DNA from: Nostocales cyanobacterium HT-58-2
GTDB taxonomy: Bacteria > Cyanobacteriota > Cyanobacteriia > Cyanobacteriales > Nostocaceae
DNA: 64,000 nucleotides
Reading direction: 5' to 3'
Assembly (NCBI GenBank): GCA_002163975.1
Contig: CP019636.1
Span: forward strand, 2,145,001 to 2,209,000
Below are positions 1-64,000 of this stretch, one piece after another. Made by a program: the position numbers and the translations under genes. Positions within the stretch are counted from its first letter, which is position 1. Every line of letters begins with the position of its first letter. The notes beneath the pieces were generated by a model. The model ran no database searches. It was given only the letters and a program-made list of their open reading frames with translations, and was not told where the DNA came from.

Positions 1-739
1 CTTCATCTCTGAGAATTTCTCCAAGTCGTAAAATTTCTTCGCGTCCTTCTCTATATTGTCTTTGACATTCCAGAGTTTTCTTGAGGATTTCTTTTTCAAT
101 GAGAGATGCACCCAAATCGTGTCCAAAATCTATCGGAGTGTCAGATATACCCTTGACCAGAGTGTAGTCAGTGGTAGATGAACCAATGTCAATCACCAGT
201 ACCGACTTTTGCAATTCTTCTATAGTGAATATGCCACTTTCTTTAGCGTGCATCAAAGCAGCGCGTGACTCTTTAACTACGGTGACATTGGGTAAGCAAT
301 CTTGAGAAAGAAGTTGTTTGTAACTCTCAATTTCTTCTTGCCACCATCCCGATGGACAACCAATGAAAAAGTAGTTATCATCTCCTAACTGAATTTGTTT
401 GGTATCAACCAAGTGCTTGTAAATAGCATTGACAAATTCTTTAATATTTTGTCGGTATACCGTTTCACTAAATTGTCTAGATTTAAAGGCAATTTCAAAA
501 ATGGTGGCATCAGGCATTTGATACGCCATTTCCCCAATGAACCTTCCTTTTTTAGGATGATGGGCAATGGCGGTGATTTGGCTTTTCCTATTATTAATTA
601 GAAGACTTTGAGGAGTCGTTTCTGGATGATCTGCTCGCACCCAGGTTAGAGCCGTTTCTCCGTGCCCTAAATCAAATCCGATGATTTTGATATTATGATA
701 ATCATGCATTAGTAATTCTATTTGCTCCATAGAACTCAT
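1..739 (-). CDS. Actin/Hsp70-like ATPase, ParM/StbA-like (3' end outside the window)
   Basis: The reverse strand is open from an ATG at 739 to the window edge (246 codons), so only the N-terminal part is present. Near residue 20 it has a phosphate-1 type motif, GFDLGHGETAL. Near residue 150 it has a phosphate-2 type motif, VLVIDIGSSTTDYTL. This pairing is the signature of the actin/Hsp70/sugar-kinase ATPase fold, which binds ATP and often polymerises or acts as a chaperone. A second ATG follows at 730 and neither start has a clear ribosome site, so the start is uncertain. It lies 228 bp downstream of, and co-directional with, the glycine-zipper protein gene at 968-2011, which suggests one transcription unit. 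Whether it is a plasmid-segregation-like filament or a DnaK-like protein cannot be decided without the C-terminus. Confidence 0.8.
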   Translation of the reverse strand, partial: MSSMEQIELLMHDYHNIKIIGFDLGHGETALTWVRADHPETTPQSLLINNRKSQITAIAHHPKKGRFIGEMAYQMPDATIFEIAFKSRQFSETVYRQNIKEFVNAIYKHLVDTKQIQLGDDNYFFIGCPSGWWQEEIESYKQLLSQDCLPNVTVVKESRAALMHAKESGIFTIEELQKSVLVIDIGSSTTDYTLVKGISDTPIDFGHDLGASLIEKEILKKTLECQRQYREGREEILRLGEILRDE

Positions 740-790
740 ACCATTGACTCGTTTCCACTTAGAGATAATTCATAAAGTAAACGTTAAATT

Positions 791-896
791 GTAGGATGCG
801 TTACGTGCTGCTTTAACGCATCGCATTTGGTGGTGGGTTACGGCTAGAACTCACTCTCTCAAACTTTCAAATCCTTACATAGCCGTAACCCTACAC
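791..896. repeat. Dispersed TGTAGGATGCGTTA-type intergenic repeat
   Basis: The spacer contains TGTAGGATGCGTTACG followed by GCTTTAACGCATCGC. It then has GGTTACGGCTA, answered by TAGCCGTAACC about 35 bp later, so the element can fold. The same GTAGGATGCGTTA core recurs at 9566, at 28781 and 28922, and at 59106. It is a dispersed palindromic intergenic repeat of unknown function. Confidence 0.6.
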
Positions 897-967
897 TATA
901 AATGACCAGTTAAAGCGTGAAAACGAGAATGAAAATAATGATGGATATTGCCCACCCAAAGATACTC

Positions 968-2011
968 CTACGATTCTGAAGATGATACAGGCTCAACTAC
1001 GGACCCTGGTAAGAGTACCTGGTCATCTTTAACAAAGGCATGCTTTAGAGTTATATAATCTGTAATCTGTGGGTCAAGACTCGGCTCAAAGTAGAACATT
1101 GACCAAGCTTCGGTATCTAAGTCCTGTTCCTCAGTGGGTTGATAAACTCTTGTCTCAATTCCGTAGCGTCTCAAAATCGTGCCTGCTTGTTCAATGCGCC
1201 TACGCACCGCAGTTGGAAGTTGAGTTTGTCCATCCAACGCATCTGCCATCAAGTCTTGTAGGTACTCTAACAAGTCCAGATGATTCTCCAGACCTGGTTT
1301 GGGTGCTTTCTCTTCTGTTCCCCCGTATGCAGCCACAGTTAAGTCAATTGACTGAAAAGCTTGATCGAGATAGTCAAGTAATTTATTGATATCTACACCA
1401 ACTTTCAGCTCGTTTTTACTCTGTTCTGATTGTGTGACGATAGCTGGCTTCTCAGACACCTGCGTTTGTTGAACTATTTTTCCAATCAATCCTCCGGTGA
1501 TTGCTCCTATTAACCCCCATGAATAACCCCCAGCCAAGGTTCCCGCTAAGCCACCCGTAAGTAGGCTGCTTATAATCTCACGGTTCTTGTTGACTTGTTG
1601 TGATAGCGCCTGTTTGTAATAATCTACCGATGTTAATGCTTTCAGATTTTTGTCTATCTGAATCATTGTGTTAAATGGCGCTAAAGTGTTAGAGGTTAAC
1701 TCGGTCAAACCAAGTTGGTTGTCTGATTGTGAGTTGGCACTGCTGTTAGATTTCTCTAGAGCATTTGGGGTTGAACCTTGCAGTTTGACAAATATTAAAA
1801 TGCTCGTGTAGTGATTGAGTGCCTTTAACATGACTGTGGCAAGGCGTGCCTGTGGTGGAGTTAATCCTCTTATATAATCACTATTCAAATCTGCAAGCTT
1901 GTTAATCTCTTTTTGAACTATCTTGACGACTTGCTCAGTTGTTTCTGCACGTTCTAATTGAGACTTTAGCTTTTCTTTTATTTCTTTGTAATGAGATACA
2001 AGCGTATTCAT
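968..2011 (-). CDS. Glycine-zipper membrane-associated protein of unknown function
   Basis: A 347-residue protein. The first 90 residues are helical and charged, a coiled-coil-like start (MNTLVSHYKEIKEKLKSQLE). Around residues 150-182 there is a glycine-rich hydrophobic stretch with repeated GxxxG spacing (GGLAGTLAGGYSWGLIGAI), typical of glycine-zipper membrane or oligomer-forming segments. The C-terminal third is soluble and acidic, with a predicted globular region around residues 210-330. I recognise no catalytic motif. It is transcribed towards the actin-like ATPase gene at 1-739, and the pair may function together, for example as an oligomeric partner of the ATPase. That link rests on position only. 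Confidence 0.7.
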   Translation of the reverse strand: MNTLVSHYKEIKEKLKSQLERAETTEQVVKIVQKEINKLADLNSDYIRGLTPPQARLATVMLKALNHYTSILIFVKLQGSTPNALEKSNSSANSQSDNQLGLTELTSNTLAPFNTMIQIDKNLKALTSVDYYKQALSQQVNKNREIISSLLTGGLAGTLAGGYSWGLIGAITGGLIGKIVQQTQVSEKPAIVTQSEQSKNELKVGVDINKLLDYLDQAFQSIDLTVAAYGGTEEKAPKPGLENHLDLLEYLQDLMADALDGQTQLPTAVRRRIEQAGTILRRYGIETRVYQPTEEQDLDTEAWSMFYFEPSLDPQITDYITLKHAFVKDDQVLLPGSVVEPVSSSES

Positions 2012-2279
2012 AATCTATTTTCAAGCCATCCCATCTCTATGGTATGTTGCCCTTCTTCTAGTCAATATTTATATTTGTGCGGTTTGCATAACCCTTAAAG
2101 TCGTATTTATTAGTATGTATTATATATGTTAAATATAATACTAAATTCCCCCTTAACGGAATCGCGAAAGTCCCTACCCCGCTTCGCTGAGGGTAGGGAT
2201 GAATAGCGGACGGCGACGAAAACACCCCCGACCAATTCAATCCGTAGGATTGAGAGGGAGCGGGGTGGCTGAGGAGTCG

Positions 2280-2417
2280 TCAGTCTCCCTTGTTGGTTAA
2301 TCGGTCAATGTAATCTTCGATTATTTGAGTCACCGTCTTCTCCTTCAGCGTGGCATAGTTTTTTAGTTTTCTGAAACGTTTGTCAGATATACGGATGTGT
2401 ACTTCTTTTGTCTTCAT
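2280..2417 (-). CDS. 45-residue ribbon-helix-helix (CopG/Arc-like) DNA-binding protein
   Basis: The ATG at 2417 opens a 45-codon frame ending in TGA at 2280. The protein begins MKTKEVHIRISDKRFRKLK and continues with a short helix-turn-helix-like part ending in TQIIEDYIDRL. This is the beta strand, helix, helix pattern of Arc/CopG repressors, which act as dimers on operator DNA. Proteins of this size and sequence type often accompany IS200/IS605 elements or serve as antitoxins. There is a plausible promoter 13-42 bp upstream of the start. No toxin gene follows, so an autoregulator carried by a decayed insertion element is the most likely reading. Confidence 0.7.
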   Translation of the reverse strand: MKTKEVHIRISDKRFRKLKNYATLKEKTVTQIIEDYIDRLTNKGD

Positions 2418-2429
2418 AAATATATCCAC

Positions 2430-2459
2430 AACATAGACATATTTATGCTAGTATGTCAA
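2430..2459 (-). promoter_or_regulatory. Sigma70-type promoter for the RHH gene
   Basis: On the reverse strand TTGACA (2459-2454) is followed after 18 bp by TATGTT (2435-2430), which ends 12 bp before the ATG at 2417. The -35 hexamer matches the consensus and the -10 matches 4 of 6. The short leader leaves room for only a weak ribosome site. Confidence 0.5.
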
Positions 2460-2460
2460 T

Positions 2461-2889
2461 GGTCGTTGACCCACCTGACCGTATTGAACAGACAGGCTAA
2501 CTTCAAAGTAGGTGTACAAACCTTGCCGCAGATAAATCGGTAGATCAGGGAAACACATGACCACTGGTTCGTAAGGTTACGTCCTACGGGAAAAATAAGC
2601 CAAGCCATGTTGCGCATAGAGTTATACACCTGCGGGAGGCGGGTGTCTGCGCGGGTTCTTCCTTGAGGAGATAAACGGTGCAAGCCAAGAGACGCTGTGT
2701 AAGACCAATCTGTACTTGTACAAGGAGGCTGCGGCGAATGAGACGCGAAACGATGATGGTCGTTTTAAGAAGCAATACGCTTCAGCGAAGCGAGCCGGAG
2801 TACTTCACGAGACTATTTTTGATGAAAGGCAGAGAGGTTCTAATACTCACGGGTGAAATCAAGTCCGTTTGAATAGCCACAGGTATCCA
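2461..2889. other. Gene-poor spacer with no convincing coding region
   Basis: Short open frames exist on both strands, but none is long, well started or recognisable. One frame reading through about 2615-2855 on the plus strand gives a lysine- and alanine-rich peptide with no proper start, and could be a decayed coding relic. The stretch contains the small palindrome GCTTCAGCGAAGC. At about 2837 a single unit GAGGTTCTAATACT appears, the same as in the minisatellite that starts at 2975. Confidence 0.4.
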
Positions 2890-2942
2890 ACCCTCACCCC
2901 CTGCCCCTCTCCCAGGTTGGGAGAGGGGCAGGGGGTGAGGGT
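2890..2942. repeat. Perfect 25-bp inverted repeat (GC-rich hairpin)
   Basis: Positions 2890-2914 and 2918-2942 are exact reverse complements separated by the 3-nt loop GGT. The arm starts ACCCTCACCCCC and ends CTCTCCCA. Such C/G-rich foldback units are dispersed in cyanobacterial spacers. No U-run follows, so it is not a standard terminator, although it would stop transcription or pair strongly in RNA. Confidence 0.85.
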
Positions 2943-2974
2943 CTTTCTTGCAGGTAATTAACCAGACATGATAT

Positions 2975-3250
2975 GAGTCTTTGATACTCGCTGACGAGGT
3001 TCTAATACTGGCTCACGAGTCTTTGATACTCGTCTACGAGGTTCTAATACTGGCTCACGAGTCTTTGATACTCGTCCACGAGGTTCTAATACTTACAGGT
3101 GAGTCTTTGATACTCGTTGACGAGGTTCCAATACTGACTCACAAGTCTTTGATATTTGTCCACGAGGTTCTAATACTCACGGGTGAGTCTTTAATACTCG
3201 TCCACGGGGTTCTAAGACTGGCTCACGAGTCTTTGATATTTGTCCACAAG
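2975..3250. repeat. 21-bp alternating minisatellite (about 13 units)
   Basis: Two related 21-bp units alternate: GAGTCTTTGATACTCGTCCAC and GAGGTTCTAATACTGGCTCAC, with a few substitutions per copy. The shared core is GA then TCTTTGATACT or GGTTCTAATACT. Unit junctions such as CTCGTCCACGAG are themselves palindromic, so the array can form many small hairpins. Because 21 is a multiple of three, one plus-strand frame stays open and would encode a 7-residue repeat (ESLILVH / EVLILAH). It has no ATG and a stop lies just upstream, so I treat it as non-coding repeat DNA. Confidence 0.85.
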
Positions 3251-3258
3251 ATTACAAA

Positions 3259-3321
3259 GGTGGGCATTGCCCATTAACATTTCAAATATGCATCACGTAA
3301 GCTTTTATGGCAATGCCCACC
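3259..3321. repeat. 63-bp MITE-like palindromic element (GGTGGGCATTGCC arms)
   Basis: Perfect 13-bp terminal inverted repeats, GGTGGGCATTGCC (3259-3271) and GGCAATGCCCACC (3309-3321), flank an AT-rich centre. A related element with a similar centre lies at 44158-44219, and a contracted form at 17139-17155. The family is dispersed and small enough to be a non-autonomous mobile element or a REP-type sequence. Confidence 0.75.
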
Positions 3322-3370
3322 CTACGATTGGTGGTCTAATTACTAGCCGTTCAAGGTGACTACTCCCTCT

Positions 3371-5215
3371 CTACTCGAGCACTTCCAGGTTTCGCACCGC
3401 GCCTTGATCCGCGCTAGTCGCGAGCAGTGCATAAGCTTTGAGTGCCGCTGTCACCCGACGCTGCCGGGGCTGCGCAGGCTTCCAGGCATCTTTGCCCTTC
3501 GCTTCCATTGCAACCCGACGGTTGGCTAATTCCTCCGCCGATAGATCTACATTGATGCTGCGATTGGGGATGTCGATCAGGATGCGATCGCCGTCCTTGA
3601 CCAGAGCAATGTTGCCGCCTGCCGCTGCTTCCGGAGAGGCATGACCAATCGAGAGGCCCGAAGTACCGCCTGAGAAGCGACCGTCAGTCAATAATGCACA
3701 AACCTTGCCCAGACCCTTGGATTTTAGGTAACTGGTCGGATAGAGCATTTCCTGCATCCCAGGTCCACCGCGCGGACCTTCATAGCGAATGATCACCACG
3801 TCGCCCGGTTTCACTTCATCGTTGAGAATTCCCTTGACAGCGGCATCCTGGCTTTCATAAATGCGCGCCCGACCTTCAAACACATGAATGCTTTCGTCTA
3901 CGCCTGCCGTCTTAACAATACAACCACGCTCAGCCAGGTTGCCGTATAGCACGGCAAGTCCGCCTTCGGTGCTGTAGGCGTTTTCGATGCTGCGGATACA
4001 GCCGTTTTCCCGGTCTATGTCTAGTGAGGGCCAGCGGGTCGATTGACTGAAGGCTTGCTGAGTTGGAATACCTGCAGGACCAGCCTTAAAGAAGGTGTGG
4101 ACTGCTTCGTCATTGGTACGCATAACATCCCAGTGATCAAGCGCTTCTTTCAGCGTCTTACTGTGAACCGTCGGCACGTCCGTGTGGAGCAAGCCAGCAC
4201 GATCCAGTTCGCCGAGAATGCTGGGGATGCCGCCGGCACGGTGGACATCCTCGATATGATACTTGGGTGTGTTAGGTGCCACCTTGCAGAGTTGTGGAAC
4301 CTTGCGCGAGAGGCGATCGATGTCAGCCAAGGTGAAATTGACATCGGCTTCATGGGCAGCGGCTAACAAGTGCAAAATGGTGTTGGTGGAGCCGCCCATG
4401 GCGATGTCCAGCATCATAGCATTTTCAAACGCTTTGAAACTTGCCACGGAGCGTGGCAGTACCGATTCATCATCCTGCTCGTAGTAGCGACGGGTAATGC
4501 TGACAATGGTCCGCGCGGCGTTGAGAAACAGATCCTTACGGTCGAAATGGGTCGCGAGTACGGTACCATTGCCTGGCAAGGCGAGTCCGATCGCTTCGGT
4601 GAGACAGTTCATGGAGTTGGCGGTAAACATACCTGAGCAAGAGCCGCAGGTCGGGCAGGCAGAACGCTCGTACTCTTCGACAACCTCGTCGCTGATACTG
4701 TCGTCCGCAGCAACCACCATGGCATCGACCAAGTCCAGTTTGTGATCCGAGAGCTTAGTCTTACCAGCTTCCATGGGACCACCGGAGACGAATACGGCAG
4801 GAATGTTGAGACGCAGGGCTGCCATCAACATCCCGGGGGTGATCTTGTCACAGTTGGAAATGCAGACTAGGGCATCGGCACAATGGGCGTTGACCATGTA
4901 CTCGACCGAATCGGCGATGATCTCGCGCGAGGGTAGACTGTAGAGCATCCCGTCATGACCCATGGCGATGCCATCGTCTACTGCAATGGTGTTGAATTCC
5001 TTGGCAACACCACCGGCGGCTTCAATCTCACGGCACACCAATTGACCCAGATCCTTTAGGTGAACGTGACCGGGTACGAATTGGGTAAAGGAGTTGGCAA
5101 CTGCAATGATTGGCTTCTCGAAATCTTCGGTATGCATTCCGGTGGCGCGCCAGAGAGCGCGGGCACCAGCCATATTGCGGCCCTGGGTGGAGGTTTTGGA
5201 TCGATAGGTCGGCAT
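3371..5215 (-). CDS. ilvD: Dihydroxy-acid dehydratase (proteobacterial/E. coli-type IlvD)
   Basis: IlvD dehydrates 2,3-dihydroxy-isovalerate and its methylvalerate homologue to the 2-oxo acids, the third common step of valine, leucine and isoleucine synthesis. I start it at the ATG at 5215 ([18 protein letters not shown]), giving 614 residues, the length of E. coli IlvD. The open frame continues 61 residues upstream to 5398, but that extension resembles no IlvD. The cluster cysteines are visible in [12 protein letters not shown] and [20 protein letters not shown]. Residue for residue it follows the enterobacterial form far more closely than the roughly 560-residue cyanobacterial IlvD I remember. 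The gene is visibly richer in GC than its neighbours. Both points suggest horizontal acquisition, and a native copy may exist elsewhere. It stands alone, with no other ilv gene beside it. Confidence 0.95.
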
Positions 5216-5433
5216 GGCGTATCCTATTCGTCTAAGGGTTCTTAATAGTCTAGATTTTATTGGAAATAAGCGATCGAAGTTGGTAGAAGTATTGTATTCC
5301 TCAAAGTAGCAGGTTGTGTCGCAAAAACTTCTCAGTGACGACAAACGCTTTGTGTCAATCTCGTTGCCTGAAGCGATAAGTCCAAAGATTTCTGCCAAAG
5401 ATTTCTTCGATTCATTACCTGAGTTCTAGTTTC

Positions 5434-7350
5434 TTACTTCTGAGGCGGACACACTTGCTGCACACCTTGGGGAAGTCGGCGACACAACTGCTGGAATGTT
5501 TGAGGACTGAGTCGCCACCAAGTAAATAATCCTAAACCCGTACCACCAACAAGCAAAGCCATCAATCCCCCCAGTACCCACCACTTTCGCCGCCCTTGGC
5601 TTTTAGTAGGGGTTGGGGTTGTGTCTTTTGTAGTTGATTCTAAAACATCCAACTCCAGAAGAGCTTGAGAACTTGCTGCTAACTCAGATTGTTCTTCTTG
5701 TTGTTCTTGTTCTGCTTCTATTATTTCTACAGGTGTTAGCGCTGGAGGTAATGGCACCATCGGATCTGGGGAAACACGATAATGGGTTAGAACGACTGAT
5801 GTATTGTCATGGGCATTTTTCAGGTTTGCCAATTCAATCCATTGACGGACAGCATCTTCTAAAGAAAGTTGACCTTGTAACACGGGTATAGCGTAATCCC
5901 GCCAAGAGTGTTCTACCCAGTCATTGTCACTTAAACCATCAGAACATAGCAGTAATATACCGTCTTCTTCTAAAATGAATCGTTGAATCACAGGACGCAG
6001 AAATTCGCCCTCTTTTGTCCCCAATGCTTGAGTCAGGGCAGTTGCATCTGGGCGTTGCAGTGCTTTTCGATACAAGCTGCGACCATAGCGGACTTCTCGT
6101 CCCGCCACATCATCATCTGTTGTTAAAAGCTGGCAGTAATTACGCGTTATCCAGTAAGCACGGCTATCGCCGACACTGGCTAGGTAAAGTTCATGGGCAT
6201 TTTGTGACTGCCAATGAGAGGTTGTTTGTATGCTTTGCGGTAATTGCACTGCCAACACGAGTGTTGTCCCCATGCGTTGGGTCCCTTCACGTTTTTGCTC
6301 GTCATTGCAGTTGAAAATTACGTTGTTTACAATCCGCAAACTCGCCTCTAGTTGTTTTTGTATCAAGTCCGGCGGTAGGATATCTGCTTGTTCTTTGACC
6401 TCTTTTAGTAAGGCGCGGAGTTGCAATTTCAGGGACTGCACTGCAAGTAGACTTGCAACTTCACCGCCTTCGTGTCCACCAATACCGTCACAAACAATAG
6501 ACACCAGTGGTAACAAAGGGTCATCAGGATCATAAAAGTCAAGCGGGTAGCAAGTGTCTTCATTTTGCGTTCGTTGTGGACCAGTATCTGTTCCTCCTGC
6601 AACCTTTAGTGTTAATGGTAAATCTGCTGCAGATGAGAGCAATAATGTATTGAGTTGAGCTGCAATAGCTTCTAAATTTGCTTCCTCAGTGCACATCTGC
6701 TGGACAATCTGCTGCAACTGTTGTGCTACTGGTGTTTTTGCAGCAGCAACCCAAGGTTGCCAACACTCGCCCAACTGTTGTAGAGACGTGCCATAGTTCG
6801 TCTCCACAAGTTCCAACAGTCGCACGCACCAACCTTGCACTCGCACATTATTTGGAATGAGCAAACTGCCAGCGACTCCTAACTCTGATAACGGTATCCA
6901 CAGTTGGAGAATTTGCCACAGCCAGTAAACTTGTCGTACTGCTTTTGCTTGTTCCCATGCGTCTGTGATTGCTGGGTAGAGATTTCCTGTCTCATCTATC
7001 GGCGTATTTTCCAGTAAGAGAATACCATCGACAGCAACTCCATAGACTTGAGGAATATGTAATCTGTGTTGATATAACCGCAGATAAGACACAATTTCTT
7101 TTGACAATTCTTCAGGTATATTTGGCAATTGTCCTGGTTGAGTCTCTAGCCAAATATGAGGGGTAATGACCTCATACCTATCTGCCACCTTTTCTCCAGG
7201 TTGGATTTCGGCTTCTGAAAAACCAGTTGCCCAAAGGTAGCGGTAAACTATGGGAGTTTGACAACTTGCACAAACACTATCCCCCACAGGATTGATTGGT
7301 TGAGTACAGATGGGATTTGTGCAATGAATTATCCGCTGAGTTGAAATCAT
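5434..7350 (-). CDS. PP2C-family serine/threonine phosphatase with N-terminal zinc ribbon and C-terminal membrane anchor
   Basis: A 638-residue protein. Residues 10-30 hold four cysteines (C-x4-C-x11-C-x2-C), a likely zinc ribbon. Residues 50-240 resemble a divergent kinase-like or pseudokinase region with no catalytic motifs. Residues 250-510 form a PP2C (PPM) phosphatase domain: QNEDTCYP, CDGIGGHEGGE, ASVGDSRAYW, LLCSDGLSDND and DNTSVVLTHY carry the metal-binding aspartates. After a Gln/Glu-rich linker a single membrane segment lies at about 593-613 (WWVLGGLMALLVGGTGLGLF). It should remove phosphate from Ser/Thr residues at the membrane, opposing Hanks-type kinases. It is 35 bp from ilvD in the same direction. 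The substrate is unknown. Confidence 0.9.
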   Translation of the reverse strand: MISTQRIIHCTNPICTQPINPVGDSVCASCQTPIVYRYLWATGFSEAEIQPGEKVADRYEVITPHIWLETQPGQLPNIPEELSKEIVSYLRLYQHRLHIPQVYGVAVDGILLLENTPIDETGNLYPAITDAWEQAKAVRQVYWLWQILQLWIPLSELGVAGSLLIPNNVRVQGWCVRLLELVETNYGTSLQQLGECWQPWVAAAKTPVAQQLQQIVQQMCTEEANLEAIAAQLNTLLLSSAADLPLTLKVAGGTDTGPQRTQNEDTCYPLDFYDPDDPLLPLVSIVCDGIGGHEGGEVASLLAVQSLKLQLRALLKEVKEQADILPPDLIQKQLEASLRIVNNVIFNCNDEQKREGTQRMGTTLVLAVQLPQSIQTTSHWQSQNAHELYLASVGDSRAYWITRNYCQLLTTDDDVAGREVRYGRSLYRKALQRPDATALTQALGTKEGEFLRPVIQRFILEEDGILLLCSDGLSDNDWVEHSWRDYAIPVLQGQLSLEDAVRQWIELANLKNAHDNTSVVLTHYRVSPDPMVPLPPALTPVEIIEAEQEQQEEQSELAASSQALLELDVLESTTKDTTPTPTKSQGRRKWWVLGGLMALLVGGTGLGLFTWWRLSPQTFQQLCRRLPQGVQQVCPPQK

Positions 7351-7607
7351 GCAAGTGTGAATTGTTCGACAAAAAATACGACAAATAGATTAGTGAATTT
7401 CAATTAACTTTGGCTGTCAAATATCAGAAGGTTAGAATAGTTAGAATAGACTGAGGTTGTGTTTTTTTGGTTAAACGTATTGTTACTAAAAGTCATCAAA
7501 ATTTACCCTAAAAAATCTACTTTGGCTTTCTGGAAACAGTCAAGGCATGAGTGTATCTAATCATAAAAATGCATTAACAAGATAAATGTATTGTCTGGGA
7601 TGGCATT
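7351..7607. promoter_or_regulatory. Divergent promoter region between the phosphatase and the NfeD-stomatin operon
   Basis: This 257-bp AT-rich spacer separates divergently transcribed genes and must contain both promoters. I see no strongly matching -35/-10 pair, operator palindrome or repeat in it. Confidence 0.3.
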
Positions 7608-8042
7608 ATGCCAAGTACTACCTTAATCTGGCTGTTGGCTGGCTCAGGTCTGTGTTTGATAGAACTGTTTGTGCCAACAGCCTTTGTTGCCTTCATGATG
7701 GGAATCAGCGCTCTCATAGTGGCGTTTCTGTCTCAAACGATTCTAGGTCAGCTATGGCTGCAAGTCGTGGTTTGGCTATTGCTTTCTACACTCCTAGTTC
7801 TACTTTCCCGTCGATTTGTGAGATTGCCACAACGCAGAGCGAAAATTCAGCATGCGATGACAGCTGAAACTTTAACTGAAATTCCAGCAGGGAAATCAGG
7901 ACGAGTGCTGTACGAGGGGAATTCTTGGCGGGCACGTTGTGACGACGAAAAACTCAGCATACCACCCAATCAAAGGGTTTACGTCACAAGACGCGAAGGG
8001 ATAACTCTCATTGTGATGCCAGAAAATGTGTTGCACTCGTAA
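7608..8042 (+). CDS. NfeD-family membrane protein (short, protease-less form)
   Basis: A 144-residue protein starting at ATG 7608. Two or three hydrophobic segments fill residues 4-65 (TLIWLLAGSGLCLIELFVPT, then further membrane helices). Residues 80-140 form the small OB-fold domain typical of NfeD C-termini, with the pattern GKSGRVLYEGNSWRARCDD and RVYVTRREGITLIV. Short NfeD proteins are nearly always encoded next to a stomatin-like protein and help organise membrane microdomains or quality control. That partner starts 30 bp downstream, so the two form an operon. Confidence 0.9.
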   Translation: MPSTTLIWLLAGSGLCLIELFVPTAFVAFMMGISALIVAFLSQTILGQLWLQVVVWLLLSTLLVLLSRRFVRLPQRRAKIQHAMTAETLTEIPAGKSGRVLYEGNSWRARCDDEKLSIPPNQRVYVTRREGITLIVMPENVLHS

Positions 8043-8072
8043 TTGCTTCTAAAAAAAATTGGAAAATTTATT

Positions 8073-9080
8073 ATGGAACAGTTCTTTTTACTCGTATTTT
8101 TAGCTCTTGGCGGTTCTGCTTTAGCAGGTTCTGTCAAAGTCGTGAATCAGGGGAATGAAGCCTTGGTGGAACGTTTAGGGAGCTATAACAAAAAGTTAGA
8201 ACCAGGGCTTAACTTTGTCGCTCCCTTTTTTGATAGGGTTGTCTTCCGCGAAACCATTCGAGAAAAAGTTTTAGATATCCCGCCCCAACAATGTATCACC
8301 CGCGATAACGTGACAATCACCGCTGATGCGGTGGTTTACTGGCGGATTATGGATATGGAGAAAGCTTACTACAAAGTAGAAAATCTCCAAGCGGCGATGG
8401 TAAATTTGGTGCTGACTCAAATTCGTGCTGAAATGGGCAAATTAGAATTGGATGAAACCTTTACCGCCCGTTCTCAAATTAATGAAATTTTGTTACATGA
8501 ATTGGACGTTGCAACTGATCCTTGGGGCGTGAAAGTAACACGGGTGGAACTGCGGGATATTGTTCCCTCACAAGCAGTCCGAGAGTCGATGGAATTGCAA
8601 ATGTCAGCGGAACGCCGCAAACGGGCAGCAATTTTAACTTCCGAAGGCGATCGCGAATCAGCCGTCAATAGCGCCAGAGGGAAAGCTGATGCCCAAATTC
8701 TAGATGCAGAAGCCCGTCAAAAGGCGGTCGTTTTGCAAGCAGAAGCTGAACAAAAAGCAATTATTCTCAGAGCACAAGCCGAACGCCAACAGCAGGTTCT
8801 CAAAGCACAAGCGATCGCTGAGTCTGCGGACATTATTGCCGAAAAAATCAAAACAAACCCCTCTGCTCACCAAGCTTTGGAAGTTCTGTTTGCCTTAGGT
8901 TATCTCGATATGGGTGCGACAATTGGCAAAAGCGATAGTAGCAAAGTCATGTTTATGGACCCCCGCACTATTCCTGCTACTTTGGAGGGTATACGCTCAA
9001 TTGTCTCAGATGGTCAAACCGACTCAAATCCTCTGTTTACTCAAGATGTCCCTCCGGTGAGTAACAACCGCGCCAGCTAG
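8073..9080 (+). CDS. SPFH/Band 7 stomatin-like protein (paraslipin type)
   Basis: I place the start at ATG 8073 ([19 protein letters not shown]). The frame is open 10 codons further upstream from a TTG, without support. The 335-residue product has one N-terminal membrane segment, then an SPFH domain at about residues 20-190 ([36 protein letters not shown]). A long Ala/Glu/Gln/Arg coiled-coil follows at about 180-250, then a short C-terminal tail. Proteins of this type assemble into ring-like oligomers in the cytoplasmic membrane. It lies directly behind the NfeD-family gene, the conserved pairing for stomatin operons. Confidence 0.92.
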
Positions 9081-9189
9081 GATTGGTGGATAAGGAGAGT
9101 GGGAAAGTAGAAGACACGGGGACGCAAAGACATGGAGACACGGTGAGGTGAGATAGGATAATTCTCTGCGTCTTCCTCATCTCACCACT

Positions 9190-9408
9190 TCACTCAAACG
9201 ACTCTTGATAAAGGCTTTGCAGCAAATTTTCTAATTTCTCTTCAGGACAGCACTCAACTAACGCGTCAAAAGCCTCGAGTAATTTTGCTGCACTGTCTCC
9301 TAACAGTGGACTCAATCCCCAAACATCCTGCACCCATTCTTGAGGAGGTGCATCCTCAAAAATAAGACGTTGTAGGAGCTGCTTGGCTTCGGTTTTAGAG
9401 ATGGACAT
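9190..9408 (-). CDS. Conserved small cyanobacterial protein of unknown function
   Basis: A 72-residue acidic protein starting MSISKTEAKQLLQRLIFED and ending LLQSLYQESFE, with no membrane segment or known motif. Its composition looks like a real helical protein, with high Leu/Glu and no rare-codon streaks. It is convergent with the stomatin operon, 109 bp from its end. No function is assigned. Confidence 0.7.
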   Translation of the reverse strand: MSISKTEAKQLLQRLIFEDAPPQEWVQDVWGLSPLLGDSAAKLLEAFDALVECCPEEKLENLLQSLYQESFE

Positions 9409-10402
9409 ATATTTTGTCTAGATTTATTATTGACAGGTTTGTTGTAAACAACTTCTAAAGCCATACGGTTTGAAGCAATCATCGCACACTACACGAACGG
9501 TCAATGCAGTACATTTAGTATCAAAGAATACTAAAAATTAATATAAGTAAGCGGACAAAATTTTCTGTAGGATGCGTTACGGCTACGCCTAACGCATCAG
9601 TTACTCGGATAGCATGGCTTACGCTTCGCGCTTCCCATCCTACATTTCTTCACTTCGAGCTACTTAATTCGCTGTTGGCTTCTGCTATGACAGGTATTGA
9701 TAGTACCAGAAGCTGAGATTTCTGTTTACGAAATTGTTTTACAGCGTTGAATTAAGAAGTCGAGAAAAAAAGATCTCACCAAGAAACATAAAGTTAATAC
9801 AGAAAAAATTGTGTGTTTGTTTTCATCAGTATGCTTATAGCATTAATACCTGCTAGGAGTATATCAAAAACTTTTGATATTAGAATAGAGACCTCAGAAA
9901 GAGAATGGGGGTTAATTCCCAGATGAGTCTAATAAAGTGTTGCCATGTTTAGCCTTAAGTAAAAAGCTGACATCTGTCTTAAGTTAAATGGTAGAAGAGA
10001 CACTATAGCAATTCTTAATTATATGTATCTACAGTCAGGATACAGCCATGCTACGCCCCTACTTTTATTGTGTTTAATCAATGGAAAACTGCTATAAATA
10101 TTATTCGTTTGTATGTGTCATTTTAATGAATGACAACCAATATATAAACAACCCTAAAATGAATGTAAATATATATTACATTTAGGTTATATTTCAACCA
10201 AAATATTGGTGTCTTATAGCTAGTTTCAAAAGTTAAAGACATACTTAAAACATATCTCTAGAAGCTGACCTCTAAGCAAAATATGCGCTAACGTAGGGAA
10301 GAAATAACTCTGTGTTAGAAACGTTATCTAGAACAAAGCGATTTTCACATTTTAGTGGAGAAGAATGCGAACTTGGTCTAGCTAAATGTTCAGGTATGTG
10401 CT
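9409..10402. other. Long spacer upstream of sucrose synthase, with repeat and near-palindrome
   Basis: I find no gene in this roughly 1-kb AT-rich stretch. A copy of the TGTAGGATGCGTTA repeat lies at 9566-9645, with CTACGCCTAACGCATCAG and a second half ending CCCATCCTACA. At 10164-10180 there is TGTAAATATATATTACA, an imperfect palindrome resembling an NtcA site but with a 9-bp spacer instead of 8. A long leader is plausible for a regulated gene such as sucrose synthase. Confidence 0.5.
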
Positions 10403-12817
10403 ATGCATGAACTAGTTCAAACTGTCTTAACCAGTGAGGAAAAAACTGCTCTACGTGAGTTAGTCGATGCTTTGAGTGCCTTAGATAAAAGGTACTTCTT
10501 GAGAAACGAGATTATACAAGCTTTTGCTGACTACTGTGTGTCTTCGCAAAAGCCAGCCTACTTTTTCTACTCTTCCTCTTTGGCAAAACTTATAGACTAC
10601 ACCCATGAAATCATTTTAGAGGAGGAGGCTACTTGGTTTGTTGTCCGACCAAGGATGGGAAGTCAAGAAGTCTGGCGGCTTGAGGCGAATTTGAGCAACT
10701 TTGAGCGGATGACGCCACAAGCTTTACTAGATGTGATTGATTGTTTGGTCAATCGTTATCAACCCCACATTTTAGAAGTTGACTTCAGTCCATTCTACCA
10801 TGGGTCCCCTAGAATCAGCGATCCACGAAATATTGGTCAGGGTTTAGGTTTCCTCAACCGTTACCTATGTACTCAAGTGAGGACTGATCCTGAATACTGG
10901 ATAGAAGTTTTGCTTGATGTGTTACATCAACGCTCCTATGATGGCATTCCACTGCTCATCAATGATCGCATTAACTCAAGTCGCCGACTTGCTAAACAAG
11001 TTAAGCATGCTTTACATTTTCTAAACGAACGTCCCCCGAATGAACCATACGAAAAATTTCGCTTCGACCTTCAAGAACTCGGCTTTGAACCAGGTTGGGG
11101 TAATACTGCATCCCGGGTACGTGACACTCTAGAACTCGTTGATCGGCTGATTGACTCTCCAGAACCAGCCATCCTAGAAGCCTTTTTCTCTCGCGTTCCG
11201 TCAGTTTTTCGTGTTGTCCTCGTTTCCATTCACGGCTGGATTTCCCAAGAAGGTGCCTTGGGAAGACGTGAAACAGCAGGTCAAGTCATCTACGTTCTTG
11301 AACAAGCACGTCATTTAGAAAATAAACTGCAAGAAGAAATCAAACTTGCTGGATTAGATGTGCTTGGTATTCAACCCCAAGTTATTATTCTGACCCGCCT
11401 TATCCCCAACTGCGAAGGCACACTGTGCAACTTACGCTTAGAAAAAGTTGAGCAAACAGAAAATGCCTGGATTTTGCGCGTTCCTTTTGCTGAGTTCAAT
11501 CCTAGTGTGACTCAAAACTGGATTTCTAAATATGAGATTTGGCCCTATCTAGAAACATTTGCCCTGGATGCAGAAAGAGAACTCCTTACACAATTTCGGG
11601 GTTATCATCCCGACCTCATCATTGGCAACTACAGCGACGGTATCTTAGTTGCATTTCTATTGGCACGCCGTCTCAAAGTGACACAGTGCAACATTGCTCA
11701 CTCTTTGGAAAAACCCAAACACCTGTTCAGCAATCTGTACTGGCAAGAGCTAGAAGATAAATACAATTTTTCAGTACAATACACTGCCGACCTCATCGGC
11801 ATGAATGCAGCAGACTTCATCATCACATCAACTTACCAGGAAATTGTAGGGACACCCGACACACTGGGTCAGTATGAGTCTTACAAATGTTTTACGATGC
11901 CCCAGTTATATCATGTTGTTGATGGGATTGACTTGTTTAGTCCTAAGTTCAACATGGTACCACCAGGGGTGAATGACAGTATCTTCTTCCCTTATACCCA
12001 GACACTAGACCGAGACATTACTGTTAGCAAAAGAGTCCAAGACCTGCTCTTTACCCAGGAAGACTCCCAAATCCTTGGACACCTAGATAACCAAAGCAAG
12101 CGACCCATCTTCGCCGTTGGTGCTATGACTTCTATCGATAACCTTGCGGGTTTAGCAGAATGCTTTGGTAAAAGTCAGGAATTGCAGGAGAGATGCAACT
12201 TAATTATTGTGACTGATAAATTGCATCCACACGAAGCGACAAATTCAGAAGAAGCAGCAGAAATCGAAAGACTGCACAACATCATCAATGAATATAACCT
12301 TGATGGTCACATCCGTTGGATCGGAATACACCTCCCGATCGCTGACCTTGGGGAAGCATACCGTATTATTGGGGATTTTGCAGGGATTTTCGTTCATTTT
12401 GCCAGCTTTGAAGCCTTCGGTCGAACAATTATTGAAGCTATGAGTTCTGGGTTGCCGACTTTCGCGACTCAATTTGGTGGTTCTTTAGAAATTATCGAAG
12501 ATGGAGACGATGGTTTTCATTTGAACCCAACAGATTTAGAAGGAACAGCCAAAACGATATTGAACTTTATTAACCAGTGTGATGGATATCTAGAACACTG
12601 GTATAAAATGTCAGAATGGGCAATTCAACGCATCCATAACAAATATAACTGGCAGTTACACACCAAGCAGTTGTTATTACTAGCTAAGATCTATAGCTTT
12701 TGGAACTTTGTCAATCAAGAAAGTGGCGAAGCCAGATGTCGTTACTTAGAAACTTTATTCCATCTGCTCTACAAACCTAGGGCTGAAAAAATTTTGGAAC
12801 AACATATGCAAAGATAA
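10403..12817 (+). CDS. susA: Sucrose synthase
   Basis: This 804-residue enzyme reversibly cleaves sucrose with UDP (or ADP) to NDP-glucose plus fructose in the cytoplasm. The N-terminal 270 residues are the regulatory part shared with plant enzymes. The GT-B catalytic half shows KYEIWPYLETFALDAE, PDLIIGNYSDG, TQCNIAHSLEKPKH and NAADFIITSTYQEI. It also shows the EX7E motif of GT4 retaining glycosyltransferases at E670 and E678 (EAFGRTIIEA). Length matches cyanobacterial SusA of about 806 residues. In Anabaena this enzyme mainly works in the cleavage direction and feeds glycogen and nitrogen-fixation metabolism. The next gene starts 29 bp later on the same strand, so the two are probably co-transcribed. 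Confidence 0.96.
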   Translation: MHELVQTVLTSEEKTALRELVDALSALDKRYFLRNEIIQAFADYCVSSQKPAYFFYSSSLAKLIDYTHEIILEEEATWFVVRPRMGSQEVWRLEANLSNFERMTPQALLDVIDCLVNRYQPHILEVDFSPFYHGSPRISDPRNIGQGLGFLNRYLCTQVRTDPEYWIEVLLDVLHQRSYDGIPLLINDRINSSRRLAKQVKHALHFLNERPPNEPYEKFRFDLQELGFEPGWGNTASRVRDTLELVDRLIDSPEPAILEAFFSRVPSVFRVVLVSIHGWISQEGALGRRETAGQVIYVLEQARHLENKLQEEIKLAGLDVLGIQPQVIILTRLIPNCEGTLCNLRLEKVEQTENAWILRVPFAEFNPSVTQNWISKYEIWPYLETFALDAERELLTQFRGYHPDLIIGNYSDGILVAFLLARRLKVTQCNIAHSLEKPKHLFSNLYWQELEDKYNFSVQYTADLIGMNAADFIITSTYQEIVGTPDTLGQYESYKCFTMPQLYHVVDGIDLFSPKFNMVPPGVNDSIFFPYTQTLDRDITVSKRVQDLLFTQEDSQILGHLDNQSKRPIFAVGAMTSIDNLAGLAECFGKSQELQERCNLIIVTDKLHPHEATNSEEAAEIERLHNIINEYNLDGHIRWIGIHLPIADLGEAYRIIGDFAGIFVHFASFEAFGRTIIEAMSSGLPTFATQFGGSLEIIEDGDDGFHLNPTDLEGTAKTILNFINQCDGYLEHWYKMSEWAIQRIHNKYNWQLHTKQLLLLAKIYSFWNFVNQESGEARCRYLETLFHLLYKPRAEKILEQHMQR

Positions 12818-12846
12818 CGGTTTAATGTCAACAACCCTGGCTTGCT

Positions 12847-15762
12847 ATGGATAAAACAGACTATTCCCACCATCTTATTTATACAGATTGGACACTCACA
12901 GAAACTCTGCTGAACCCCAATCAGATTCACGCAAAAGAAACTGTTTTCACAATTGGCAACGGTTACCTAGGCACGCGCGGGAGTTTTGAGGAAGGTTTTC
13001 CTGATGGCTTGCCAGCAACCTTCATTCACGGGGTTTATGATAATGTCCCTGTTGTCTACACCGAACTTGCCAATTGTCCTGACTGGTTACCATTGGTTAT
13101 CACTGTGGATGGCGATCGCTTCCGCATGGATCGTGGCGAGATATTGAGCTATGAACGGCAGCTTGACTTACGCCGAGGTATTCTCAGCCGTAAGGTACGC
13201 TGGCGCAGTCCAAGCGGGAAGACAATAGACATTTACTTTGAACGCTTTGCGAGTTTGGCAGATCAACACGTCTTGGGGCTACGCTGTCAATTAACACCCG
13301 TGGATTTTGACGGTTTGATTGAAGTTCAAGGTAGTATTAATGGCTATCCTGAAAATCAGGGTTTTAATCACTGGGAATTGATAGACCAGGGAAAAACCGA
13401 CCAAGGAATCTGGCTACACCTTGAAACCCGCACCAGCCGTATCAACTTAGGTATGGCTGCCGGAATGACGGTATCAGGAACTGATGCCCCGATCCAAGTG
13501 ACAAATCCACCAGGCTATCCTACTTTGACAACTTTATTCCAAGCTTCTGTGGGAGAGACCATAACGGTAGATAAACTGGTGACAGTTTTTACATCACGAG
13601 ATGTGGATAACCCAGTTCCAGCAGCTTGTGAAAAACTTGCTCAACTACCTTCCTATTCAACGCTAGTGGATGCCCACGTACAAGCATGGGATGGAGCTTG
13701 GTTCCAAAGCGACATTACAATTGAGGGAGATACTAAGGCACAATTAGCTGTCCGGTACAATATCTATCAACTACTTATCAGCGCCCCAGAGCATGATGAG
13801 AAAGTGAGTATCCCAGCAAAAACGCTTTCAGGTTTTGGCTATCGCGGTCACATATTTTGGGATACCGAAATATTTATCCTCCCCTTTTTCATTTACACGC
13901 AACCAAAACTCGCTCGCAACTTGCTCTCTTACCGCTATCATACGTTGAATGGTGCGAGGCGCAAGGCAGTTCACTATGGGTACAAGGAGGCAATGTATGC
14001 TTGGGAAAGCGCGGAGACTGGTGATGAAGTGACACCACGTTGGTTGCCTCCTAACGATTTTTACGGTGAAGATGTGCGGATTTGGTGCCGCGATCGCGAA
14101 ATCCACATTAGTTCTGATATTCCTTATGCCGTCTGGTACTATTGGAAAGCAACAGGTGACGACGAATGGATGCGGGACTACGGGACGGAAATTATTCTGG
14201 ATACCGCGATCTTCTGGGGAAGTCGTGTTGAGTATAATACCAAGTACGAACGGTATGAGATTCGTGGGGTGATTGGAGCGGATGAGTACCACGAGTTCGC
14301 AGACAATAATGCCTTTACAAATCGGCTGGTGCAATGGCACTTGGAAAAAGCTCTCTTAGTTTATGAGTGGCTGCGTCAAACTTACCCAGATCGAGCATCG
14401 ACATTACAACAGAAACTGCAAATAACCCCAGGACGGCTTTCCCGTTGGCAAGACATCATTACTAATATATGGATTCCCTCCGATCCATCAACAGGGCTGA
14501 TTGAGCAGTTCGAGGGATTTTTTCAGTTAGAAGATATCAACCTAGCTGATTATGAACCACGCGATCGCTCCATGCAGGCGATTCTTGGTATTGAGGGAGC
14601 CAACAAACGGCAGGTTCTCAAGCAGCCAGATGTATTGATGCTGCTGTATTTGATGCGGCAATCACAAGAATTTCCCTACACCAAAGAAATACTGCAGACA
14701 AACTGGGACTACTACGCACCCCGTACAGATATTACTTATGGTTCGTCTTTGGGACCAGCGATTCACGCCATTTTAGCCTCAGATTTAGGCAAACCAAAAG
14801 AAGCTTACGAACGGTTTATGCAAGCCGCATTGGTGGATCTGGAAAATGTCCGTGGCAATGCTGCTGATGGAATTCACGGGGCAAGTGCTGGTGGTGTTTG
14901 GCAGGCTGTGATTCTGGGATTTGGTGGAGTCCAACTCGCAGAAGATGGACCGATAGCAACCCCACAGCTGCCTCCGGGTTGGAAACGTTTAAGGTTTAAG
15001 CTTCACTGGCGTGGTGAGTGGCACGAGTTTGACCTGCGTCCTGCACAAGACAGCGTGATACCTCTCGATATCCAAGGCGTTATCTTCGATTTGGATGGTG
15101 TTCTTTCAGATACAGCAGAATATCACTACTTAGGATGGCAAAAACTGGCAGATGAAGAGGGAATACCCTTTAATCACCAAGCAAATGAAGCCTTGCGGGG
15201 TTTGTCTCGTCGAGAGTCGCTGCTCAAGTTAGTTGGTAACAGGCACTACTCAGAAGCACAACTTCAAGAGATGATGGACCGCAAGAATCGCTATTATGTG
15301 GATTTTATCCAAACAATAACACCAAAAGATTTATTGCCAGGGACAACAACATTGTTGGATGAGTTGAAGCAAGCGGGTATTAAGATAGCCATTGGCTCTG
15401 GGAGCAAAAATGCTCGCACAGTTATAGAGAAACTGGGAATTGCCCATTACATTGATGCGATCGCTGACGGTTACAGTGTACAGCGAGCTAAGCCAGCACC
15501 CGACCTATTTCTCTTTGCTGGCGAACAGCTAGGACTTGAACCTCAGCAATGTGTCGTTTTTGAAGATGCTACAGCAGGTGTTGAGGCTGCGCTAGCGGCT
15601 GGAATGTGGGCTGTAGGACTTGGTCCTGCTGAACGAGTGGGAATAGCTCACGTTGTCTTACCTAGTCTGGCGGGTGTTCACTGGTCAGAACTACTAGATA
15701 AATTGCGCAGTAGTGTCACTCACGTGAGGGGATTGCAACCGCAAATAAAGGCAACTACGTAA
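12847..15762 (+). CDS. Fusion of GH65 disaccharide phosphorylase with beta-phosphoglucomutase
   Basis: A 971-residue two-enzyme protein. Residues 1 to about 735 are a GH65 phosphorylase like maltose, kojibiose or trehalose phosphorylase. The catalytic acid sits in GADEYHE, E480, with DNNAFTN after it; IFWDTEIF and TDITYGSSLGPAIHA are further family motifs. From about residue 740 a HAD domain of the beta-phosphoglucomutase type follows, with GVIFDLDGVLSDTAEYHYLG, IGSGSKN and FEDATAGVEAA. The first half would split a glucose disaccharide with phosphate into glucose and beta-glucose 1-phosphate. The second would convert that product to glucose 6-phosphate. The true disaccharide cannot be read from sequence. 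Sitting 29 bp behind sucrose synthase, it implies one disaccharide-use operon. Confidence 0.9.
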   Translation: MDKTDYSHHLIYTDWTLTETLLNPNQIHAKETVFTIGNGYLGTRGSFEEGFPDGLPATFIHGVYDNVPVVYTELANCPDWLPLVITVDGDRFRMDRGEILSYERQLDLRRGILSRKVRWRSPSGKTIDIYFERFASLADQHVLGLRCQLTPVDFDGLIEVQGSINGYPENQGFNHWELIDQGKTDQGIWLHLETRTSRINLGMAAGMTVSGTDAPIQVTNPPGYPTLTTLFQASVGETITVDKLVTVFTSRDVDNPVPAACEKLAQLPSYSTLVDAHVQAWDGAWFQSDITIEGDTKAQLAVRYNIYQLLISAPEHDEKVSIPAKTLSGFGYRGHIFWDTEIFILPFFIYTQPKLARNLLSYRYHTLNGARRKAVHYGYKEAMYAWESAETGDEVTPRWLPPNDFYGEDVRIWCRDREIHISSDIPYAVWYYWKATGDDEWMRDYGTEIILDTAIFWGSRVEYNTKYERYEIRGVIGADEYHEFADNNAFTNRLVQWHLEKALLVYEWLRQTYPDRASTLQQKLQITPGRLSRWQDIITNIWIPSDPSTGLIEQFEGFFQLEDINLADYEPRDRSMQAILGIEGANKRQVLKQPDVLMLLYLMRQSQEFPYTKEILQTNWDYYAPRTDITYGSSLGPAIHAILASDLGKPKEAYERFMQAALVDLENVRGNAADGIHGASAGGVWQAVILGFGGVQLAEDGPIATPQLPPGWKRLRFKLHWRGEWHEFDLRPAQDSVIPLDIQGVIFDLDGVLSDTAEYHYLGWQKLADEEGIPFNHQANEALRGLSRRESLLKLVGNRHYSEAQLQEMMDRKNRYYVDFIQTITPKDLLPGTTTLLDELKQAGIKIAIGSGSKNARTVIEKLGIAHYIDAIADGYSVQRAKPAPDLFLFAGEQLGLEPQQCVVFEDATAGVEAALAAGMWAVGLGPAERVGIAHVVLPSLAGVHWSELLDKLRSSVTHVRGLQPQIKATT

Positions 15763-15947
15763 AAAGGTATAGGGCAGAAAGAAAAAGACAAAATTTCTGC
15801 TCAAATAAGCCCTTTGACAAATTGGGGCGACTTGAAAGCCGCATAATCTACTGAGAGTTATATATTAACTTTTGTAACAAAGTTATTAGTTATGCGTAAA
15901 CCTTTCAGTTTGAGCAGACAACTACAGTAAATACTGCAACAAATCAC

Positions 15948-15983
15948 ACCCCTGCTGTCATCTTGGCAGTTAGGGGTTTTCTT
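15948..15983 (+). terminator. Rho-independent terminator
   Basis: ACCCCT (15948-15953) and CTGTC pair with GGCAG and AGGGGT (ending 15977), followed by TTTTCTT. It lies 186 bp behind the GH65-PGM stop and would end the sucrose operon or a small RNA between them. Confidence 0.65.
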
Positions 15984-16506
15984 ATGCTATATTCCGCAGG
16001 TTGAACTAGAGATCTGAGTATTTTCCAAAATCTAGACGAAATCTTAAACTCCTGATGAATGGGTAATACTAATTCTCTAAATGAAAACTTGTTTGTAGTA
16101 GCGCTTCAGCGCAATTATGAACCTTCTTTGTTAAACCCCAAAAGATTGTAAAACAGAGATAGATAAATATGTATTTATATATACATATTTTCTTAACAAA
16201 GTGATTCTTTAGTAATAGTATTCGGCGAAAATATAACCCTATGAACATAACTATAGATAGGTGTTTTGGAAATCGTTTTGGAGATATTACTTTAATGAAA
16301 CCTGTCTTTCGTCTGAGATCTATTTTCCCCATTAAGGATAATCTTATTTCCCTCTCTATAAGACTATTAAAGACTAAAAAGTGAACAGTTGTGGTTAATA
16401 AGAGCAAAGGGATATAGTCACAACGGCAAGTATCACAAATTTTTAAACAATTTTTGACGGAGCTTAAATTGAGACAGGTAGTATGTTTGTAAAATTTTGA
16501 TTAAAA
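15984..16506. other. AT-rich spacer without a convincing gene
   Basis: A 112-codon frame on the reverse strand (16407-16069) has random-looking composition with long hydrophobic Tyr/Ile/Phe runs, and I reject it. I see no repeat family or strong regulatory signal in the rest. Confidence 0.5.
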
Positions 16507-16851
16507 ATGCTATCACAAAGAGAAATTGTAATCAAGCAAAATTTAACAGAAAATTCCTCAAATTATGAACCCAAAACCGAGGGAGCAACTCCCTACGGAG
16601 AGATATTTTTTGTTCCCCTATTCTTTTTGCTTATTTTTCTAGGTGTTTTGTTAAAACAGTCCAACCTCACACAGACTTTATACCCTCGCACAATTCTTCT
16701 AAGGTTTTTCTATCGGATTCCGTGTTTTAAATGTCAATTCTTTAAACGTAATCAATATCTGCAGTGTGCAGTACAGCCTTATTTAGTTTTAAGTAAAAAA
16801 GCGATAAATTGTCCTGATTACTTATGTCAAAAGGACAAAATTAGTACATAA
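16507..16851 (+). CDS. Small membrane protein with conserved Cys-rich C-terminus (cyanobacterial)
   Basis: A 114-residue protein. A single hydrophobic segment lies at about residues 33-50 (IFFVPLFFLLIFLGVLL). A cysteine-containing tail from about residue 73 reads IPCFKCQFFKRNQYLQCAVQ and ends with a conserved NCPDY. I recognise this C-x2-C ... C ... NCPDY tail from small cyanobacterial membrane proteins of unknown function. The cysteines may bind metal. Its end overlaps the tail of the relic at 16822-17103 on the other strand by 30 bp. Confidence 0.75.
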   Translation: MLSQREIVIKQNLTENSSNYEPKTEGATPYGEIFFVPLFFLLIFLGVLLKQSNLTQTLYPRTILLRFFYRIPCFKCQFFKRNQYLQCAVQPYLVLSKKAINCPDYLCQKDKIST

Positions 16852-17103
16852 AATTTGTTGACAGTCTACAATATTCTGCTCATTATCCTCCATCGTTAAA
16901 AACTTATGTAATTCCTGTATAGAAACAGAAGCCTTATAAATATTGTTTTCAGCTTCATAAACAGTTTCAAGGGAATCAATAGCATCTTTTCACTTATGAA
17001 TTGCATCTTCTTGGGTAACTCCCTGTCCTACTAGTCCATTCTCTAAGCACAAAGCAACCCAATAACCTGCACTATGTCTAAGTACTGATGTGTATAATTC
17101 CAT
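16822..17103 (-). pseudogene. HicB-like antitoxin-family gene with an internal stop codon
   Basis: On the reverse strand an ATG at 17103 begins MELYTSVLRHSAGYWVALCL, the beta-alpha fold of HicB/UPF0150-type proteins. After codon 37 there is an in-frame TGA (16992-16990). The same frame then stays open for 56 more codons (KDAIDSLETVYEAENN onwards) to TAA at 16822. The continuity on both sides argues for a single point nonsense mutation rather than random open frame. No HicA toxin or partner gene is adjacent. Stop-codon readthrough or a sequencing error would be the alternative. Confidence 0.75.
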
Positions 17104-17138
17104 AGAATTTTATCTGTAGATTTGACAGTAAATGATAA

Positions 17139-17155
17139 GGTGGGCAATGCCCACC
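17139..17155. repeat. Contracted copy of the GGTGGGCAATGCCCACC palindrome
   Basis: GGTGGGCAATGCCCACC is the two arms of the 63-bp element (3259-3321, 44158-44219) brought together without the centre. It lies just beyond the acnB stop. Confidence 0.55.
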
Positions 17156-17168
17156 CTCCTATCTTAAA

Positions 17169-19832
17169 TTATCGACCTGCCCCTGTAGGCATACCCAAAA
17201 TATCCTCAATCCGGGGCATTTCTTCTAACGAAATCACCCTTCCTTCATCCTCAAAACCAGCAATTTGATCAAAGTTCAAATACTGATACAAATTCTCAGC
17301 AAAAGGACGAATCTTATTCGCCACAGTCTCCATATATTCCTGCACTGTAGGAATTCTACCTAACAGGGCACAAACTGCTGCTAATTCCGCTGAACCAAGA
17401 TAAACTCGCGCATCTTTACCCATGCGGTTGTTGAAGTTGCGGGTGGAAGTAGAAAACACCGTCACACCATCAGCAACTCGCGCCTGATTACCCATGCATA
17501 GACTACAACCTGGCATTTCTGTTCGCGCACCCGCAGCACCAAAAATAGCATACACACCTTCTTCTTTGAGTTGGTGTTCATCCATACGAGTAGGCGGCGA
17601 AATCCACAAGCGAGTTTTCACTGCACCTGCGCCTTCTAAAACCTTAGCTGTTGCACGATAATGACCTATATTTGTCATGCAAGAACCAAGAAAGACTTCT
17701 TGCACGGGATCATTAGCCACTTCCGACAATAATTTGACATTATCGGGGTCATTGGGAGCAGCAACAATGGGTTCTTTGATTTCGTTCAAATCAATTTCGA
17801 TTATCTCGGCGTATTTTGCATCTGCATCAGCTTCCAAAAGTACTGGGTTTGCCAACCACTCTTCCATTTTGGCAATGCGACGCAAAATGGTGCGCTCATC
17901 ATGATAGCCCCGCGCTATCATGTTCTTCAAAAGCGCAATATTAGAACGCAGATATTCAGAAACTGTCTCAATACTCAGCTTGATGGTGCAACCTGCACAG
18001 GAACGTTCAGCTGTAGCATCTGTCAGTTCAAAAGCTTGCTCAACTTTCAAGTCTGGCAAGCCTTCTATTTCCATAATCCGCCCAGCAAAAATATTTTTCT
18101 TGTTCTTCTTTTCTACTGTTAACAAACCTTTTTGAATTGCTACGTAGGGAATAGCATTGACAATATCTCGCAGCGTGATACCAGGTTGCAATTCACCTTT
18201 GAACCTAACCAAAACAGATTCTGGCATATCCAAGGGCATGACACCCAACGCCGCTGCAAACGCCACTAACCCAGAACCAGCTGGGAAGGAAATGCCCAAG
18301 GGGAAGCGGGTGTGAGAGTCACCACCAGTTCCTACAGTGTCAGGTAGCAGCATCCTGTTTAACCAGGAGTGGATAATTCCATCGCCAGGACGTAAGGCAA
18401 CACCAGCGCGAGAGGCGAAGAAATCAGGCAATTCGTGGTGAACTTTGATGTCAACTGGTTTGGGATAAGCTGCTGTGTGGCAGAAACTCTGCATAACTAA
18501 ATCAGCGGAGAAACCAAGACAGGCGAGTTCTTTCAACTCATCACGAGTCATGGGTCCAGTGGTATCTTGAGAACCAACGGTAGTCATAATAGGTTCACAG
18601 TAAGTACCAGGACGGACACCAGGTAAGCCGCAAGCTTTACCCACTATTTTCTGTGCCAGTGTGTAGCCATTCCCTGTGTCAGCAGGTTGCTGAGGACGGG
18701 TAAATACTGTGCTGGGTTCTAAACCAAGTGCAAGTCTTGTTTTATCAGTGAGGGTGCGTCCGATAAGTAACGGAATGCGTCCACCTGCGCGGACTTCATC
18801 GAGGATAGTGTCAGGTTTGAGGGTGAAGGTAGAAATGACTTCACCAGCTTGATTGGTGATTTCTCCTCTGTAAGGATATATGGTAATCACCATGCCGGTT
18901 TCCATCTTTGTGACATCGCACTCGATGGGGAAAGCACCGGCATCTTCAGCAGTGTTAAAGAAGATTGGGGCTATAGTACTGCCCAAAATATATCCACCCG
19001 ACCGCTTGTTGGGTACAAAGGGGATATCATGCCCAATATGCCATAGTACTGAGTTAATTGCCGACTTGCGGGAGGAACCAGTCCCAACCACATCTCCCAG
19101 GTAGGCGACGGGATACCCTGTTTTCTTCAACTCGGCAATGGTTTGTAGTGCCCCGGGCATTCTGGTTTCTAGCATTGCTAGGGCGTGTAGAGGAATATCC
19201 GGACGAGTCATTGCTTGGGGTGCAGGGGATAAATCATCGGTGTTTGTCTCGCCTGGCACTTTAAAAACAATGACGTTGATGACTTCTGGTACAATTGGAC
19301 GAACGGTAAACCAGTCGGCTTCTGCCCAAGAGTCAATCACCCGCTTAGCGTAGGGATTGGTTTTGGATAATTCCAAGATATCGTGGAAGGCATCGTACAC
19401 CAGCAAGGTTTTGCTTAAGGCGTTAGCGGCGTGTGCTGCCATGGGTTCCTTTCCTTGTCCGCCCATCACCAGTGGTGTTTCAGAAGATGATGATACAGAT
19501 ACGGTGGGAGTTTGTAACAGTTCGATTAATGATTGGACGTTGTAGCCACCCACCATTGTACCCAGCATTTGCACGGCTTCGATTGGTGAAATCAAGGGGC
19601 TAGTTATTTCCTCTTTGGCGATCGCCGTCAGAAAACCAGCTTTGACGTAAGCTGCAGGATCGACTCCGGGAGGAACGCGATCGCGCAGTAAATTTAGTAA
19701 TGTCTCCTCTTCACCCGCAGGTGGATTTTTCAGTAATTCACACAGTTCTGATGTTTGATTTGCATCTAAAGGCAGGGGGGGAATTCCTAGTGCGGCTCTT
19801 TCTGCAACGTGTCTGCGATATAATTCCAGCAT
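17169..19832 (-). CDS. acnB: Aconitate hydratase B
   Basis: AcnB isomerises citrate and isocitrate through cis-aconitate with a [4Fe-4S] cluster, in the oxidative branch of the TCA cycle that supplies 2-oxoglutarate for nitrogen assimilation. I choose the ATG at 19832 ([19 protein letters not shown]): it has GGAGAG 7 bp upstream and matches known AcnB N-termini. The frame extends 8 codons further to 19856. That gives 887 residues, close to the usual 865. The N-terminal HEAT-like domain is followed by the swivel domain ([18 protein letters not shown]) and the catalytic core. Cluster cysteines lie in [13 protein letters not shown] and [13 protein letters not shown]. Confidence 0.96.
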
Positions 19833-19856
19833 TCTGCTCTCCAAATATTTAGCCAA

Positions 19857-20120
19857 AAATTGATTTCGTGTTTAAATTGACTTTCCATTTTTTCTGGAAA
19901 GTTTTTTGTCAGCGTCGATGAGAGGTAGGATGAACAGGCAGAAGTCTCCCTAGGTTAAGTTTTTTGTCTGGCAAGGACTTATAATTATCACTGGATAGCG
20001 TCCTAACGAGTCAAGCTTTCTCAAGTTAGCTATGCTTGCTTGCGATTCTTTCATAATGTTGTCCACCTATTTATAAGATAAGATATTTGACTTATCTGTT
20101 GCATAGCCCTGTTATTGTAT
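19857..20120. promoter_or_regulatory. Divergent promoter region acnB / ferredoxin
   Basis: This 264-bp spacer sits between the divergent acnB and ferredoxin genes. It contains TATTGTATATG directly before the ferredoxin start, a -10-like sequence too close to the ATG to be its own promoter. I see no clear operator. Confidence 0.3.
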
Positions 20121-20435
20121 ATGCCCAAAACATACACTGTTGAAATTATCCACCAAGGCGAAACTCATACTTTGCAAGTTCCTGAAAATGAAACCATCCT
20201 ATCAGTAGCTGATGCGGCTGAATTGGGCTTGCCGAGTTCCTGTCATGCCGGTGTTTGTACGACCTGTGCTGCCCAAATTCTCTCTGGTTCTGTCGATCAA
20301 AGTGATGGTATGGGCGTGAGTCCAGAACTTCAAAAACAAGGTTATGTCTTGCTTTGCGTCGCTTATCCTCGTTCTGATTTAAAAATTGAAACCGAAAAGG
20401 AAGAGATTGTCTATCAGTTACAATTTGGGAAGTAA
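20121..20435 (+). CDS. Plant-type [2Fe-2S] ferredoxin
   Basis: A one-electron carrier of the photosynthetic ferredoxin superfamily. I start it at ATG 20121 (MPKTYTVEIIHQGETHTLQV); a TTG six bases upstream is unlikely. The 104-residue protein has the cluster ligands Cys-x4-Cys-x2-Cys in SCHAGVCTTC and the fourth Cys in VLLCVAYPRSD. The C-terminal extension (KEEIVYQLQFGK) marks a variant paralogue rather than the abundant PetF. A small gene follows after 21 bp and is probably co-transcribed. Confidence 0.93.
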   Translation: MPKTYTVEIIHQGETHTLQVPENETILSVADAAELGLPSSCHAGVCTTCAAQILSGSVDQSDGMGVSPELQKQGYVLLCVAYPRSDLKIETEKEEIVYQLQFGK

Positions 20436-20456
20436 TCAGGACTAAGGAGTTGAACC

Positions 20457-20633
20457 ATGACAACACATTTTATTATCGCAGAAATTGACCTACAAGAAAC
20501 TCCCACCCAACTGCAAAAAGCCATTGAAGTAGAGTTGAAAAAACAGGGGGAACCCTTACGTTGGGCAATGACATCTGTGGATGTTGAACAACAAAAGGCT
20601 ACGATTGAAGCTGTTGTTACTACAGAAAGCTAA
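20457..20633 (+). CDS. 58-residue conserved protein in operon with ferredoxin
   Basis: ATG 20457 is preceded by AAGGAG at 8 bp, a good ribosome site. The product starts MTTHFIIAEIDLQETPTQLQ and ends with IEAVVTTES. It has an alternating beta-alpha pattern, no membrane segment and no cysteines. I know no function. Position and ribosome site support a real gene; it may be an accessory of the ferredoxin or an unrelated cyanobacterial small protein. Confidence 0.75.
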   Translation: MTTHFIIAEIDLQETPTQLQKAIEVELKKQGEPLRWAMTSVDVEQQKATIEAVVTTES

Positions 20634-20743
20634 TAGCTTATAGTCACTAATAGTTGTTAGCCGTTAGTAGAGAGTTGATAGTAAAAACAACTAACAGCTA
20701 ACAAATTGTAATTTCTTTTGACTTTCCACTTTTCACTTTCTTC

Positions 20744-21808
20744 GTGCGTTCATACACAGCTATCTTAATTATTCCTACTGGTATTGGGGCAGCAATCGGG
20801 GGTTATGCAGGCGATGCATTGCCAGTTGCAAAAGCTGTTTCACAGGTTTGCGATCGCCTCATCACTCACCCCAATGTTCTTAACGGCGCAAGCTTGTACT
20901 GGAATATGCCCAACACTTTCTACGTTGAAGGTTACGGGCTTGACAAATTTGCCGCTGGGTGCTGGGGTTTGCGACCAGTCCACCAAAATAAAATAGGTTT
21001 GCTTTTTGACCAAGGAATTGAACCAGAGTTACAGCAGCGACACCTGCAAGCAGCGGATGCAGCCAGAGCAACACTGGGATTATCTTTAACAGACTATGTC
21101 ATAAGTGATGCACCATTAAATGTGGAATTACGGTCATCAGCATCGGGGGCAAGTTGGGGCACGATTGGCAATCCAGATAGTTTATTACGAGCAGCGGAAG
21201 TCTTAATTAAGAAGGCGGGGGCAGAAGCGATCGCGGTGGTTGCTCGTTTTCCCGATACTCTTGATGAAGAGGTAGAGCAAAACTACCGCTTAGGCAAAGG
21301 AGTCGATCCCATTGCTGGTGCAGAAGCTGTGATCAGCCATTTGATTGTGCGAACTTTTCAGATTCCTTGCGCCCATTCCCCTGCCTTCTTTCCCCCACCT
21401 ATAGATTTCAATTTATCTCCCCGTTCCGCCGCTGAAGAATTAGGTTATACTTTTTTACCAAGCGTGCTTGTTGGTTTGAGCCGCGCACCCCAGTTTGTTG
21501 TGGCATCTCATGAATTGTCCGAAACTGGTGATATTTTGGCAAACCACGTAGATGCGGTGATTGTACCAGCAACTGCTTGTGGCAGTGGCGCCCTACTAAG
21601 TTTAAGTCAAAGTAGGCGATGCCAAATTATTACAGTGGAGGAAAATCAGACTCAAGTACAGGTCCGACCCCAACCACTAGGGATAAAATCAATACAAGTA
21701 AATACATATTTAGAGGCAGTAGGTGTATTAGTAGCTCTTAAAGCAGGCATTAATCCATCTGCACTAAGCCCAAATATATCGCCATTACACTCATTAATTG
21801 TTCATTAG
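20744..21808 (+). CDS. DUF3326-family conserved protein
   Basis: A 354-residue protein starting at GTG 20744 (VRSYTAILIIPTGIGAAIGG). It has glycine-rich loops (IPTGIGAAIGGYAGDALPVA, SGASWGTIGNPDS) and near residue 275 a conserved VIVPATACGSGALLSLSQS. I recognise the family as DUF3326, conserved in cyanobacteria and present in plants, with no known reaction. The repeated GxG loops suggest a ligand- or nucleotide-binding enzyme. The spacer before it holds an inverted TTGTTAGCCGTTAG-like repeat. Confidence 0.8.
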   Translation: MRSYTAILIIPTGIGAAIGGYAGDALPVAKAVSQVCDRLITHPNVLNGASLYWNMPNTFYVEGYGLDKFAAGCWGLRPVHQNKIGLLFDQGIEPELQQRHLQAADAARATLGLSLTDYVISDAPLNVELRSSASGASWGTIGNPDSLLRAAEVLIKKAGAEAIAVVARFPDTLDEEVEQNYRLGKGVDPIAGAEAVISHLIVRTFQIPCAHSPAFFPPPIDFNLSPRSAAEELGYTFLPSVLVGLSRAPQFVVASHELSETGDILANHVDAVIVPATACGSGALLSLSQSRRCQIITVEENQTQVQVRPQPLGIKSIQVNTYLEAVGVLVALKAGINPSALSPNISPLHSLIVH

Positions 21809-21856
21809 ATTGTTCATTAGTTCTTTCTCACTCCCTCACTCCTCTGGTGATCTACC

Positions 21857-22453
21857 GTGGCACAACAGCAGAAGCAAGAGCCAGAAATTCCACACTTGAC
21901 ACGCACCCAGGTGCTGGTAGCGATGGGAGCGACTGCTATTCTTTTGTGGATAGTCGCCAAACTGTGGCTGCAACTGGGAAATTTTTCCTTAATGCCTTGG
22001 CGCTGGGAGGCAAAAGGTTTCCTGTGGGGGGTGTTGTTGGGTTTATGCATCACCGCTTTGAGTGGCTTAGCCTATTACCTATGGCTTCCCTACCGTAGAA
22101 GTGCCAATTATTACTTAGAAATGGTGCTACAGCCCTTGGCTTTGCCAGACTTGATATGGCTAGGGTTACTACCAGGATTAAGTGAAGAATTGTTATTTCG
22201 GGGTGTGATGCTACCAGCCTTTGGCTATGACCATTCAGCCATCATCATATCAAGTGTTTGCTTTGGAATCTTACACTTGAGTGGTTCCCAACAATGGCCC
22301 TACGTCATTTGGGCAAGCATCGTCGGATTATTACTAGGGTATGGTGCCTTGCTGAGTGGGAACTTGTTGGTACCAATTGTTGCTCATATCGTGACAAATT
22401 TGATCTCCAGCTATGTGTGGAAGATGAGACAGTCTCAGAGCATTAAAAATTAA
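21857..22453 (+). CDS. CPBP-family intramembrane metalloprotease
   Basis: A 198-residue membrane protein starting at GTG 21857. It has about five hydrophobic segments. The Abi/CPBP motifs are EELLFRG (Glu-Glu-x3-Arg) at about residue 113, FGILHLS at about 136 and the late histidine in PIVAHIVTN. These residues bind zinc in Rce1-like CAAX proteases. Bacterial members process peptides or act in defence against bacteriocins. It starts 48 bp after DUF3326 on the same strand, so it is probably in the same operon. Confidence 0.9.
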   Translation: MAQQQKQEPEIPHLTRTQVLVAMGATAILLWIVAKLWLQLGNFSLMPWRWEAKGFLWGVLLGLCITALSGLAYYLWLPYRRSANYYLEMVLQPLALPDLIWLGLLPGLSEELLFRGVMLPAFGYDHSAIIISSVCFGILHLSGSQQWPYVIWASIVGLLLGYGALLSGNLLVPIVAHIVTNLISSYVWKMRQSQSIKN

Positions 22454-22494
22454 AGATTTGTCAAGGAGAGAATGTCAGGCGGATCATGATGAAA

Positions 22495-23211
22495 TCACAA
22501 TGTCGCTTTTTGAGACTGCACTGCAAGAGCGATCGCCACTGGCAAAATCCGATGTTCCTGAACTTGAATCCTAGCGTGGAGCGTTTCTAGCGTATCATCA
22601 GGCAAGACAGGCACGGCGGCTTGCATCAAAATTGGACCACTGTCCATTTCTAAACACAGAAGATGCACTGTACAACCAGTAATTTTTACCCCAGAAATCA
22701 GGGCTTGTTCTACTGCACGTGATCCTTTAAAACTGGGTAACAAGCTGGGATGAATATTAATAATCTTGTCGGGAAATGCATCTATGAAAACTGACGTTAC
22801 CAAGCGCATCCAACCTGCCATCACAACCCACTCTACATCGTACTGCTGCAAAGTTTGCACAATTTGTCTATCTAAATCTTCACGGCTTTTGTAGTCGCGG
22901 TGGTTGAGAAGCACAGCAGGGACATTCCATTTGGCAGCCCGTACTCCAGCATAAGCGTCAGGGTTATTGTAGATTAAAACTTGAATTTGGGCAGCCAAGT
23001 GCCCATTTTTAATAGCTTGGGCAATAACCTCAAAATTACTGCCATTTCCAGAAGCCAAAATTCCCAATTTGATGGGAGATTGTGTACTAACTATGTCAGC
23101 ACTTATATAGGGGGAGACCAGGCTAGGGGAAGAAGCGGCATGGTGAGCGTGATCTCCAAGAGCGTTTCCCTTTGCAGGCGACTGCTGTGTAAAATCAGGG
23201 CGGAGCGTCAT
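22495..23211 (-). CDS. purN: Phosphoribosylglycinamide formyltransferase
   Basis: PurN transfers the formyl group of 10-formyl-tetrahydrofolate to GAR in purine synthesis. The catalytic domain starts at about residue 48 (KLGILASGNGSNFEVIAQAI) and includes NIHPSLLPSFKG and the HxxxG-type region GVKITGCTVHLL with the catalytic aspartate in EMDSGPILMQ. At 238 residues it is longer than the usual ~200-215 because of a disordered Ser/His-rich N-terminal tail. No better internal start is obvious, so I keep ATG 23211. It is divergent from the permease gene with only 25 bp between them. Confidence 0.95.
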   Translation of the reverse strand: MTLRPDFTQQSPAKGNALGDHAHHAASSPSLVSPYISADIVSTQSPIKLGILASGNGSNFEVIAQAIKNGHLAAQIQVLIYNNPDAYAGVRAAKWNVPAVLLNHRDYKSREDLDRQIVQTLQQYDVEWVVMAGWMRLVTSVFIDAFPDKIINIHPSLLPSFKGSRAVEQALISGVKITGCTVHLLCLEMDSGPILMQAAVPVLPDDTLETLHARIQVQEHRILPVAIALAVQSQKATL

Positions 23212-23236
23212 AACGGCAGGGAGGATGAATCAATAG

Positions 23237-24121
23237 ATGCCAAAAATATATACTAAGTCGTGGTTAGATAATGATACAGTTGCCGCCTGGATTTTTCTCA
23301 CCCCTGCAGTGATTTTGCTGGGTATTTTTATCCTCGGTCCAATCGCCTATTTATTCTTCCTAAGTTTCACCGCTGGTAGTTTTACCTCAATAGGGACTCA
23401 CTGGGTAGGACTGAAAAATTACTGGCGCTTGATCTTGAACCCTGATTTTTGGCAAGTTTTGGGTAACACTATTTATTTTACAGTTGCCACAGTCATTCCC
23501 ACTCTCGTGATTCCTTTAGGACTGGCAGTGCTGTTAAATCGTAGTATGGCATTGCGGGAAGCCCTGCGCACGATCTATTTTCTACCTTCTATTATTTCTC
23601 TGGTAGCTGCTGGTTTAGGGTTTCGGTGGTTGTTTCAACCAGAAGGACCAGTCAACGCATTATTAGAGACTATTGGCATTTTACCAATTTCCTGGTTAGG
23701 AAGCACCTTTTGGGCAATGCCAGTCCTCATTCTATTAAGTATTTGGAAACAACTTGGTTTCAATATGGTGGTGTTTTTGGCAGGGTTGCAAGCGATTCCT
23801 TCTAGTCGTTATGAAGCGGCAGAACTTGATGGTGCAAATTCTTGGCAACAATTTTGGCATATCACCCTACCGGGATTGCGACATACATTCATATTTGCCA
23901 CAGTTACCACTGTGATTTTCACATTACGGAGTTTTGAGCAAGTTTATGTGATGACTGGTGGAGGTCCCTTAAATTCTACTAATTTACTTGTCTATTACAT
24001 TTATCAAGAGGCTTTTGGTCAATTTGATTTTGGTTATGCAGCCGCCGCCGCAACTGTACTTTTAGGAGTCACGCTGGTGCTTGTGTATTTGCAGTTGCGA
24101 ACTTGGGGTGAGGAGAGTTAG
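23237..24121 (+). CDS. Carbohydrate ABC transporter permease (UgpA/MalF-like), orphan
   Basis: A 294-residue protein with six hydrophobic segments. The EAA loop that contacts the ATPase, EAAELDGANSWQQFWHITLP, lies at about residues 194-213. It belongs to the MalF/UgpA half of sugar importers, which normally act with a second permease, a binding protein and an ATPase. None of these is adjacent: purN lies upstream and an unrelated membrane protein downstream. Its partners must be encoded elsewhere. Confidence 0.92.
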   Translation: MPKIYTKSWLDNDTVAAWIFLTPAVILLGIFILGPIAYLFFLSFTAGSFTSIGTHWVGLKNYWRLILNPDFWQVLGNTIYFTVATVIPTLVIPLGLAVLLNRSMALREALRTIYFLPSIISLVAAGLGFRWLFQPEGPVNALLETIGILPISWLGSTFWAMPVLILLSIWKQLGFNMVVFLAGLQAIPSSRYEAAELDGANSWQQFWHITLPGLRHTFIFATVTTVIFTLRSFEQVYVMTGGGPLNSTNLLVYYIYQEAFGQFDFGYAAAAATVLLGVTLVLVYLQLRTWGEES

Positions 24122-24213
24122 GACTGTTGAGGTGGCAAAAAGCAGAATTCACAATTCAGTATTCAGCAATTCTTGAGGAAGAAGAGTTAATGCTCGCTCT
24201 TCTCTTTCAATCC

Positions 24214-24247
24214 TGACCCTTGACTCTTGACTCTTGACCCTTGACTC
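24214..24247. repeat. TTGACTC/TTGACCC heptamer repeat
   Basis: Tandem seven-base units CCCTTGACTCTTGACTC and CTTGACCCTTGACTCC. Such long tandemly repeated repetitive heptamers are typical of heterocystous cyanobacteria; similar units occur at about 58430-58445 and 58493-58503. Confidence 0.8.
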
Positions 24248-24336
24248 CTTCTTTTGTAAATGTTAATTGATATTTGTTGTCACAGAGCTTTATTAAGTAG
24301 AAACTGGAAATATAAAAACACGCAATTATTCAGAAT

Positions 24337-24822
24337 ATGAGTGCTATTTCTAGCGTCGAACTAAAGCGCCCCATTTGGCAGAGCATTGCCATATTAACTT
24401 TAGGCTTTTGGCTCAGTGCTAGCCTATTTTTAGATTGGGTAATAATGCCTAGCCTTTATGTTTCTGGCATGATGACTCAAGCTAGTTTTGCTTCCGCTGG
24501 CTATGTGATTTTCTGGAATTTTAATCGTATTGAATTATTGTCTGCTGGCTTAGTCTTAACTAGTGTCTTAGCTCTGTATAACAATAAACCTAAGTGGAGT
24601 TACAGCACCATTATTTTGTCTGTGTTACTGCTTGCTATCACTTTGGTTGATACCTACTTCTTAACTCCGCAAATGTCTGCCCTAGGAATGGGACTGAACT
24701 TATTTCAAACAACTGCTGAAACTCCAGTAAGCATGGATGTACTGCATGGTGGTTACTGGATTTTAGAAGCAGTCAAACTCGTAGCTGGTGGTACACTTTT
24801 GGGCTGGTGCTGGCGACGTTAA
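24337..24822 (+). CDS. Four-helix membrane protein of unknown function
   Basis: A 161-residue protein with four hydrophobic segments at about residues 13-40, 60-80, 88-108 and 137-157. The sequence contains FLDWVIMPSLYVSGMM and FWNFNRIELLSAG, features shared with DUF4149/TMEM205-like cyanobacterial membrane proteins. No catalytic residues stand out. It ends at a strong bidirectional hairpin terminator. Confidence 0.75.
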   Translation: MSAISSVELKRPIWQSIAILTLGFWLSASLFLDWVIMPSLYVSGMMTQASFASAGYVIFWNFNRIELLSAGLVLTSVLALYNNKPKWSYSTIILSVLLLAITLVDTYFLTPQMSALGMGLNLFQTTAETPVSMDVLHGGYWILEAVKLVAGGTLLGWCWRR

Positions 24823-24846
24823 AGATTGTGATGAAAAATCAGCAAC

Positions 24847-24891
24847 ATAATGAAATATGAAGGATAAAAACTTCATATTTCATTATTTTTT
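24847..24891. terminator. Bidirectional rho-independent terminator
   Basis: A perfect 16-bp stem, ATAATGAAATATGAAG (24847-24862) against CTTCATATTTCATTAT (24871-24886), with loop GATAAAAA, followed by TTTTTG. It separates the convergent genes ending at 24822 and 24898. Confidence 0.8.
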
Positions 24892-24897
24892 GATTTA

Positions 24898-25197
24898 CTA
24901 TTCATCTCCTTCCAGAGCAGCTTCTTCACTGTTAAAAAATAGTAAGCGGACTGCAAGTATGGCAAATCCCACAGCAGCGATCGCCTTCAACAATCTTGTA
25001 GGTAATAACTCTGAAACGGCTCCCCCAGCTAATGCTCCTAAAAAGCTAGTCAAAAGCAGTGCGCCAGCAGTACCAAAAAACACCGCTCGCGGGGCCTGAC
25101 AACGACCTGAAAGCGCGATCGCCGCTAACTGACTTTTATCACCCAATTCTGATAGAAAAACTGTAATAAAGCTTAATCCTAAAAGATGCCAATCCAT
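24898..25197 (-). CDS. TMEM165/GDT1-family half protein (probable Mn/Ca cation exporter subunit)
   Basis: A 99-residue membrane protein with three hydrophobic segments and the family motif E-x-G-D-K-S (ELGDKSQLAAIALS) at about residues 17-30. GDT1/TMEM165 proteins export Mn2+ or Ca2+ and normally carry two such motifs in one chain of six helices, as in Synechocystis Mnx. Here each half is a separate gene. The other half is 50 bp upstream on the same strand, so the two probably form a heterodimer. Confidence 0.88.
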   Translation of the reverse strand: MDWHLLGLSFITVFLSELGDKSQLAAIALSGRCQAPRAVFFGTAGALLLTSFLGALAGGAVSELLPTRLLKAIAAVGFAILAVRLLFFNSEEAALEGDE

Positions 25198-25247
25198 AAA
25201 TTTGGTTTTGTATTAGTTATTAATTATTAATTTATGTTGCTTCACTA

Positions 25248-25673
25248 CTAACCACTAATGACATCCCAAAACAGCATTAGGGATATCAGCAGCAACGTTA
25301 TACCTGCGGCTTTTTCTACAGTTTTTGGAGCAACCCTGCTAGCCATCCAACTACCCAACAACACACCCAAAAGACTCGTTGTGACAAGAGCTGCTGCAGA
25401 TCCTAAAAAGACTACCCAAGGAGATTGTGATTCTGCACTCATTAACAGCGTAGATAGCTGTGTCTTGTCACCAATTTCCGCCAGAAAGATGGTCAAGAAC
25501 GTAGTTGCAAAAATGACGATAGGAGTTTGCGGCTTTTGACGTTTGTCAGAAACCAAAGGTGACGAAAGTTCAACCAACGTGCTTGTAGAATGGCATTCTA
25601 TCTCATCTTTTAGCTCTAGCAGGCTTTCAGTCTCAGATGTGGAGAGGTTCAGGGGCTTGGAGTCAAGTTTCAC
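25248..25673 (-). CDS. TMEM165/GDT1-family half protein, first of the pair
   Basis: A 141-residue protein. A polar N-terminal tail of about 45 residues precedes three hydrophobic segments, with the motif EIGDKTQLSTLLMS at about residues 65-78. It is co-directional with and upstream of the 99-residue partner. The polar tail is not part of the transporter core and could hold a regulatory or targeting function. The predicted role is manganese or calcium export across the cytoplasmic or thylakoid membrane. Confidence 0.88.
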   Translation of the reverse strand: MKLDSKPLNLSTSETESLLELKDEIECHSTSTLVELSSPLVSDKRQKPQTPIVIFATTFLTIFLAEIGDKTQLSTLLMSAESQSPWVVFLGSAAALVTTSLLGVLLGSWMASRVAPKTVEKAAGITLLLISLMLFWDVISG

Positions 25674-25842
25674 AGGCAGTCTTTTTTCTTAGTAATGAGT
25701 TTTCATTTTTTTCTCATTTTCTCATATTTTTTACAAATAGCAAGCCACTCAGCATTAGCTATATGCAGTGTTCAACATAGAGAAGCACTCATCTTGTCTT
25801 GAGAAAAGCACATATCCTCCAGTTCCCCACATCTGTTGTTGG

Positions 25843-26193
25843 TCAAATCCCCACTGCTTGGTCAAACCGCAACATCTCCAGGCTTCTGTCGCCATAAACC
25901 CCCTCAATCTGCTGACGACAACAGTCAATTGCAAAATCATTCAACTCCTCTGGCTCAATACCATACATATCCTGAAATACCTCTGTTTCCACACGGCAAA
26001 ATCGCGGACGATTTGGGTAGATGCGACATTCTCGCGACTCTTTGTCGTAGTTTATACACCATCCCCCTTCACCGACCATGCTCAGATACAATTCCAGTTC
26101 TTCAGGTAACAAATACTCATCCAAGTCTGGGCGATCTGCTGGATCAAGATGACAGCAGGCTCCACATTGCTTAACACATTGCCAAGTTGCCAT
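25843..26193 (-). CDS. YkgJ-type cysteine-cluster protein
   Basis: A 116-residue soluble protein whose cysteines follow the zinc/iron-chelating YkgJ pattern: CVKQCGACCHLDP at the N-terminus, then CRIYPNRPRFCRVE in the middle and DCCRQQ near the end. Members are thought to bind a metal or Fe-S cluster, with function unknown. It is divergent from psb30, with a 155-bp shared upstream region that is very T-rich and contains a HIP1-like GGCGATCGCC at about 26278. Confidence 0.88.
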   Translation of the reverse strand: MATWQCVKQCGACCHLDPADRPDLDEYLLPEELELYLSMVGEGGWCINYDKESRECRIYPNRPRFCRVETEVFQDMYGIEPEELNDFAIDCCRQQIEGVYGDRSLEMLRFDQAVGI

Positions 26194-26348
26194 AACTAAA
26201 ACCTGTTTTAAACGTGCTACTTTTTTTACTTTTTATAGTTTTTTTTATAATTTTGTTAAGTAACTTAAAGGCGATAGGCGATCGCCGGATATGATAAATG
26301 GCGGGTTTTACAGTTAAATCATTGTTTTTATAACAATCGGGAGAAGAA

Positions 26349-26480
26349 ATGGACGCTATATTCAACACTTTGGGCAGTATCAATTGGGAAGTTATTTTTC
26401 AGCTAACTTCTGTTGCACTCATTATGTTAGCTGGTCCTGCGGTCATTTTTGTGTTGGCATTTCGCAACGGCGACCTATAA
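26349..26480 (+). CDS. psb30: Photosystem II subunit Psb30 (Ycf12)
   Basis: A 43-residue single-helix protein starting [20 protein letters not shown] and ending [10 protein letters not shown], with GGGAGAAGAA just upstream as ribosome site. The pattern INxEVIxQLT, then AGPxxI, then R-x-G-D/N-L, is that of Psb30. Psb30 is a peripheral photosystem II subunit near cytochrome b559 that stabilises the complex under strong light. It is monocistronic; the next gene is convergent. A folded AGTGCTGAGT repeat follows the stop. Confidence 0.85.
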
Positions 26481-26522
26481 GAGTGCTGAGTCTTGGGTGC
26501 TGAAGTCCTGAGTGACAATGAC

Positions 26523-28631
26523 TCAGAGTTCAGCACTCAGTTCTGATAAAGCTTGAAGAGCAATTTGAATAATCATGTTGTATTGGGGTTGAGACACGTC
26601 AACCTCGGTTGCTTCTTGGCGGTTGGTTCCTAGTAAGCCGATGGTGTTTCCTAGCGGAACAGCTAATATTTTGCCGTCGGGATTTCCAATTCTTAATTCT
26701 GGTAAAGAACTGTTGTTATAGATTCCACAGGTGTACTGTCTTTGATTGTACTCAATAGTAGTTCTTAACGGTAGCGAATGAGTCGCAAAAAAAATGTGCG
26801 AATAGCTTGGAAGCCTAACGCCGAGTAACTCCAACTCGATAGTACTGTTGCCATTAAAATTGTTTTCTCTAAGTTTGTAAGCAATGTCAAGTCGTGGCGG
26901 TAGAGGAAAATAGTCACGCCAGCGCCAGGCGATCGCCTTAATTTTGTACTCTAAACCATCAAGAGTTTGTGATAGTGTCAGCTTAATATGACCCTTGCCT
27001 ACAGTTTGTTGTTCAGTGACGCGAACATTAGGTGTCCAAAAGACTGGATCTGGGTTGTCTATCCCGCAAGGTTCCAAAACATTCAGCTGTTGATAAAACT
27101 GAAGATGAATTTGATTGAGGTTGGCTTGAGTGTCAATCTTCAAAAGTGGTTTGAGGTGCTGGGGTTCAAGACATTTGTTAGCAAACTTACTAAGGCGCGA
27201 TCGCAATGCATCCAAATTCTGGGATGGCAAAGAAAATCCCCCAGCGGCTTTGTGTCCGCCAAATTTGCCCAGCAAGTCCTGACAATATTCCAAAGCATCA
27301 AAGACGTGGAACTCTGGAATTCCACGCGCTGAACCGCGAATATGCGTCTCATCCTCATATGTGCCAATAAACACCGGAACACCGTAGCGTTCCACCAAGC
27401 GAGAAGCAACGATACCAATCACACCATGATGCCAGTTCAATTGTACAATGACGAGTACCCGGTCTTGCTGTAGAGAGGTGAGATATTCTGTTTCTACAAT
27501 TTCTATTGCTTCTTGCTCAATTTGCGCACACATTTCCTGACGCTGGCGGTTAATTCCTTCGCACTGCATCGCCCTTTCTAGCGCTATCCCCATATCATCA
27601 GTAGTTAGCAATTCGATCACAATCTGCGGATCAGCAATACGACCAATCGCATTAATTCGCGGACCTAACCGAAAGCCAATATCCTCTGGCTTTAGAGTAG
27701 ACGCCGAGACGCGCAGAAGTGGTGACGCGGAGAGTTTTTCTAAGGTATTCCCCGTGTCCTTTCCTGTTGACTGTACCCCAGACATCTGAATCAGCGCCTG
27801 TACACCAGGAAGTTTGGATTTGGGTAACTGCTGCAAACCACTCTTCACCCAGTGGCGGTTTACACCAGTCAAGGGGGCTAAATCTGCAATGGTTCCCAAT
27901 GTAAAGAGTTCTAACATTGAGGTTAATATATCATCATGAGCCTGTCCGAGTTTTTGAGCGAGGGACACAGCCAAAATATAGGCAACGCCAACACCAGCAA
28001 TACCCCGATAAGGTGAGGATTCTCGTATAAGTTTGGGGTTGAGAATGGCGTGTGCTGGAGGTAATTGTTGAGGAATGTCGTGGTGGTCGGTGATAATAAC
28101 TTTTAGACCAAGTTCTCTGGCTCTGGCAATGGGTTCAAAAGCTGAGATGCCATTATCTACAGTGAGAATCAATCCTACGCCTTCGCTGTGGAATTCTTCA
28201 ATAATGCGTTGATTGATACCGTAACCTTCATGCATCCGACTAGGGATAGCATAATCGACTTGAGCACCCAGCCACCGCAGACTGCGCAAAAGTAAAGCAG
28301 TGCTTGTCATCCCGTCAGCATCATAGTCACCGCAGATAGCAATTTTTTCTTGAGAGGCGATCGCCTTGTGCAATAACTCCAAGCTGATTTCCAAATCAGG
28401 AAAGTCATCTAAAGGTGAAGGTAATTCTAAGTATCCTGAATTTAAAAAAGCTTGTGCTTGTTCAGGTGTTTCAATACCGCGATTTATCAGCAGCTGGTTG
28501 ATTAAGGGTGGTAAATTTGTAGTTTCTGCCAGCTTTTGCGCCACTTCTGTTTTTTGAGGGGAAATTTGCCACCTTTGATGAGGTAGTCGTTGATGTGGAC
28601 GGGAAAATTCAGGCGTGGATTGTTCTAACAC
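26523..28631 (-). CDS. recJ: Single-stranded-DNA-specific exonuclease RecJ
   Basis: RecJ degrades single-stranded DNA 5' to 3' in recombination and mismatch repair. The 702-residue protein has the DHH-family motifs GDYDADGMTSTALL (about residue 100), LTVDNGIS and ITDHHDIP (about 178). The DHHA1 part follows (GKFGGHKAAGGFSLPS) and then an OB-fold C-terminal region. All metal-binding residues appear intact. The long upstream spacer contains the duplicated promoter region of the divergent glycosidase gene. Confidence 0.95.
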   Translation of the reverse strand: MLEQSTPEFSRPHQRLPHQRWQISPQKTEVAQKLAETTNLPPLINQLLINRGIETPEQAQAFLNSGYLELPSPLDDFPDLEISLELLHKAIASQEKIAICGDYDADGMTSTALLLRSLRWLGAQVDYAIPSRMHEGYGINQRIIEEFHSEGVGLILTVDNGISAFEPIARARELGLKVIITDHHDIPQQLPPAHAILNPKLIRESSPYRGIAGVGVAYILAVSLAQKLGQAHDDILTSMLELFTLGTIADLAPLTGVNRHWVKSGLQQLPKSKLPGVQALIQMSGVQSTGKDTGNTLEKLSASPLLRVSASTLKPEDIGFRLGPRINAIGRIADPQIVIELLTTDDMGIALERAMQCEGINRQRQEMCAQIEQEAIEIVETEYLTSLQQDRVLVIVQLNWHHGVIGIVASRLVERYGVPVFIGTYEDETHIRGSARGIPEFHVFDALEYCQDLLGKFGGHKAAGGFSLPSQNLDALRSRLSKFANKCLEPQHLKPLLKIDTQANLNQIHLQFYQQLNVLEPCGIDNPDPVFWTPNVRVTEQQTVGKGHIKLTLSQTLDGLEYKIKAIAWRWRDYFPLPPRLDIAYKLRENNFNGNSTIELELLGVRLPSYSHIFFATHSLPLRTTIEYNQRQYTCGIYNNSSLPELRIGNPDGKILAVPLGNTIGLLGTNRQEATEVDVSQPQYNMIIQIALQALSELSAEL

Positions 28632-28780
28632 AGTTCAAACTTCCTCTGGCGGTTTTGAAGGAGGCAAAGCCTATCTTTATTTATCTCCCAAGAGTGTGCT
28701 TTCAGTCTATATTGAGAGTGCAGTTACCAATACAACAATACTATTTCAATGCTATTTCAATAAAAGGACAGAATTTTTGT

Positions 28781-29062
28781 AGGATGCGTTAGCCCAGAGT
28801 ACAGCATCTGTATTTTAAAGAGAAATGGGGTGCAATATAGGAAATTAGAAAGCTTTTTAACTTGATTTTTAACTTATATGAAGAAACAAAAAATATTCAC
28901 AAAATTCTGCCTGAAGTACTTAGGATGCGTTAGCCCAGAGTACAGCATCTGTATTTTAAAGAGAAATGGGGTGCAATATAGGAAATTAGAAAGCTTTTTA
29001 ACTTGATTTTTAACTTATATGAAGAAACAAAAAATATTCACAAAATTCTGCCTGAAGTACTT
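28781..29062. repeat. Perfect 141-bp tandem duplication
   Basis: Positions 28781-28921 and 28922-29062 read as identical. Each copy begins AGGATGCGTTAGCCC (a TGTAGGATGCG-type repeat), contains the upstream region of the glycosidase gene, and ends after its first 14 codons or so. 141 is a multiple of three. Perfect identity means the event is very recent, or an assembly artefact. Confidence 0.95.
28878..29006 (+). pseudogene. Upstream duplicate 5' fragment of the glycosidase gene (42 codons)
   Basis: The first duplicate copy carries its own ATG at 28878 and the same first 14 codons (MKKQKIFTKFCLKY). It then reads into the second copy's promoter DNA and stops at TGA 29004-29006, 12 bp before the real start at 29019. 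It could act as an upstream reading frame that affects translation, but is most simply a by-product of the duplication. Confidence 0.7.
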
Positions 29063-31481
29063 GGGGCAAAGTTTACTAGCAGGGTTTTTGTGCTTATTAT
29101 TGAGTTTTAAAAGTTATGCCCAACTACCTCCAAGATTTACGGGATTAGCTCCCAATTCTCCCTTCGGCCTAGAATTTGGTTATAGTGATCCAAAAATTGT
29201 CGGTCCTATTTCTCAAGAGCTTGGAGTCAAATGGGTTCGTGGTATACAAGTCGAGTTTGACTCATGGAATGGTGATCCTAATATCGTGAGAAAAAGGATA
29301 GAAACTTTAAAAAGTTATGGTGTATCTACCTTACAAACTCCTTTTTATCCATCAGATTGGAAAGAAGACAAATTAGGTCCTCCAAAAAACATGGATGCTT
29401 ATGTACAAAAATTTTATGACTGGGTAGCAGCCACCCATGATTTGATGCCTTATTATGAGCATTGGAATGAACCATGGGTTGATGAGTGGGCATGGAACGG
29501 TGGTACTGCTGAAGAATACAGAGACATGATTAGACGAATTTGGAAAAAGGTAAAAGCTGATTTTCCAAATGTTGATTTAATTGGTGGAGGTTCTTTAGCC
29601 TATAACAGAGATATTATGTATGCTAAAAGACATGATATAGGGTATGTTGATGGCTCTGTAAACCATGCGTATGCTTTTCCGAGTCCAAGTACCTTTCACA
29701 GCGTAGTCATGCAATTATTGTTAGATAAAAAATATTCTAAAACGCAAGGTAGGGCAGGAGCGTGGCAAACAGAATTTGGAACATTTCGTGAGATGTTTTC
29801 CTCAGATAAAGATATCTGGGTAGCCCGTACGATACCTTCTAGTTTCCTGCTGCATATGCTGGCTGGTTATTATGCTCAAAGACCAGTAAGAGCTTTTTGG
29901 TTTAACTGGAGTGGGCATGGAATGCACGATATTAAAGACAATAATGCTGCCAAGGATGCATATAAAACTATGACTCGGGTCTTGGAAGGAACCAAGATAG
30001 TAGCTGATGTCTTTCCTCATTCAAAATCAATGTGGGGAATCGTTTTTGAAAACGATTATTCAGTAGATAATCGTGCTAGAGCAGCGGTATTTGTTAATGG
30101 TCCATTTTATGGTGATATTGGTAATCCCTGGAATCCTAATGGAGGTAGCCAGGCTAAAGGTAAGATTCCTTCTGATGAATATTCTGGGACTCTATCTCTT
30201 CGTGGAGCAGGCGTACAGGTCTACAATTACAGAGGAAATAGAATAAACAATTTGAATAACATTCCTCTGAATCCAGTAGAAGTCGTTTATATAGTAGCTG
30301 ATATGCCAGCTTCAAAGTTAAAGCAGATATTGCAAAATGCTAATTTTCAATTAAAAACAGAAGTAAAAGTCACAGCATTATCTTTATCAGGACCTGTGAG
30401 AAAAGGAAGAACTATTGAGATAAAAGTAGAAAATGTCGTTAATAAACCTCGTAGCGGAACATTAACAATCACTCCTCCCAGTGGATGGAATTTATCTACA
30501 AATAGTGTAGTTTTTAAAGATTTACAACCAGGAGAACAAAGAATTATAAGTTTTCCAATAAATTCTTTTTCTCCAAAAAATGATAATAATTACAATATTA
30601 ACTACTCTTTATCCATAAATGGAAAATTGTCACCCCAAACAGGTTCCTGGAAAATCCAATCAGCGTATGCTCCTAAGAAAACGATAAATATAGATGGTAA
30701 TTTAAATGACTGGTCTGATGTCATTGCTACAAGTATGGGTGATGGAGTATATAAGTTGAAATTGGCATGGGATTCAAACAACTTATATTTTTCTGGGGAA
30801 ATTAGTGATGATAATCATGCTCCATTTCCTCCATTTAATCCCACTTTTGAATGGTTCAGAAAAAATAGAGTTGATGGGGCTAAAGGTGATGATAATAGAG
30901 ATGGTTTATTTATTAATATTGATTGCATAAAAGATAATCCTGATGACTTGCTCAAAGGTCATGTACTTTATGAAAAAGCTTTGGCTGCAGATGTAGATTA
31001 TGAATTTTTTGCCACCTATAGTACGGGAAACAACAGTGAGTTGTGGCGATATCGTGCTCCTGGCACAAATCATCAGGGATATTATCCAACCAATGCAACT
31101 CTAAATCCACCTCTTATGAAAATGGATGCAAGTCCATCAGGTGGAACAGAAGGAAAGATAAAATTTACTCGTTCTGGTAATAAAACAATCTATGAGGGAG
31201 CGATTTCTTTAAATGTCATGCCTGAATTAAAATCAGAATTAAGTAAATTGGAAGCAGGAAATTATTATTTCCCTAACCTTGCATGGCGTGTCAATGGAGG
31301 AAATCAAGGGAAAAAATTCTGGACCATTGAGTCAGGACAATGGGAAGAAGGTGGCTATGGCTTTGTCCCACAATGGTTATCAGGAGGCTTGGCGAACGGA
31401 GGACGGGTGATTAGTCGTTGGGCTTTTGTGAATGGAGATGGAAATACATTGCCAGATGTATCAACTACATTGCAGAAATAG
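29019..31481 (+). CDS. Secreted multi-domain glycoside hydrolase (clan GH-A-like, GH39-type)
   Basis: An 820-residue exported protein. A signal peptide covers residues 1-35, with cleavage near SYAQL. The catalytic barrel spans about 40-330, with a probable acid/base in HWNEPW (E151) and a nucleophile in AWQTEFGTF (E252). The spacing of about 100 residues fits clan GH-A retaining enzymes. Residues about 410-520 look like an NPCBM-associated (NEW3-like) beta-sandwich. About 530-800 resembles a CBM9/DOMON sugar-binding domain starting INIDGNLNDWSD. The gene is more AT-rich than its neighbours. The polysaccharide substrate is unknown; family assignment beyond the clan is tentative. Its promoter region is tandemly duplicated. 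Confidence 0.8.
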   Translation: MKKQKIFTKFCLKYLGQSLLAGFLCLLLSFKSYAQLPPRFTGLAPNSPFGLEFGYSDPKIVGPISQELGVKWVRGIQVEFDSWNGDPNIVRKRIETLKSYGVSTLQTPFYPSDWKEDKLGPPKNMDAYVQKFYDWVAATHDLMPYYEHWNEPWVDEWAWNGGTAEEYRDMIRRIWKKVKADFPNVDLIGGGSLAYNRDIMYAKRHDIGYVDGSVNHAYAFPSPSTFHSVVMQLLLDKKYSKTQGRAGAWQTEFGTFREMFSSDKDIWVARTIPSSFLLHMLAGYYAQRPVRAFWFNWSGHGMHDIKDNNAAKDAYKTMTRVLEGTKIVADVFPHSKSMWGIVFENDYSVDNRARAAVFVNGPFYGDIGNPWNPNGGSQAKGKIPSDEYSGTLSLRGAGVQVYNYRGNRINNLNNIPLNPVEVVYIVADMPASKLKQILQNANFQLKTEVKVTALSLSGPVRKGRTIEIKVENVVNKPRSGTLTITPPSGWNLSTNSVVFKDLQPGEQRIISFPINSFSPKNDNNYNINYSLSINGKLSPQTGSWKIQSAYAPKKTINIDGNLNDWSDVIATSMGDGVYKLKLAWDSNNLYFSGEISDDNHAPFPPFNPTFEWFRKNRVDGAKGDDNRDGLFINIDCIKDNPDDLLKGHVLYEKALAADVDYEFFATYSTGNNSELWRYRAPGTNHQGYYPTNATLNPPLMKMDASPSGGTEGKIKFTRSGNKTIYEGAISLNVMPELKSELSKLEAGNYYFPNLAWRVNGGNQGKKFWTIESGQWEEGGYGFVPQWLSGGLANGGRVISRWAFVNGDGNTLPDVSTTLQK

Positions 31482-31490
31482 AGAGGGATA

Positions 31491-31916
31491 TTAAAATATA
31501 TTAACTCGACCATCATCACGAATGTAGACTGTGCGATCGCCTGGAGTTCGCCAACTCGGACGGAGTTCCACCCGTAATGTCGCAAAGTTGGGTTTGGAGG
31601 CGATCGCCTTTAAAGATAACCCTGCTTCATTCCAGAACACAACAGACACATTTGGTTCTGTGCTGTCTCCTTGCTCTAACTGTAATTTCTGTCCTGGTTG
31701 TAGGGAAAGTACAGCAGTACTATATGGTTTTTCCAGTTTTACTAAGTTAGGTGTGCCATTGATAACTTCCACTCGGATGAGTTGACCTGGCTTAAATTCT
31801 ATTGGGTGTGGACCACATTTAGAAGCACAAGTCCCAGCAAGTGAAGGAGTGAGGTTATTGGATGCACCCATAAGAAGGGCTGTTGCAACTATCGTTGCAG
31901 ATAAGAATTTTGGCAC
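31491..31916 (-). CDS. Secreted small protein of unknown function
   Basis: A 141-residue protein with a signal peptide at residues 1-28 (MPKFLSATIVATALLMGASN, cleavage near SLAGT). The mature part has two early cysteines (CASKC), which may form a disulfide, and a beta-rich remainder ending VYIRDDGRVNIF. I recognise no family. It is convergent with the glycosidase gene, only 9 bp from its stop. Confidence 0.75.
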   Translation of the reverse strand: MPKFLSATIVATALLMGASNNLTPSLAGTCASKCGPHPIEFKPGQLIRVEVINGTPNLVKLEKPYSTAVLSLQPGQKLQLEQGDSTEPNVSVVFWNEAGLSLKAIASKPNFATLRVELRPSWRTPGDRTVYIRDDGRVNIF

Positions 31917-31999
31917 GGAATCTATTTAATCAAATGTAGATTTGAATACCAAAGCTAACATGACACAAAATAAATCGTGTAGGATTTTTGCCAAAAATT

Positions 32000-33310
32000 T
32001 TACAAAAGAGGCAGTTGAGTATTTCTACTGCCTACCGATAGAGGATTCTGTGTCTCCTGTTCATGAGTAGCTGATTCTAGCCACACTTCCATATCATCTT
32101 CTAGCAACTTGTGTGCTGCTTCCAGCATTGATTCTGCTATATCCTTCAAGTCTTCGCGGTTGTTCAAGTAAGTTTTTAACGCTTCCATGGGATCGATGCT
32201 GTTACTTGCGCTCAATTCTGGAACACGGGGTCGAGCTAACTGGCTGACCAATTCTGGTTGAATGGTGTAGGTATGCGCTGAAGTTAAAGCACTATGGAGT
32301 GAGGCGTTATCAATCAAATCCAACTGTTCAGAGCGAAGTTTGTAAATTAGCCGCACGACAGCATCTTGGAGCTCGTGCTTAGCTATGGCTTTCATTAGCG
32401 CCGTCTGCGGATCTTCAGCCTTGGAGATATCTACCTCAATCGTCTGGAAAGACCGTACTGGTAATGGACAAAATTCCCAATTGACACGACCCTTTTCTAG
32501 TTCGACTAGCACATAACCTTTGTCTTCCTTTTCTTCGCTAAAATCTACCCGCTCAATACTCCCAGGATAAATCACTGGAGGGTCATTCGATTTATTCAGA
32601 TTTTGATGGCGATGGATATGTCCTAGCGCTACATAATCAAAGCAGGGTCGCGCTATCAAAGATAGAGGAAGCGTAAAGCCTTTACCAACAGCTAAGAAGC
32701 GTTCCGCTCCCAAGCTAGCATTGTCCGTCATTAAGTGACCTAAAAGAACAGTAGGCACGTTGGGATCAAGGCGGCGAGTTTCTGCTTCCAGGACGATCCG
32801 CAGACGTTCAATAAGTAGTTGGTTAACCTCCACCACAGATAAACCTTCTGTCTCTTGGCGAGTCATCAACGTAGAACGGGTTAGCCAAGGGAGGGTGACA
32901 ACCTGCACCAAACCATTACGGGTTTGGATGCAATGAGTGGTTAATGTATCACCTACAACAATGCCTGGAACTCCTAAGGTACGGTAAATACATAGACTAG
33001 CTCCACCCTGTCCTTGGGAGTGTTGGTCGTGGTTACCCACCAGCAGCACTGTGGGGATATTGGCATCTACTAGGCGGCGAAACTGACCAGCAAAAGCTTC
33101 TTGTACATAGGGGGGAGGTGTCGCATCGGGAAAGGCATCACCGCCAAAAATGACCAAATCCACTGGTTCTGCCAGCGATCGGTCAACACATCGAGACAAA
33201 GTATTGACAAAATCCTCAAAACGTGTATTCAATCCTGTCTCAGGATTAATTCGTCCGTGGGAAAAGCCACTTCCCATGTGGATGTCGGAAAGGTGGAGGA
33301 TTTTAATCAT
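32000..33310 (-). CDS. sbcD: SbcD/Mre11-like DNA repair metallophosphoesterase
   Basis: I start it at ATG 33310 (MIKILHLSDIHMGSGFSHGR), preceded by AAAGGA at 7 bp. The frame is open 41 codons further upstream, but only through an insertion-element remnant. The 436-residue protein carries the phosphoesterase motifs LSDIHMG, FGGDAFPDA, VGNHDQH, LGHLMTD and ALGHIHRHQ, which bind two Mn ions in Mre11/SbcD nucleases. With SbcC these cut hairpins and protein-blocked DNA ends. No sbcC is adjacent. The C-terminal 130 residues are the capping and partner region. Confidence 0.85.
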   Translation of the reverse strand: MIKILHLSDIHMGSGFSHGRINPETGLNTRFEDFVNTLSRCVDRSLAEPVDLVIFGGDAFPDATPPPYVQEAFAGQFRRLVDANIPTVLLVGNHDQHSQGQGGASLCIYRTLGVPGIVVGDTLTTHCIQTRNGLVQVVTLPWLTRSTLMTRQETEGLSVVEVNQLLIERLRIVLEAETRRLDPNVPTVLLGHLMTDNASLGAERFLAVGKGFTLPLSLIARPCFDYVALGHIHRHQNLNKSNDPPVIYPGSIERVDFSEEKEDKGYVLVELEKGRVNWEFCPLPVRSFQTIEVDISKAEDPQTALMKAIAKHELQDAVVRLIYKLRSEQLDLIDNASLHSALTSAHTYTIQPELVSQLARPRVPELSASNSIDPMEALKTYLNNREDLKDIAESMLEAAHKLLEDDMEVWLESATHEQETQNPLSVGSRNTQLPLL

Positions 33311-33324
33311 ATTTGTCCTTTGTT

Positions 33325-33600
33325 GTTGTTGACGGCTCCCCGTCCTGAAGTCCGGGGATTCTTGGATCAATGGGAGTCCAGCGACTTTACCCTCACCAAA
33401 ATTCACTGCGATGCGCCCCACCGCTGTATGCATAGAGAAAATTCTTTTGCTCCCCAGGAGCCAAAACTTTTTCAGGAAACTACGCCCATTGCGAGACAGG
33501 TTCCTCTGCCGCAGCGCGAGACTCTGCCTGTGTAGCGAGTCTTTCTATCGTATCAAAAGTCGCCCTGGAAGGACGAGGCTTGTATCCCATATTTTTGGTC
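33325..33600 (-). mobile_element. Right-end remnant of an IS200/IS605 (TnpB) element
   Basis: On the reverse strand the sequence ends GAATCCCCGGACTTCAGG, then ACGGGGAGCCGTCAA. It is the same hairpin type that follows the tnpB relic at 46330-46362 (GAATCCCCTCGGC, then GGGGAGTGTCAA). The DNA before it contains broken reading frames resembling a decayed TnpB tail. The element's edge supplied the spurious N-terminal extension of the sbcD frame. No transposase remains. Confidence 0.55.
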
Positions 33601-33653
33601 ATTTGTCCTTAGTCTAAATCCTGACTAATGACTAAATGACCAATGACTGGTAA

Positions 33654-34382
33654 CTAAATATGAATTCCACACTCGGTCTTACCAGTTCCCCGCCAACGTC
33701 CAGCGCGTTCATCTTCACCTTCGCCTACTGGAGTTGTGATGGGTTCATCGCCAATACTGGGATAACCTTGGTCGTGAAGTGGATTGTAAATCACGCCATG
33801 TTCAGCAACGTACTCCCAGCTTTTTTCGCGTGTCCAGTTCGCTAGCGGATTGACTTTTATGCGGTTGTTGCTATCAAGTTCAAAGATGGGCATATTGGCA
33901 CGGGTGACAGCTTGGTCGCGACGACGTCCGGTAATCCAAGCAATAGTATTGAGTTCAGCTAAACCCCGTTGCAAGGGTTCGATTTTGGTGAGATCGTGGA
34001 ATTTGAGAATATCTTTGTCCCAAAGTGCTTCGCCGTATTTTGCTGCAAAGGCTTCGCGGGTATCTACGTCTGGAGTTTTGTAAACTTGCAAATCCAAATT
34101 GTAAACTTCTTTAGCTTTAGCAACGAGTTCTAAGGTTTGTGGAAAGTGGTGTAGTGTGTCAAGAAATACTACAGGAACTGGGTGCTTGAGGTCACGGTAG
34201 AGAATATCGGTGATTATCAGGTCATCTACATTAAAGGCGCTAGTTTGCACTAGTCCAGTTGGAATGTTCTCCACAGACCATGCCAATATCTCTCTTGGAA
34301 AAGCAGTTTCAAATTTCTGATTCAGTTGCTCTAAGTCAAAAGAGGTGGTTTGGGGTCTAGATGCTGTCGAAGAAGTCATCAA
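33654..34382 (-). CDS. cysH: Phosphoadenylyl-sulfate (PAPS) reductase
   Basis: CysH reduces PAPS to sulfite with thioredoxin in assimilatory sulfate reduction. The 242-residue protein shows the PP-loop-like region WSVENIPTGLVQTSAF, ITGRRRDQAVTRA, and the C-terminal catalytic ECGIH. It lacks the extra cysteine pairs (CC ... CxxC) that hold the [4Fe-4S] cluster in APS-type reductases, so it should use PAPS. It is monocistronic here. Confidence 0.95.
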   Translation of the reverse strand: MMTSSTASRPQTTSFDLEQLNQKFETAFPREILAWSVENIPTGLVQTSAFNVDDLIITDILYRDLKHPVPVVFLDTLHHFPQTLELVAKAKEVYNLDLQVYKTPDVDTREAFAAKYGEALWDKDILKFHDLTKIEPLQRGLAELNTIAWITGRRRDQAVTRANMPIFELDSNNRIKVNPLANWTREKSWEYVAEHGVIYNPLHDQGYPSIGDEPITTPVGEGEDERAGRWRGTGKTECGIHI

Positions 34383-34823
34383 TTATTCTCCAGTCCAATA
34401 GTTCCTTGCGTGATTAAGCTTAATTCTACACTACAAAGGCACATACATCGGTCGGAATTTAGTGAATACCATATTTAGGTAATATTGCCAAGAGGAAGTC
34501 ATCAGCAATTCATAAGGTACGGCATTCAAAAAGATAGAAACGCGCCTGCGCTTAAGCAGCCCGCCTGTTGACAGCTTGTGAGATTTGGAGTTCGGGAGAC
34601 ATGTAGAACTCAGTCAGTGACATTTGTAACAAGTTATCTAGAAAACTATGTATTTTGAGACAGTATTGCAAAACGTTGCAAAATACTTTATTTTGACTTA
34701 AGTCTATACTACTAAATTTACTAAGATAATTTACATTTTTTTAAGTTTTAATATCTTTCTATTTCTATATATGGCAATCCTGATATCTTCAATAGAATAC
34801 TTAAAAATTGAAGAGGCTGATAA
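34383..34823. other. AT-rich spacer, divergent control region of cysH and a small membrane peptide
   Basis: No gene is seen. The last 100 bp before 34824 are strongly AT-rich and must contain the promoter of the small peptide gene. TATAGCA- or TATAT-like boxes occur at about 34765-34775, without a clear -35. Confidence 0.4.
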
Positions 34824-34928
34824 ATGAACGATTTTAAAACTCCAAACTCATTAAACCAGTCTTTAGTTATGGGCGTTTTGGTCATGTTGACCAGTGCAGG
34901 CGTTATCACTATCATGAATCTTTTCTAA
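34824..34928 (+). CDS. 34-residue single-helix membrane peptide
   Basis: ATG 34824 opens a 34-codon frame, MNDFKTPNSLNQSLVMGVLV then MLTSAGVITIMNLF. A soluble N-terminus of 12 residues is followed by one hydrophobic helix to the end. A near-perfect hairpin terminator starts 36 bp after the stop, so this is a compact monocistronic unit, the layout of photosynthetic or respiratory complex micro-subunits. The sequence does not match the small Psb, Pet, Psa or Ndh subunits I remember. Confidence 0.65.
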   Translation: MNDFKTPNSLNQSLVMGVLVMLTSAGVITIMNLF

Positions 34929-34963
34929 GGCAATCATTGTAATTTTTATCAAAATAACTTTAC

Positions 34964-34996
34964 AAAGCCCCTCTCAACATTGAGAGGGGCTTTTAC
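34964..34996 (+). terminator. Rho-independent terminator of the small peptide gene
   Basis: AAAGCCCCTCTCAA (34964-34977) pairs exactly with TTGAGAGGGGCTTT (34980-34993), followed by T and A. Real folding leaves a 4-nt loop. It ends immediately before the next gene's leader. Confidence 0.85.
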
Positions 34997-35033
34997 ATTG
35001 AGGATTATTGACTGTCTTGAAAGGTTGAAGCAA

Positions 35034-35312
35034 ATGCGAATCATCTTATATAGCAAGCCAGGTTGTCATTTGTGTGAGGGCTTACAGGAAAAGCTTGAAC
35101 AGATACAAAATCTCAAATTTGAGCTAGAAATTCGGGATATTACAACTCGTGATGATTGGTTTCAAGCTTATCAATATGAGGTGCCAGTGCTTTTTTTAGC
35201 AGACAGGAGAAGCAAAGGCATAGAAGATGCAGGAAACGAGCGCCCTTTACCTCGACCTTCTCCTAGGGTAACAGTACAGCAGTTGGAGAGTACACTTAAG
35301 AAGTATTTATAA
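35034..35312 (+). CDS. Glutaredoxin-like (thioredoxin-fold) protein
   Basis: I take ATG 35034 (MRIILYSKPGCHLCEGLQEK); an upstream TTG frame start lies inside the terminator of the previous gene. The 92-residue protein has the redox motif CHLC at residues 11-14 and the cis-proline region YEVPVLFLADR. It is a DUF836-type glutaredoxin-like protein that probably reduces disulfides. It does not have the CPYC of true glutaredoxins. Confidence 0.88.
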   Translation: MRIILYSKPGCHLCEGLQEKLEQIQNLKFELEIRDITTRDDWFQAYQYEVPVLFLADRRSKGIEDAGNERPLPRPSPRVTVQQLESTLKKYL

Positions 35313-35403
35313 CGTAATCCTAAGTGATTATACTATATTTCCATCTGCTCTCTGTAGTTTCAATTTATTCTTACCCAGAGAGACTTTCTGTTCTATTTGT
35401 ACA

Positions 35404-35445
35404 TAAAAAAGCGCTTGAGATTTTCTTCACACAAGCGCTTTCTCT
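35404..35445 (-). terminator. Hairpin terminator, best on the reverse strand
   Basis: AAAGCGCTTG (35408-35417) pairs with CAAGCGCTTT (35432-35441). On the reverse strand it is followed by TTTTTTATG, a good U-run; on the plus strand the tail is TCTCTG. It may end the glutaredoxin transcript and also a reverse transcript from 35.5-35.8 kb. Confidence 0.6.
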
Positions 35446-35886
35446 GTATAATTTGGTACCAATTCACTTGTTTGATGCAACATTTGGAACCCGCAACATT
35501 CCCTCAGCGAGACGAATTGCGAATATGATTTGTGGCAAACATATGGTGAAGTGGTATCACTCCTTGCACAGATAAAGAATATCTCTTCTCCCATGAAACT
35601 CGTAATCTGTTGAGTGACAGTTTATCAACTGACCCTGGTAGACTAGTGACGAGTTTAGCCATTGTGGAAATTATTTTTAATACTTTTTTTAACATGAAAG
35701 TCAAGAGAAGGATGAAACTATATTGATAGAATTTTATGTGTAAAATTCAAAGTTTTTTCAATTTTTAATTTTTGTTTTTCTTTCTTATTCTCAGTATTTA
35801 TGTGTCGGTATTAACCTATTAATTTAAAATTGACTAAGTCATAATCATTTATTACTGAAGAGCAAGAGGATTTCAGGGTAAACTGA
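35446..35886. other. Spacer with possible decayed reverse-strand reading frame
   Basis: No firm gene. On the reverse strand a 66-codon frame (35704-35504, MTFMLKKVLKIISTMAKLV) runs out, and another frame continues with LAEGMLRVPNVASNK, stopping near 35470 just before the terminator hairpin. A frameshifted small gene is possible but unproven. The AT-rich last 150 bp should contain the promoter of the kinase operon. Confidence 0.35.
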
Positions 35887-36936
35887 ATGCAAATTTTCGT
35901 TCCTGGGCGTCTTTGTCTATTTGGCGAACATAGCGATTGGGCTGGGGGATACCGTCGTCTCAATCCTGATCTGGAAATGGGCTACACGCTGCTTGTGGGT
36001 ACCAATCAGGGACTATATGCTGAGGTAAAGCATCATCCAAACCAGCTTGTTCTTCACTCCATCCTCAGTTATGGAACCCGTGAAACTCTGACCTTGCCCA
36101 TGGAAAAAGAAGCTTTACTATCAGAAGCTAAAAAGGGCGGTTTTTTCAGTTATGCGGCTGGAGTCGCTTACCAATTTCTTGCTCACTTTGATATATCTGG
36201 GCTGGAAATTAATAATTACCTAACAGATTTACCAATTCAGAAAGGGCTATCATCTAGTGCTGCGATTTGCGTGCTGGTAGCCCGATCATTTAACCAAGTG
36301 TACGACTTAAAAATGACTCTCCAGAAGGAAATGGAGTTGGCATATCTGGGGGAGATAACCACACCTTCCCAATGTGGGCGGATGGATCAAGCTTGTGCCT
36401 ATGGAAATCGTCCCATTGCTATGATATTTGATGGTCCTCACTCTCAAATCACAGAGTTAAAGGTATCGAAGGATTTGTTCTTTGTGATTGTGGATCTCGG
36501 TGCTACAAAAAATACTCAAACAATCCTTAACAAACTCAATGAGTGTTATCCCTTCGCTACTAACAAAGTGCAAGCAAATGTTCAGAAATACCTCGGTTGT
36601 ATCAGCTATCAAATAACCCAAGCAGCGGTTGATGCTTTGCAAAAAGGTGATGCTGAACAAATTGGTCTTCTTATGAAACAAGCGCAGGCAGAATTTGACA
36701 AACATTTGATACCCGCCTGTCCTGAAGAGTTAACTGCACCTTTACTACATCAACTTTTGGAGTATGAACCCATCCAATCTTATAGTTTAGGTGGCAAGGG
36801 TGTAGGTTCACAAGGAGATGGCACTGCCCAGTTTATTGTTAAAGATGAAGAGAGCCAACAAACATTGATCGAAATTATTGAGCATTATTTTCCACAAATG
36901 CAATGTTTAAAACTGACAATTTATGCAACAAAATAA
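35887..36936 (+). CDS. GHMP-family sugar kinase (galactokinase/glucuronokinase-like)
   Basis: A 349-residue protein with PGRLCLFGEHSDWAGG at the N-terminus, resembling the substrate loop of galactokinase and L-fucose/arabinose kinases. The ATP-binding GHMP motif GLSSSAAICVLVARSF lies at about residue 120. A C-terminal glycine loop reads SLGGKGVGSQGDGTAQF. It should phosphorylate the anomeric hydroxyl of a free sugar. The downstream uridylyltransferase-like gene overlaps it by 14 bp, implying a coupled two-step route from free sugar to nucleotide sugar. The sugar is not identifiable; uronic acid or galactose are candidates. Confidence 0.85.
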   Translation: MQIFVPGRLCLFGEHSDWAGGYRRLNPDLEMGYTLLVGTNQGLYAEVKHHPNQLVLHSILSYGTRETLTLPMEKEALLSEAKKGGFFSYAAGVAYQFLAHFDISGLEINNYLTDLPIQKGLSSSAAICVLVARSFNQVYDLKMTLQKEMELAYLGEITTPSQCGRMDQACAYGNRPIAMIFDGPHSQITELKVSKDLFFVIVDLGATKNTQTILNKLNECYPFATNKVQANVQKYLGCISYQITQAAVDALQKGDAEQIGLLMKQAQAEFDKHLIPACPEELTAPLLHQLLEYEPIQSYSLGGKGVGSQGDGTAQFIVKDEESQQTLIEIIEHYFPQMQCLKLTIYATK

Positions 36937-37807
36937 GGTAAAAAAAGCTGTTATTCCAGCTGCTGGCTTCGGAACTCGATTGTTTCCGGCCACTAAAGTT
37001 GTTAAGAAAGAACTGTTTCCAATTATTGATAAAGATGGCAGAGCAAAACCTGTCATTCTGGCAATTGTTGAAGAAGCGATAAGTGCCGGAATCGAAGAAG
37101 TTGGGATTGTGGTGCAATCATCAGATAAAGAAATTTTTGCAGATTTTTTTAAAAATCCACCAAACAAAGAACTTTTCAACAAACTTTCTCCTCAAAATCA
37201 AGAATACAGCAAATATCTTCAAGAATTAGGTTGCAGAATCACTATTTTGACGCAGGATGAACAAGAAGGCTACGGTCATGCTGTTTTCTGTGCCAAGGAA
37301 TGGGTGAAAGATGAGCCATTTTTGCTCATGCTAGGTGACCACGTTTACTCATCAGAAATTGAAAAATCCTGTGCGAGTCAAGTTATAGATGTTTACGAAC
37401 AAGTCAATCAAAGTGTTGTTGGATTGACAGTCATGCCAGCAAATATCATCCATAAAGCTGGCTGTGTTACAGGAATTTGGCACTCCTTGAACTCACTTCT
37501 TTCACTGACGCAAGTTTATGAGAAACCCACAATAGAGTACGCCCGCCAATATTTGCGTGTAGAGGGAATGGTAAATGATGAGTTTCTCTGTATCTTTGGG
37601 TTATATGTGCTGACACCGAAAATATTTGACTTTTTGGAGGAACATATTAAGCAAAATTTTCGGGAACGGGGAGAATTTCAGTTAACATCTTGTCTTGATA
37701 GATTGCTTCAAGAACAAGGAATGACAGGATATGTTGTGAAAGGAAAGTGTTTTGACACAGGATTACCAGATGCGTATTGGCAAACAATGATTGATTTTAG
37801 AATTTAG
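36923..37807 (+). CDS. UTP-glucose-1-phosphate uridylyltransferase-like nucleotidyltransferase
   Basis: A 294-residue GalU-like enzyme. The N-terminus has the nucleotide-binding signature IPAAGFGTRLFPATKVVKKE, followed by the Lys-containing DGRAKPVILAIVEEAI. Later motifs are GYGHAVFCAKEW and MLGDHVY with the metal aspartate. GalU-type enzymes join UTP and a sugar 1-phosphate to UDP-sugar. The start codon lies inside the kinase gene, so translation is coupled. Standard GalU for UDP-glucose is probably encoded elsewhere; this paralogue likely serves the kinase product. Confidence 0.9.
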   Translation: MQQNKVKKAVIPAAGFGTRLFPATKVVKKELFPIIDKDGRAKPVILAIVEEAISAGIEEVGIVVQSSDKEIFADFFKNPPNKELFNKLSPQNQEYSKYLQELGCRITILTQDEQEGYGHAVFCAKEWVKDEPFLLMLGDHVYSSEIEKSCASQVIDVYEQVNQSVVGLTVMPANIIHKAGCVTGIWHSLNSLLSLTQVYEKPTIEYARQYLRVEGMVNDEFLCIFGLYVLTPKIFDFLEEHIKQNFRERGEFQLTSCLDRLLQEQGMTGYVVKGKCFDTGLPDAYWQTMIDFRI

Positions 37808-37928
37808 ATGTTTGTTGTTGACAATCAACCTGCTTTAATCTGACTTGGAGCGACTAACATATTACTCATGGATATTAACAACATAAGGAACCAAAAAGGA
37901 AAGTCAGAGAAAAAAGGAACCTAGAAAT

Positions 37929-38939
37929 TTATTCCTTATGGCTGAATGCTTGTGCCGCAAGCAATGCTAACGCCGCCGTACCAGCGATCACACCCCACTT
38001 GAGGAAAGGATTTTTATCTAGCCAGTCAGAAACGCTAGGTATAACTAACTTGCTAAAGTCTCCCTCAACTGTGTCGTGTTCAGGAACAGGTTGATAAAAG
38101 TTGTTAGGTGCATCTTCAGACTTTGGCTCAGAAGTACGTTGCAAGTTGAAGCCGATGCGCAGTAACAGTGAATCTACTAATGATGGTGAGAGCCATTGTA
38201 GCAAATCTAGTACCTTAGCTGCATCCCCAACTAAGAAATCACGAGTTGGATGTTCGGCTGCGTAAACGATGGCATCAGCAACAAGCTTAGGATCGTAGTA
38301 AGGTGGTATCCCTGATGGTTTAACACCTAACTTGGTGCGAGCATTGTTCCAGAAGGGTGTGTTGATGACCGCTGGCTTCACACTCGTTACACTGATGGGG
38401 ATTTGCTCGTGTTGCAACTCCACGCGCAAGGCTTCGACAAAGCCTTCTATGCCATGCTTAGCTGCGGAGTACGCACTCTGGTATGGAAATGATCGCCTGC
38501 CCTCAATCGAAGAAATATGGATCAGTGCTCCCCGCCCCTCACGCTTAAGATGGGGTAACGCCGCCATTGCACCATAGACTTGTCCCATGAGGTTAACGTC
38601 AATGATGCGCTTAAACTCCTCAGGTGTAACATCCTCAAAAAGCGCGAACAGAGAAATAGCGGGAAGATGTACCCATGTATCAATTCGCCCATAGACCTCT
38701 ACAGTTTTGTCTGCGATCGCCTTAACTTGCTCAAAGACTTCCACATCGGCGACAAAATAAGTAGCCTCTCTACCAAAGCCTCGAATTTCCTCGACTAAAG
38801 ACTTTAGCTTTGACTCATCGCGAGCAGAGACAACTACCTTTGCCCCGCGTCTAGCAAACTGGAAGGCTGTCTCACGTCCGATGCCGCTGGAAGCTCCAAC
38901 GACCGCAACGACCTGCTGATTGATTGACTTGAGTTGCAT
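37929..38939 (-). CDS. SDR-family oxidoreductase with C-terminal membrane segment
   Basis: A 336-residue short-chain dehydrogenase. The dinucleotide loop is VVGASSGIGRETA, the catalytic Ser lies in ALIHISSIEG, and Tyr-x3-Lys in YQSAYSAAKHG. The core ends at about residue 250. An extra 80 residues finish with one hydrophobic helix (WGVIAGTAALALLAAQAFSH), suggesting a membrane-tethered enzyme. The substrate is unknown. Family members of this extended type are common in Nostocales. Confidence 0.9.
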   Translation of the reverse strand: MQLKSINQQVVAVVGASSGIGRETAFQFARRGAKVVVSARDESKLKSLVEEIRGFGREATYFVADVEVFEQVKAIADKTVEVYGRIDTWVHLPAISLFALFEDVTPEEFKRIIDVNLMGQVYGAMAALPHLKREGRGALIHISSIEGRRSFPYQSAYSAAKHGIEGFVEALRVELQHEQIPISVTSVKPAVINTPFWNNARTKLGVKPSGIPPYYDPKLVADAIVYAAEHPTRDFLVGDAAKVLDLLQWLSPSLVDSLLLRIGFNLQRTSEPKSEDAPNNFYQPVPEHDTVEGDFSKLVIPSVSDWLDKNPFLKWGVIAGTAALALLAAQAFSHKE

Positions 38940-39015
38940 AGGTGCTACTCCTTAAAAGGGATTGCGTATTAGGTACTAGGTATTGAAAAAACTCTTTCCC
39001 AGTCCTAGTTTCTAG

Positions 39016-39894
39016 TCAAAGGTGACAAGCAAGAAACTCATTCAACGTGTAGGCAAACAATTCGGGACGCTCGACTTGGGGTAAGTGACCGCTACTGGGT
39101 ATGAAAGCCAGGTGTCCTTGCTTTAGATGCTTGACTGCCTCTTGAGCTTGGTAATTTGGCACAACCAAGTCATTCGTACCCCATAAAATCAGAGTCGGCA
39201 TCTGTACCTGGGGTAGAGATTCGAGTACCACCCGGCGTTGTCCTAATGGAGATACTTGGGAACGCAGTATAGATAAATTTGCTTCCAGGAAGCCAGGAAG
39301 AAGCGCCATTTGTTCCTGTTCTGCCAGCCATCCATCAGGAATTTGGGAGGGATGAGCAAAAAGCAAGACCGCTCGTGACCAAGCCCTTTGCCTTGCACCC
39401 AAAGGTGTTTTACTCCAGGCGATCGCAAACTCCCCGTACCCAGGCAAAGTCAAACTTGACAGGACTGGGTTGACAAATCGACCAAATGCCATACTGTCTA
39501 CGAGTACTAGTGCTGCTACTTTTTCGGGATTTGACAGCGCAAAGCGTAGGCAAATCAAACCACCTAAGGAGTTGCCCACCAGCGCGACTCGTTGGACTTT
39601 TAGAGTATTGAGAAAATCGACCAAGAACTGTGTCAGAAATTCAAGCGAATAATTGCAGTTAGGTTTAGCACTATCGCCGCAACCTGGTAAGTCTGGGGCT
39701 ATAACACGATGCCTAGTTCCCAGGATAGGTAACACCCAAGACCAATCAACAGCACTATCACCAACTCCATGTAGCAGCACCAACGGTGGGTCAATATCAC
39801 CCGCGCTCAAGTAGCGAATATTGAGTTTACCTACATCTATTTGCTGCTCTTCAAATCCTATGTCCACAATGACTCCAACTATAGCGAATAGCAA
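39016..39894 (-). CDS. Alpha/beta hydrolase
   Basis: A 292-residue hydrolase with oxyanion motif LLHGVGDSAVDWSW, nucleophile elbow VGNSLGG (Ser at about 118), an Asp in LWGTNDLVVP and the catalytic His in PSSGHLPQVERP. The start at 39894 gives a hydrophobic 11-residue lead-in; an internal start is possible. It sits in the position where cydB would be expected downstream of cydA, but is unrelated to it. The substrate is unknown, an ester or a C-C bond hydrolase. Confidence 0.88.
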   Translation of the reverse strand: MLFAIVGVIVDIGFEEQQIDVGKLNIRYLSAGDIDPPLVLLHGVGDSAVDWSWVLPILGTRHRVIAPDLPGCGDSAKPNCNYSLEFLTQFLVDFLNTLKVQRVALVGNSLGGLICLRFALSNPEKVAALVLVDSMAFGRFVNPVLSSLTLPGYGEFAIAWSKTPLGARQRAWSRAVLLFAHPSQIPDGWLAEQEQMALLPGFLEANLSILRSQVSPLGQRRVVLESLPQVQMPTLILWGTNDLVVPNYQAQEAVKHLKQGHLAFIPSSGHLPQVERPELFAYTLNEFLACHL

Positions 39895-40084
39895 TAACGC
39901 TGTTAATTGCGCTCATTATTCCCGACGAATACACCATATCTACCGCATACCTATTTAGCCAACTAACATAGGTTGTGTTTTTTCAGCAGATAATAAAGTT
40001 GCCGCCAAGACTTTCTCTGTTGAGAACAAAATAGTTTAGTGTAAAATTGGGCAATTCTTTTGTTCCCAATCCCTAATGTCTTTC

Positions 40085-41530
40085 CTATTGTTTGGCTTCT
40101 ACGGGACGTTCGTCGGGAACAAACTCTCCAGGAGTTGTTTCAATGGCTGGTCTGGTAATTTCAGCTCGAGGTACGGGCAAGTCGAAATTCGGACCTCTAC
40201 GAATAATGCGACTACCAAAATAAAGGTATGCAATTAGCAACAAGATGTAAGTCACTGTAAAAGCTGTGAGGGATGTCAGAACATGACTAGCAGGAACATC
40301 AGAGGCAGAATCTACAGTGCGAATTTCTCGATAGAGTGTCCATGGCTGTCGCCCAACGCAACGCACTATCCAACCCGTATCAATCGCAATGAATCCCAAA
40401 GGAGCCGCAAACATCCAGGCACGCATCAGCCAACGCTGCTGACTCATCTTCTCTTGCGAAAGCCTGCCCAGTAGCCAGTAGAAAATAGTAATGAACACTA
40501 ATCCAGCCAAGAAAAAACCAATAGCAACCATCGTGCGGAAAGAATAGTAAATGACACCAACAAGGCGTGGACGGTCTTCTGGTTTCCACTCCTTCAAACC
40601 CAGTACTGGCTCAGATAACTTTTGTTTAAGCTCCAAAATATATCCCAGTGCATTGGGAATAGCAATTTCCCAATCGTTTCTCTCTGCTTTATTGTTTGGT
40701 AACGCCAGCAGGCTCCAATCGCCAGACTCTCCCCTCGGAATTGTATTCCACTGTGCTTCCATTGCCGCTAGTTTTTCAGGTTGATAGCGATAGACTTGTT
40801 CAGCATTCAAATGCCCTACATAAATTTGTAAGGGAGCAACTATGATCGCCGCAGCTACAGCAATCTTGAAGGACTTGGAAAAGAAGTCAGGATGGCGATT
40901 CCTGAGAATATACCAAGCACTAATCCCCCCTACAACAAACAAGGACGTTTGTAGCGTTGCTAGGAACATATGGAGAACGCTGTTCGGCATAAATGGGTTG
41001 AGGATTGCCTGGAAGTAATCGTGAACCACAAACTTACCATTGACCATTTCTCCGCCTGTTGGTGTTTGCATCCAGGAACTCGCTGTCAAAATCCAAACCG
41101 TGGATAGGTTTGCGCCAATTGCCACCAGAATTGTCGAGAGATAGTGAATTACCGGATTGACACGTTCCCAACCAAAGAGCATGATGCCCAGAAACGCAGC
41201 TTCTAGCATAAATGCCCAAGATGCTTCAAACCCAATAACACTACCAAAAAAGTTGCCAACCGCTTCCGAAAATCGTGCCCAGTTGGTACCAAACTGAAAT
41301 TCCATTGGAATGCCGGTTGCGACACCAACGCCGAAGTTAAGAGCATATAATTTAGCCCAAAAGCGAGCATGGTAGTAATAGTCAGGATTGCGGGTTTTCA
41401 ACCACAGTCCTTCAATAATGACTAAATAAATTCCCACGCCTGTTGTTAGTGTGGGCCAAAGCATATGGATGCAAGCAGTCAGTGCAAACTGCATCCGCGA
41501 CAGTACGACTGTATCCGAGAGAAATTCCAT
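40085..41530 (-). CDS. cydA: Cytochrome bd quinol oxidase subunit I, without adjacent subunit II
   Basis: A 481-residue, nine-helix membrane protein of the CydA family. It has the N-terminal heme-ligand region RMQFALTACIHMLWPTLTTG and the quinol-site region with GRQPWTLYREIRT at about residue 390. The Q-loop is short, as in the cyanide-insensitive oxidase group. It oxidises plastoquinol and reduces oxygen to water in respiratory electron transport. CydB is required for function and usually follows in one operon. Here an alpha/beta hydrolase follows 191 bp downstream, so cydB must lie elsewhere or is missing. Confidence 0.93.
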   Translation of the reverse strand: MEFLSDTVVLSRMQFALTACIHMLWPTLTTGVGIYLVIIEGLWLKTRNPDYYYHARFWAKLYALNFGVGVATGIPMEFQFGTNWARFSEAVGNFFGSVIGFEASWAFMLEAAFLGIMLFGWERVNPVIHYLSTILVAIGANLSTVWILTASSWMQTPTGGEMVNGKFVVHDYFQAILNPFMPNSVLHMFLATLQTSLFVVGGISAWYILRNRHPDFFSKSFKIAVAAAIIVAPLQIYVGHLNAEQVYRYQPEKLAAMEAQWNTIPRGESGDWSLLALPNNKAERNDWEIAIPNALGYILELKQKLSEPVLGLKEWKPEDRPRLVGVIYYSFRTMVAIGFFLAGLVFITIFYWLLGRLSQEKMSQQRWLMRAWMFAAPLGFIAIDTGWIVRCVGRQPWTLYREIRTVDSASDVPASHVLTSLTAFTVTYILLLIAYLYFGSRIIRRGPNFDLPVPRAEITRPAIETTPGEFVPDERPVEAKQ

Positions 41531-41793
41531 AATGGCATCTCTTGATTGAGCCAGAGAGTATCAATCTTTCTCAATATGAGTAAGCGGAAGTGATCGCATC
41601 TTCATCTATCCTCAGACTAATAGTCAAAAAGTTTTAACTATACGGAGTGACAAGCTACGCACTCGCGTTCGGCGATGGTCTGTATGACCCACTTGGCGAT
41701 CGCCTTCTCACTATCAGCCATTAGATATACATCTCTAGGTTGAAATTTTACGTATTAGTAATACAATCTTGATGTCCTCATATCCGGCAGTTT
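41531..41793. promoter_or_regulatory. Divergent promoter region cydA / phosphodiesterase
   Basis: A 263-bp spacer between divergent genes. It holds a HIP1-like GCGATCGCC at about 41697 and no other structured motif I can support. Confidence 0.3.
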
Positions 41794-43638
41794 ATGCGTT
41801 TTTTTACACATAGTCGCCATTGGGTATTCCTAACGCTTTGTGTGATTGCAGTTATTGCAGCGTGTACGGCATTTCCTGGAAAACGCACTCAGCAAGCAAC
41901 ACAGCACAATATGGTTATTTTTGTTGCCGATGGGCTGCGTCCAACTTCAATAAATGCTACCGATACCCCAACGATGAACGAAATTCGGGAAGGGGGCGTA
42001 AAATTTACCAATAGTCACTCTTTGTTTCCTACTTTTACCACCGCTAACGCTTCAGCGATCGCCACCGGGCACTATCTGGGTGATACGGGTGACTTTAGCA
42101 ATACTATCCAAGTCAACGCTCCGGTCAAAAGTGCGAAAAATAGTCTTGTTCCCTTCCTAGAAAATAATGCTGTTCTCCAAGAAGTTAACAAACAGTTTGG
42201 CGCTAACTACCTCAATGAACAAACTCTGCTAGAAGCTTCCAGAAAAGCAGGTTTCAGCACTGCGGCTGTGGGCAAAATTGGACCTGTTTTGATTCAAGAT
42301 GTTACTTTGCAAAAGGGCGAACCAACCATCATTTTTGATGACGCTACCGGCACACCTACGGGAATTTCTCTCACTCCTGAAGTGAGTGAACTGCTTGCCA
42401 AAAATTCATTGCCAACAGCAACACCTTCACGAGGTAGCAACGGCAAACCTGGCGACAGCAAAACTCCAGGTACCAAAGTTGCAAATACAGTTCAGCAGCA
42501 ATATTTTGCTGATGTGACAACTAAGGTTATTCTGCCACTCTTCAAGCAGCGGCAAAAACCTTTTGTGTTAGTCTATTGGTCTCGCGACCCAGATGGTACA
42601 CAACATCATCACGGCGATAGCCTTAACCAACTTGTTCCTGGCATTAATGGTCCTACAGTGCAGGCTGCCCGCCAGAATGTTGACAAGAACTTAGCTCAAA
42701 TTCGTACTGCATTGAAAGATTTGGGCTTAGACAAAAGCACAAATATATTCTTAACTGCTGACCATGGCTTTTCAACTATTAGTAAGGAAAGTAAAACCAG
42801 TTATTCGGCAACGTTATCTTACCCGGATGTGCCAAAAGGTTTTGTTTCACCTGGGTTTGTGGCGATCGACCTTGCCCATGAGTTGAAGCTTTCTCTGTTT
42901 GACCCAGATAATAAAAATGCTCTCATAGATCCCAATAAGGGTCAGTTTTCTAAAAACAGTCTTATTGGTAAAGACTCCAAAAAACCAGATGTCATTGTTG
43001 CCGGCAATGGCGGTTCGGATTTGTTGTATCTGCCTAATGAGACAAACAAAAAAGCGACTGCTAAAAAGATTGTAGACATACTACTAAAACAGGACTATGT
43101 CAGCGGCATATTTGTAGATGATTCTTTAGGAAAAATTCCTGGGACCTTATCTTTGGAGGCGATCGCTCTTCGAGGCGCAGCACGGACTCCCAAGCCATCC
43201 ATTTTGGTGAACTTTCGTTCCTTTGATACAGGTTGTGGCAATTCTACCGCCTGTGGTGTAGAAGTCGCGGATACAGCCTTGCAGCAGGGACAAGGAATGC
43301 ACGGTAGCTTCAGTCGTGCTGATACTTACAATACGATGGCAGCAATTGGACCTGATTTTAAACAAGGCTATGAAGACAAATCTCCAGTGAGTAACGCAGA
43401 TGTGCCACTAACCGTGGCAAAGATACTGAATTTGAAGTTGTCCACTCAGGGAAAGCTGGTTGGTCGGGTGTTAAGTGAAGCGCTGGTTGGTGGACCTGAA
43501 AGTGTTCAGTATAAGTCTTTTATTTTGAAATCTCCATCTGCTGCTAATGGTTTGCAGACCATCCTCAAGTATCAAACAGTTGGAAAAACACGCTACTTTG
43601 ATGTTGCTGGGTTTCCAGGGCGTACGCTTGGATTGTGA
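41794..43638 (+). CDS. Alkaline-phosphatase-superfamily lipoprotein (phosphodiesterase/nucleotide pyrophosphatase-like)
   Basis: A 614-residue exported protein. The N-terminus has a hydrophobic segment and a lipobox (IAVIAACTAF), so it is probably a lipoprotein. The metal-binding motifs are FVADGLRPTSI (Asp) and TFTTANASAIATGHY with the nucleophile Thr. Later come VYWSRDPDGTQHHHGD and TADHGFSTI (Asp-His), then a late His in GMHGSFSRADTYN. The family includes nucleotide pyrophosphatases and phosphodiesterases that release phosphate or nucleotides outside the cell. The substrate is not determinable. Confidence 0.88.
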   Translation: MRFFTHSRHWVFLTLCVIAVIAACTAFPGKRTQQATQHNMVIFVADGLRPTSINATDTPTMNEIREGGVKFTNSHSLFPTFTTANASAIATGHYLGDTGDFSNTIQVNAPVKSAKNSLVPFLENNAVLQEVNKQFGANYLNEQTLLEASRKAGFSTAAVGKIGPVLIQDVTLQKGEPTIIFDDATGTPTGISLTPEVSELLAKNSLPTATPSRGSNGKPGDSKTPGTKVANTVQQQYFADVTTKVILPLFKQRQKPFVLVYWSRDPDGTQHHHGDSLNQLVPGINGPTVQAARQNVDKNLAQIRTALKDLGLDKSTNIFLTADHGFSTISKESKTSYSATLSYPDVPKGFVSPGFVAIDLAHELKLSLFDPDNKNALIDPNKGQFSKNSLIGKDSKKPDVIVAGNGGSDLLYLPNETNKKATAKKIVDILLKQDYVSGIFVDDSLGKIPGTLSLEAIALRGAARTPKPSILVNFRSFDTGCGNSTACGVEVADTALQQGQGMHGSFSRADTYNTMAAIGPDFKQGYEDKSPVSNADVPLTVAKILNLKLSTQGKLVGRVLSEALVGGPESVQYKSFILKSPSAANGLQTILKYQTVGKTRYFDVAGFPGRTLGL

Positions 43639-43688
43639 GCTAAAGACTTGCTCCCCTGCTATCTAGCAACGATTTTTGATTCATATTC

Positions 43689-43733
43689 TAGGGGTTTGTG
43701 TTTAGAATGAATTTGAAACATCGCAAGCCCCTA
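43689..43733. terminator. Possible convergent terminator hairpin
   Basis: TAGGGGTTTG (43689-43698) pairs, with one G-U, to CAAGCCCCTA (43724-43733). It overlaps the stop region of the convergent small gene and lacks a strong U-run. Confidence 0.4.
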
Positions 43734-43979
43734 ACTTTCAGTGTTTGAATCAATCCCCAGTTCTGAATAACTGTGGCTTAACTGTTCCCAAAGGTTGCTG
43801 ATTTGCTGGTAACAATCTTCTGCGGATAATTTTCCAAGAGTCTGTAAGTTACAAATGTAGCTAACTCGTGTTGCAAACTCTTGTAAGTTAGCGTTGAATA
43901 CTAGATCCTGTGGTGTGAAAGGACCATGGTATCGTTGCATGGGATAGAGAAAGTCTTGTTTGTTTATTTGCTGTGTCAT
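43731..43979 (-). CDS. Small conserved cyanobacterial protein (82 residues)
   Basis: A soluble helical protein starting MTQQINKQDFLYPMQRYHGP with NLQEFATRVSYICNLQTLGK in the middle. The motif FTPQDLVFNANLQEFATRV resembles a short cyanobacterial domain of unknown function (DUF7219-like, from memory). No catalytic residues are seen. It is convergent with the phosphodiesterase gene. Confidence 0.7.
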   Translation of the reverse strand: MTQQINKQDFLYPMQRYHGPFTPQDLVFNANLQEFATRVSYICNLQTLGKLSAEDCYQQISNLWEQLSHSYSELGIDSNTES

Positions 43980-44157
43980 AATCTACCTCGTGTCAATCAA
44001 ATGTCTCTAATCTCTTTGTATACTTATATAACAATCAAAACAAATAGTATTTCTTTTTAAATTCATAAAGATAATTGATTCTAAATGTAACACTTAAGCA
44101 TGATGACTAACTGACAATAGTCTAGTTTCTAGAATATTGACAGCAGTTTTCTTGTGT

Positions 44158-44219
44158 GTGGGCATTGCCTACTCATATCTTAAATGTCCATTTATACGCT
44201 TTCATAGCAATGCCCATCC
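44158..44219. repeat. Second copy of the 63-bp MITE-like palindrome
   Basis: GTGGGCATTGCCTAC (44158) and AGCAATGCCCATCC (ending 44219) are the degenerate arms of the element seen perfect at 3259-3321. The centres also align (TTAAATG against TTCAAATATG, and CGCTTTCATAG against AGCTTTTATGG). Confidence 0.65.
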
Positions 44220-44550
44220 TGCTACAATTTGTGGTCAAATCATTTAAAAAGCATTGTAACTTAGCTCAGCAGCCCAAATTTTCTTTCATGCTTTGCTGTC
44301 ATTTTGACTTAATTCTGAGCAAAATAAAGGAATTTTTCACGACAGCCTTACCACTTTTTATAGTTAATCTTCAATAGACATACAACTCTATAGGTGCGTT
44401 GTCAAGTAGTTGCTGATAGGAAGAATAATAAGAAAAAGTAATCGTCACTTTTGGAGAAGTTTCCGGTTTTGGCTTGAACTTGTACCTATAGTTTTGTAGT
44501 TCGATTTGCAGCACTTGCTAACAAAGCAACCAAACTAAACAAGGAAGCAG
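44220..44550. other. Spacer upstream of the protease gene
   Basis: No convincing gene: a 73-codon frame at 44156-44377 runs through the repeat and has random composition. The protease start codon ATG 44551 has AAGGAAG-like sequence at 44541-44547. Confidence 0.4.
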
Positions 44551-45717
44551 ATGTGCATGGTAACTTTGAAACATCAATCATTAGCTATCGTTGGAGCTGT
44601 GCTTTCCACTTTGGGAACAGCAGAATTAGCAGGAGCAATAGTGACTGCTGGTGACTCACAATCTCACCAGCTAGTGCCTGGAGAGTTCAGCGGAGTTGTA
44701 TCGATTAATACTGCCACTAATCACTGCACTGGCTCCTTGTTAAAGGGGGGTTTACATATTCTCACAGCAGCACACTGTATTACAGACGACAATGGTAAAT
44801 TCAAAACCAGTGATTTAAACAAAACAAAGGCTACTTTCAACTTGTCTACAGGTTCAGTCTCAATACCTGTGACTGACTTTTTCGTACATCCTAACTACGA
44901 CGGGAAGTTTTATAAAGGTAACGACATTGCTGTTTTGCGACTGAGTACATCAGCCCCAAGCCAAGCGCAACAATATGACATTTATCGTGCTCAAGATGAA
45001 GTTGGAAAAATTTTCACACAAGTAGGATATGGTTACCTTGGGAACGGATATGCAGGACAGGATACTCAGAGTAATCTTTCTCAGCTAGGTTACTTTGGAA
45101 AGAATCAGTTTGATGCTTCAGAAGGTATTTTCAATCCGCTGTTTAAGCAGCAATTACCTGACCTGACAAGCATGATTCCTGGAAGTCAATTGTTCTATGA
45201 TTTCGATAGTGGAGTGTCCACAAATGATGCATTTGGTACTCACTTTGGTATCAAGAATTTGGGCTTGGGAAACGAAGAAAGCAATATAGCTGCCGGTGAT
45301 TCAGGCGGACCTGCATTTATTGATGATTTGATTGCTGGTATCGCTTCCTACAGTTTTAGCGATTCGTTTGTTTTCCCAAGTGGAGTCCACACAGATTTAA
45401 CCACGGGAACCGACAGCAGTTTTGGTGAATTTTCAGTGACAACACGAATATCAAATTATGCTCAATTTATTGATGCTGTCCTTGCTAATAAAGTTGTTTC
45501 TGCTGCACCTCTTCCATTACGTTTAACAACATTATTGCCAAGTGCAAGATTACAATCTTTTACATCACGGCAAGCTACAAACTCCACTCTAACAACTATT
45601 CCAGAATCTACCCCTATATTGGGGATGTTAGCCTTTGGCGCTGCTCTTGGCTTTGTGCGAAAAGGTCAAAAATCATGTGTCTACTTTAAGAAAAAAGAAT
45701 CAATAAAAGTGCGTTAA
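44551..45717 (+). CDS. Trypsin-like serine protease with PEP-CTERM-type sorting tail
   Basis: A 388-residue exported protease. A signal peptide spans residues 1-29. The S1 catalytic triad is His in LTAAHCI (about 75), Asp in GNDIAVLRLS (about 129) and Ser in AAGDSGGPAFID (about 250). The C-terminus reads IPESTPILGMLAFGAALGF followed by RKGQKS. That is a PEP-CTERM-like anchor, with a Pro-Glu motif, a helix and basic residues, cleaved by an exosortase in species that have one. It would act outside the cell or on its surface. Confidence 0.9.
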   Translation: MCMVTLKHQSLAIVGAVLSTLGTAELAGAIVTAGDSQSHQLVPGEFSGVVSINTATNHCTGSLLKGGLHILTAAHCITDDNGKFKTSDLNKTKATFNLSTGSVSIPVTDFFVHPNYDGKFYKGNDIAVLRLSTSAPSQAQQYDIYRAQDEVGKIFTQVGYGYLGNGYAGQDTQSNLSQLGYFGKNQFDASEGIFNPLFKQQLPDLTSMIPGSQLFYDFDSGVSTNDAFGTHFGIKNLGLGNEESNIAAGDSGGPAFIDDLIAGIASYSFSDSFVFPSGVHTDLTTGTDSSFGEFSVTTRISNYAQFIDAVLANKVVSAAPLPLRLTTLLPSARLQSFTSRQATNSTLTTIPESTPILGMLAFGAALGFVRKGQKSCVYFKKKESIKVR

Positions 45718-45753
45718 CGCAGTCAGGTAAACAATAGTTGATAGTTTGAGTTG

Positions 45754-45786
45754 GTGGAGAGTGCGATCGCATTCTCCACTCTTTTG
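45754..45786 (+). terminator. Rho-independent terminator built around a HIP1 site
   Basis: GTGGAGAGTGC (45754-45764) pairs with GCATTCTCCAC (45769-45779), with loop GATC, then TCTTTT. The loop and stem contain the octamer GCGATCGC. It follows the protease stop by 37 bp. Confidence 0.7.
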
Positions 45787-45813
45787 GCTAGGTTCCGATG
45801 ACAGATGTCATAG

Positions 45814-46365
45814 TTCACAGATGACATTTATAAGGACGGCAGGCTGAAAACCCTTGAGGATGTAACTGACTCAGGAAGTTACATCCATACTTTAGGCGTC
45901 GCGGGGTTCCGACTGGGACGCTGCGTATGCAAAGCTAACGCTTTAGTCGCCTATGAAGATTTAACTGTTAAGAACATGGTAAAAAATCATTGTCTTGCTA
46001 AGAGCATTAATGATGCTTCTTGGAGTCTTTTTCGTCGTTGGTTAGAATATTTTGCAGTTAAGTTCAATACTCAAGTTGTTGCCGTCAATCCTAGAATGAC
46101 ATCTCAGAAGTGTTCGGATTGCGGTCTAATTGTGAAAAAGTCTCTTTCAACTCGTACTCATAAATGTAGTTGTGGTTGCGAACTTCAAAGAGATGTTAAC
46201 GCTGCTAAAAATATTCTGAATCTTGCAAAAGCTAGCTTGGGGCACAAGCAAAGTAACGCTACAGGACTAGTGACCTCTACTCTGCTTGGGGAAACCCTCG
46301 TAGAGCAAGTCACTAGGGTGAATGTAGAATCCCCTCGGCTTTAGCCAGGGGAGTGTCAATGGTAT
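45814..46365 (+). pseudogene. Truncated tnpB (IS200/IS605 family) with right-end hairpin
   Basis: The frame is open from 45814 to 46344. From about 45955 it reads YEDLTVKNMVKNHCLAKSIN, then the TnpB zinc finger CSDCGLIVKKSL with CSCGC, and ELQRDVNAAKNILNLA, the C-terminal third of the TnpB nuclease. The N-terminal two thirds are missing and the upstream 140 bp are unrelated to TnpB. A short inverted GGCG...CGCC insert lies at about 45894-45952. The hairpin GAATCCCCTCGGC with CCAGGGGAGTGTCAA at 46330-46362 is the element's right end. It is a relic and not able to cut or transpose. Confidence 0.85.
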
Positions 46366-46463
46366 CCACAATAGCAATGGACAGTTAGTGGCGAGATAGT
46401 TAGTATTTCAATTTCTTTTGCCTACGGCTCCTATGTCACCTGTCAACTCAGCAGTAGCTTTAC

Positions 46464-47663
46464 CTAATTATGCAATAAATCAAAAATATGATGAGCCATT
46501 TCTAATTTAGAACAAGGGGAAATTTCTCTTTTTTGTCCTTGCTTATCTAAAAATATGGCTTGATTATTATCACTACCAAAACCACTATTAGGTTCATCTA
46601 TGGGATTTGCAACTATTGCATCCAAGTTTTTGCTGTACAATTTCTCTAATGCTGGTGTAACAATATCCCCTGTTTGTGCTGCAAAACCAATTAATTGCTG
46701 ATGTGGCTGTTTGAGCCGGGCTAATTCTGCAACGATGTCTGGTACTGGTTCTAGCGGTAAGGATTGCGGAAGTGCTTTTTTTGCCAGCTTCTCTTTACTG
46801 TAGTACTGTGGCTTTACATCCGCGACTGCTGCCGACATAATAATCATATCTGCATTCGGTAAAAACTGTACCATGCTCGCTCGCATTTGTTCAGCACTCA
46901 TAACAGGAATTGCTTGCACCCCCAAGGGGACATCCCAACTCGCTGGACCATGTACCAATGTCACTCTTGCCCCTCGATGCAGTGCTGCTTGTGCTAAAGC
47001 TAACCCCATTTTCCCTGTGGAAGGATTGCCGATAAACCTGACTGGGTCAAGATGCTCTCGCGTTCCTCCGGCACTAATTAATACCTGCTTACCTACCAAA
47101 TCTCGTTTTCCGGCAGTATGTAACAACGATTGGACATAGGCAACAATTTCGGGTGGTTCTGCCATCCTACCAGCACCGACGCGATCGCACGCCAATAAAC
47201 CCAATGCTGTATGCATACCATGAAAACGACTATCTGTCAATACCTGTTGCCAATTGCGCTGTACAACCTGCTGTTCCCACATATCAGTATTCATTGCAGG
47301 TGCAAGCAACACAGGACAAGTAGAAGCCAAAACAGTATTTGTTAGCAAATTGTCAGCTATTCCATGAGCTAACTTTGCTAATGTATTTGCTGTGAGAGGT
47401 GCAATAGCAATCAAATCTGCCCACTCACCTAAATCAATATGTAATGGACGTGAGTGAGTTGGTTGCCAAAAATGATCATCTGTATAAGCTGGATGGCGAG
47501 AAAGCGTCGCGAGAGTTAAAGGCGTGATAAATTGTTGTGCTGAATCAGTGAGAATGACTTTTATTTCCACTCCTATTTTAAATAAAGTGGAAACAACTTC
47601 ACAAATTTTGTAGGCGGCGATACCGCCGCCTACGGCAATCAGAACCCGTCTTTTAAGAACCAT
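46464..47663 (-). CDS. coaBC: Bifunctional phosphopantothenoylcysteine decarboxylase/synthetase
   Basis: CoaBC joins cysteine to 4'-phosphopantothenate with CTP, then decarboxylates it to phosphopantetheine for coenzyme A. The 399-residue protein has the N-terminal flavoprotein decarboxylase domain ([25 protein letters not shown]) and the C-terminal synthetase domain ([28 protein letters not shown]). Its ATG shares a base with the stop of the preceding small gene (TAATG), so translation is coupled. Confidence 0.96.
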
Positions 47664-47875
47664 TACGCCTCATCGTAGGGTTCTAAATCCAAAAGGTGAA
47701 TGTATGGTTCAACTAACTCTGGACGCTGAAACGCGATCGCTCTGAGTAAATGCCAATCATTTAAACCCTCAAAAGCATTACTGTAATTATCTTGCTCCAG
47801 ACGTATAGCTAACACTTCCACCTCTTGTGGAGTCATGGCAGCTATTTCTATCTTAGAAATGCTTAGAGTTTTCAT
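47663..47875 (-). CDS. DUF2555-type small cyanobacterial protein
   Basis: I choose the ATG at 47875 ([20 protein letters not shown]), preceded by the strong site GGGAGGGG. The frame extends 24 codons further without support. The 70-residue acidic protein contains [19 protein letters not shown] and ends [10 protein letters not shown] recognise it as the DUF2555 family, specific to cyanobacteria. Its stop overlaps the coaBC start by one base, so the two are one operon with coupled translation. Confidence 0.85.
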
Positions 47876-48067
47876 TATGCTCGCCCCTCCCTTTACCAGC
47901 ATTCGCATCCAGCATGGGTTAAGTTGCGCTTGGACGCAGCCACCCAATATATATTACTCACTTCGGAGCAATAATTTCGTGAAAATTTTCTGGATTTCTA
48001 TCAGAATTTGTAAAAATTTTGTAACCCATACTAAGGGATGTTAAAAGAAAAGACAAATTATGAGCTT

Positions 48068-48700
48068 TTACACATGAGCAATAACAAAATTTCGTAACAG
48101 ATCTAGCATTTGCGGTCTGATTTCATGACCCATATCAAACTCATAGTATTGTACTGTAGCTCCCAAAGATTCAAGTCTTTCTCGTGCTAAAAGAGCAGCT
48201 TGTAGTGGCACAACTGTATCTTGTCTGCCATGCATAATTAAAACAGGTGGGAGGGATGCCAAATTTTGTGTTTTTACATCTCCTGCGCCAGGCTGTAAAT
48301 AGCCACTTAAAGATACTAAACCAGCTAGAGGTAACTTTAGTCCTACATCTAAAGTCATAGCCCCACCTTGAGAAAATCCGCTCAAAATTGTCCGTGATAA
48401 AGGTACACCAGTAGTACTCTCCAAAGATTGCAACCAGTCTATCAACAGTTGTCGACTTTCTGTTAAACCTTGATACATATTTTCTGTCTCAAGACTATAC
48501 CATGCTCTGCCAATAGAAGAATAAGGATGGGGAAAAGGTGCATTAGGAAACACGAACTGATAATCTGGCAAATTCAAAAACGGCAACAAAGATGCGACAT
48601 CTTCAGCATTAGCACCCCAACCGTGCAAAGTGACAATTAAACCCTTTGGTGGTTGTCCTGTTTTAGGAGGTACGTTAACAAATTCTAGAGTATCAGTCAT
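48068..48700 (-). CDS. Phospholipase/carboxylesterase family alpha/beta hydrolase
   Basis: A 210-residue esterase similar to YpfH/carboxylesterase 2. It has LIVTLHGWGANAED as oxyanion region, the nucleophile elbow LSGFSQGGAM (Ser about 111), an Asp in HGRQDTVVPL and the catalytic His in FDMGHEIRP. It should cleave short-chain or lysophospholipid esters in the cytoplasm. The next gene upstream is unlinked. Confidence 0.92.
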   Translation of the reverse strand: MTDTLEFVNVPPKTGQPPKGLIVTLHGWGANAEDVASLLPFLNLPDYQFVFPNAPFPHPYSSIGRAWYSLETENMYQGLTESRQLLIDWLQSLESTTGVPLSRTILSGFSQGGAMTLDVGLKLPLAGLVSLSGYLQPGAGDVKTQNLASLPPVLIMHGRQDTVVPLQAALLARERLESLGATVQYYEFDMGHEIRPQMLDLLRNFVIAHV

Positions 48701-48846
48701 GCGTTATTTATCCCTAATTCTCAGTCCTTAGTCATTCATGACAAGACAGATGACTAGGGACAACTGATAGTCAATCATAAAAGGTATGCAATGACAAGAT
48801 AAAAAATTGTTTATCAACTGACAGTTAACTGTGTGCAAGCGGGTTG

Positions 48847-49845
48847 TTATGGGGCACTACTACAACGCACTTTTTCAACAACTTGACGAATTGCATCAAT
48901 GACTAATTCTGGATCATCTAGTTGGATTGCATGTCCACTTTTATGAGCAACAATGTGAACGCCTTGGGGTGACTCATTGGCTAACTCTGCATGTAATTCT
49001 TGCAATTTCTGAAGCACCTCTTGTGTTATGTCGAAGTCTGGCTTTCCAGACGACAAGACAATTAGAGGAATGTCAGGAAATGGCTTTATCTTACGTGCCT
49101 GTTCAACCTGGTTCATGCTGACTGAAACCGCAGCAGATTCTTGAGCAAAGGTTTTCCCAAACTGAGTTTGAGAATAGAGTGCTTTAGCAAGAGGTCGCAT
49201 TGAAGGTGGAAATTTCTGGAATAAACCAGCGGCAAAAGGCAAAGAATCAAAAGTAACGAGTAAACGAAGTAGACCGATGCGCCCCATAATTGGCACTACA
49301 TGAACTAACAGCCCTTCAAGTCGTTTGTTTAATTCAACCCATTCGACTGGTGTCTCCTCGTACATTCTCTCATGAGCGACATCCACTAAAACCATCCCAG
49401 CTACTTCTTCTGGATAGTGATAGGCAAATAAGCGACTGAATAAACCACTTAAAGACATTCCCACTAAGACATAAGGCGGCTCAATTTCAGCCTCTCTCAA
49501 AAGTTGCCGCAACTCACTAACGACTTGTTCAGCTGTGCGGGGTTCTGAACTTAAATCACTCCAGCCATAGCCCGGTCTATCGTAGGTTAATATTTTCGTA
49601 AATTTGGCAACTTCAGGCTGTACTAACTGCCAATCTAGGTGAGTACCTCCAGTTCCACTATCCACAATGACTGTCGGCTGACCTCTACCCATAACTTGAT
49701 AGTGCCAATTATTACCATTAATCTCAATTAATTTTCCAGGTGGCAGAAACCTTCGGTGATCGCGACTTGTGGCAAGTGCTTGATAAATTGCTCCAAACCC
49801 GACTACTCCAATCAATACCCCAAGGGGCACAACAAGCCATAGCAT
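48847..49845 (-). CDS. Membrane-anchored alpha/beta hydrolase
   Basis: A 332-residue hydrolase with an N-terminal hydrophobic anchor (MLWLVVPLGVLIGVVGFGAI). The catalytic core shows VDSGTGGTHLDW, the nucleophile elbow VGMSLSGLFSR (Ser about 130) and the His in HKSGHAIQLDDP. It is a putative lipase or esterase with no assigned substrate. Confidence 0.88.
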   Translation of the reverse strand: MLWLVVPLGVLIGVVGFGAIYQALATSRDHRRFLPPGKLIEINGNNWHYQVMGRGQPTVIVDSGTGGTHLDWQLVQPEVAKFTKILTYDRPGYGWSDLSSEPRTAEQVVSELRQLLREAEIEPPYVLVGMSLSGLFSRLFAYHYPEEVAGMVLVDVAHERMYEETPVEWVELNKRLEGLLVHVVPIMGRIGLLRLLVTFDSLPFAAGLFQKFPPSMRPLAKALYSQTQFGKTFAQESAAVSVSMNQVEQARKIKPFPDIPLIVLSSGKPDFDITQEVLQKLQELHAELANESPQGVHIVAHKSGHAIQLDDPELVIDAIRQVVEKVRCSSAP

Positions 49846-50121
49846 TTCAGCTGATCCCCAAGCCTAAGTATGCTTTCGATTGTCTCACAAATGGCTTTTT
49901 AACCACACGCTTACTGCGGTCATAGCGATTGCCCGTAAGAGCACTGCGCTCCACGCGATCGCGCTCTTCATCGATGACTCAATACAGCTATTATATTCCA
50001 GGCAATGCTTCATCTTCACACCAAGTACCTACTTCAAACCGCTTTGCGTTTACGTGCCTTGTCGGTTTGTACAATAGACATCTGCACTAACTGTAAATAC
50101 ATCAAAGGAAGCTTGGGAACT

Positions 50122-51675
50122 ATGGCGCGTCTAGCACTGCTGAGTGTATCTAATAAAACAGGATTAATCGAGCTTGCCCGTAGCTTAGTAGAAGAATTTG
50201 ACTTTGAATTCATCAGCAGTGGGGGTACAGCTAAAGCACTGAAAGATGCAGGGCTTCCAGTCACTAAAGTCGCTGATTACACAGGCTCTCCAGAAATTTT
50301 AGGTGGTCGAGTCAAAACGCTGCATCCTCGCATACATGGCGGTATCCTAGCACGACGAGATGTCTCTGAAGATATAGCAGACTTGGAAAATAACCAAATT
50401 CGCCCGATTGATTTGGTTGTCGTGAATCTTTATCCATTTGAACAAACGATCGCCAAAGAAGGCGTGACTTTACCTGAGGCGATCGAGCAAATTGATATCG
50501 GTGGTCCGGCTATGCTCAGGGCAGCCTCAAAAAACTTTGCCCATCTCACAATTTTATGCGACCCAGCGCAGTATGAAGAATATTTACAGGAAATGCACCG
50601 CTCAAATGGTGAACCATCCCTGGAGTTTCGCCAAAAGTGTGCCTTAAAAGGATTTTTGCATACCTCTAGCTATGACCAGGCGATCGCCGCATACTTGAGC
50701 AATAACCAGACTCCCACTAACAAAGAATCAGAATTACCCCAACAGTACACGCTTTCGGGTAAACAACTACAATCTCTCCGTTACGGCGAAAATCCCCATC
50801 AAAGTGCAGCCTGGTACCAAACTGGTACAACTCCAACTGGATGGACATCTGCTACTAAACTTCAAGGCAAGGAACTCAGTTACAATAACTTGGTGGATTT
50901 AGAAGCAGCACGGCGCATCATTTCAGAATTTATCGATACACCAGCCGCAACGATTATCAAACACACAAATCCCTGTGGTACAGCTTTGGGAAATACTATT
51001 CACCAAGCTTACCAGAAAGCATTCAATGCTGATCCTGTTTCTGCTTTTGGTGGAATTGTCGCACTCAACCGTCCGATTGACGCCGGAACTGCGACTGAGT
51101 TAACAAAAACTTTTTTAGAATGCGTGGTTGCACCAGGTTGTGATAGTGAGGCGCAAGAGATTCTGGCTGCTAAATCAAAAGTGCGGGTGTTAATCTTACC
51201 AGATTTGAGCAGTGGACCAAAAGAAACCGTAAAAGTCATTGCAGGTGGATTCCTCGTGCAAGCTTCAGATGACGTGGTTGCTGACACGAGTCAATGGCAA
51301 GTCGTCACACAAAAACAACCCAGTGATGATGAACTGGAAGAATTGCTCTTTGCTTGGAAAGTCTGCAAGCACGTCAAGTCTAATGCCATTGTTGTGAGTG
51401 GCGATCGCACGACTTTAGGTGTGGGTGCAGGTCAAATGAACCGTGTTGGCTCAGTTAAAATAGCCCTAGAACAAGCTGGCGAAAAAGCCAAAGGTGCAAT
51501 TCTCGCCAGTGATGGATTTTTTCCCTTTGACGATTCAGTAAGAACAGCAGCCGCAGCCGGAATTAAGGCTATTGTGCAACCAGGAGGAAGTTTGCGAGAT
51601 CAAGATTCCATCCAAGCTGCCAATGAACTAGGTTTAGTCATGGTATTGACAGGTATTCGTCACTTTTTACATTAA
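50122..51675 (+). CDS. purH: Bifunctional AICAR formyltransferase/IMP cyclohydrolase
   Basis: PurH performs the last two steps of IMP synthesis. I start it at ATG 50122 ([20 protein letters not shown]), because the 39 upstream codons match no PurH. The 517-residue length is normal. The N-terminal cyclohydrolase domain (residues 1-200) includes [16 protein letters not shown]. The formyltransferase domain shows [27 protein letters not shown], and [10 protein letters not shown] with the catalytic Lys-His region. The genome window thus has purN and purH in separate loci. Confidence 0.96.
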
Positions 51676-51824
51676 ATACCTATCTTCAGAAGGATGTGGA
51701 TTTAGACACAAGCCATAAGAGATAGGAAAGCCCCTATACTCTATGCCATAAGATAGTAGAGCAGTTGTCAAAGTGTCACTTATATGATTCGTGAGCTGAT
51801 TTGACCCGTGATATTGTTTATATG

Positions 51825-51897
51825 GTGTGAGGAGTAAGTTGAAGACAGAAAGCGCTAGGAGTCGAAACACGGCAAGACGTCCAGGCGCTTTTTGTTT
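51825..51897 (+). ncRNA. Yfr2-family-like small RNA, copy 1
   Basis: A hairpin AAAGCGC (51849-51855) / GCGCTTT (51885-51891) is followed by TTGTTTT as terminator. Its loop is GAAACACGGCAA (51864-51875), held by GTC/GAC. It fits the Yfr2-family motif GAAACWHGGHAA as I remember it. The RNA would begin at about 51825 with GTGTGAGGAGT, 8 bp after a -10-like TATTGT (51812-51817). The whole layout is repeated at 51980. Yfr2 RNAs are abundant cyanobacterial regulators. Confidence 0.75.
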
Positions 51898-51979
51898 TGC
51901 AACTAGACCAAGGTTCAGTTTTTAAACTGTCACGTACCATACTTGCCCTTTGATGTAGACAGTGATATTCTCTAGTTGT

Positions 51980-52050
51980 GTGTGAGGAGCAAGTGTAAAG
52001 CAAAAAGCGCCTGGGGTGGAAACACGGTAACACTCCCAAGCGCTTTTTGT
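51980..52050 (+). ncRNA. Yfr2-family-like small RNA, copy 2
   Basis: The same layout as at 51825: GTGTGAGGAGC at the start (51980), then stem AAAAAGCGC (52002-52010) / GCGCTTTTT (52040-52048) with loop GAAACACGGTAA (52019-52030) closed by GTG/CAC. Compared with copy 1, the closing pairs changed on both sides (GTC/GAC to GTG/CAC), which supports a folded RNA. A -10-like TATTCT lies at 51966-51971 and TTGCCC 17 bp before it. Confidence 0.75.
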
Positions 52051-52202
52051 CATTGATATAAGGACTTCCAAAAAATAAAACCACCAGTACATGGGTAGAT
52101 AATGTACATGGAAATGATAATCTAGTAACTCTGCTGAAAAACAGCGAAGCTCTGACCAATTTTTCTTTCAAGCTTCTTCTAAAATCCCCTTGGCATCAAC
52201 CA

Positions 52203-52988
52203 CTAATAATTCCTTGATCGCAAACTATAGTTGAAAATTTTCCCAGTAGTAAAGAGTTGATATCCAGCTACTAATAAAGAACACGATAAGAGGAGAGCAA
52301 CAAGAGATAGTAGTGCAAAGGCATTAGCAGTAAAAAGCATGACTGTAATTCCTAGCGCTATCAAAAACCATCCTAAGTTATGGTATGCACGACGCCAAGT
52401 GAGGATGCCAACCCCTGCAATACATAGAACAACACCTGGAATGCGTACAGAAAGACTAATGTGAGTATTTGCTGCTAAAATTAGAACACCTGCAACCATC
52501 AGCCCCAAGCCGACAAGCTTGCTAAGGCGCTCCATTGGAGATGGCTTTGCGTTCGCAGTCAATTCAATTTGAATGACTGTAGGTGGATTATTCAGTACAG
52601 TATTATCAGATTGAGAAACCAGCTCATCTTGTTTGTGTAGAAAAATAAATGTGACTCTACCCCCATGACCCAAGTCTATTTTATCTCCAAAGTTAAGGGG
52701 GTATCGCTTTGTGGGTGCTAGCTTAATATTGTTAAGGTACGTACCATTAGCACTACCCATATCGAGAAGATAATAGGTATTTTTCTCTACATGAATTTCT
52801 GCATGAAGTCGAGAAACAAAATCGGCATTTGGCAAGCCTGAAACATTGATATCTGGCATAATTTTGTCTTTTGGCTTGCCTATGCGAATCATAGAAAAAT
52901 TCTGCGGCAACTCAAAAGAAGTGTCGCTTTGAACGTGAAAAAGCTCTAAATTCAGCCCTGTGGTCTGTGGTTTGCCTGGATTTTGCAT
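52203..52988 (-). CDS. FHA-domain membrane protein
   Basis: A 261-residue protein. Residues about 20-110 form an FHA domain, which binds phosphothreonine: IRIGKPKDK at the first strand, VSRLHAEIHVE, and DMGSANGTYLNN. Residues about 155-245 hold three or four membrane helices. It probably anchors a phospho-dependent signalling partner at the membrane. It is not next to a kinase, and the phosphatase of this window lies 45 kb away. Confidence 0.88.
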   Translation of the reverse strand: MQNPGKPQTTGLNLELFHVQSDTSFELPQNFSMIRIGKPKDKIMPDINVSGLPNADFVSRLHAEIHVEKNTYYLLDMGSANGTYLNNIKLAPTKRYPLNFGDKIDLGHGGRVTFIFLHKQDELVSQSDNTVLNNPPTVIQIELTANAKPSPMERLSKLVGLGLMVAGVLILAANTHISLSVRIPGVVLCIAGVGILTWRRAYHNLGWFLIALGITVMLFTANAFALLSLVALLLSCSLLVAGYQLFTTGKIFNYSLRSRNY

Positions 52989-53278
52989 GGCTTGCTTTTA
53001 CGGAGCAATTTCTTAATGAATATATATTGCCTTGTTTGGTAGCAAAAATGTTTGATGTGATAATTCTCTATATTGTTGTTTTAATTTTAATACTTCTACT
53101 ATGTATTATTTGTAAAGTATTATATTTCGCTTTTTGAAGCTTTGGTGTCTTTGTCTTATGATAAGAGAGTTTTATAAATAAACATTGCCCATACGAGTAT
53201 AAATAATGACTTTTAAGAGCATATGCTGGCTGTTCCCACCTTCAAATCAGGTGCTTGTGCCTCAAGGGAAGCCAATAC
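52989..53278. other. AT-rich spacer
   Basis: No open frame of interest. It contains the promoter side of the FHA gene and leads into the folded stretch that starts at 53279. Confidence 0.4.
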
Positions 53279-53359
53279 AATTAGCCAAACATTAGCCAAA
53301 AGCCCAGTCATAACGACTAGGCTTTCATAAGAGTGGGGTTATGTCCCCTGCGGCTAATT
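53279..53359. ncRNA. Possible structured RNA (three-way junction), strand uncertain
   Basis: AATTAGCC (53279-53286) pairs exactly with GGCTAATT (53352-53359). Inside it lie AAAGCC-AGTC against GACT-GGCTTT (53299-53325) and a small GGGG/CCCC hairpin (53335-53338 with 53345-53348). Together they make a three-way junction of about 81 nt, with no open reading frame. No known riboswitch core is evident to me. It could be a small RNA or a leader element. Confidence 0.4.
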
Positions 53360-53510
53360 ATAAGAGATTAGATATAAGTGATTACGCTAATAATATCTAC
53401 CACCAGAGGAATGCTCGTTCCGGAAAAGTCAACAGAGAATTCTTCACTTCAAGATTGGACCAGCTTTCGGTAGAATCAGGCAGCACTCAATTCCAAAAAG
53501 GAGACAAGCT

Positions 53511-53966
53511 GTGAGCACTCCATACACCGGAGGTTGTCAATGCGGACAAATTCGTTATGAGATCCGTGCTGAACCGTTAACTCTCTACTTGTGCCACTGT
53601 AAGGAGTGTCAGAAACAATCTTCCAGTGCTTTTGGAATGTCTCTCACGGTAGCACGAGATGCTGTTGTCGTTGTCCAAGGACAGCCAAAAGCTTGGAAAC
53701 GAAAAGCTGATAGTGGACGTGAGGTCACGTGTCTGTTCTGCGGTGACTGCGGAACGCGATTGTTTCATGAACGGACTTATCATCAGGAAACCATCAACAT
53801 CAAAGCTGGAACGCTAGATGACACAAGTTGGTTACGTCCTGTGGGTAACCTTTGGACAGGGAGCGCTCAGCCGTGGATGATGATTTCAGACCAGATGCTC
53901 AACTATGAAGGACAGCCAAAAGATGTGCGTCCTTTATGGGAAAAATGGGCACAACAGCATTCATGA
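53511..53966 (+). CDS. GFA-family (CENP-V/GFA) zinc protein
   Basis: A 151-residue protein starting at GTG 53511 with AAGGAG at 8 bp. The zinc ligands are CxC in GGCQCGQIRY, CHCKECQ and CLFCGDCGTRLF, the pattern of glutathione-dependent formaldehyde-activating enzyme-like proteins. Members are thought to bind thiol adducts, but most have no proven substrate. It is convergent with the serC gene. Confidence 0.9.
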   Translation: MSTPYTGGCQCGQIRYEIRAEPLTLYLCHCKECQKQSSSAFGMSLTVARDAVVVVQGQPKAWKRKADSGREVTCLFCGDCGTRLFHERTYHQETINIKAGTLDDTSWLRPVGNLWTGSAQPWMMISDQMLNYEGQPKDVRPLWEKWAQQHS

Positions 53967-53995
53967 AACCTTGAAAAAGCTGTTCTTATTTCTTC

Positions 53996-55159
53996 CTACC
54001 CTTGTTTGACAGTAGCGTATGCCCAATCCAACCAAGGTAGCAACGCTTCAATATTTGCAGTTTCTACTGTGGCTCCACCCCAAATCCTGATTCCAGGAGG
54101 TGCAGCGCGGTAGGATGCGATGTCAAAAGCGACTTCTTGCTTTTCTAAGAGTTTCGCTAATTTTTTAGCAGATTCTGCCTGCTTCTCTGGGCTTAAAGCT
54201 GTAAACCAATCATCCACGATCTTGAGGCAGATCGAGGTACAGGAACGAGTTTCTGGGTTCTCAGACAAGAAAGCTGCCCAATCACTTTGCTCAACCCAAC
54301 GGGCAATTGTTGCGAGATTTGCTTCGCTACGACGAATAAGACTTGGTAGTCCACCAAGACTTTCTGCCCAGAGTAATCCATCAAGTGCATCTTCTACACA
54401 CAACATTGACGGCGTGTTGATGGTGTCGCCTTTGAAAATACCTTCAATGAGCTTGCCTTTTTGTGTCAAGCGAAAGAGCTTCGGGATAGGCCAAGCAGGT
54501 TGGTAGCTTTCCAAACGTTCGACAGCACGGGGTGAAAGCACAATAACTCCATGTTGCGCTTCTCCTCCCAGGACCTTTTGCCAAGAGTAGGTGACAACAT
54601 CCAACTTCTCCCAGGGGATTTCCATTGCGAAAACAGCAGAGGTCGCATCGCAGATGGTCAGACCTTGGCGGTCATCTTTGATCCAATCGCCATTAGGGAC
54701 TCTCACTCCTGATGTCGTGCCATTCCACAAAAACACCACATCATGACCAAAGTCAACTTGGTTGAGATCTGGCAAACTCCCGTACGTTGCCTTAAGAATG
54801 TTAAGATTTGGCAACTTTAGCTCGTCTACGACATCTTTAACCCATTCCAAACCAAAGCTTTCCCATGCCAAGATATCAACGGGGAGCTTTCCCAACAGTG
54901 ACCACAATGCCATTTCCACTGCGCCTGTATCGGAAGCAGGAACGATACCTAAGCGATAATCAGCAGGAACACCAAGAATGGCTTTGGAGCGCTCAATAAC
55001 TTCTTCTATCCGGGCTTTGCCAGCTGCAGAACGATGAGAGCGACCCACACAGGCGTTTTCCAGTTTGGAAACAGACCAACCAGGACGTTTGGCGCAAGGA
55101 CCGGAAGAGAAATGAGGAACTTGTGGCTTTGTTGTTGGAGGAGTAAGATGTGATGACAT
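53996..55159 (-). CDS. serC: Phosphoserine transaminase (archaeal/alphaproteobacterial type)
   Basis: SerC makes O-phosphoserine from 3-phosphohydroxypyruvate and glutamate in serine synthesis, using pyridoxal phosphate. The 387-residue protein starts [20 protein letters not shown]. It shows [17 protein letters not shown] and the PLP lysine in [15 protein letters not shown]. The long [17 protein letters not shown] region marks the serC_2 type found in methanogens and alphaproteobacteria, rather than the short E. coli type. A hairpin CGACCT...AGGTCG lies at 55182-55199, just upstream. Confidence 0.9.
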
Positions 55160-55393
55160 ACAAGATACTTTAGATTTAGATGCGACCTGATAGAAGGTCG
55201 TAACTCGCTATTACTTTACGCCTTGGTTTGTTCTAGGTCAACACTCAAAATTTATGAACTCCTATACAAAATATGGATGGTTCCTTGAAATCAACAAAAG
55301 TTCTGTTTGATACTCATGGAATTCCAAATATAGCAAACCTAGCATACCAACTGAATAAACTATGTGAGTACGACCTTGCCAATCATGGAGAAC

Positions 55394-55921
55394 TTACTGT
55401 TTCTTCTTCTTCGGAGAAAGAACCTCAAACTCGAAAAAACCAAGGCGACGATCATCAACGTAAACTGTGATCGTATGTTTACCAGTAGGATCACCAGAAG
55501 CAATAGTCCAAAAATTCTCAATGACTCCTTTTTTTGCCGATTGCTTACGCTTGGTGACTGCTTCCATACCATCCGCTGAGATGACGAAATTTTCGCCACT
55601 ACTTGTACTCCAAGTTTCTGGCAGTTTTGGTAATCGAAGGACTTCTCGCCATGTCACTTCATTTTGGCTATCCTTTAGCTGAATGCGCCATCCGTACCTT
55701 TGTCCTTGTTGAAATGGTACTTTAGTTGTGGGGACTAAGGTCATTTTACCGTTACTATCATCTCTCAAAACCCCAAACTCAGCTTTCTTGACTGTTATCG
55801 TTTTCGTATTGACGGATTCGGAAGATACGATGTCATTAAAAGCTAAAGAAGATACAACCCATGATGTCATCCAGCAAGAAGTTAGCACTACGCCGTAAGC
55901 CAAATTTTTCATTTGCATCAA
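55394..55921 (-). CDS. Secreted small protein (DUF3859-like)
   Basis: A 175-residue protein with a hydrophobic N-terminal signal (MKNLAYGVVLTSCWMTSWVV, cleavage near LAFND). The mature part is beta-rich with FGVLRDDSNGKMTLVPTTKV and RYGWRIQLKD, and ends in a basic SPKKKKQ. It resembles DUF3859 proteins, whose function is unknown. The start at 55921 or the second ATG three codons on are both possible. Confidence 0.7.
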   Translation of the reverse strand: MMQMKNLAYGVVLTSCWMTSWVVSSLAFNDIVSSESVNTKTITVKKAEFGVLRDDSNGKMTLVPTTKVPFQQGQRYGWRIQLKDSQNEVTWREVLRLPKLPETWSTSSGENFVISADGMEAVTKRKQSAKKGVIENFWTIASGDPTGKHTITVYVDDRRLGFFEFEVLSPKKKKQ

Positions 55922-56138
55922 TTTTTTGTTAAAAAGTGCTTTTTAAGTCATATATGAATAAACCTCTTTTTTTCAGATACACTGCTGACATTTTTATGGC
56001 ATTAAAGTTTAGTTTTACTTATGCTACAGAAAGAGGAAAAACAACATCGCTTCTTGACCGACTTCATTCCCAATACGGTTCACTTAATGGTATTGCGGAA
56101 GTCTCCACCCTCAAGCAAAGCTAAGTATGGGTACTTCA

Positions 56139-56663
56139 CTATCCACGAAATACATTGACACTGCAACGAGAAGCATGAGTATCTAACTTGCTTAAAGCAT
56201 TCCAGGTAAGAGATCCAATAATGCCATCGCTTTCTAGAGAGTGTTCTGCTTGAAAAGCCTGGACTGCTTCGTAAGTTTTTGCTCCAAAAACACCATCGAC
56301 AGCACCAAAGTAGTAAGCACCAACTTTGAGGGCTTCTTGAACAGCTTTCACTATGGTTCCGCTACAGCCAATACAAATTTTTGGCAAGCTAGCAGATCCC
56401 TGGGATAAATAAGCCCAAGTCTGTTCTCCCACAACTCCGTCTATAGTTAAGAAAGCAAGACACTGCAAGTATTTCACCGCATCTCGGGTCTGCCGGTCAA
56501 AGTAACCCGTGGTAGAAACCGATAAAGGATATGCTGATATAGTATCTAGTTGAACAAGCCTTTGATTCAGGCTTCTCTGCATTTCTTTAACGATTTGACC
56601 GCTGGCACCAAATTGTAAGGTTGGTTTCTTTGTAGAAAATTGAACTGCAATAGACAAAACCAT
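56139..56663 (-). CDS. Peptidoglycan-binding-domain protein
   Basis: A 174-residue protein with two PG_binding_1 repeats at about residues 18-85 and 95-160. Each has LQFGASGQIVKEMQ- or CSGTIVKAVQEA-type starts and a D/V-G-x-x-G end (TIDGVVGEQTWAYL; ESDGIIGSLTWNAL). The repeats bind cell-wall glycan. No catalytic domain is attached and no clear signal peptide is seen at this start, so the location is unclear. Confidence 0.88.
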   Translation of the reverse strand: MVLSIAVQFSTKKPTLQFGASGQIVKEMQRSLNQRLVQLDTISAYPLSVSTTGYFDRQTRDAVKYLQCLAFLTIDGVVGEQTWAYLSQGSASLPKICIGCSGTIVKAVQEALKVGAYYFGAVDGVFGAKTYEAVQAFQAEHSLESDGIIGSLTWNALSKLDTHASRCSVNVFRG

Positions 56664-57050
56664 AATGTCTCATTAATATCTGAGGAGATATTAAAGACTT
56701 ATAAAAGAAATATTAAAGTTCCCGTAAAACAGAGACATCAAAAGAACAATTTTTTGTTTGGATACCAGTAGTTCTGTCACATTTTTTCTCAGTATGACAT
56801 CCGGTAAAAACTAATTTTTTATCTTTTTATACATCAAAAGGGTATATGAGGAGGTTTTTTGTGTATAAAATGCTTCTTTTCGTTTTCTAAAAAACTAGTA
56901 TATGTAGGGGTTTTTCTTTTTTTTTAAGTAGTACAATTGTTCTAGTAAGACAATTGGTCTTGGCGATCGCCCACATATGCTTGAGCACAATCCTTGAGCT
57001 TAGGCACAGGGGGCGCTTCGTCCTTGCCTTGATGAGGGTAGGAGTGAGAA
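56664..57050. other. AT-rich spacer
   Basis: No gene is seen. It has a long T-rich run around 56910-56925 followed by a GTACAATTGTTC / AAGACAATTGGTC pair of related motifs and a HIP1-like GCGATCGCC at 56965. Promoters of the two divergent genes must lie here. Confidence 0.4.
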
Positions 57051-57458
57051 ATGCTCAGCCGATCAACACACGTTAGTGTATTTGTGAAGGACTGTGATGA
57101 AGCACTTCACTGGTATACTGAGAAGCCTGGACTTAAATCACATAATGATGATAAACACAGTTCAGGCGCTACGCGTAGCGTCAAGCCTCCAGCTTATCGC
57201 TGGTTGAAAATTGGTGTCAAGGGGCAAAATGACTTAGAAATCGTACTTCATAAGCTCGATACAGAGCCAGAATTTTTACTTATTGACAAGACACCAATTT
57301 TTGTATTTAGTACTAACGATTGCCATGCCCAAGTCCAACACCTTCGCGCCCAAGGCGTCAAAATGACTGGTGAACCAGAAGAGTTACTTTGCAGAGTGCA
57401 GGTTATTTTTGAAGACTTGTACGGCAACACTCATGTCTTGTTGGAATCAACCAAATAA
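57051..57458 (+). CDS. VOC-family (glyoxalase/bleomycin-resistance fold) protein
   Basis: A 135-residue protein with the paired beta-alpha-beta VOC fold: STHVSVFVKDCDEALHWYTE at the N-terminus and FEDLYGNTHVLLES at the end. Around residues 40-44 it has SGATRSVKP, coded by DNA containing the perfect palindrome CGCTACGCGTAGCG. Homologues normally have a shorter loop there, so this may be a small repeat inserted in frame. The metal ligand set is incomplete and the substrate is unknown. Confidence 0.85.
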   Translation: MLSRSTHVSVFVKDCDEALHWYTEKPGLKSHNDDKHSSGATRSVKPPAYRWLKIGVKGQNDLEIVLHKLDTEPEFLLIDKTPIFVFSTNDCHAQVQHLRAQGVKMTGEPEELLCRVQVIFEDLYGNTHVLLESTK

Positions 57459-57544
57459 ATGAATTGAACAAGACCTTAAAGAGGTCAAAGTGCAAACGTG
57501 TAAGGAAATAAGCCACAGATAAAAATATAGTAGTATTTAATACC

Positions 57545-58231
57545 ATGATGACAAAAGTGAAGAGTGCGACTGTAGCCCAAAACGACGAACAAGCAATTGA
57601 AAAATCAGACTTTGAGCAACAATATTTAGAAGAAAAAGCTAATACTATCAAAAGCTTTGTAGATGATAGTATTTCCTTCCAAATGCTTGCGGATGCCACC
57701 GAGACAATTCTGCGTCATGCCTTTTGGTTATCCAAGCAAAAACGGAGGCGTTCACTCAAAGAATATAGAAAGCTACTTGTTGACCAGGGTTGGAAAGGCG
57801 AGGAAAAAAGATATCTTAAGATTGCGACGGCATTTCAAAAATTTGCGCCCCAAGACTTAGCACAAATTGAACCAAGCACCGTCTATCAACTGGCTGAGAA
57901 TAGCAAAAAGTACAAGCAAGTCATAGATAGACTACTTGACTTAACTGCAATCACTCAAGAAGCTGTGCGTTCCTTAATGAGAGAACAGTACACTCCCAAA
58001 GAACAAAAACCTGAAAAACCAAGTATTTGGCGGCGGACAAAGAATGGAGGGAGATATTGTCAAATTCCACCGATTCATGAAACAGATGAGCGGACTGGCA
58101 CAACTTTGCAAAAGATGATAGATGAGGAGGGTTTGAGCGCACAGTCCATTGTGGCAGAAGCTGTTGCTCTGCGGCAAGCATACAAAGAAGGGCGGCTTGC
58201 ACTTGTGGAAAAAAAAGGCGACTTAAACTGA
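57545..58231 (+). CDS. Protein of unknown function, helical, basic
   Basis: A 228-residue soluble protein, largely helical, with a lysine/arginine-rich centre (LSKQKRRRSLKEYRKLLVDQ) that could bind nucleic acid. Its start is ATG 57545, with a second Met at 57548. No recognisable domain; the look is that of plasmid- or phage-type accessory proteins. It is followed by a foldback repeat. Confidence 0.65.
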   Translation: MMTKVKSATVAQNDEQAIEKSDFEQQYLEEKANTIKSFVDDSISFQMLADATETILRHAFWLSKQKRRRSLKEYRKLLVDQGWKGEEKRYLKIATAFQKFAPQDLAQIEPSTVYQLAENSKKYKQVIDRLLDLTAITQEAVRSLMREQYTPKEQKPEKPSIWRRTKNGGRYCQIPPIHETDERTGTTLQKMIDEEGLSAQSIVAEAVALRQAYKEGRLALVEKKGDLN

Positions 58232-58322
58232 AGTTTGCAAGCAATTATTTTGTCTTTTTCAGACTTCAATAAGCTGTTGCGCATTTAAATTGTACATTCT
58301 TTCGTAAAGGTAGTCAAAAAGT

Positions 58323-58489
58323 GAGCCAGCGCGGTCTTGGGGGTTTCCCCCATGAGCGACTGGCGAACCCCGTTCGCGGTAGCGTCTCCGCAGGAGAAGG
58401 GGTCAAAAGTCAAAAGTCAAAAAACTGTTGACCCTTGACTCTTGAACGCCAGTCGCCTAAGGAGGGAAACCCTCCCGCAGCGCTGGCTC
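58323..58489. repeat. 167-bp foldback element with 43-bp imperfect arms
   Basis: Left arm 58323-58365 and right arm 58447-58489 are equal-length imperfect inverted repeats. Both carry GAGCCAGCGC at the outer end, GGGTTTCCC in the centre and GCGACTGGCG at the inner end. The loop contains TTGACCCTTGACTCTTGA heptamers. Foldback units like this are dispersed in Nostocales genomes. Confidence 0.8.
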
Positions 58490-58512
58490 CTCTTGACCCT
58501 TGACAGTTTGTA

Positions 58513-58989
58513 TCATGAGTATCTACTAGCGGGTAAAAGAACAATATCAATGACTTTACCCACTGTTAGACCAAACGCAGCAACAACAGTGAGTAGCAAA
58601 AGCCTATTTCTTTTGCAAAAGCCAGCAAAACGTAGTTCTATTTCAGCCAAAAGTGTAGTTGCTAAGGGTAAGACAACAAAAGATGTAAAAAGCGACCAAG
58701 TGGCAATTAGAGCAATTAATATACTTACAATTACGACGATAAATAAACTCATAGAACCAATTTTAATCAAACCCTCTAACCAAACAATACTCCTCCAAAT
58801 AAGGGTTAACACGATAGCTAACACAAAAGCTCCCACTAGCCAAACAATATGATGCTCGGATAAATACCATCCTAGCCAAGCATAAGCTAGCCAGAGTAAC
58901 ATCAGAGGTCGCCAAGGAACCCTATTAAAATAGGTAACATTCAGGACCAAAGTGTTAGCCCTGTCAATAAAAACATACCAAATTGACAT
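58513..58989 (-). CDS. Four-helix membrane protein of unknown function
   Basis: A 158-residue protein with hydrophobic segments at about 25-45, 48-68, 75-100 and 127-152. No catalytic or family motif is visible. The foldback repeat begins 24 bp past its stop. Confidence 0.65.
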   Translation of the reverse strand: MSIWYVFIDRANTLVLNVTYFNRVPWRPLMLLWLAYAWLGWYLSEHHIVWLVGAFVLAIVLTLIWRSIVWLEGLIKIGSMSLFIVVIVSILIALIATWSLFTSFVVLPLATTLLAEIELRFAGFCKRNRLLLLTVVAAFGLTVGKVIDIVLLPASRYS

Positions 58990-59105
58990 AGGGATTAAGT
59001 TATCTGCTAAACTCTTAACTGCTTTGTGACTTCTCTTGAGTTCACTAATAAAGATAACTGTCTTGGTATAAGATTACTATTTGATTTTTAAACAAAATTA
59101 GGTAT

Positions 59106-59142
59106 TGTAGGATGCGTTAGGATGAAATCCGTAACGCATCAA
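59106..59142. repeat. Copy of the TGTAGGATGCGTTA dispersed repeat
   Basis: TGTAGGATGCGTTAGGATG is followed by CCGTAACGCATCA, a compact inverted pair. It is the same family as at 791, 9566 and 28781. Confidence 0.6.
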
Positions 59143-59356
59143 TATCAAAGGTTTAGTGCGTCACGCTGTCGCTAACTGGCTCCCCTACGTATCCTTTTAA
59201 AATCCAACCAGATTCCTATAATCCAGACTTTCTTTACCTGCAAATACTGTTGACACCACAACCTCAGTATGAATTTGAATACTATTGATTCATACTTCCG
59301 AGGGTCGTAATTTCTTATTCAGACACGTAAGGTTAAGAGAGAAAGAATTTCATCGA

Positions 59357-59983
59357 ATGACCATGCAAACTCAAGCAGAAGAACGCATACTTAATCCCAA
59401 ATTAGAGAGAGTTGCCAACGTTTTGCGCCTTGTTGGTTGGGTTAGTTTTTGGTTACAGCTGGGATTGGGAGCTGCTGCTAGTTTGATGTTAATATTTGCT
59501 ATTTCTGGTCGCAACTTTTCTCAAGCACTAACGCCACCTACGCCTGGAGTAGGAGTCAATACTTACACTCAAGGAGCAATACCAGGAATTAGTATCAGCA
59601 TTTTTTGGGCTGTTAGTGGAATCTTAGCATTACTTTTTAGTCTTTATTTAGCTTTTCGTCTGACTCGCTTTGCCAAACGGCTTGGCAATCCAAACCCAGA
59701 TTTACATCCTAAAAAAGCACTGGTCATCCAATTGCTACGACTTAGTGTGATTGCTAGTTTAGTGGGAATGTTGCTCTTCATTTTGGGGGGTGGCGCTGGT
59801 TTGGGAGTCCTACTATCAAAGTCCATTGCCCAACCCCAAGGGGTCGCAATTTATGATCCAAATCGGATTATTCGTTCCCTTGATATCTTTGTCGCCATGG
59901 CAAATATGAGTGGTATTGCTGCTCACTTTATCGGAACAGTTGCTTCTTTGGGACTCTTTAACTGGCTGCATCCACAGTCATGA
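59357..59983 (+). CDS. DUF3611-family membrane protein
   Basis: The frame begins at 59285, but the conserved part starts at ATG 59357 (MTMQTQAEERILNPKLERVA), 208 residues. Four hydrophobic segments follow, with RLVGWVSFWLQLGLGAAASL first. The family DUF3611 is found in cyanobacteria and in plastids, where TIC21/PIC1 is a member associated with import or iron permease function. Here it is probably a thylakoid or inner-membrane protein. Confidence 0.8.
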   Translation: MTMQTQAEERILNPKLERVANVLRLVGWVSFWLQLGLGAAASLMLIFAISGRNFSQALTPPTPGVGVNTYTQGAIPGISISIFWAVSGILALLFSLYLAFRLTRFAKRLGNPNPDLHPKKALVIQLLRLSVIASLVGMLLFILGGGAGLGVLLSKSIAQPQGVAIYDPNRIIRSLDIFVAMANMSGIAAHFIGTVASLGLFNWLHPQS

Positions 59984-60754
59984 TTAGAAACCAAAGGCTA
60001 AAAAGCCACCATCAACGGCAATACACTGTCCGGTAATATAAGTGGCTGTTGGCATACACAAAAATGCGACTAAACCTGCGACTTCCTCTGGTGTGCCAAC
60101 TCGTCCCATTGGCGTGCGTGATAGCACAGAATTTAACACATCTGAATTGCTCAACAGTGGTTCAGTGAGAGGAGTGCGAATAAACCAGGGAGCAACAGTG
60201 TTTACCCGAATTTGGTCTAGTGCCCATTCTGTAGCCAAAGAACGAGTGAGTTGTACAAGCGCTGCTTTTGTCATTCCGTAGGGTGCGCCTGTGCGAACCG
60301 AGGTTAACCCAGCAACAGAACCAATGTTAACAATGCTACTGTTGTCTCCTGCTTTGAGCAAAGGGTAAGCCAGTCGGCACATCTCAAATGTAGAATTTAA
60401 ATTGGTTTGAAAGATATATTCATACTCTTGTTCTGTATACTCCACCGCCTTTTTACGAATATTAGTACCAACATTGTTGACAAGGATATCTAACCCTCCT
60501 AAAGTTTGATGTACTTGTTCAAAAATTGCCTGACGACCATGAGATGTTGCAACGTCTACTGCAATTCCATCAGCTTTCCATGCTTGCAATTGCCAGTTAT
60601 CAAGCTGCTGCTTTATTGCTTGTACATCTCTGGCAACAATCATAATCTCAGCACCAAGAGACAGGAATTCTTGGGCGATCGCCAGTCCAATTCCCTTTGT
60701 TGCTCCGGTAATCAAGGCTTTTTTTCCTGTTAATGTCCAACGGTTATTGCCCAT
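59984..60754 (-). CDS. SDR-family oxidoreductase (tropinone-reductase-like)
   Basis: A 256-residue classical short-chain dehydrogenase. The NAD(P) loop is [14 protein letters not shown], then NNVGTNIRK, the catalytic Ser in [10 protein letters not shown] and Tyr-x3-Lys in YGMTKAALV. The C-terminus [15 protein letters not shown] is typical. Substrate unknown; tropinone-reductase-like members reduce ketones. Its stop abuts the stop of the DUF3611 gene. Confidence 0.92.
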
Positions 60755-60930
60755 TGCAGCCCTTATGCAGTGATTTTTTATTTTTGTATATAAGTTGAGT
60801 GTAGGAGTTCAAGGTTAGGATTTTGAAGGCGATGTAAGCGCGACAAGCCGCTTTGATGATGGGGTTAATTTAGACGATAGCTTAGTAGCATAAAGATGAA
60901 CAGTAAACCTAAACTGAGCTGATACATAAG

Positions 60931-61050
60931 TCATGGGTTTTGGCGCAATTGCTCGAATGCATGAGCTTTTGTCATACGGACAAGATGTTCTATGGTCAGA
61001 TAGCGTTCTAGTTCAGCTTCACCTTTCGCTGAAAGTGTTCCTGCTTTACC
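60931..61050 (-). pseudogene. Relic of a toxin-antitoxin-type small gene
   Basis: On the reverse strand from 61050 the frame reads GKAGTLSAKGEAELERYLTI, then EHLVRMTKAHAFEQLRQNP and a TGA at 60931. That pattern is a typical tail of small antitoxin-type proteins. Upstream, an immediate stop is preceded by LIDTDIF in the same frame, resembling the first strand of a PIN domain. So a scrambled relic is likely, not a functional gene. Confidence 0.5.
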
Positions 61051-61143
61051 TTAAAAAATATCCGTATCAATCAGCCTAAGAGAATTTTGGCAAATCTGCA
61101 ACAACTTTTGCTACAAGCAATAGTTGTCATAAATGCACGATCT

Positions 61144-61336
61144 ACTGAAATGAGAAAGCATTTAAGCTTTAGGAGAAAACAAACTGCGGTTTGCTTGCTG
61201 AATTTACTGAAATGAGAAAGCATTTAAGCTTTAAGAGAAAACAAACTGCGGTTTGCTTGCTGAATTTATTAAAGTGAGAAAGCATTTAAGCTTTAGGAGA
61301 AAACAAACTGCGGTTTGCTTACTGAATTTACTAAAA
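61144..61336. repeat. 62-bp tandem repeat, three copies
   Basis: The unit GAGAAAGCATTTAAGCTTTA, then GGAGAAAACAAACTGCGG and so on, starts at 61152, 61214 and 61276, with single-base differences and a partial fourth copy. Each unit contains the palindromes AAGCATTTAAGCTT and CAAACTGCGGTTTG. There are no unique spacers between copies. Confidence 0.9.
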
Positions 61337-61696
61337 TTGGAAAGTAATTAGGCATTTTGAGAAAGATTAATTTTGGGGGCTGTGAAATCCCCGAGGAATT
61401 GAAGAATAGATCTAGCGGCGAATGGTAGAAGTATAAACGCGATGTCTGGCGATAAGCCGATGCAACGTCTACGCAGTTTTAGTAATGGGGTAATACCATT
61501 TCACGAAATTCTTGATATAAATCACTTTTCTTGCTCCCCCTGCTTCCTTTGCTCCCGAAGCTTGCCATCTGTATCAATTTTAAGGTGAAACGGTATAACT
61601 CATCAATATGCGATGGCACAGAGTGCCCGCCAGAGGCGATCGCAATTTCTCATCTGTGATAAGTTGCTATGGCTTGAATATTTAAACCAGTTACTA
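61337..61696. other. Spacer with dispersed GCGATAAGC-type repeats
   Basis: No gene is seen. At 61441-61490 there is GATGTCTGGCGATAAGCC, a relative of repeats at 62363 and 63340. TACCATTTCAC at about 61493 is answered by GTGAAACGGTA near 61585. Confidence 0.4.
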
Positions 61697-62074
61697 CTAC
61701 CAGTTAATGATTGTCAAAGTTGTTACCTTTGTTAATTCGCGATCATTAGTTACTAAACTAGCTCCAACTTGAAGCGCAGTTGAAGCAATAATCGCATCTG
61801 GGAGTTTTACCCGATATTGCAACCGGATTTGAATAATCTGTTCGATTAATAAATTATTACTGGCTACTAAATTAATGACTTCTACACGCTTGAGAAATTG
61901 CTCAAATAACTGGCAATCGCTTTCACTCAACTCAGAAAATGCTAAAAATTCAATTTGACTGATGACGGAAATTCCTACCCATTCGGCATTTTGCAATAAT
62001 GTAACTAACGCACTGGAACCTTGTAATAATGAAACGATGGCATTGGTATCCAGTAGATAACGTTTACCATTCAT
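61697..62074 (-). CDS. vapC: PIN-domain toxin (VapC-like)
   Basis: I start it at ATG 62074 (MNGKRYLLDTNAIVSLLQGS), the usual PIN start, inside the end of the antitoxin gene. The frame runs 11 codons further upstream without support. The 125-residue protein has the metal-binding acids in LLDTNAIVSLL, QIEFLAFSE, LPDAIIASTAL and VTNDRELTK, so the nuclease site is complete. VapC toxins cut tRNA or rRNA and are kept in check by the antitoxin encoded just upstream. Confidence 0.88.
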   Translation of the reverse strand: MNGKRYLLDTNAIVSLLQGSSALVTLLQNAEWVGISVISQIEFLAFSELSESDCQLFEQFLKRVEVINLVASNNLLIEQIIQIRLQYRVKLPDAIIASTALQVGASLVTNDRELTKVTTLTIINW

Positions 62075-62288
62075 CCCGTAACATCCTTGTTTGGGTGATA
62101 CTATCACCCTGCCAGCTTAAACGTCCCGCTAAATCAGAAAAATCATAGGATTTCGTTTGAGGAGTATCTGGGACACTTGGATTTAAAACGACAACTACAT
62201 CAACAGTACCAGATGATAATTCAGTGGGAATATCAAGATGTAAAATACCCAAATCATTGATAAATGCTGCAAGCTTTATAACTTTCAC
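62064..62288 (-). CDS. Antitoxin of the PIN toxin
   Basis: A 74-residue acidic protein that precedes the toxin gene and overlaps its start by 11 bp (62064-62074). It begins MKVIKLAAFINDLGILHLDI and ends with a toxin-binding-type tail TRMLRDEW. The order antitoxin then toxin, with translational overlap, is that of a VapBC-type module. Confidence 0.8.
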   Translation of the reverse strand: MKVIKLAAFINDLGILHLDIPTELSSGTVDVVVVLNPSVPDTPQTKSYDFSDLAGRLSWQGDSITQTRMLRDEW

Positions 62289-62457
62289 TTTCTGAAATTT
62301 GATATATCTGTATCCTCATTATAAGTGGTAATAAGTAAGCACTAGCTGTTTGTTGGATAAGGTGATGTCTGGCGACAAGAAGCAGAGCTTCTACGCACTT
62401 CTGATGATAGGTGATATAGGCGGCGATAAGCGGAGCGATTAGCCTTGTCCTGGCAGA

Positions 62458-62520
62458 CACGCTCCGCGTTGGCGTAGCCTGTCCGCAGGACTTACGGCTA
62501 TCGCATTTCTGATGATGGGA
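62458..62520. repeat. Dispersed GC-rich intergenic repeat
   Basis: ACGCTCCGCGTTGGCGTAGC followed by CTGTCCGCAGGAC and ACGGCTATCGCATTTCTG, a combination found repeatedly in Nostocales spacers; the related GCGATAAGCGGAGC core occurs at 62414 and 63340. Confidence 0.5.
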
Positions 62521-62571
62521 TTGATGTGGGTGATCATCTTGGTTAATATTTATATCATCGCTCTAAAAACT

Positions 62572-62790
62572 CTATTGTGTCAGAGTATCAAGTTTAGCTA
62601 GTATTCTTAAGCCTTCTTCTGGGTTGCCAGTCACAGCTATTGCTTTAAATCTCGTATGGGCATCAAATTCTGCTAAAGCTATGGTAGAAAGTTCTTCAAT
62701 CAGCTTATTGACACTAATGCCTTTAGCTTGAGCAAGTTCTTTCAATCTATTATGCTTATCGTCTGGTAAACGAATAGTTAAAGTTGCCAT
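62572..62790 (-). CDS. Ribbon-helix-helix antitoxin-type protein
   Basis: A 72-residue protein starting MATLTIRLPDDKHNRLKELA, the RHH strand-helix-helix DNA-binding fold (CopG/Arc type), followed by a tail with NPEEGLRILAKLD that would bind a toxin. It lies only 6 bp downstream of the PIN-family gene at 62797-63219 and is transcribed with it, so the order here is toxin first. Confidence 0.85.
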   Translation of the reverse strand: MATLTIRLPDDKHNRLKELAQAKGISVNKLIEELSTIALAEFDAHTRFKAIAVTGNPEEGLRILAKLDTLTQ

Positions 62791-62796
62791 TTTTGT

Positions 62797-63219
62797 TTAA
62801 CTCCTAATAATTTCTTCGGGTTTTAGTATTGATAAGTTAGGAAATAACAATTCAGCATTGTGGAAATCTTTGACATTGTGAGTGGCAATAATTTGAGCAT
62901 TCCCCGCAACTGCTAATTCAATTAAGTGATTGTCAGCTTCGTCTTTTAAACTAGGTCGCCATAAATAGTAGATAGAAATCCATTGACTTACGCTCATCAA
63001 TGATGCTATTAAAGCCAAAATTTCTTCACTCGTTAAAGGGCATTTGGCAATAATTTCTGAGCGTTGAATGACTGATTCATACTCAGAAAATAAAGCATTT
63101 CCCATCAAAGGCTGATATTCCCCTTTCAAGCAGCGTCGAATGAGTTCTCTACTGGAGCCTTGAGAGCTAATCAGCGCACTAATAAAAACGCTGGTATTAA
63201 CTACAATTTTAATCGACAT
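62797..63219 (-). CDS. Putative PIN-family toxin with Asp-to-Asn change in the first acidic motif
   Basis: A 140-residue protein of the toxin-like PIN family COG1569. The first motif, normally VVDTNVFISAL, reads VVNTSVFISAL, so the usual first metal-binding Asp is Asn. The later acids remain in KDEADNHLIELAV and HNVKDF. Either it has reduced nuclease activity or another residue takes over. It precedes the RHH antitoxin-type gene by 6 bp. Confidence 0.8.
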   Translation of the reverse strand: MSIKIVVNTSVFISALISSQGSSRELIRRCLKGEYQPLMGNALFSEYESVIQRSEIIAKCPLTSEEILALIASLMSVSQWISIYYLWRPSLKDEADNHLIELAVAGNAQIIATHNVKDFHNAELLFPNLSILKPEEIIRS

Positions 63220-63423
63220 ATTATTATGATAGCATATACGCTATCATAAAAGTCCCAGTCATAAAGACTCAAAAGTGATCGCACTCTGCTGAGCAATTGT
63301 GTCAAATATGCAATCACGCTTGTGATGATGGAGTGATGTAAGCGATAAGCGGAGCAATTAGCCTTTGGTTATCGCATTTTTAGCCTAACTATACTTAATA
63401 CTACAAAGAATCTGGAGGTAAGA

Positions 63424-63792
63424 ATGATGCAATATCAGGTATTTGTTAGGAGTCAGTCCGAAAGCCACTTCGTTGCATCTGTTGTGGGAATGCCAAACTT
63501 AACAGTTGAGGGTAGAACGGAAGAAGAAGCGATCGCCAAGGCAAAAGATTCCCTAAAATCCCAATTAGCAACGGGTAAATTTGTGACGATTGAGGTGAAT
63601 CTAGAAGATGAGTTGAATGAAACTGTATCTCAAATAGAGAAGCCATTTTTTGAAACAGCAACGGATGAAGAATGGGAAGCTGCACTCATGGATTTGGCAA
63701 ATAGTGCCTTTTTTAGCAAAACACCGCCTCTTTCAGACGAAGCTATCAGCCGCGAGAGTATTTATCGCGAACGAGAAGATAGCCAATTATGA
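63424..63792 (+). CDS. HicB-like antitoxin
   Basis: A 122-residue protein. Residues 3-50 have the HicB/UPF0150 fold (YQVFVRSQSESHFVASVVGM, then TVEGRTEEEAIAKAKDSL). The remaining acidic part would wrap the toxin. Its TGA overlaps the ATG of the PIN gene (ATGA at 63789-63792), a classical coupled antitoxin-toxin arrangement. The ribosome site GGAGGTAAGA lies 5 bp before the start. Confidence 0.88.
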   Translation: MMQYQVFVRSQSESHFVASVVGMPNLTVEGRTEEEAIAKAKDSLKSQLATGKFVTIEVNLEDELNETVSQIEKPFFETATDEEWEAALMDLANSAFFSKTPPLSDEAISRESIYREREDSQL

Positions 63793-64000
63793 GTTATTTA
63801 ATAGATACCAATGTTCTATTGCGTGTCGTACAGAAGAATAGTCCCATGCATTCTGATGCTCGTAGAACGTTTGTTACGTTGCGGAAACAAAGTGAAAAGC
63901 TTTGCATTATCCCCCAGAATTTAATTGAGTTTTGGGCGGTTGCAACACGTCCTTTGGCAAGTAATGGCTTAGGCTTGACGACAGATGAAGCGGAAAAAGC
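63789..64000 (+). CDS. PIN-domain toxin, 3' end outside the window
   Basis: ATG 63789 begins MSYLIDTNVLLRVVQKNSPM, the first strand and metal-binding Asp of a PIN nuclease, then IPQNLIEFWAVATRP with the conserved Glu. The rest is cut off by the window edge. The start overlaps the antitoxin stop by 4 bp. Confidence 0.88.
   Translation, partial: MSYLIDTNVLLRVVQKNSPMHSDARRTFVTLRKQSEKLCIIPQNLIEFWAVATRPLASNGLGLTTDEAEK

Follow-up and report, generated by a model that had tools for sequence, protein, structure and literature searches.

The window, the whole stretch of 64,000 nucleotides analysed here, comes from the 7.9 Mb genome of Nostocales cyanobacterium HT-58-2 and carries a gene for a SusB-type protein of the sucrose synthase (SUS) family followed by a gene for a predicted fusion of a GH65 phosphorylase with a beta-phosphoglucomutase (beta-PGM) (Table 1). 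The initial annotation described the two as an operon-like pair, and this description is borne out: both frames are open at the positions of Table 1 with a 29 bp gap between them, and among the best 80 of 272 relatives in public genomes a SUS gene lies immediately 5' of GH65 on the same strand at 71 loci, in two of which (L086 and L107) it was found in part only. The other nine loci include six that have less than 250 bp of DNA 5' of GH65, while at L078, L112 and L114 no SUS match above 300 bits was found in the 8.2, 4.2 and 1.6 kb upstream of GH65, respectively. The pairing of SUS with GH65 is old and is conserved in many cyanobacteria. In the 58 of the 71 pairs that were measured, the gap between the genes has a median of 145 bp and extremes of 17 and 547 bp, so that the 29 bp spacing is local to the near relatives of the window while the arrangement itself is old. 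The nearest named GH65 loci of these 80 are those of Scytonema, Tolypothrix and Brasilonema, with 82-85% identity in GH65.

The same genome holds a second member of each family: a SusA (C1:948256-950673), 60% identical to the window SUS and with its UDP-pyrophosphate clamp intact, and a second GH65 fusion (C1:4803106-4805937), 61% identical to the window GH65 and referred to below as the paralogue. In Anabaena/Nostoc PCC 7120 susB is given as all1059 (PMC3610870), and the Fig. 1 legend of PMC3899277 places all1058 in GH65; the adjoining gene numbers suggest that these two correspond to the pair of the window. NtcA-like sites at 9518 and 9567 were considered and dropped, as five relatives have none in the 1400 bp that precede SUS.

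Table 1. Positions in the window of the two genes, their modules and the residues discussed in the text
Feature	Position	Strand	Basis or remark
SusB-type sucrose-synthase-family protein (GT4), altered donor site	10403..12817	+	804 aa, open ORF
Codon 292, Ala for AtSUS1 Gly302 (UDP pyrophosphate loop, TGGQ to TAGQ)	11276..11278	+	Alignment
Codon 433, His, retained counterpart of catalytic His438	11699..11701	+	His in 78/78 linked SUS
Codon 574, Ala for AtSUS1 Arg580	12122..12124	+	Alignment
Codon 579, Asp for AtSUS1 Lys585	12137..12139	+	Alignment
Codon 674, Arg for AtSUS1 Leu679	12422..12424	+	Arg in 68/78 linked SUS
Intergenic gap, 29 bp	12818..12846	+	Between SUS and GH65-beta-PGM ORFs
Predicted GH65 alpha-1,2-glucoside (kojibiose-type) phosphorylase fused to beta-phosphoglucomutase	12847..15762	+	971 aa, open ORF
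GH65 module, aa 18-734	12898..15048	+	N, catalytic and C domains; alignment to CsKP 3WIQ
GH65 specificity residues E73, E387, A389, P397, W413	GH65 module	+	Aligned to CsKP; key from PMC8537180
Other GH65 residues: C414 at subsite +1; K592/Q593; S633/S634 and H677 at phosphate site	GH65 module	+	CsKP alignment
Beta-phosphoglucomutase module, aa 742-926	15070..15624	+	TIGR01990 243.5 bits, cut-off 189.4

The GH65-beta-phosphoglucomutase fusion and its probable linkage specificity

That a GH65 phosphorylase is fused to a complete beta-PGM, as first proposed, is upheld by the presence of the GH65 domains, by a TIGR01990 score above the cut-off, and by an intact set of beta-PGM residues: D748/D750, R788, S851, K854/N855, K882 and E906/D907 are present in the window and conserved in the orthologues, their catalytic roles being those usual in the beta-PGM family. 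E480 of the GH65 module is presumably the general acid, as is usual in its family. The AlphaFold model of the fusion (pTM 0.59) matches the kojibiose phosphorylase structures 3wir/3wiq at the top of the fold comparison, with beta-PGM structures lower in the list, and its C-terminal part has target-normalised TM values of 0.78-0.91 against beta-PGM structures among the matches listed. A model of this confidence suffices for matching the fold and is too weak for placing the active sites of the two modules with respect to one another, and it lends no support to the initial suggestion that the fusion would avoid releasing beta-glucose 1-phosphate. The solved relatives that score best by sequence are a kojibiose phosphorylase (3WIQ, 507 bits) and a glucosylglycerol phosphorylase (4KTP, 423 bits), with maltose phosphorylase at 287 bits.

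Six positions sort the specificities of GH65 enzymes, EEAPxx being characteristic of kojibiose phosphorylases and KV[MF]NES of maltose phosphorylases (De Beul et al. 2021, PMC8537180). At these positions (CsKP 64/392/394/402/416/585) the window protein has E, E, A, P, W and G, the kojibiose phosphorylase motif. EEAPW is identical in all 74 orthologues read, the GH65 frame having been recovered by sequence pattern at 74 of the best 80 of 272 loci (L046, L049, L056, L072, L109 and L114 were dropped; in L053 and L108 that frame is without the DLDGV motif), and EEAPWG is found in 12 of 12 GH65 proteins of the loci L205-L216 discussed below. The motif thus suggests action on an alpha-1,2 linkage and speaks against maltose and trehalose. 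Of the four candidate substrates offered at the outset, kojibiose and a "sucrose-related compound" point the right way, and maltose and trehalose are rejected on the motif.

The window protein and all 74 orthologues also retain Trp391 and Glu392 of the kojibiose +1 site of CsKP. Thr417 of the same subsite is replaced by Cys in the window, the paralogue, all 74 orthologues and 11 of the 12 proteins of L205-L216, and by Phe in that of L208; the acceptor site therefore differs from that of the solved kojibiose enzyme. The phosphate-site serines S633/S634 and H677 align with those of CsKP and are kept, and since Ser-Ser and His at this site are the mark of a phosphorylase (PMC8626586), the module is predicted to be a phosphorylase and not a hydrolase. 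Table 1 of PMC8537180 lists a kojibiose phosphorylase from Nostoc sp., with reference to Nihira 2012, so that the activity as such is already known; from the Fig. 1 legend of PMC3899277 the enzyme would be either All1058 or All4989. No statement on its substrate within the cell was found in the portions of the literature covered.

Donor site and ancestry of SusB

By family models the window SUS passes as a sucrose synthase, with 1134.7 bits against the NCBIfam equivalog TIGR02470 (cut-off 810.4) and the Pfam domains SUS_N, SUS_EPBD, GT-B_Sucrose_synth and Glycos_transf_1. The claim of the initial annotation that the pair encodes sucrose cleavage is nevertheless put in doubt by the donor site. 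In AtSUS1 the UDP pyrophosphate is coordinated by Gly302, Gly303, Arg580 and Lys585, and His438, Arg580, Lys585 and Glu675 are named as catalytic (PMC11688632). For Gly302, Arg580 and Lys585 the window protein has Ala, Ala and Asp, and the SusA motif MARLDRIKN reads VGAMTSIDN. Arg580 is present in 26 of 26 SusA-type cyanobacterial sequences and in both references (AtSUS1 and NeSuSy) versus none of 78 GH65-linked SUS, which have Pro (44), Thr (17), Ala (7), His (4), Ser (4) or, in two, another residue at this position; Gly302 is divided in the same way (26 of 26 SusA-type versus 0 of 78 linked). In these counts the SusA-type sequences lie away from GH65 wherever both places are listed (the GH65 place in G045 is not), and the linked set is read without the fragments L178 and L179.

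Other parts of the site are retained. Lys585 is kept in 64 of the 78 linked proteins and is Asp in seven, the window included; His438 (78/78), Glu675 (77/78) and Glu683 (78/78) are kept, and Gln304 stays as well. Leu679 has become Arg in 68 of 78; the early-branching L205-L208 and L216 have Leu or Met here. Of the 229 columns with one and the same residue in SusA, AtSUS1 and NeSuSy, 160 have a conservation of 90% or more among linked SUS; 24 fall below 10%, and several of these (300, 302, 578, 580, 582, 583, 670, 671 and 679) lie in or beside the donor site. Loss of the clamp residues indicates that SusB is probably no standard UDP-dependent sucrose synthase and that the SUS half of the pair is probably mislabelled as one; most likely it is a sugar-binding partner protein. 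Since most linked SUS retain Lys585 and the remaining catalytic residues, residual activity may persist, and Arg679 might in most of them partly replace the lost charge of Arg580. A structure prediction for SusB (mean pLDDT 67, pTM 0.41, with stretches 431-523 and 667-681 below 50) was of low confidence and was therefore left unused.

The GH65-linked SUS form one clade with support 100, whether the donor-site columns are kept, as in the first tree, or dropped, as in the second (53 rows and a short search, with 25 of the 78 linked sequences sampled, every fourth being taken from the 71 linked SUS; L176, the same gene as L206, was omitted). Early-branching linked SUS of other families are already without Arg580. 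Between the window and three near relatives the dN/dS of SusB is 0.12-0.14, about the same as that of GH65 and indicative of purifying selection. These values, together with the pairing with GH65 at 71 loci, exclude a decaying pseudogene, and with the conserved clade they indicate a protein that is kept for a function probably other than ordinary UDP-dependent catalysis.

Glucosylsucrose synthase and the proposed role of the pair

Cyanobacteria produce a series of sucrose derivatives with alpha-1,2-linked glucose (PMC4390843, PMC9909042), and a glucosylsucrose synthase (GSS), TeGSS/Alr1000, was reported in 2022 (PMC9909042). The orthologue in the genome studied here (C1:5274414-5275490, 526 bits to 7FG9) lies 3.1 Mb from the window, and no GSS is found beside the pair within the 64-kb window itself. 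Among 148 genomes of the order, GSS is present in 38 of 39 that have such a GH65 (either paralogue, E <1e-100, thresholds of our own choosing) versus 28 of 93 that do not, with a Fisher p of ~1e-13 that is uncorrected for kinship, which inflates the association; 16 further genomes, whose GH65 is a distant one, were set aside, and 12 of these have GSS. When only the first genome per family is counted the figures are 8 of 8 versus 11 of 25 (p 0.01); the 25 include two in which GH65 is distant. In G055 the pair is present and GSS is absent at the threshold.

Physical linkage is the stronger point. Such a GH65 has GSS no more than ~6 kb away in at least 11 genomes (five families) out of the 39, and at least four of these linkages, from two families, combine the GH65 type of the window with SUS: the order is GSS-SPS-SUS-GH65-beta-PGM on one strand in L208 and GSS-SUS-GH65-beta-PGM on one strand in L205, and in L206 and L207 GSS adjoins GH65 and SUS. 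The GH65 proteins of L205-L208 are nearer to that of the window than to its paralogue. In L209-L215 (seven genomes, three families) GSS accompanies a "glycogen debranching"-type protein and a GH65-beta-PGM nearer to the paralogue, without SUS; Pfam GDE_N_bis is found in the debranching-type protein of L209, L211 and L206, those that were scanned. Since at least seven of the at least 11 linkages are thus with paralogue-type GH65 and without SUS, the principal glucosylsucrose enzyme may be the paralogue, and both GH65 proteins are candidates for a glucosylsucrose-cleaving function. Among the best 80 of 272 GH65 loci, mostly from Nostocales and 55 of them exceeding 20 kb, GSS is found within the recovered stretch of DNA in one only (L047, ~6 kb off); the linkage is accordingly a feature of other families, and in the lineage of the window the genes lie apart.

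From gene linkage and co-occurrence, alpha-1,2-glucosylsucrose is the likely natural substrate of the GH65 module. A literature search, mostly without subscription papers, found no report that joins glucosylsucrose with a phosphorylase in Nostoc; among the matches listed, a paper rich in glucosylsucrose makes no mention of kojibiose phosphorylase, and the introduction and discussion of PMC9909042 name no glucosylsucrose-degrading enzyme.

On balance we favor, with some reserve, a role for the pair in glucosylsucrose metabolism, in which the GH65-beta-PGM protein works the chain back to sucrose and SusB is a clamp-less paralogue that aids its partners. Glucosylsucroses are alpha-1,2-linked glucose chains that cyanobacteria make on sucrose under salt and heat stress, and GSS extends them with glucose from UDP-glucose. 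The GH65 module would use phosphate to release the terminal glucose as beta-glucose 1-phosphate, and the tethered beta-PGM would convert this to glucose 6-phosphate, so that the bond energy would be saved at each step while the chain is trimmed back to sucrose. The SusB clade would have lost its UDP-pyrophosphate clamp on joining the glucosylsucrose system, and SusB would most likely bind sucrose or glucosylsucrose and control or assist the partner enzymes. Standard sucrose cleavage would be left to SusA and presumably to an invertase.

Published phenotypes of the pair and of GSS agree with an involvement in the physiology of stress sugars and heterocysts and are no proof of it. susB is strongly expressed in heterocysts, and in a PCC 7119 susB mutant growth and sucrose production are said to be unchanged (PMC4046671); in a yeast assay the osmotic regulator OrrA binds the promoter of N. 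flagelliforme susB (PMC13131328); a mutant in alr1000 can fix nitrogen solely when oxygen is absent (PMC9909042); and of two Nostoc 7120 substrains in PMC10811720 one, the phage-resistant RD3 discussed below, has lowered nifH expression and heterocysts with a single mutation in what would be all1058, while the other has two mutations, one of them at a sucrose synthase gene.

On a more conventional reading SusB works as a sucrose synthase whose donor contacts are unusual, yielding ADP- or UDP-glucose and fructose, and GH65-beta-PGM salvages kojibiose or short alpha-1,2-glucans. SusB has been assumed to act in sucrose breakdown (PMC3610870), the equivalog cut-off is passed, most universal columns are retained in linked SUS, His438, Gln304 and Glu683 among them, Lys585 is kept in 64 of 78, and in most linked members the new Arg679 may stand in for Arg580. 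However, Arg580 and Gly302 are lost in every linked SUS and the window protein is without Lys585 as well, and Arg679, being absent from the early-branching L205-L208 and L216, is no general replacement, which leaves this reading rather unlikely. Less probable still is that the loss of the UDP-pyrophosphate clamp turned SusB, as a descendant of sucrose synthase, into an enzyme that needs no sugar nucleotide and transfers glucose to or from sucrose or glucosylsucrose, with phosphate or between chains, in direct cooperation with GH65-beta-PGM.

Two further alternatives concern the sugar handled by the fusion. Its product might feed a cell-surface or envelope glycan instead of a soluble osmolyte, as could be read from the phage-resistant Nostoc 7120 substrain RD3, whose one mutation lies in a gene for a "trehalose and maltose hydrolase, and beta-phosphoglucomutase" and which has 19% of the phage adsorption, 18% of the nifH expression and 32% of the heterocysts of the control (PMC10811720); by the text and table of that paper the gene would be all1058. 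RD3 is, however, a spontaneous mutant for which the parts of the paper covered give no complementation, its growth under nitrogen starvation is not significantly lower, according to the authors phage may be present in the cultures on which all analyses except that of adsorption were made, and the "cell surface" label is the authors' own (PMC10811720). An intracellular sugar defect could moreover alter the surface indirectly, and we regard the envelope role as improbable. Still more so is action on 2-O-alpha-glucosylglycerol, which has a linkage of this kind and serves cyanobacteria as a compatible solute (PMC3899277), and to which the rank of 4KTP as second-best solved relative might point: the six-position motif, as compared with those of kojibiose and maltose phosphorylases, is of the kojibiose type, Trp391/Glu392 are invariant in the 74 orthologues, and in L205-L208 the gene accompanies SUS, GSS and once SPS.

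If the glucosylsucrose role is correct, the pair is a candidate energy-saving recycling route for compounds that accumulate in stressed cyanobacteria. For the GH65 half the activity is a known one and the fusion is conserved among cyanobacteria, and what is new is the proposal for its natural substrate. SusB has been counted as a sucrose synthase in the genome and expression work covered here, and the present comparison suggests that it should not be treated as such in models of carbon flow in nitrogen-fixing filaments before it is assayed. A clear, testable prediction follows from the comparison of a few residues.

Comparison with known systems

The GH65 module shares with kojibiose phosphorylase (CsKP, 3WIQ/3WIR, and the Nostoc enzyme) its fold, the phosphate residues, EEAPW and the Trp/Glu of subsite +1. 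It differs in being fused to a beta-PGM, in having Cys for Thr417 and Gly for Glu585 (Ser or Thr in some relatives), and in that its gene is paired with SUS and joined in certain genomes by GSS and SPS. The beta-PGM module has the catalytic motifs of the Lactococcus enzyme (1LVH) and is a C-terminal fusion module, not a free protein. Glucosylsucrose synthase (TeGSS 7FG9/7FGA, Alr1000), a biosynthetic GT4 enzyme encoded outside the window, makes the alpha-1,2-glucosylsucroses that are the proposed substrate of GH65. Finally, SusB resembles sucrose synthase (SusA, NeSuSy 4RBN, AtSUS1 3S27) in domains, length, His438, Glu675 and Glu683, with 60% identity to SusA, and departs from it in the loss of clamp residues Arg580 and Gly302, in the window of Lys585 too, and in the 24 of 229 universal columns, several of them at the donor site, that are changed in more than 90% of linked SUS.

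Debranching-type protein and GSS-like enzymes

A "glycogen debranching"-type protein, which may be an additional enzyme of the glucosylsucrose pathway, is encoded between glucosylsucrose synthase (GSS) and GH65-bPGM in seven genomes (L209-L215), and it carries GDE_N_bis and six-hairpin glycosidase domains as scanned in L209, L211 and L206, the last a locus with GSS beside GH65 and SUS. The source genome also encodes three GSS-like glycosyltransferases besides its GSS orthologue, to which they are 65-67% identical; two of these are near each other and 89% alike.

Features outside the window (C1, source genome; L, loci of related genomes, except L119 of the source genome)
Feature	Location	Remark
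Debranching-type protein	L209:6055-8334
Debranching-type protein	L210:5766-8081
Debranching-type protein	L211:5380-7698
Debranching-type protein, own copy	C1:7626093-7628357	75% identity; located elsewhere
Three GSS-like glycosyltransferases	C1:3139625-3143008, C1:6468648-6469685
GH65-bPGM paralogue	C1:4803106-4805937 (L119:8062-10989)	61% identity to window fusion

Integrity of the fusions

No sugar genes were recognised in the flanks of the source genome's paralogue. In some relatives the bPGM module seems to be missing from the paralogue, since the open frames there reach only ~750-790 aa. The bPGM motif DLDGV is absent from the GH65 ORF as read in L053 and L108; either the fusion has been lost there, or the frame is shifted by a mutation or by an error in sequencing.

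Surroundings and known mutants

Within the 1.3-kb region upstream of SusB, a short repeat-like stretch (window 9560-9660; ggctacgcctaacgcatc..., gcttcgcgcttcccatcctac) resembles, by eye, dispersed cyanobacterial repeats. A GH65-bPGM gene and a sucrose synthase gene both appear among the mutations that PMC10811720 (Table 1) tabulates for Nostoc 7120 substrains that resist phage and are impaired in their heterocysts.
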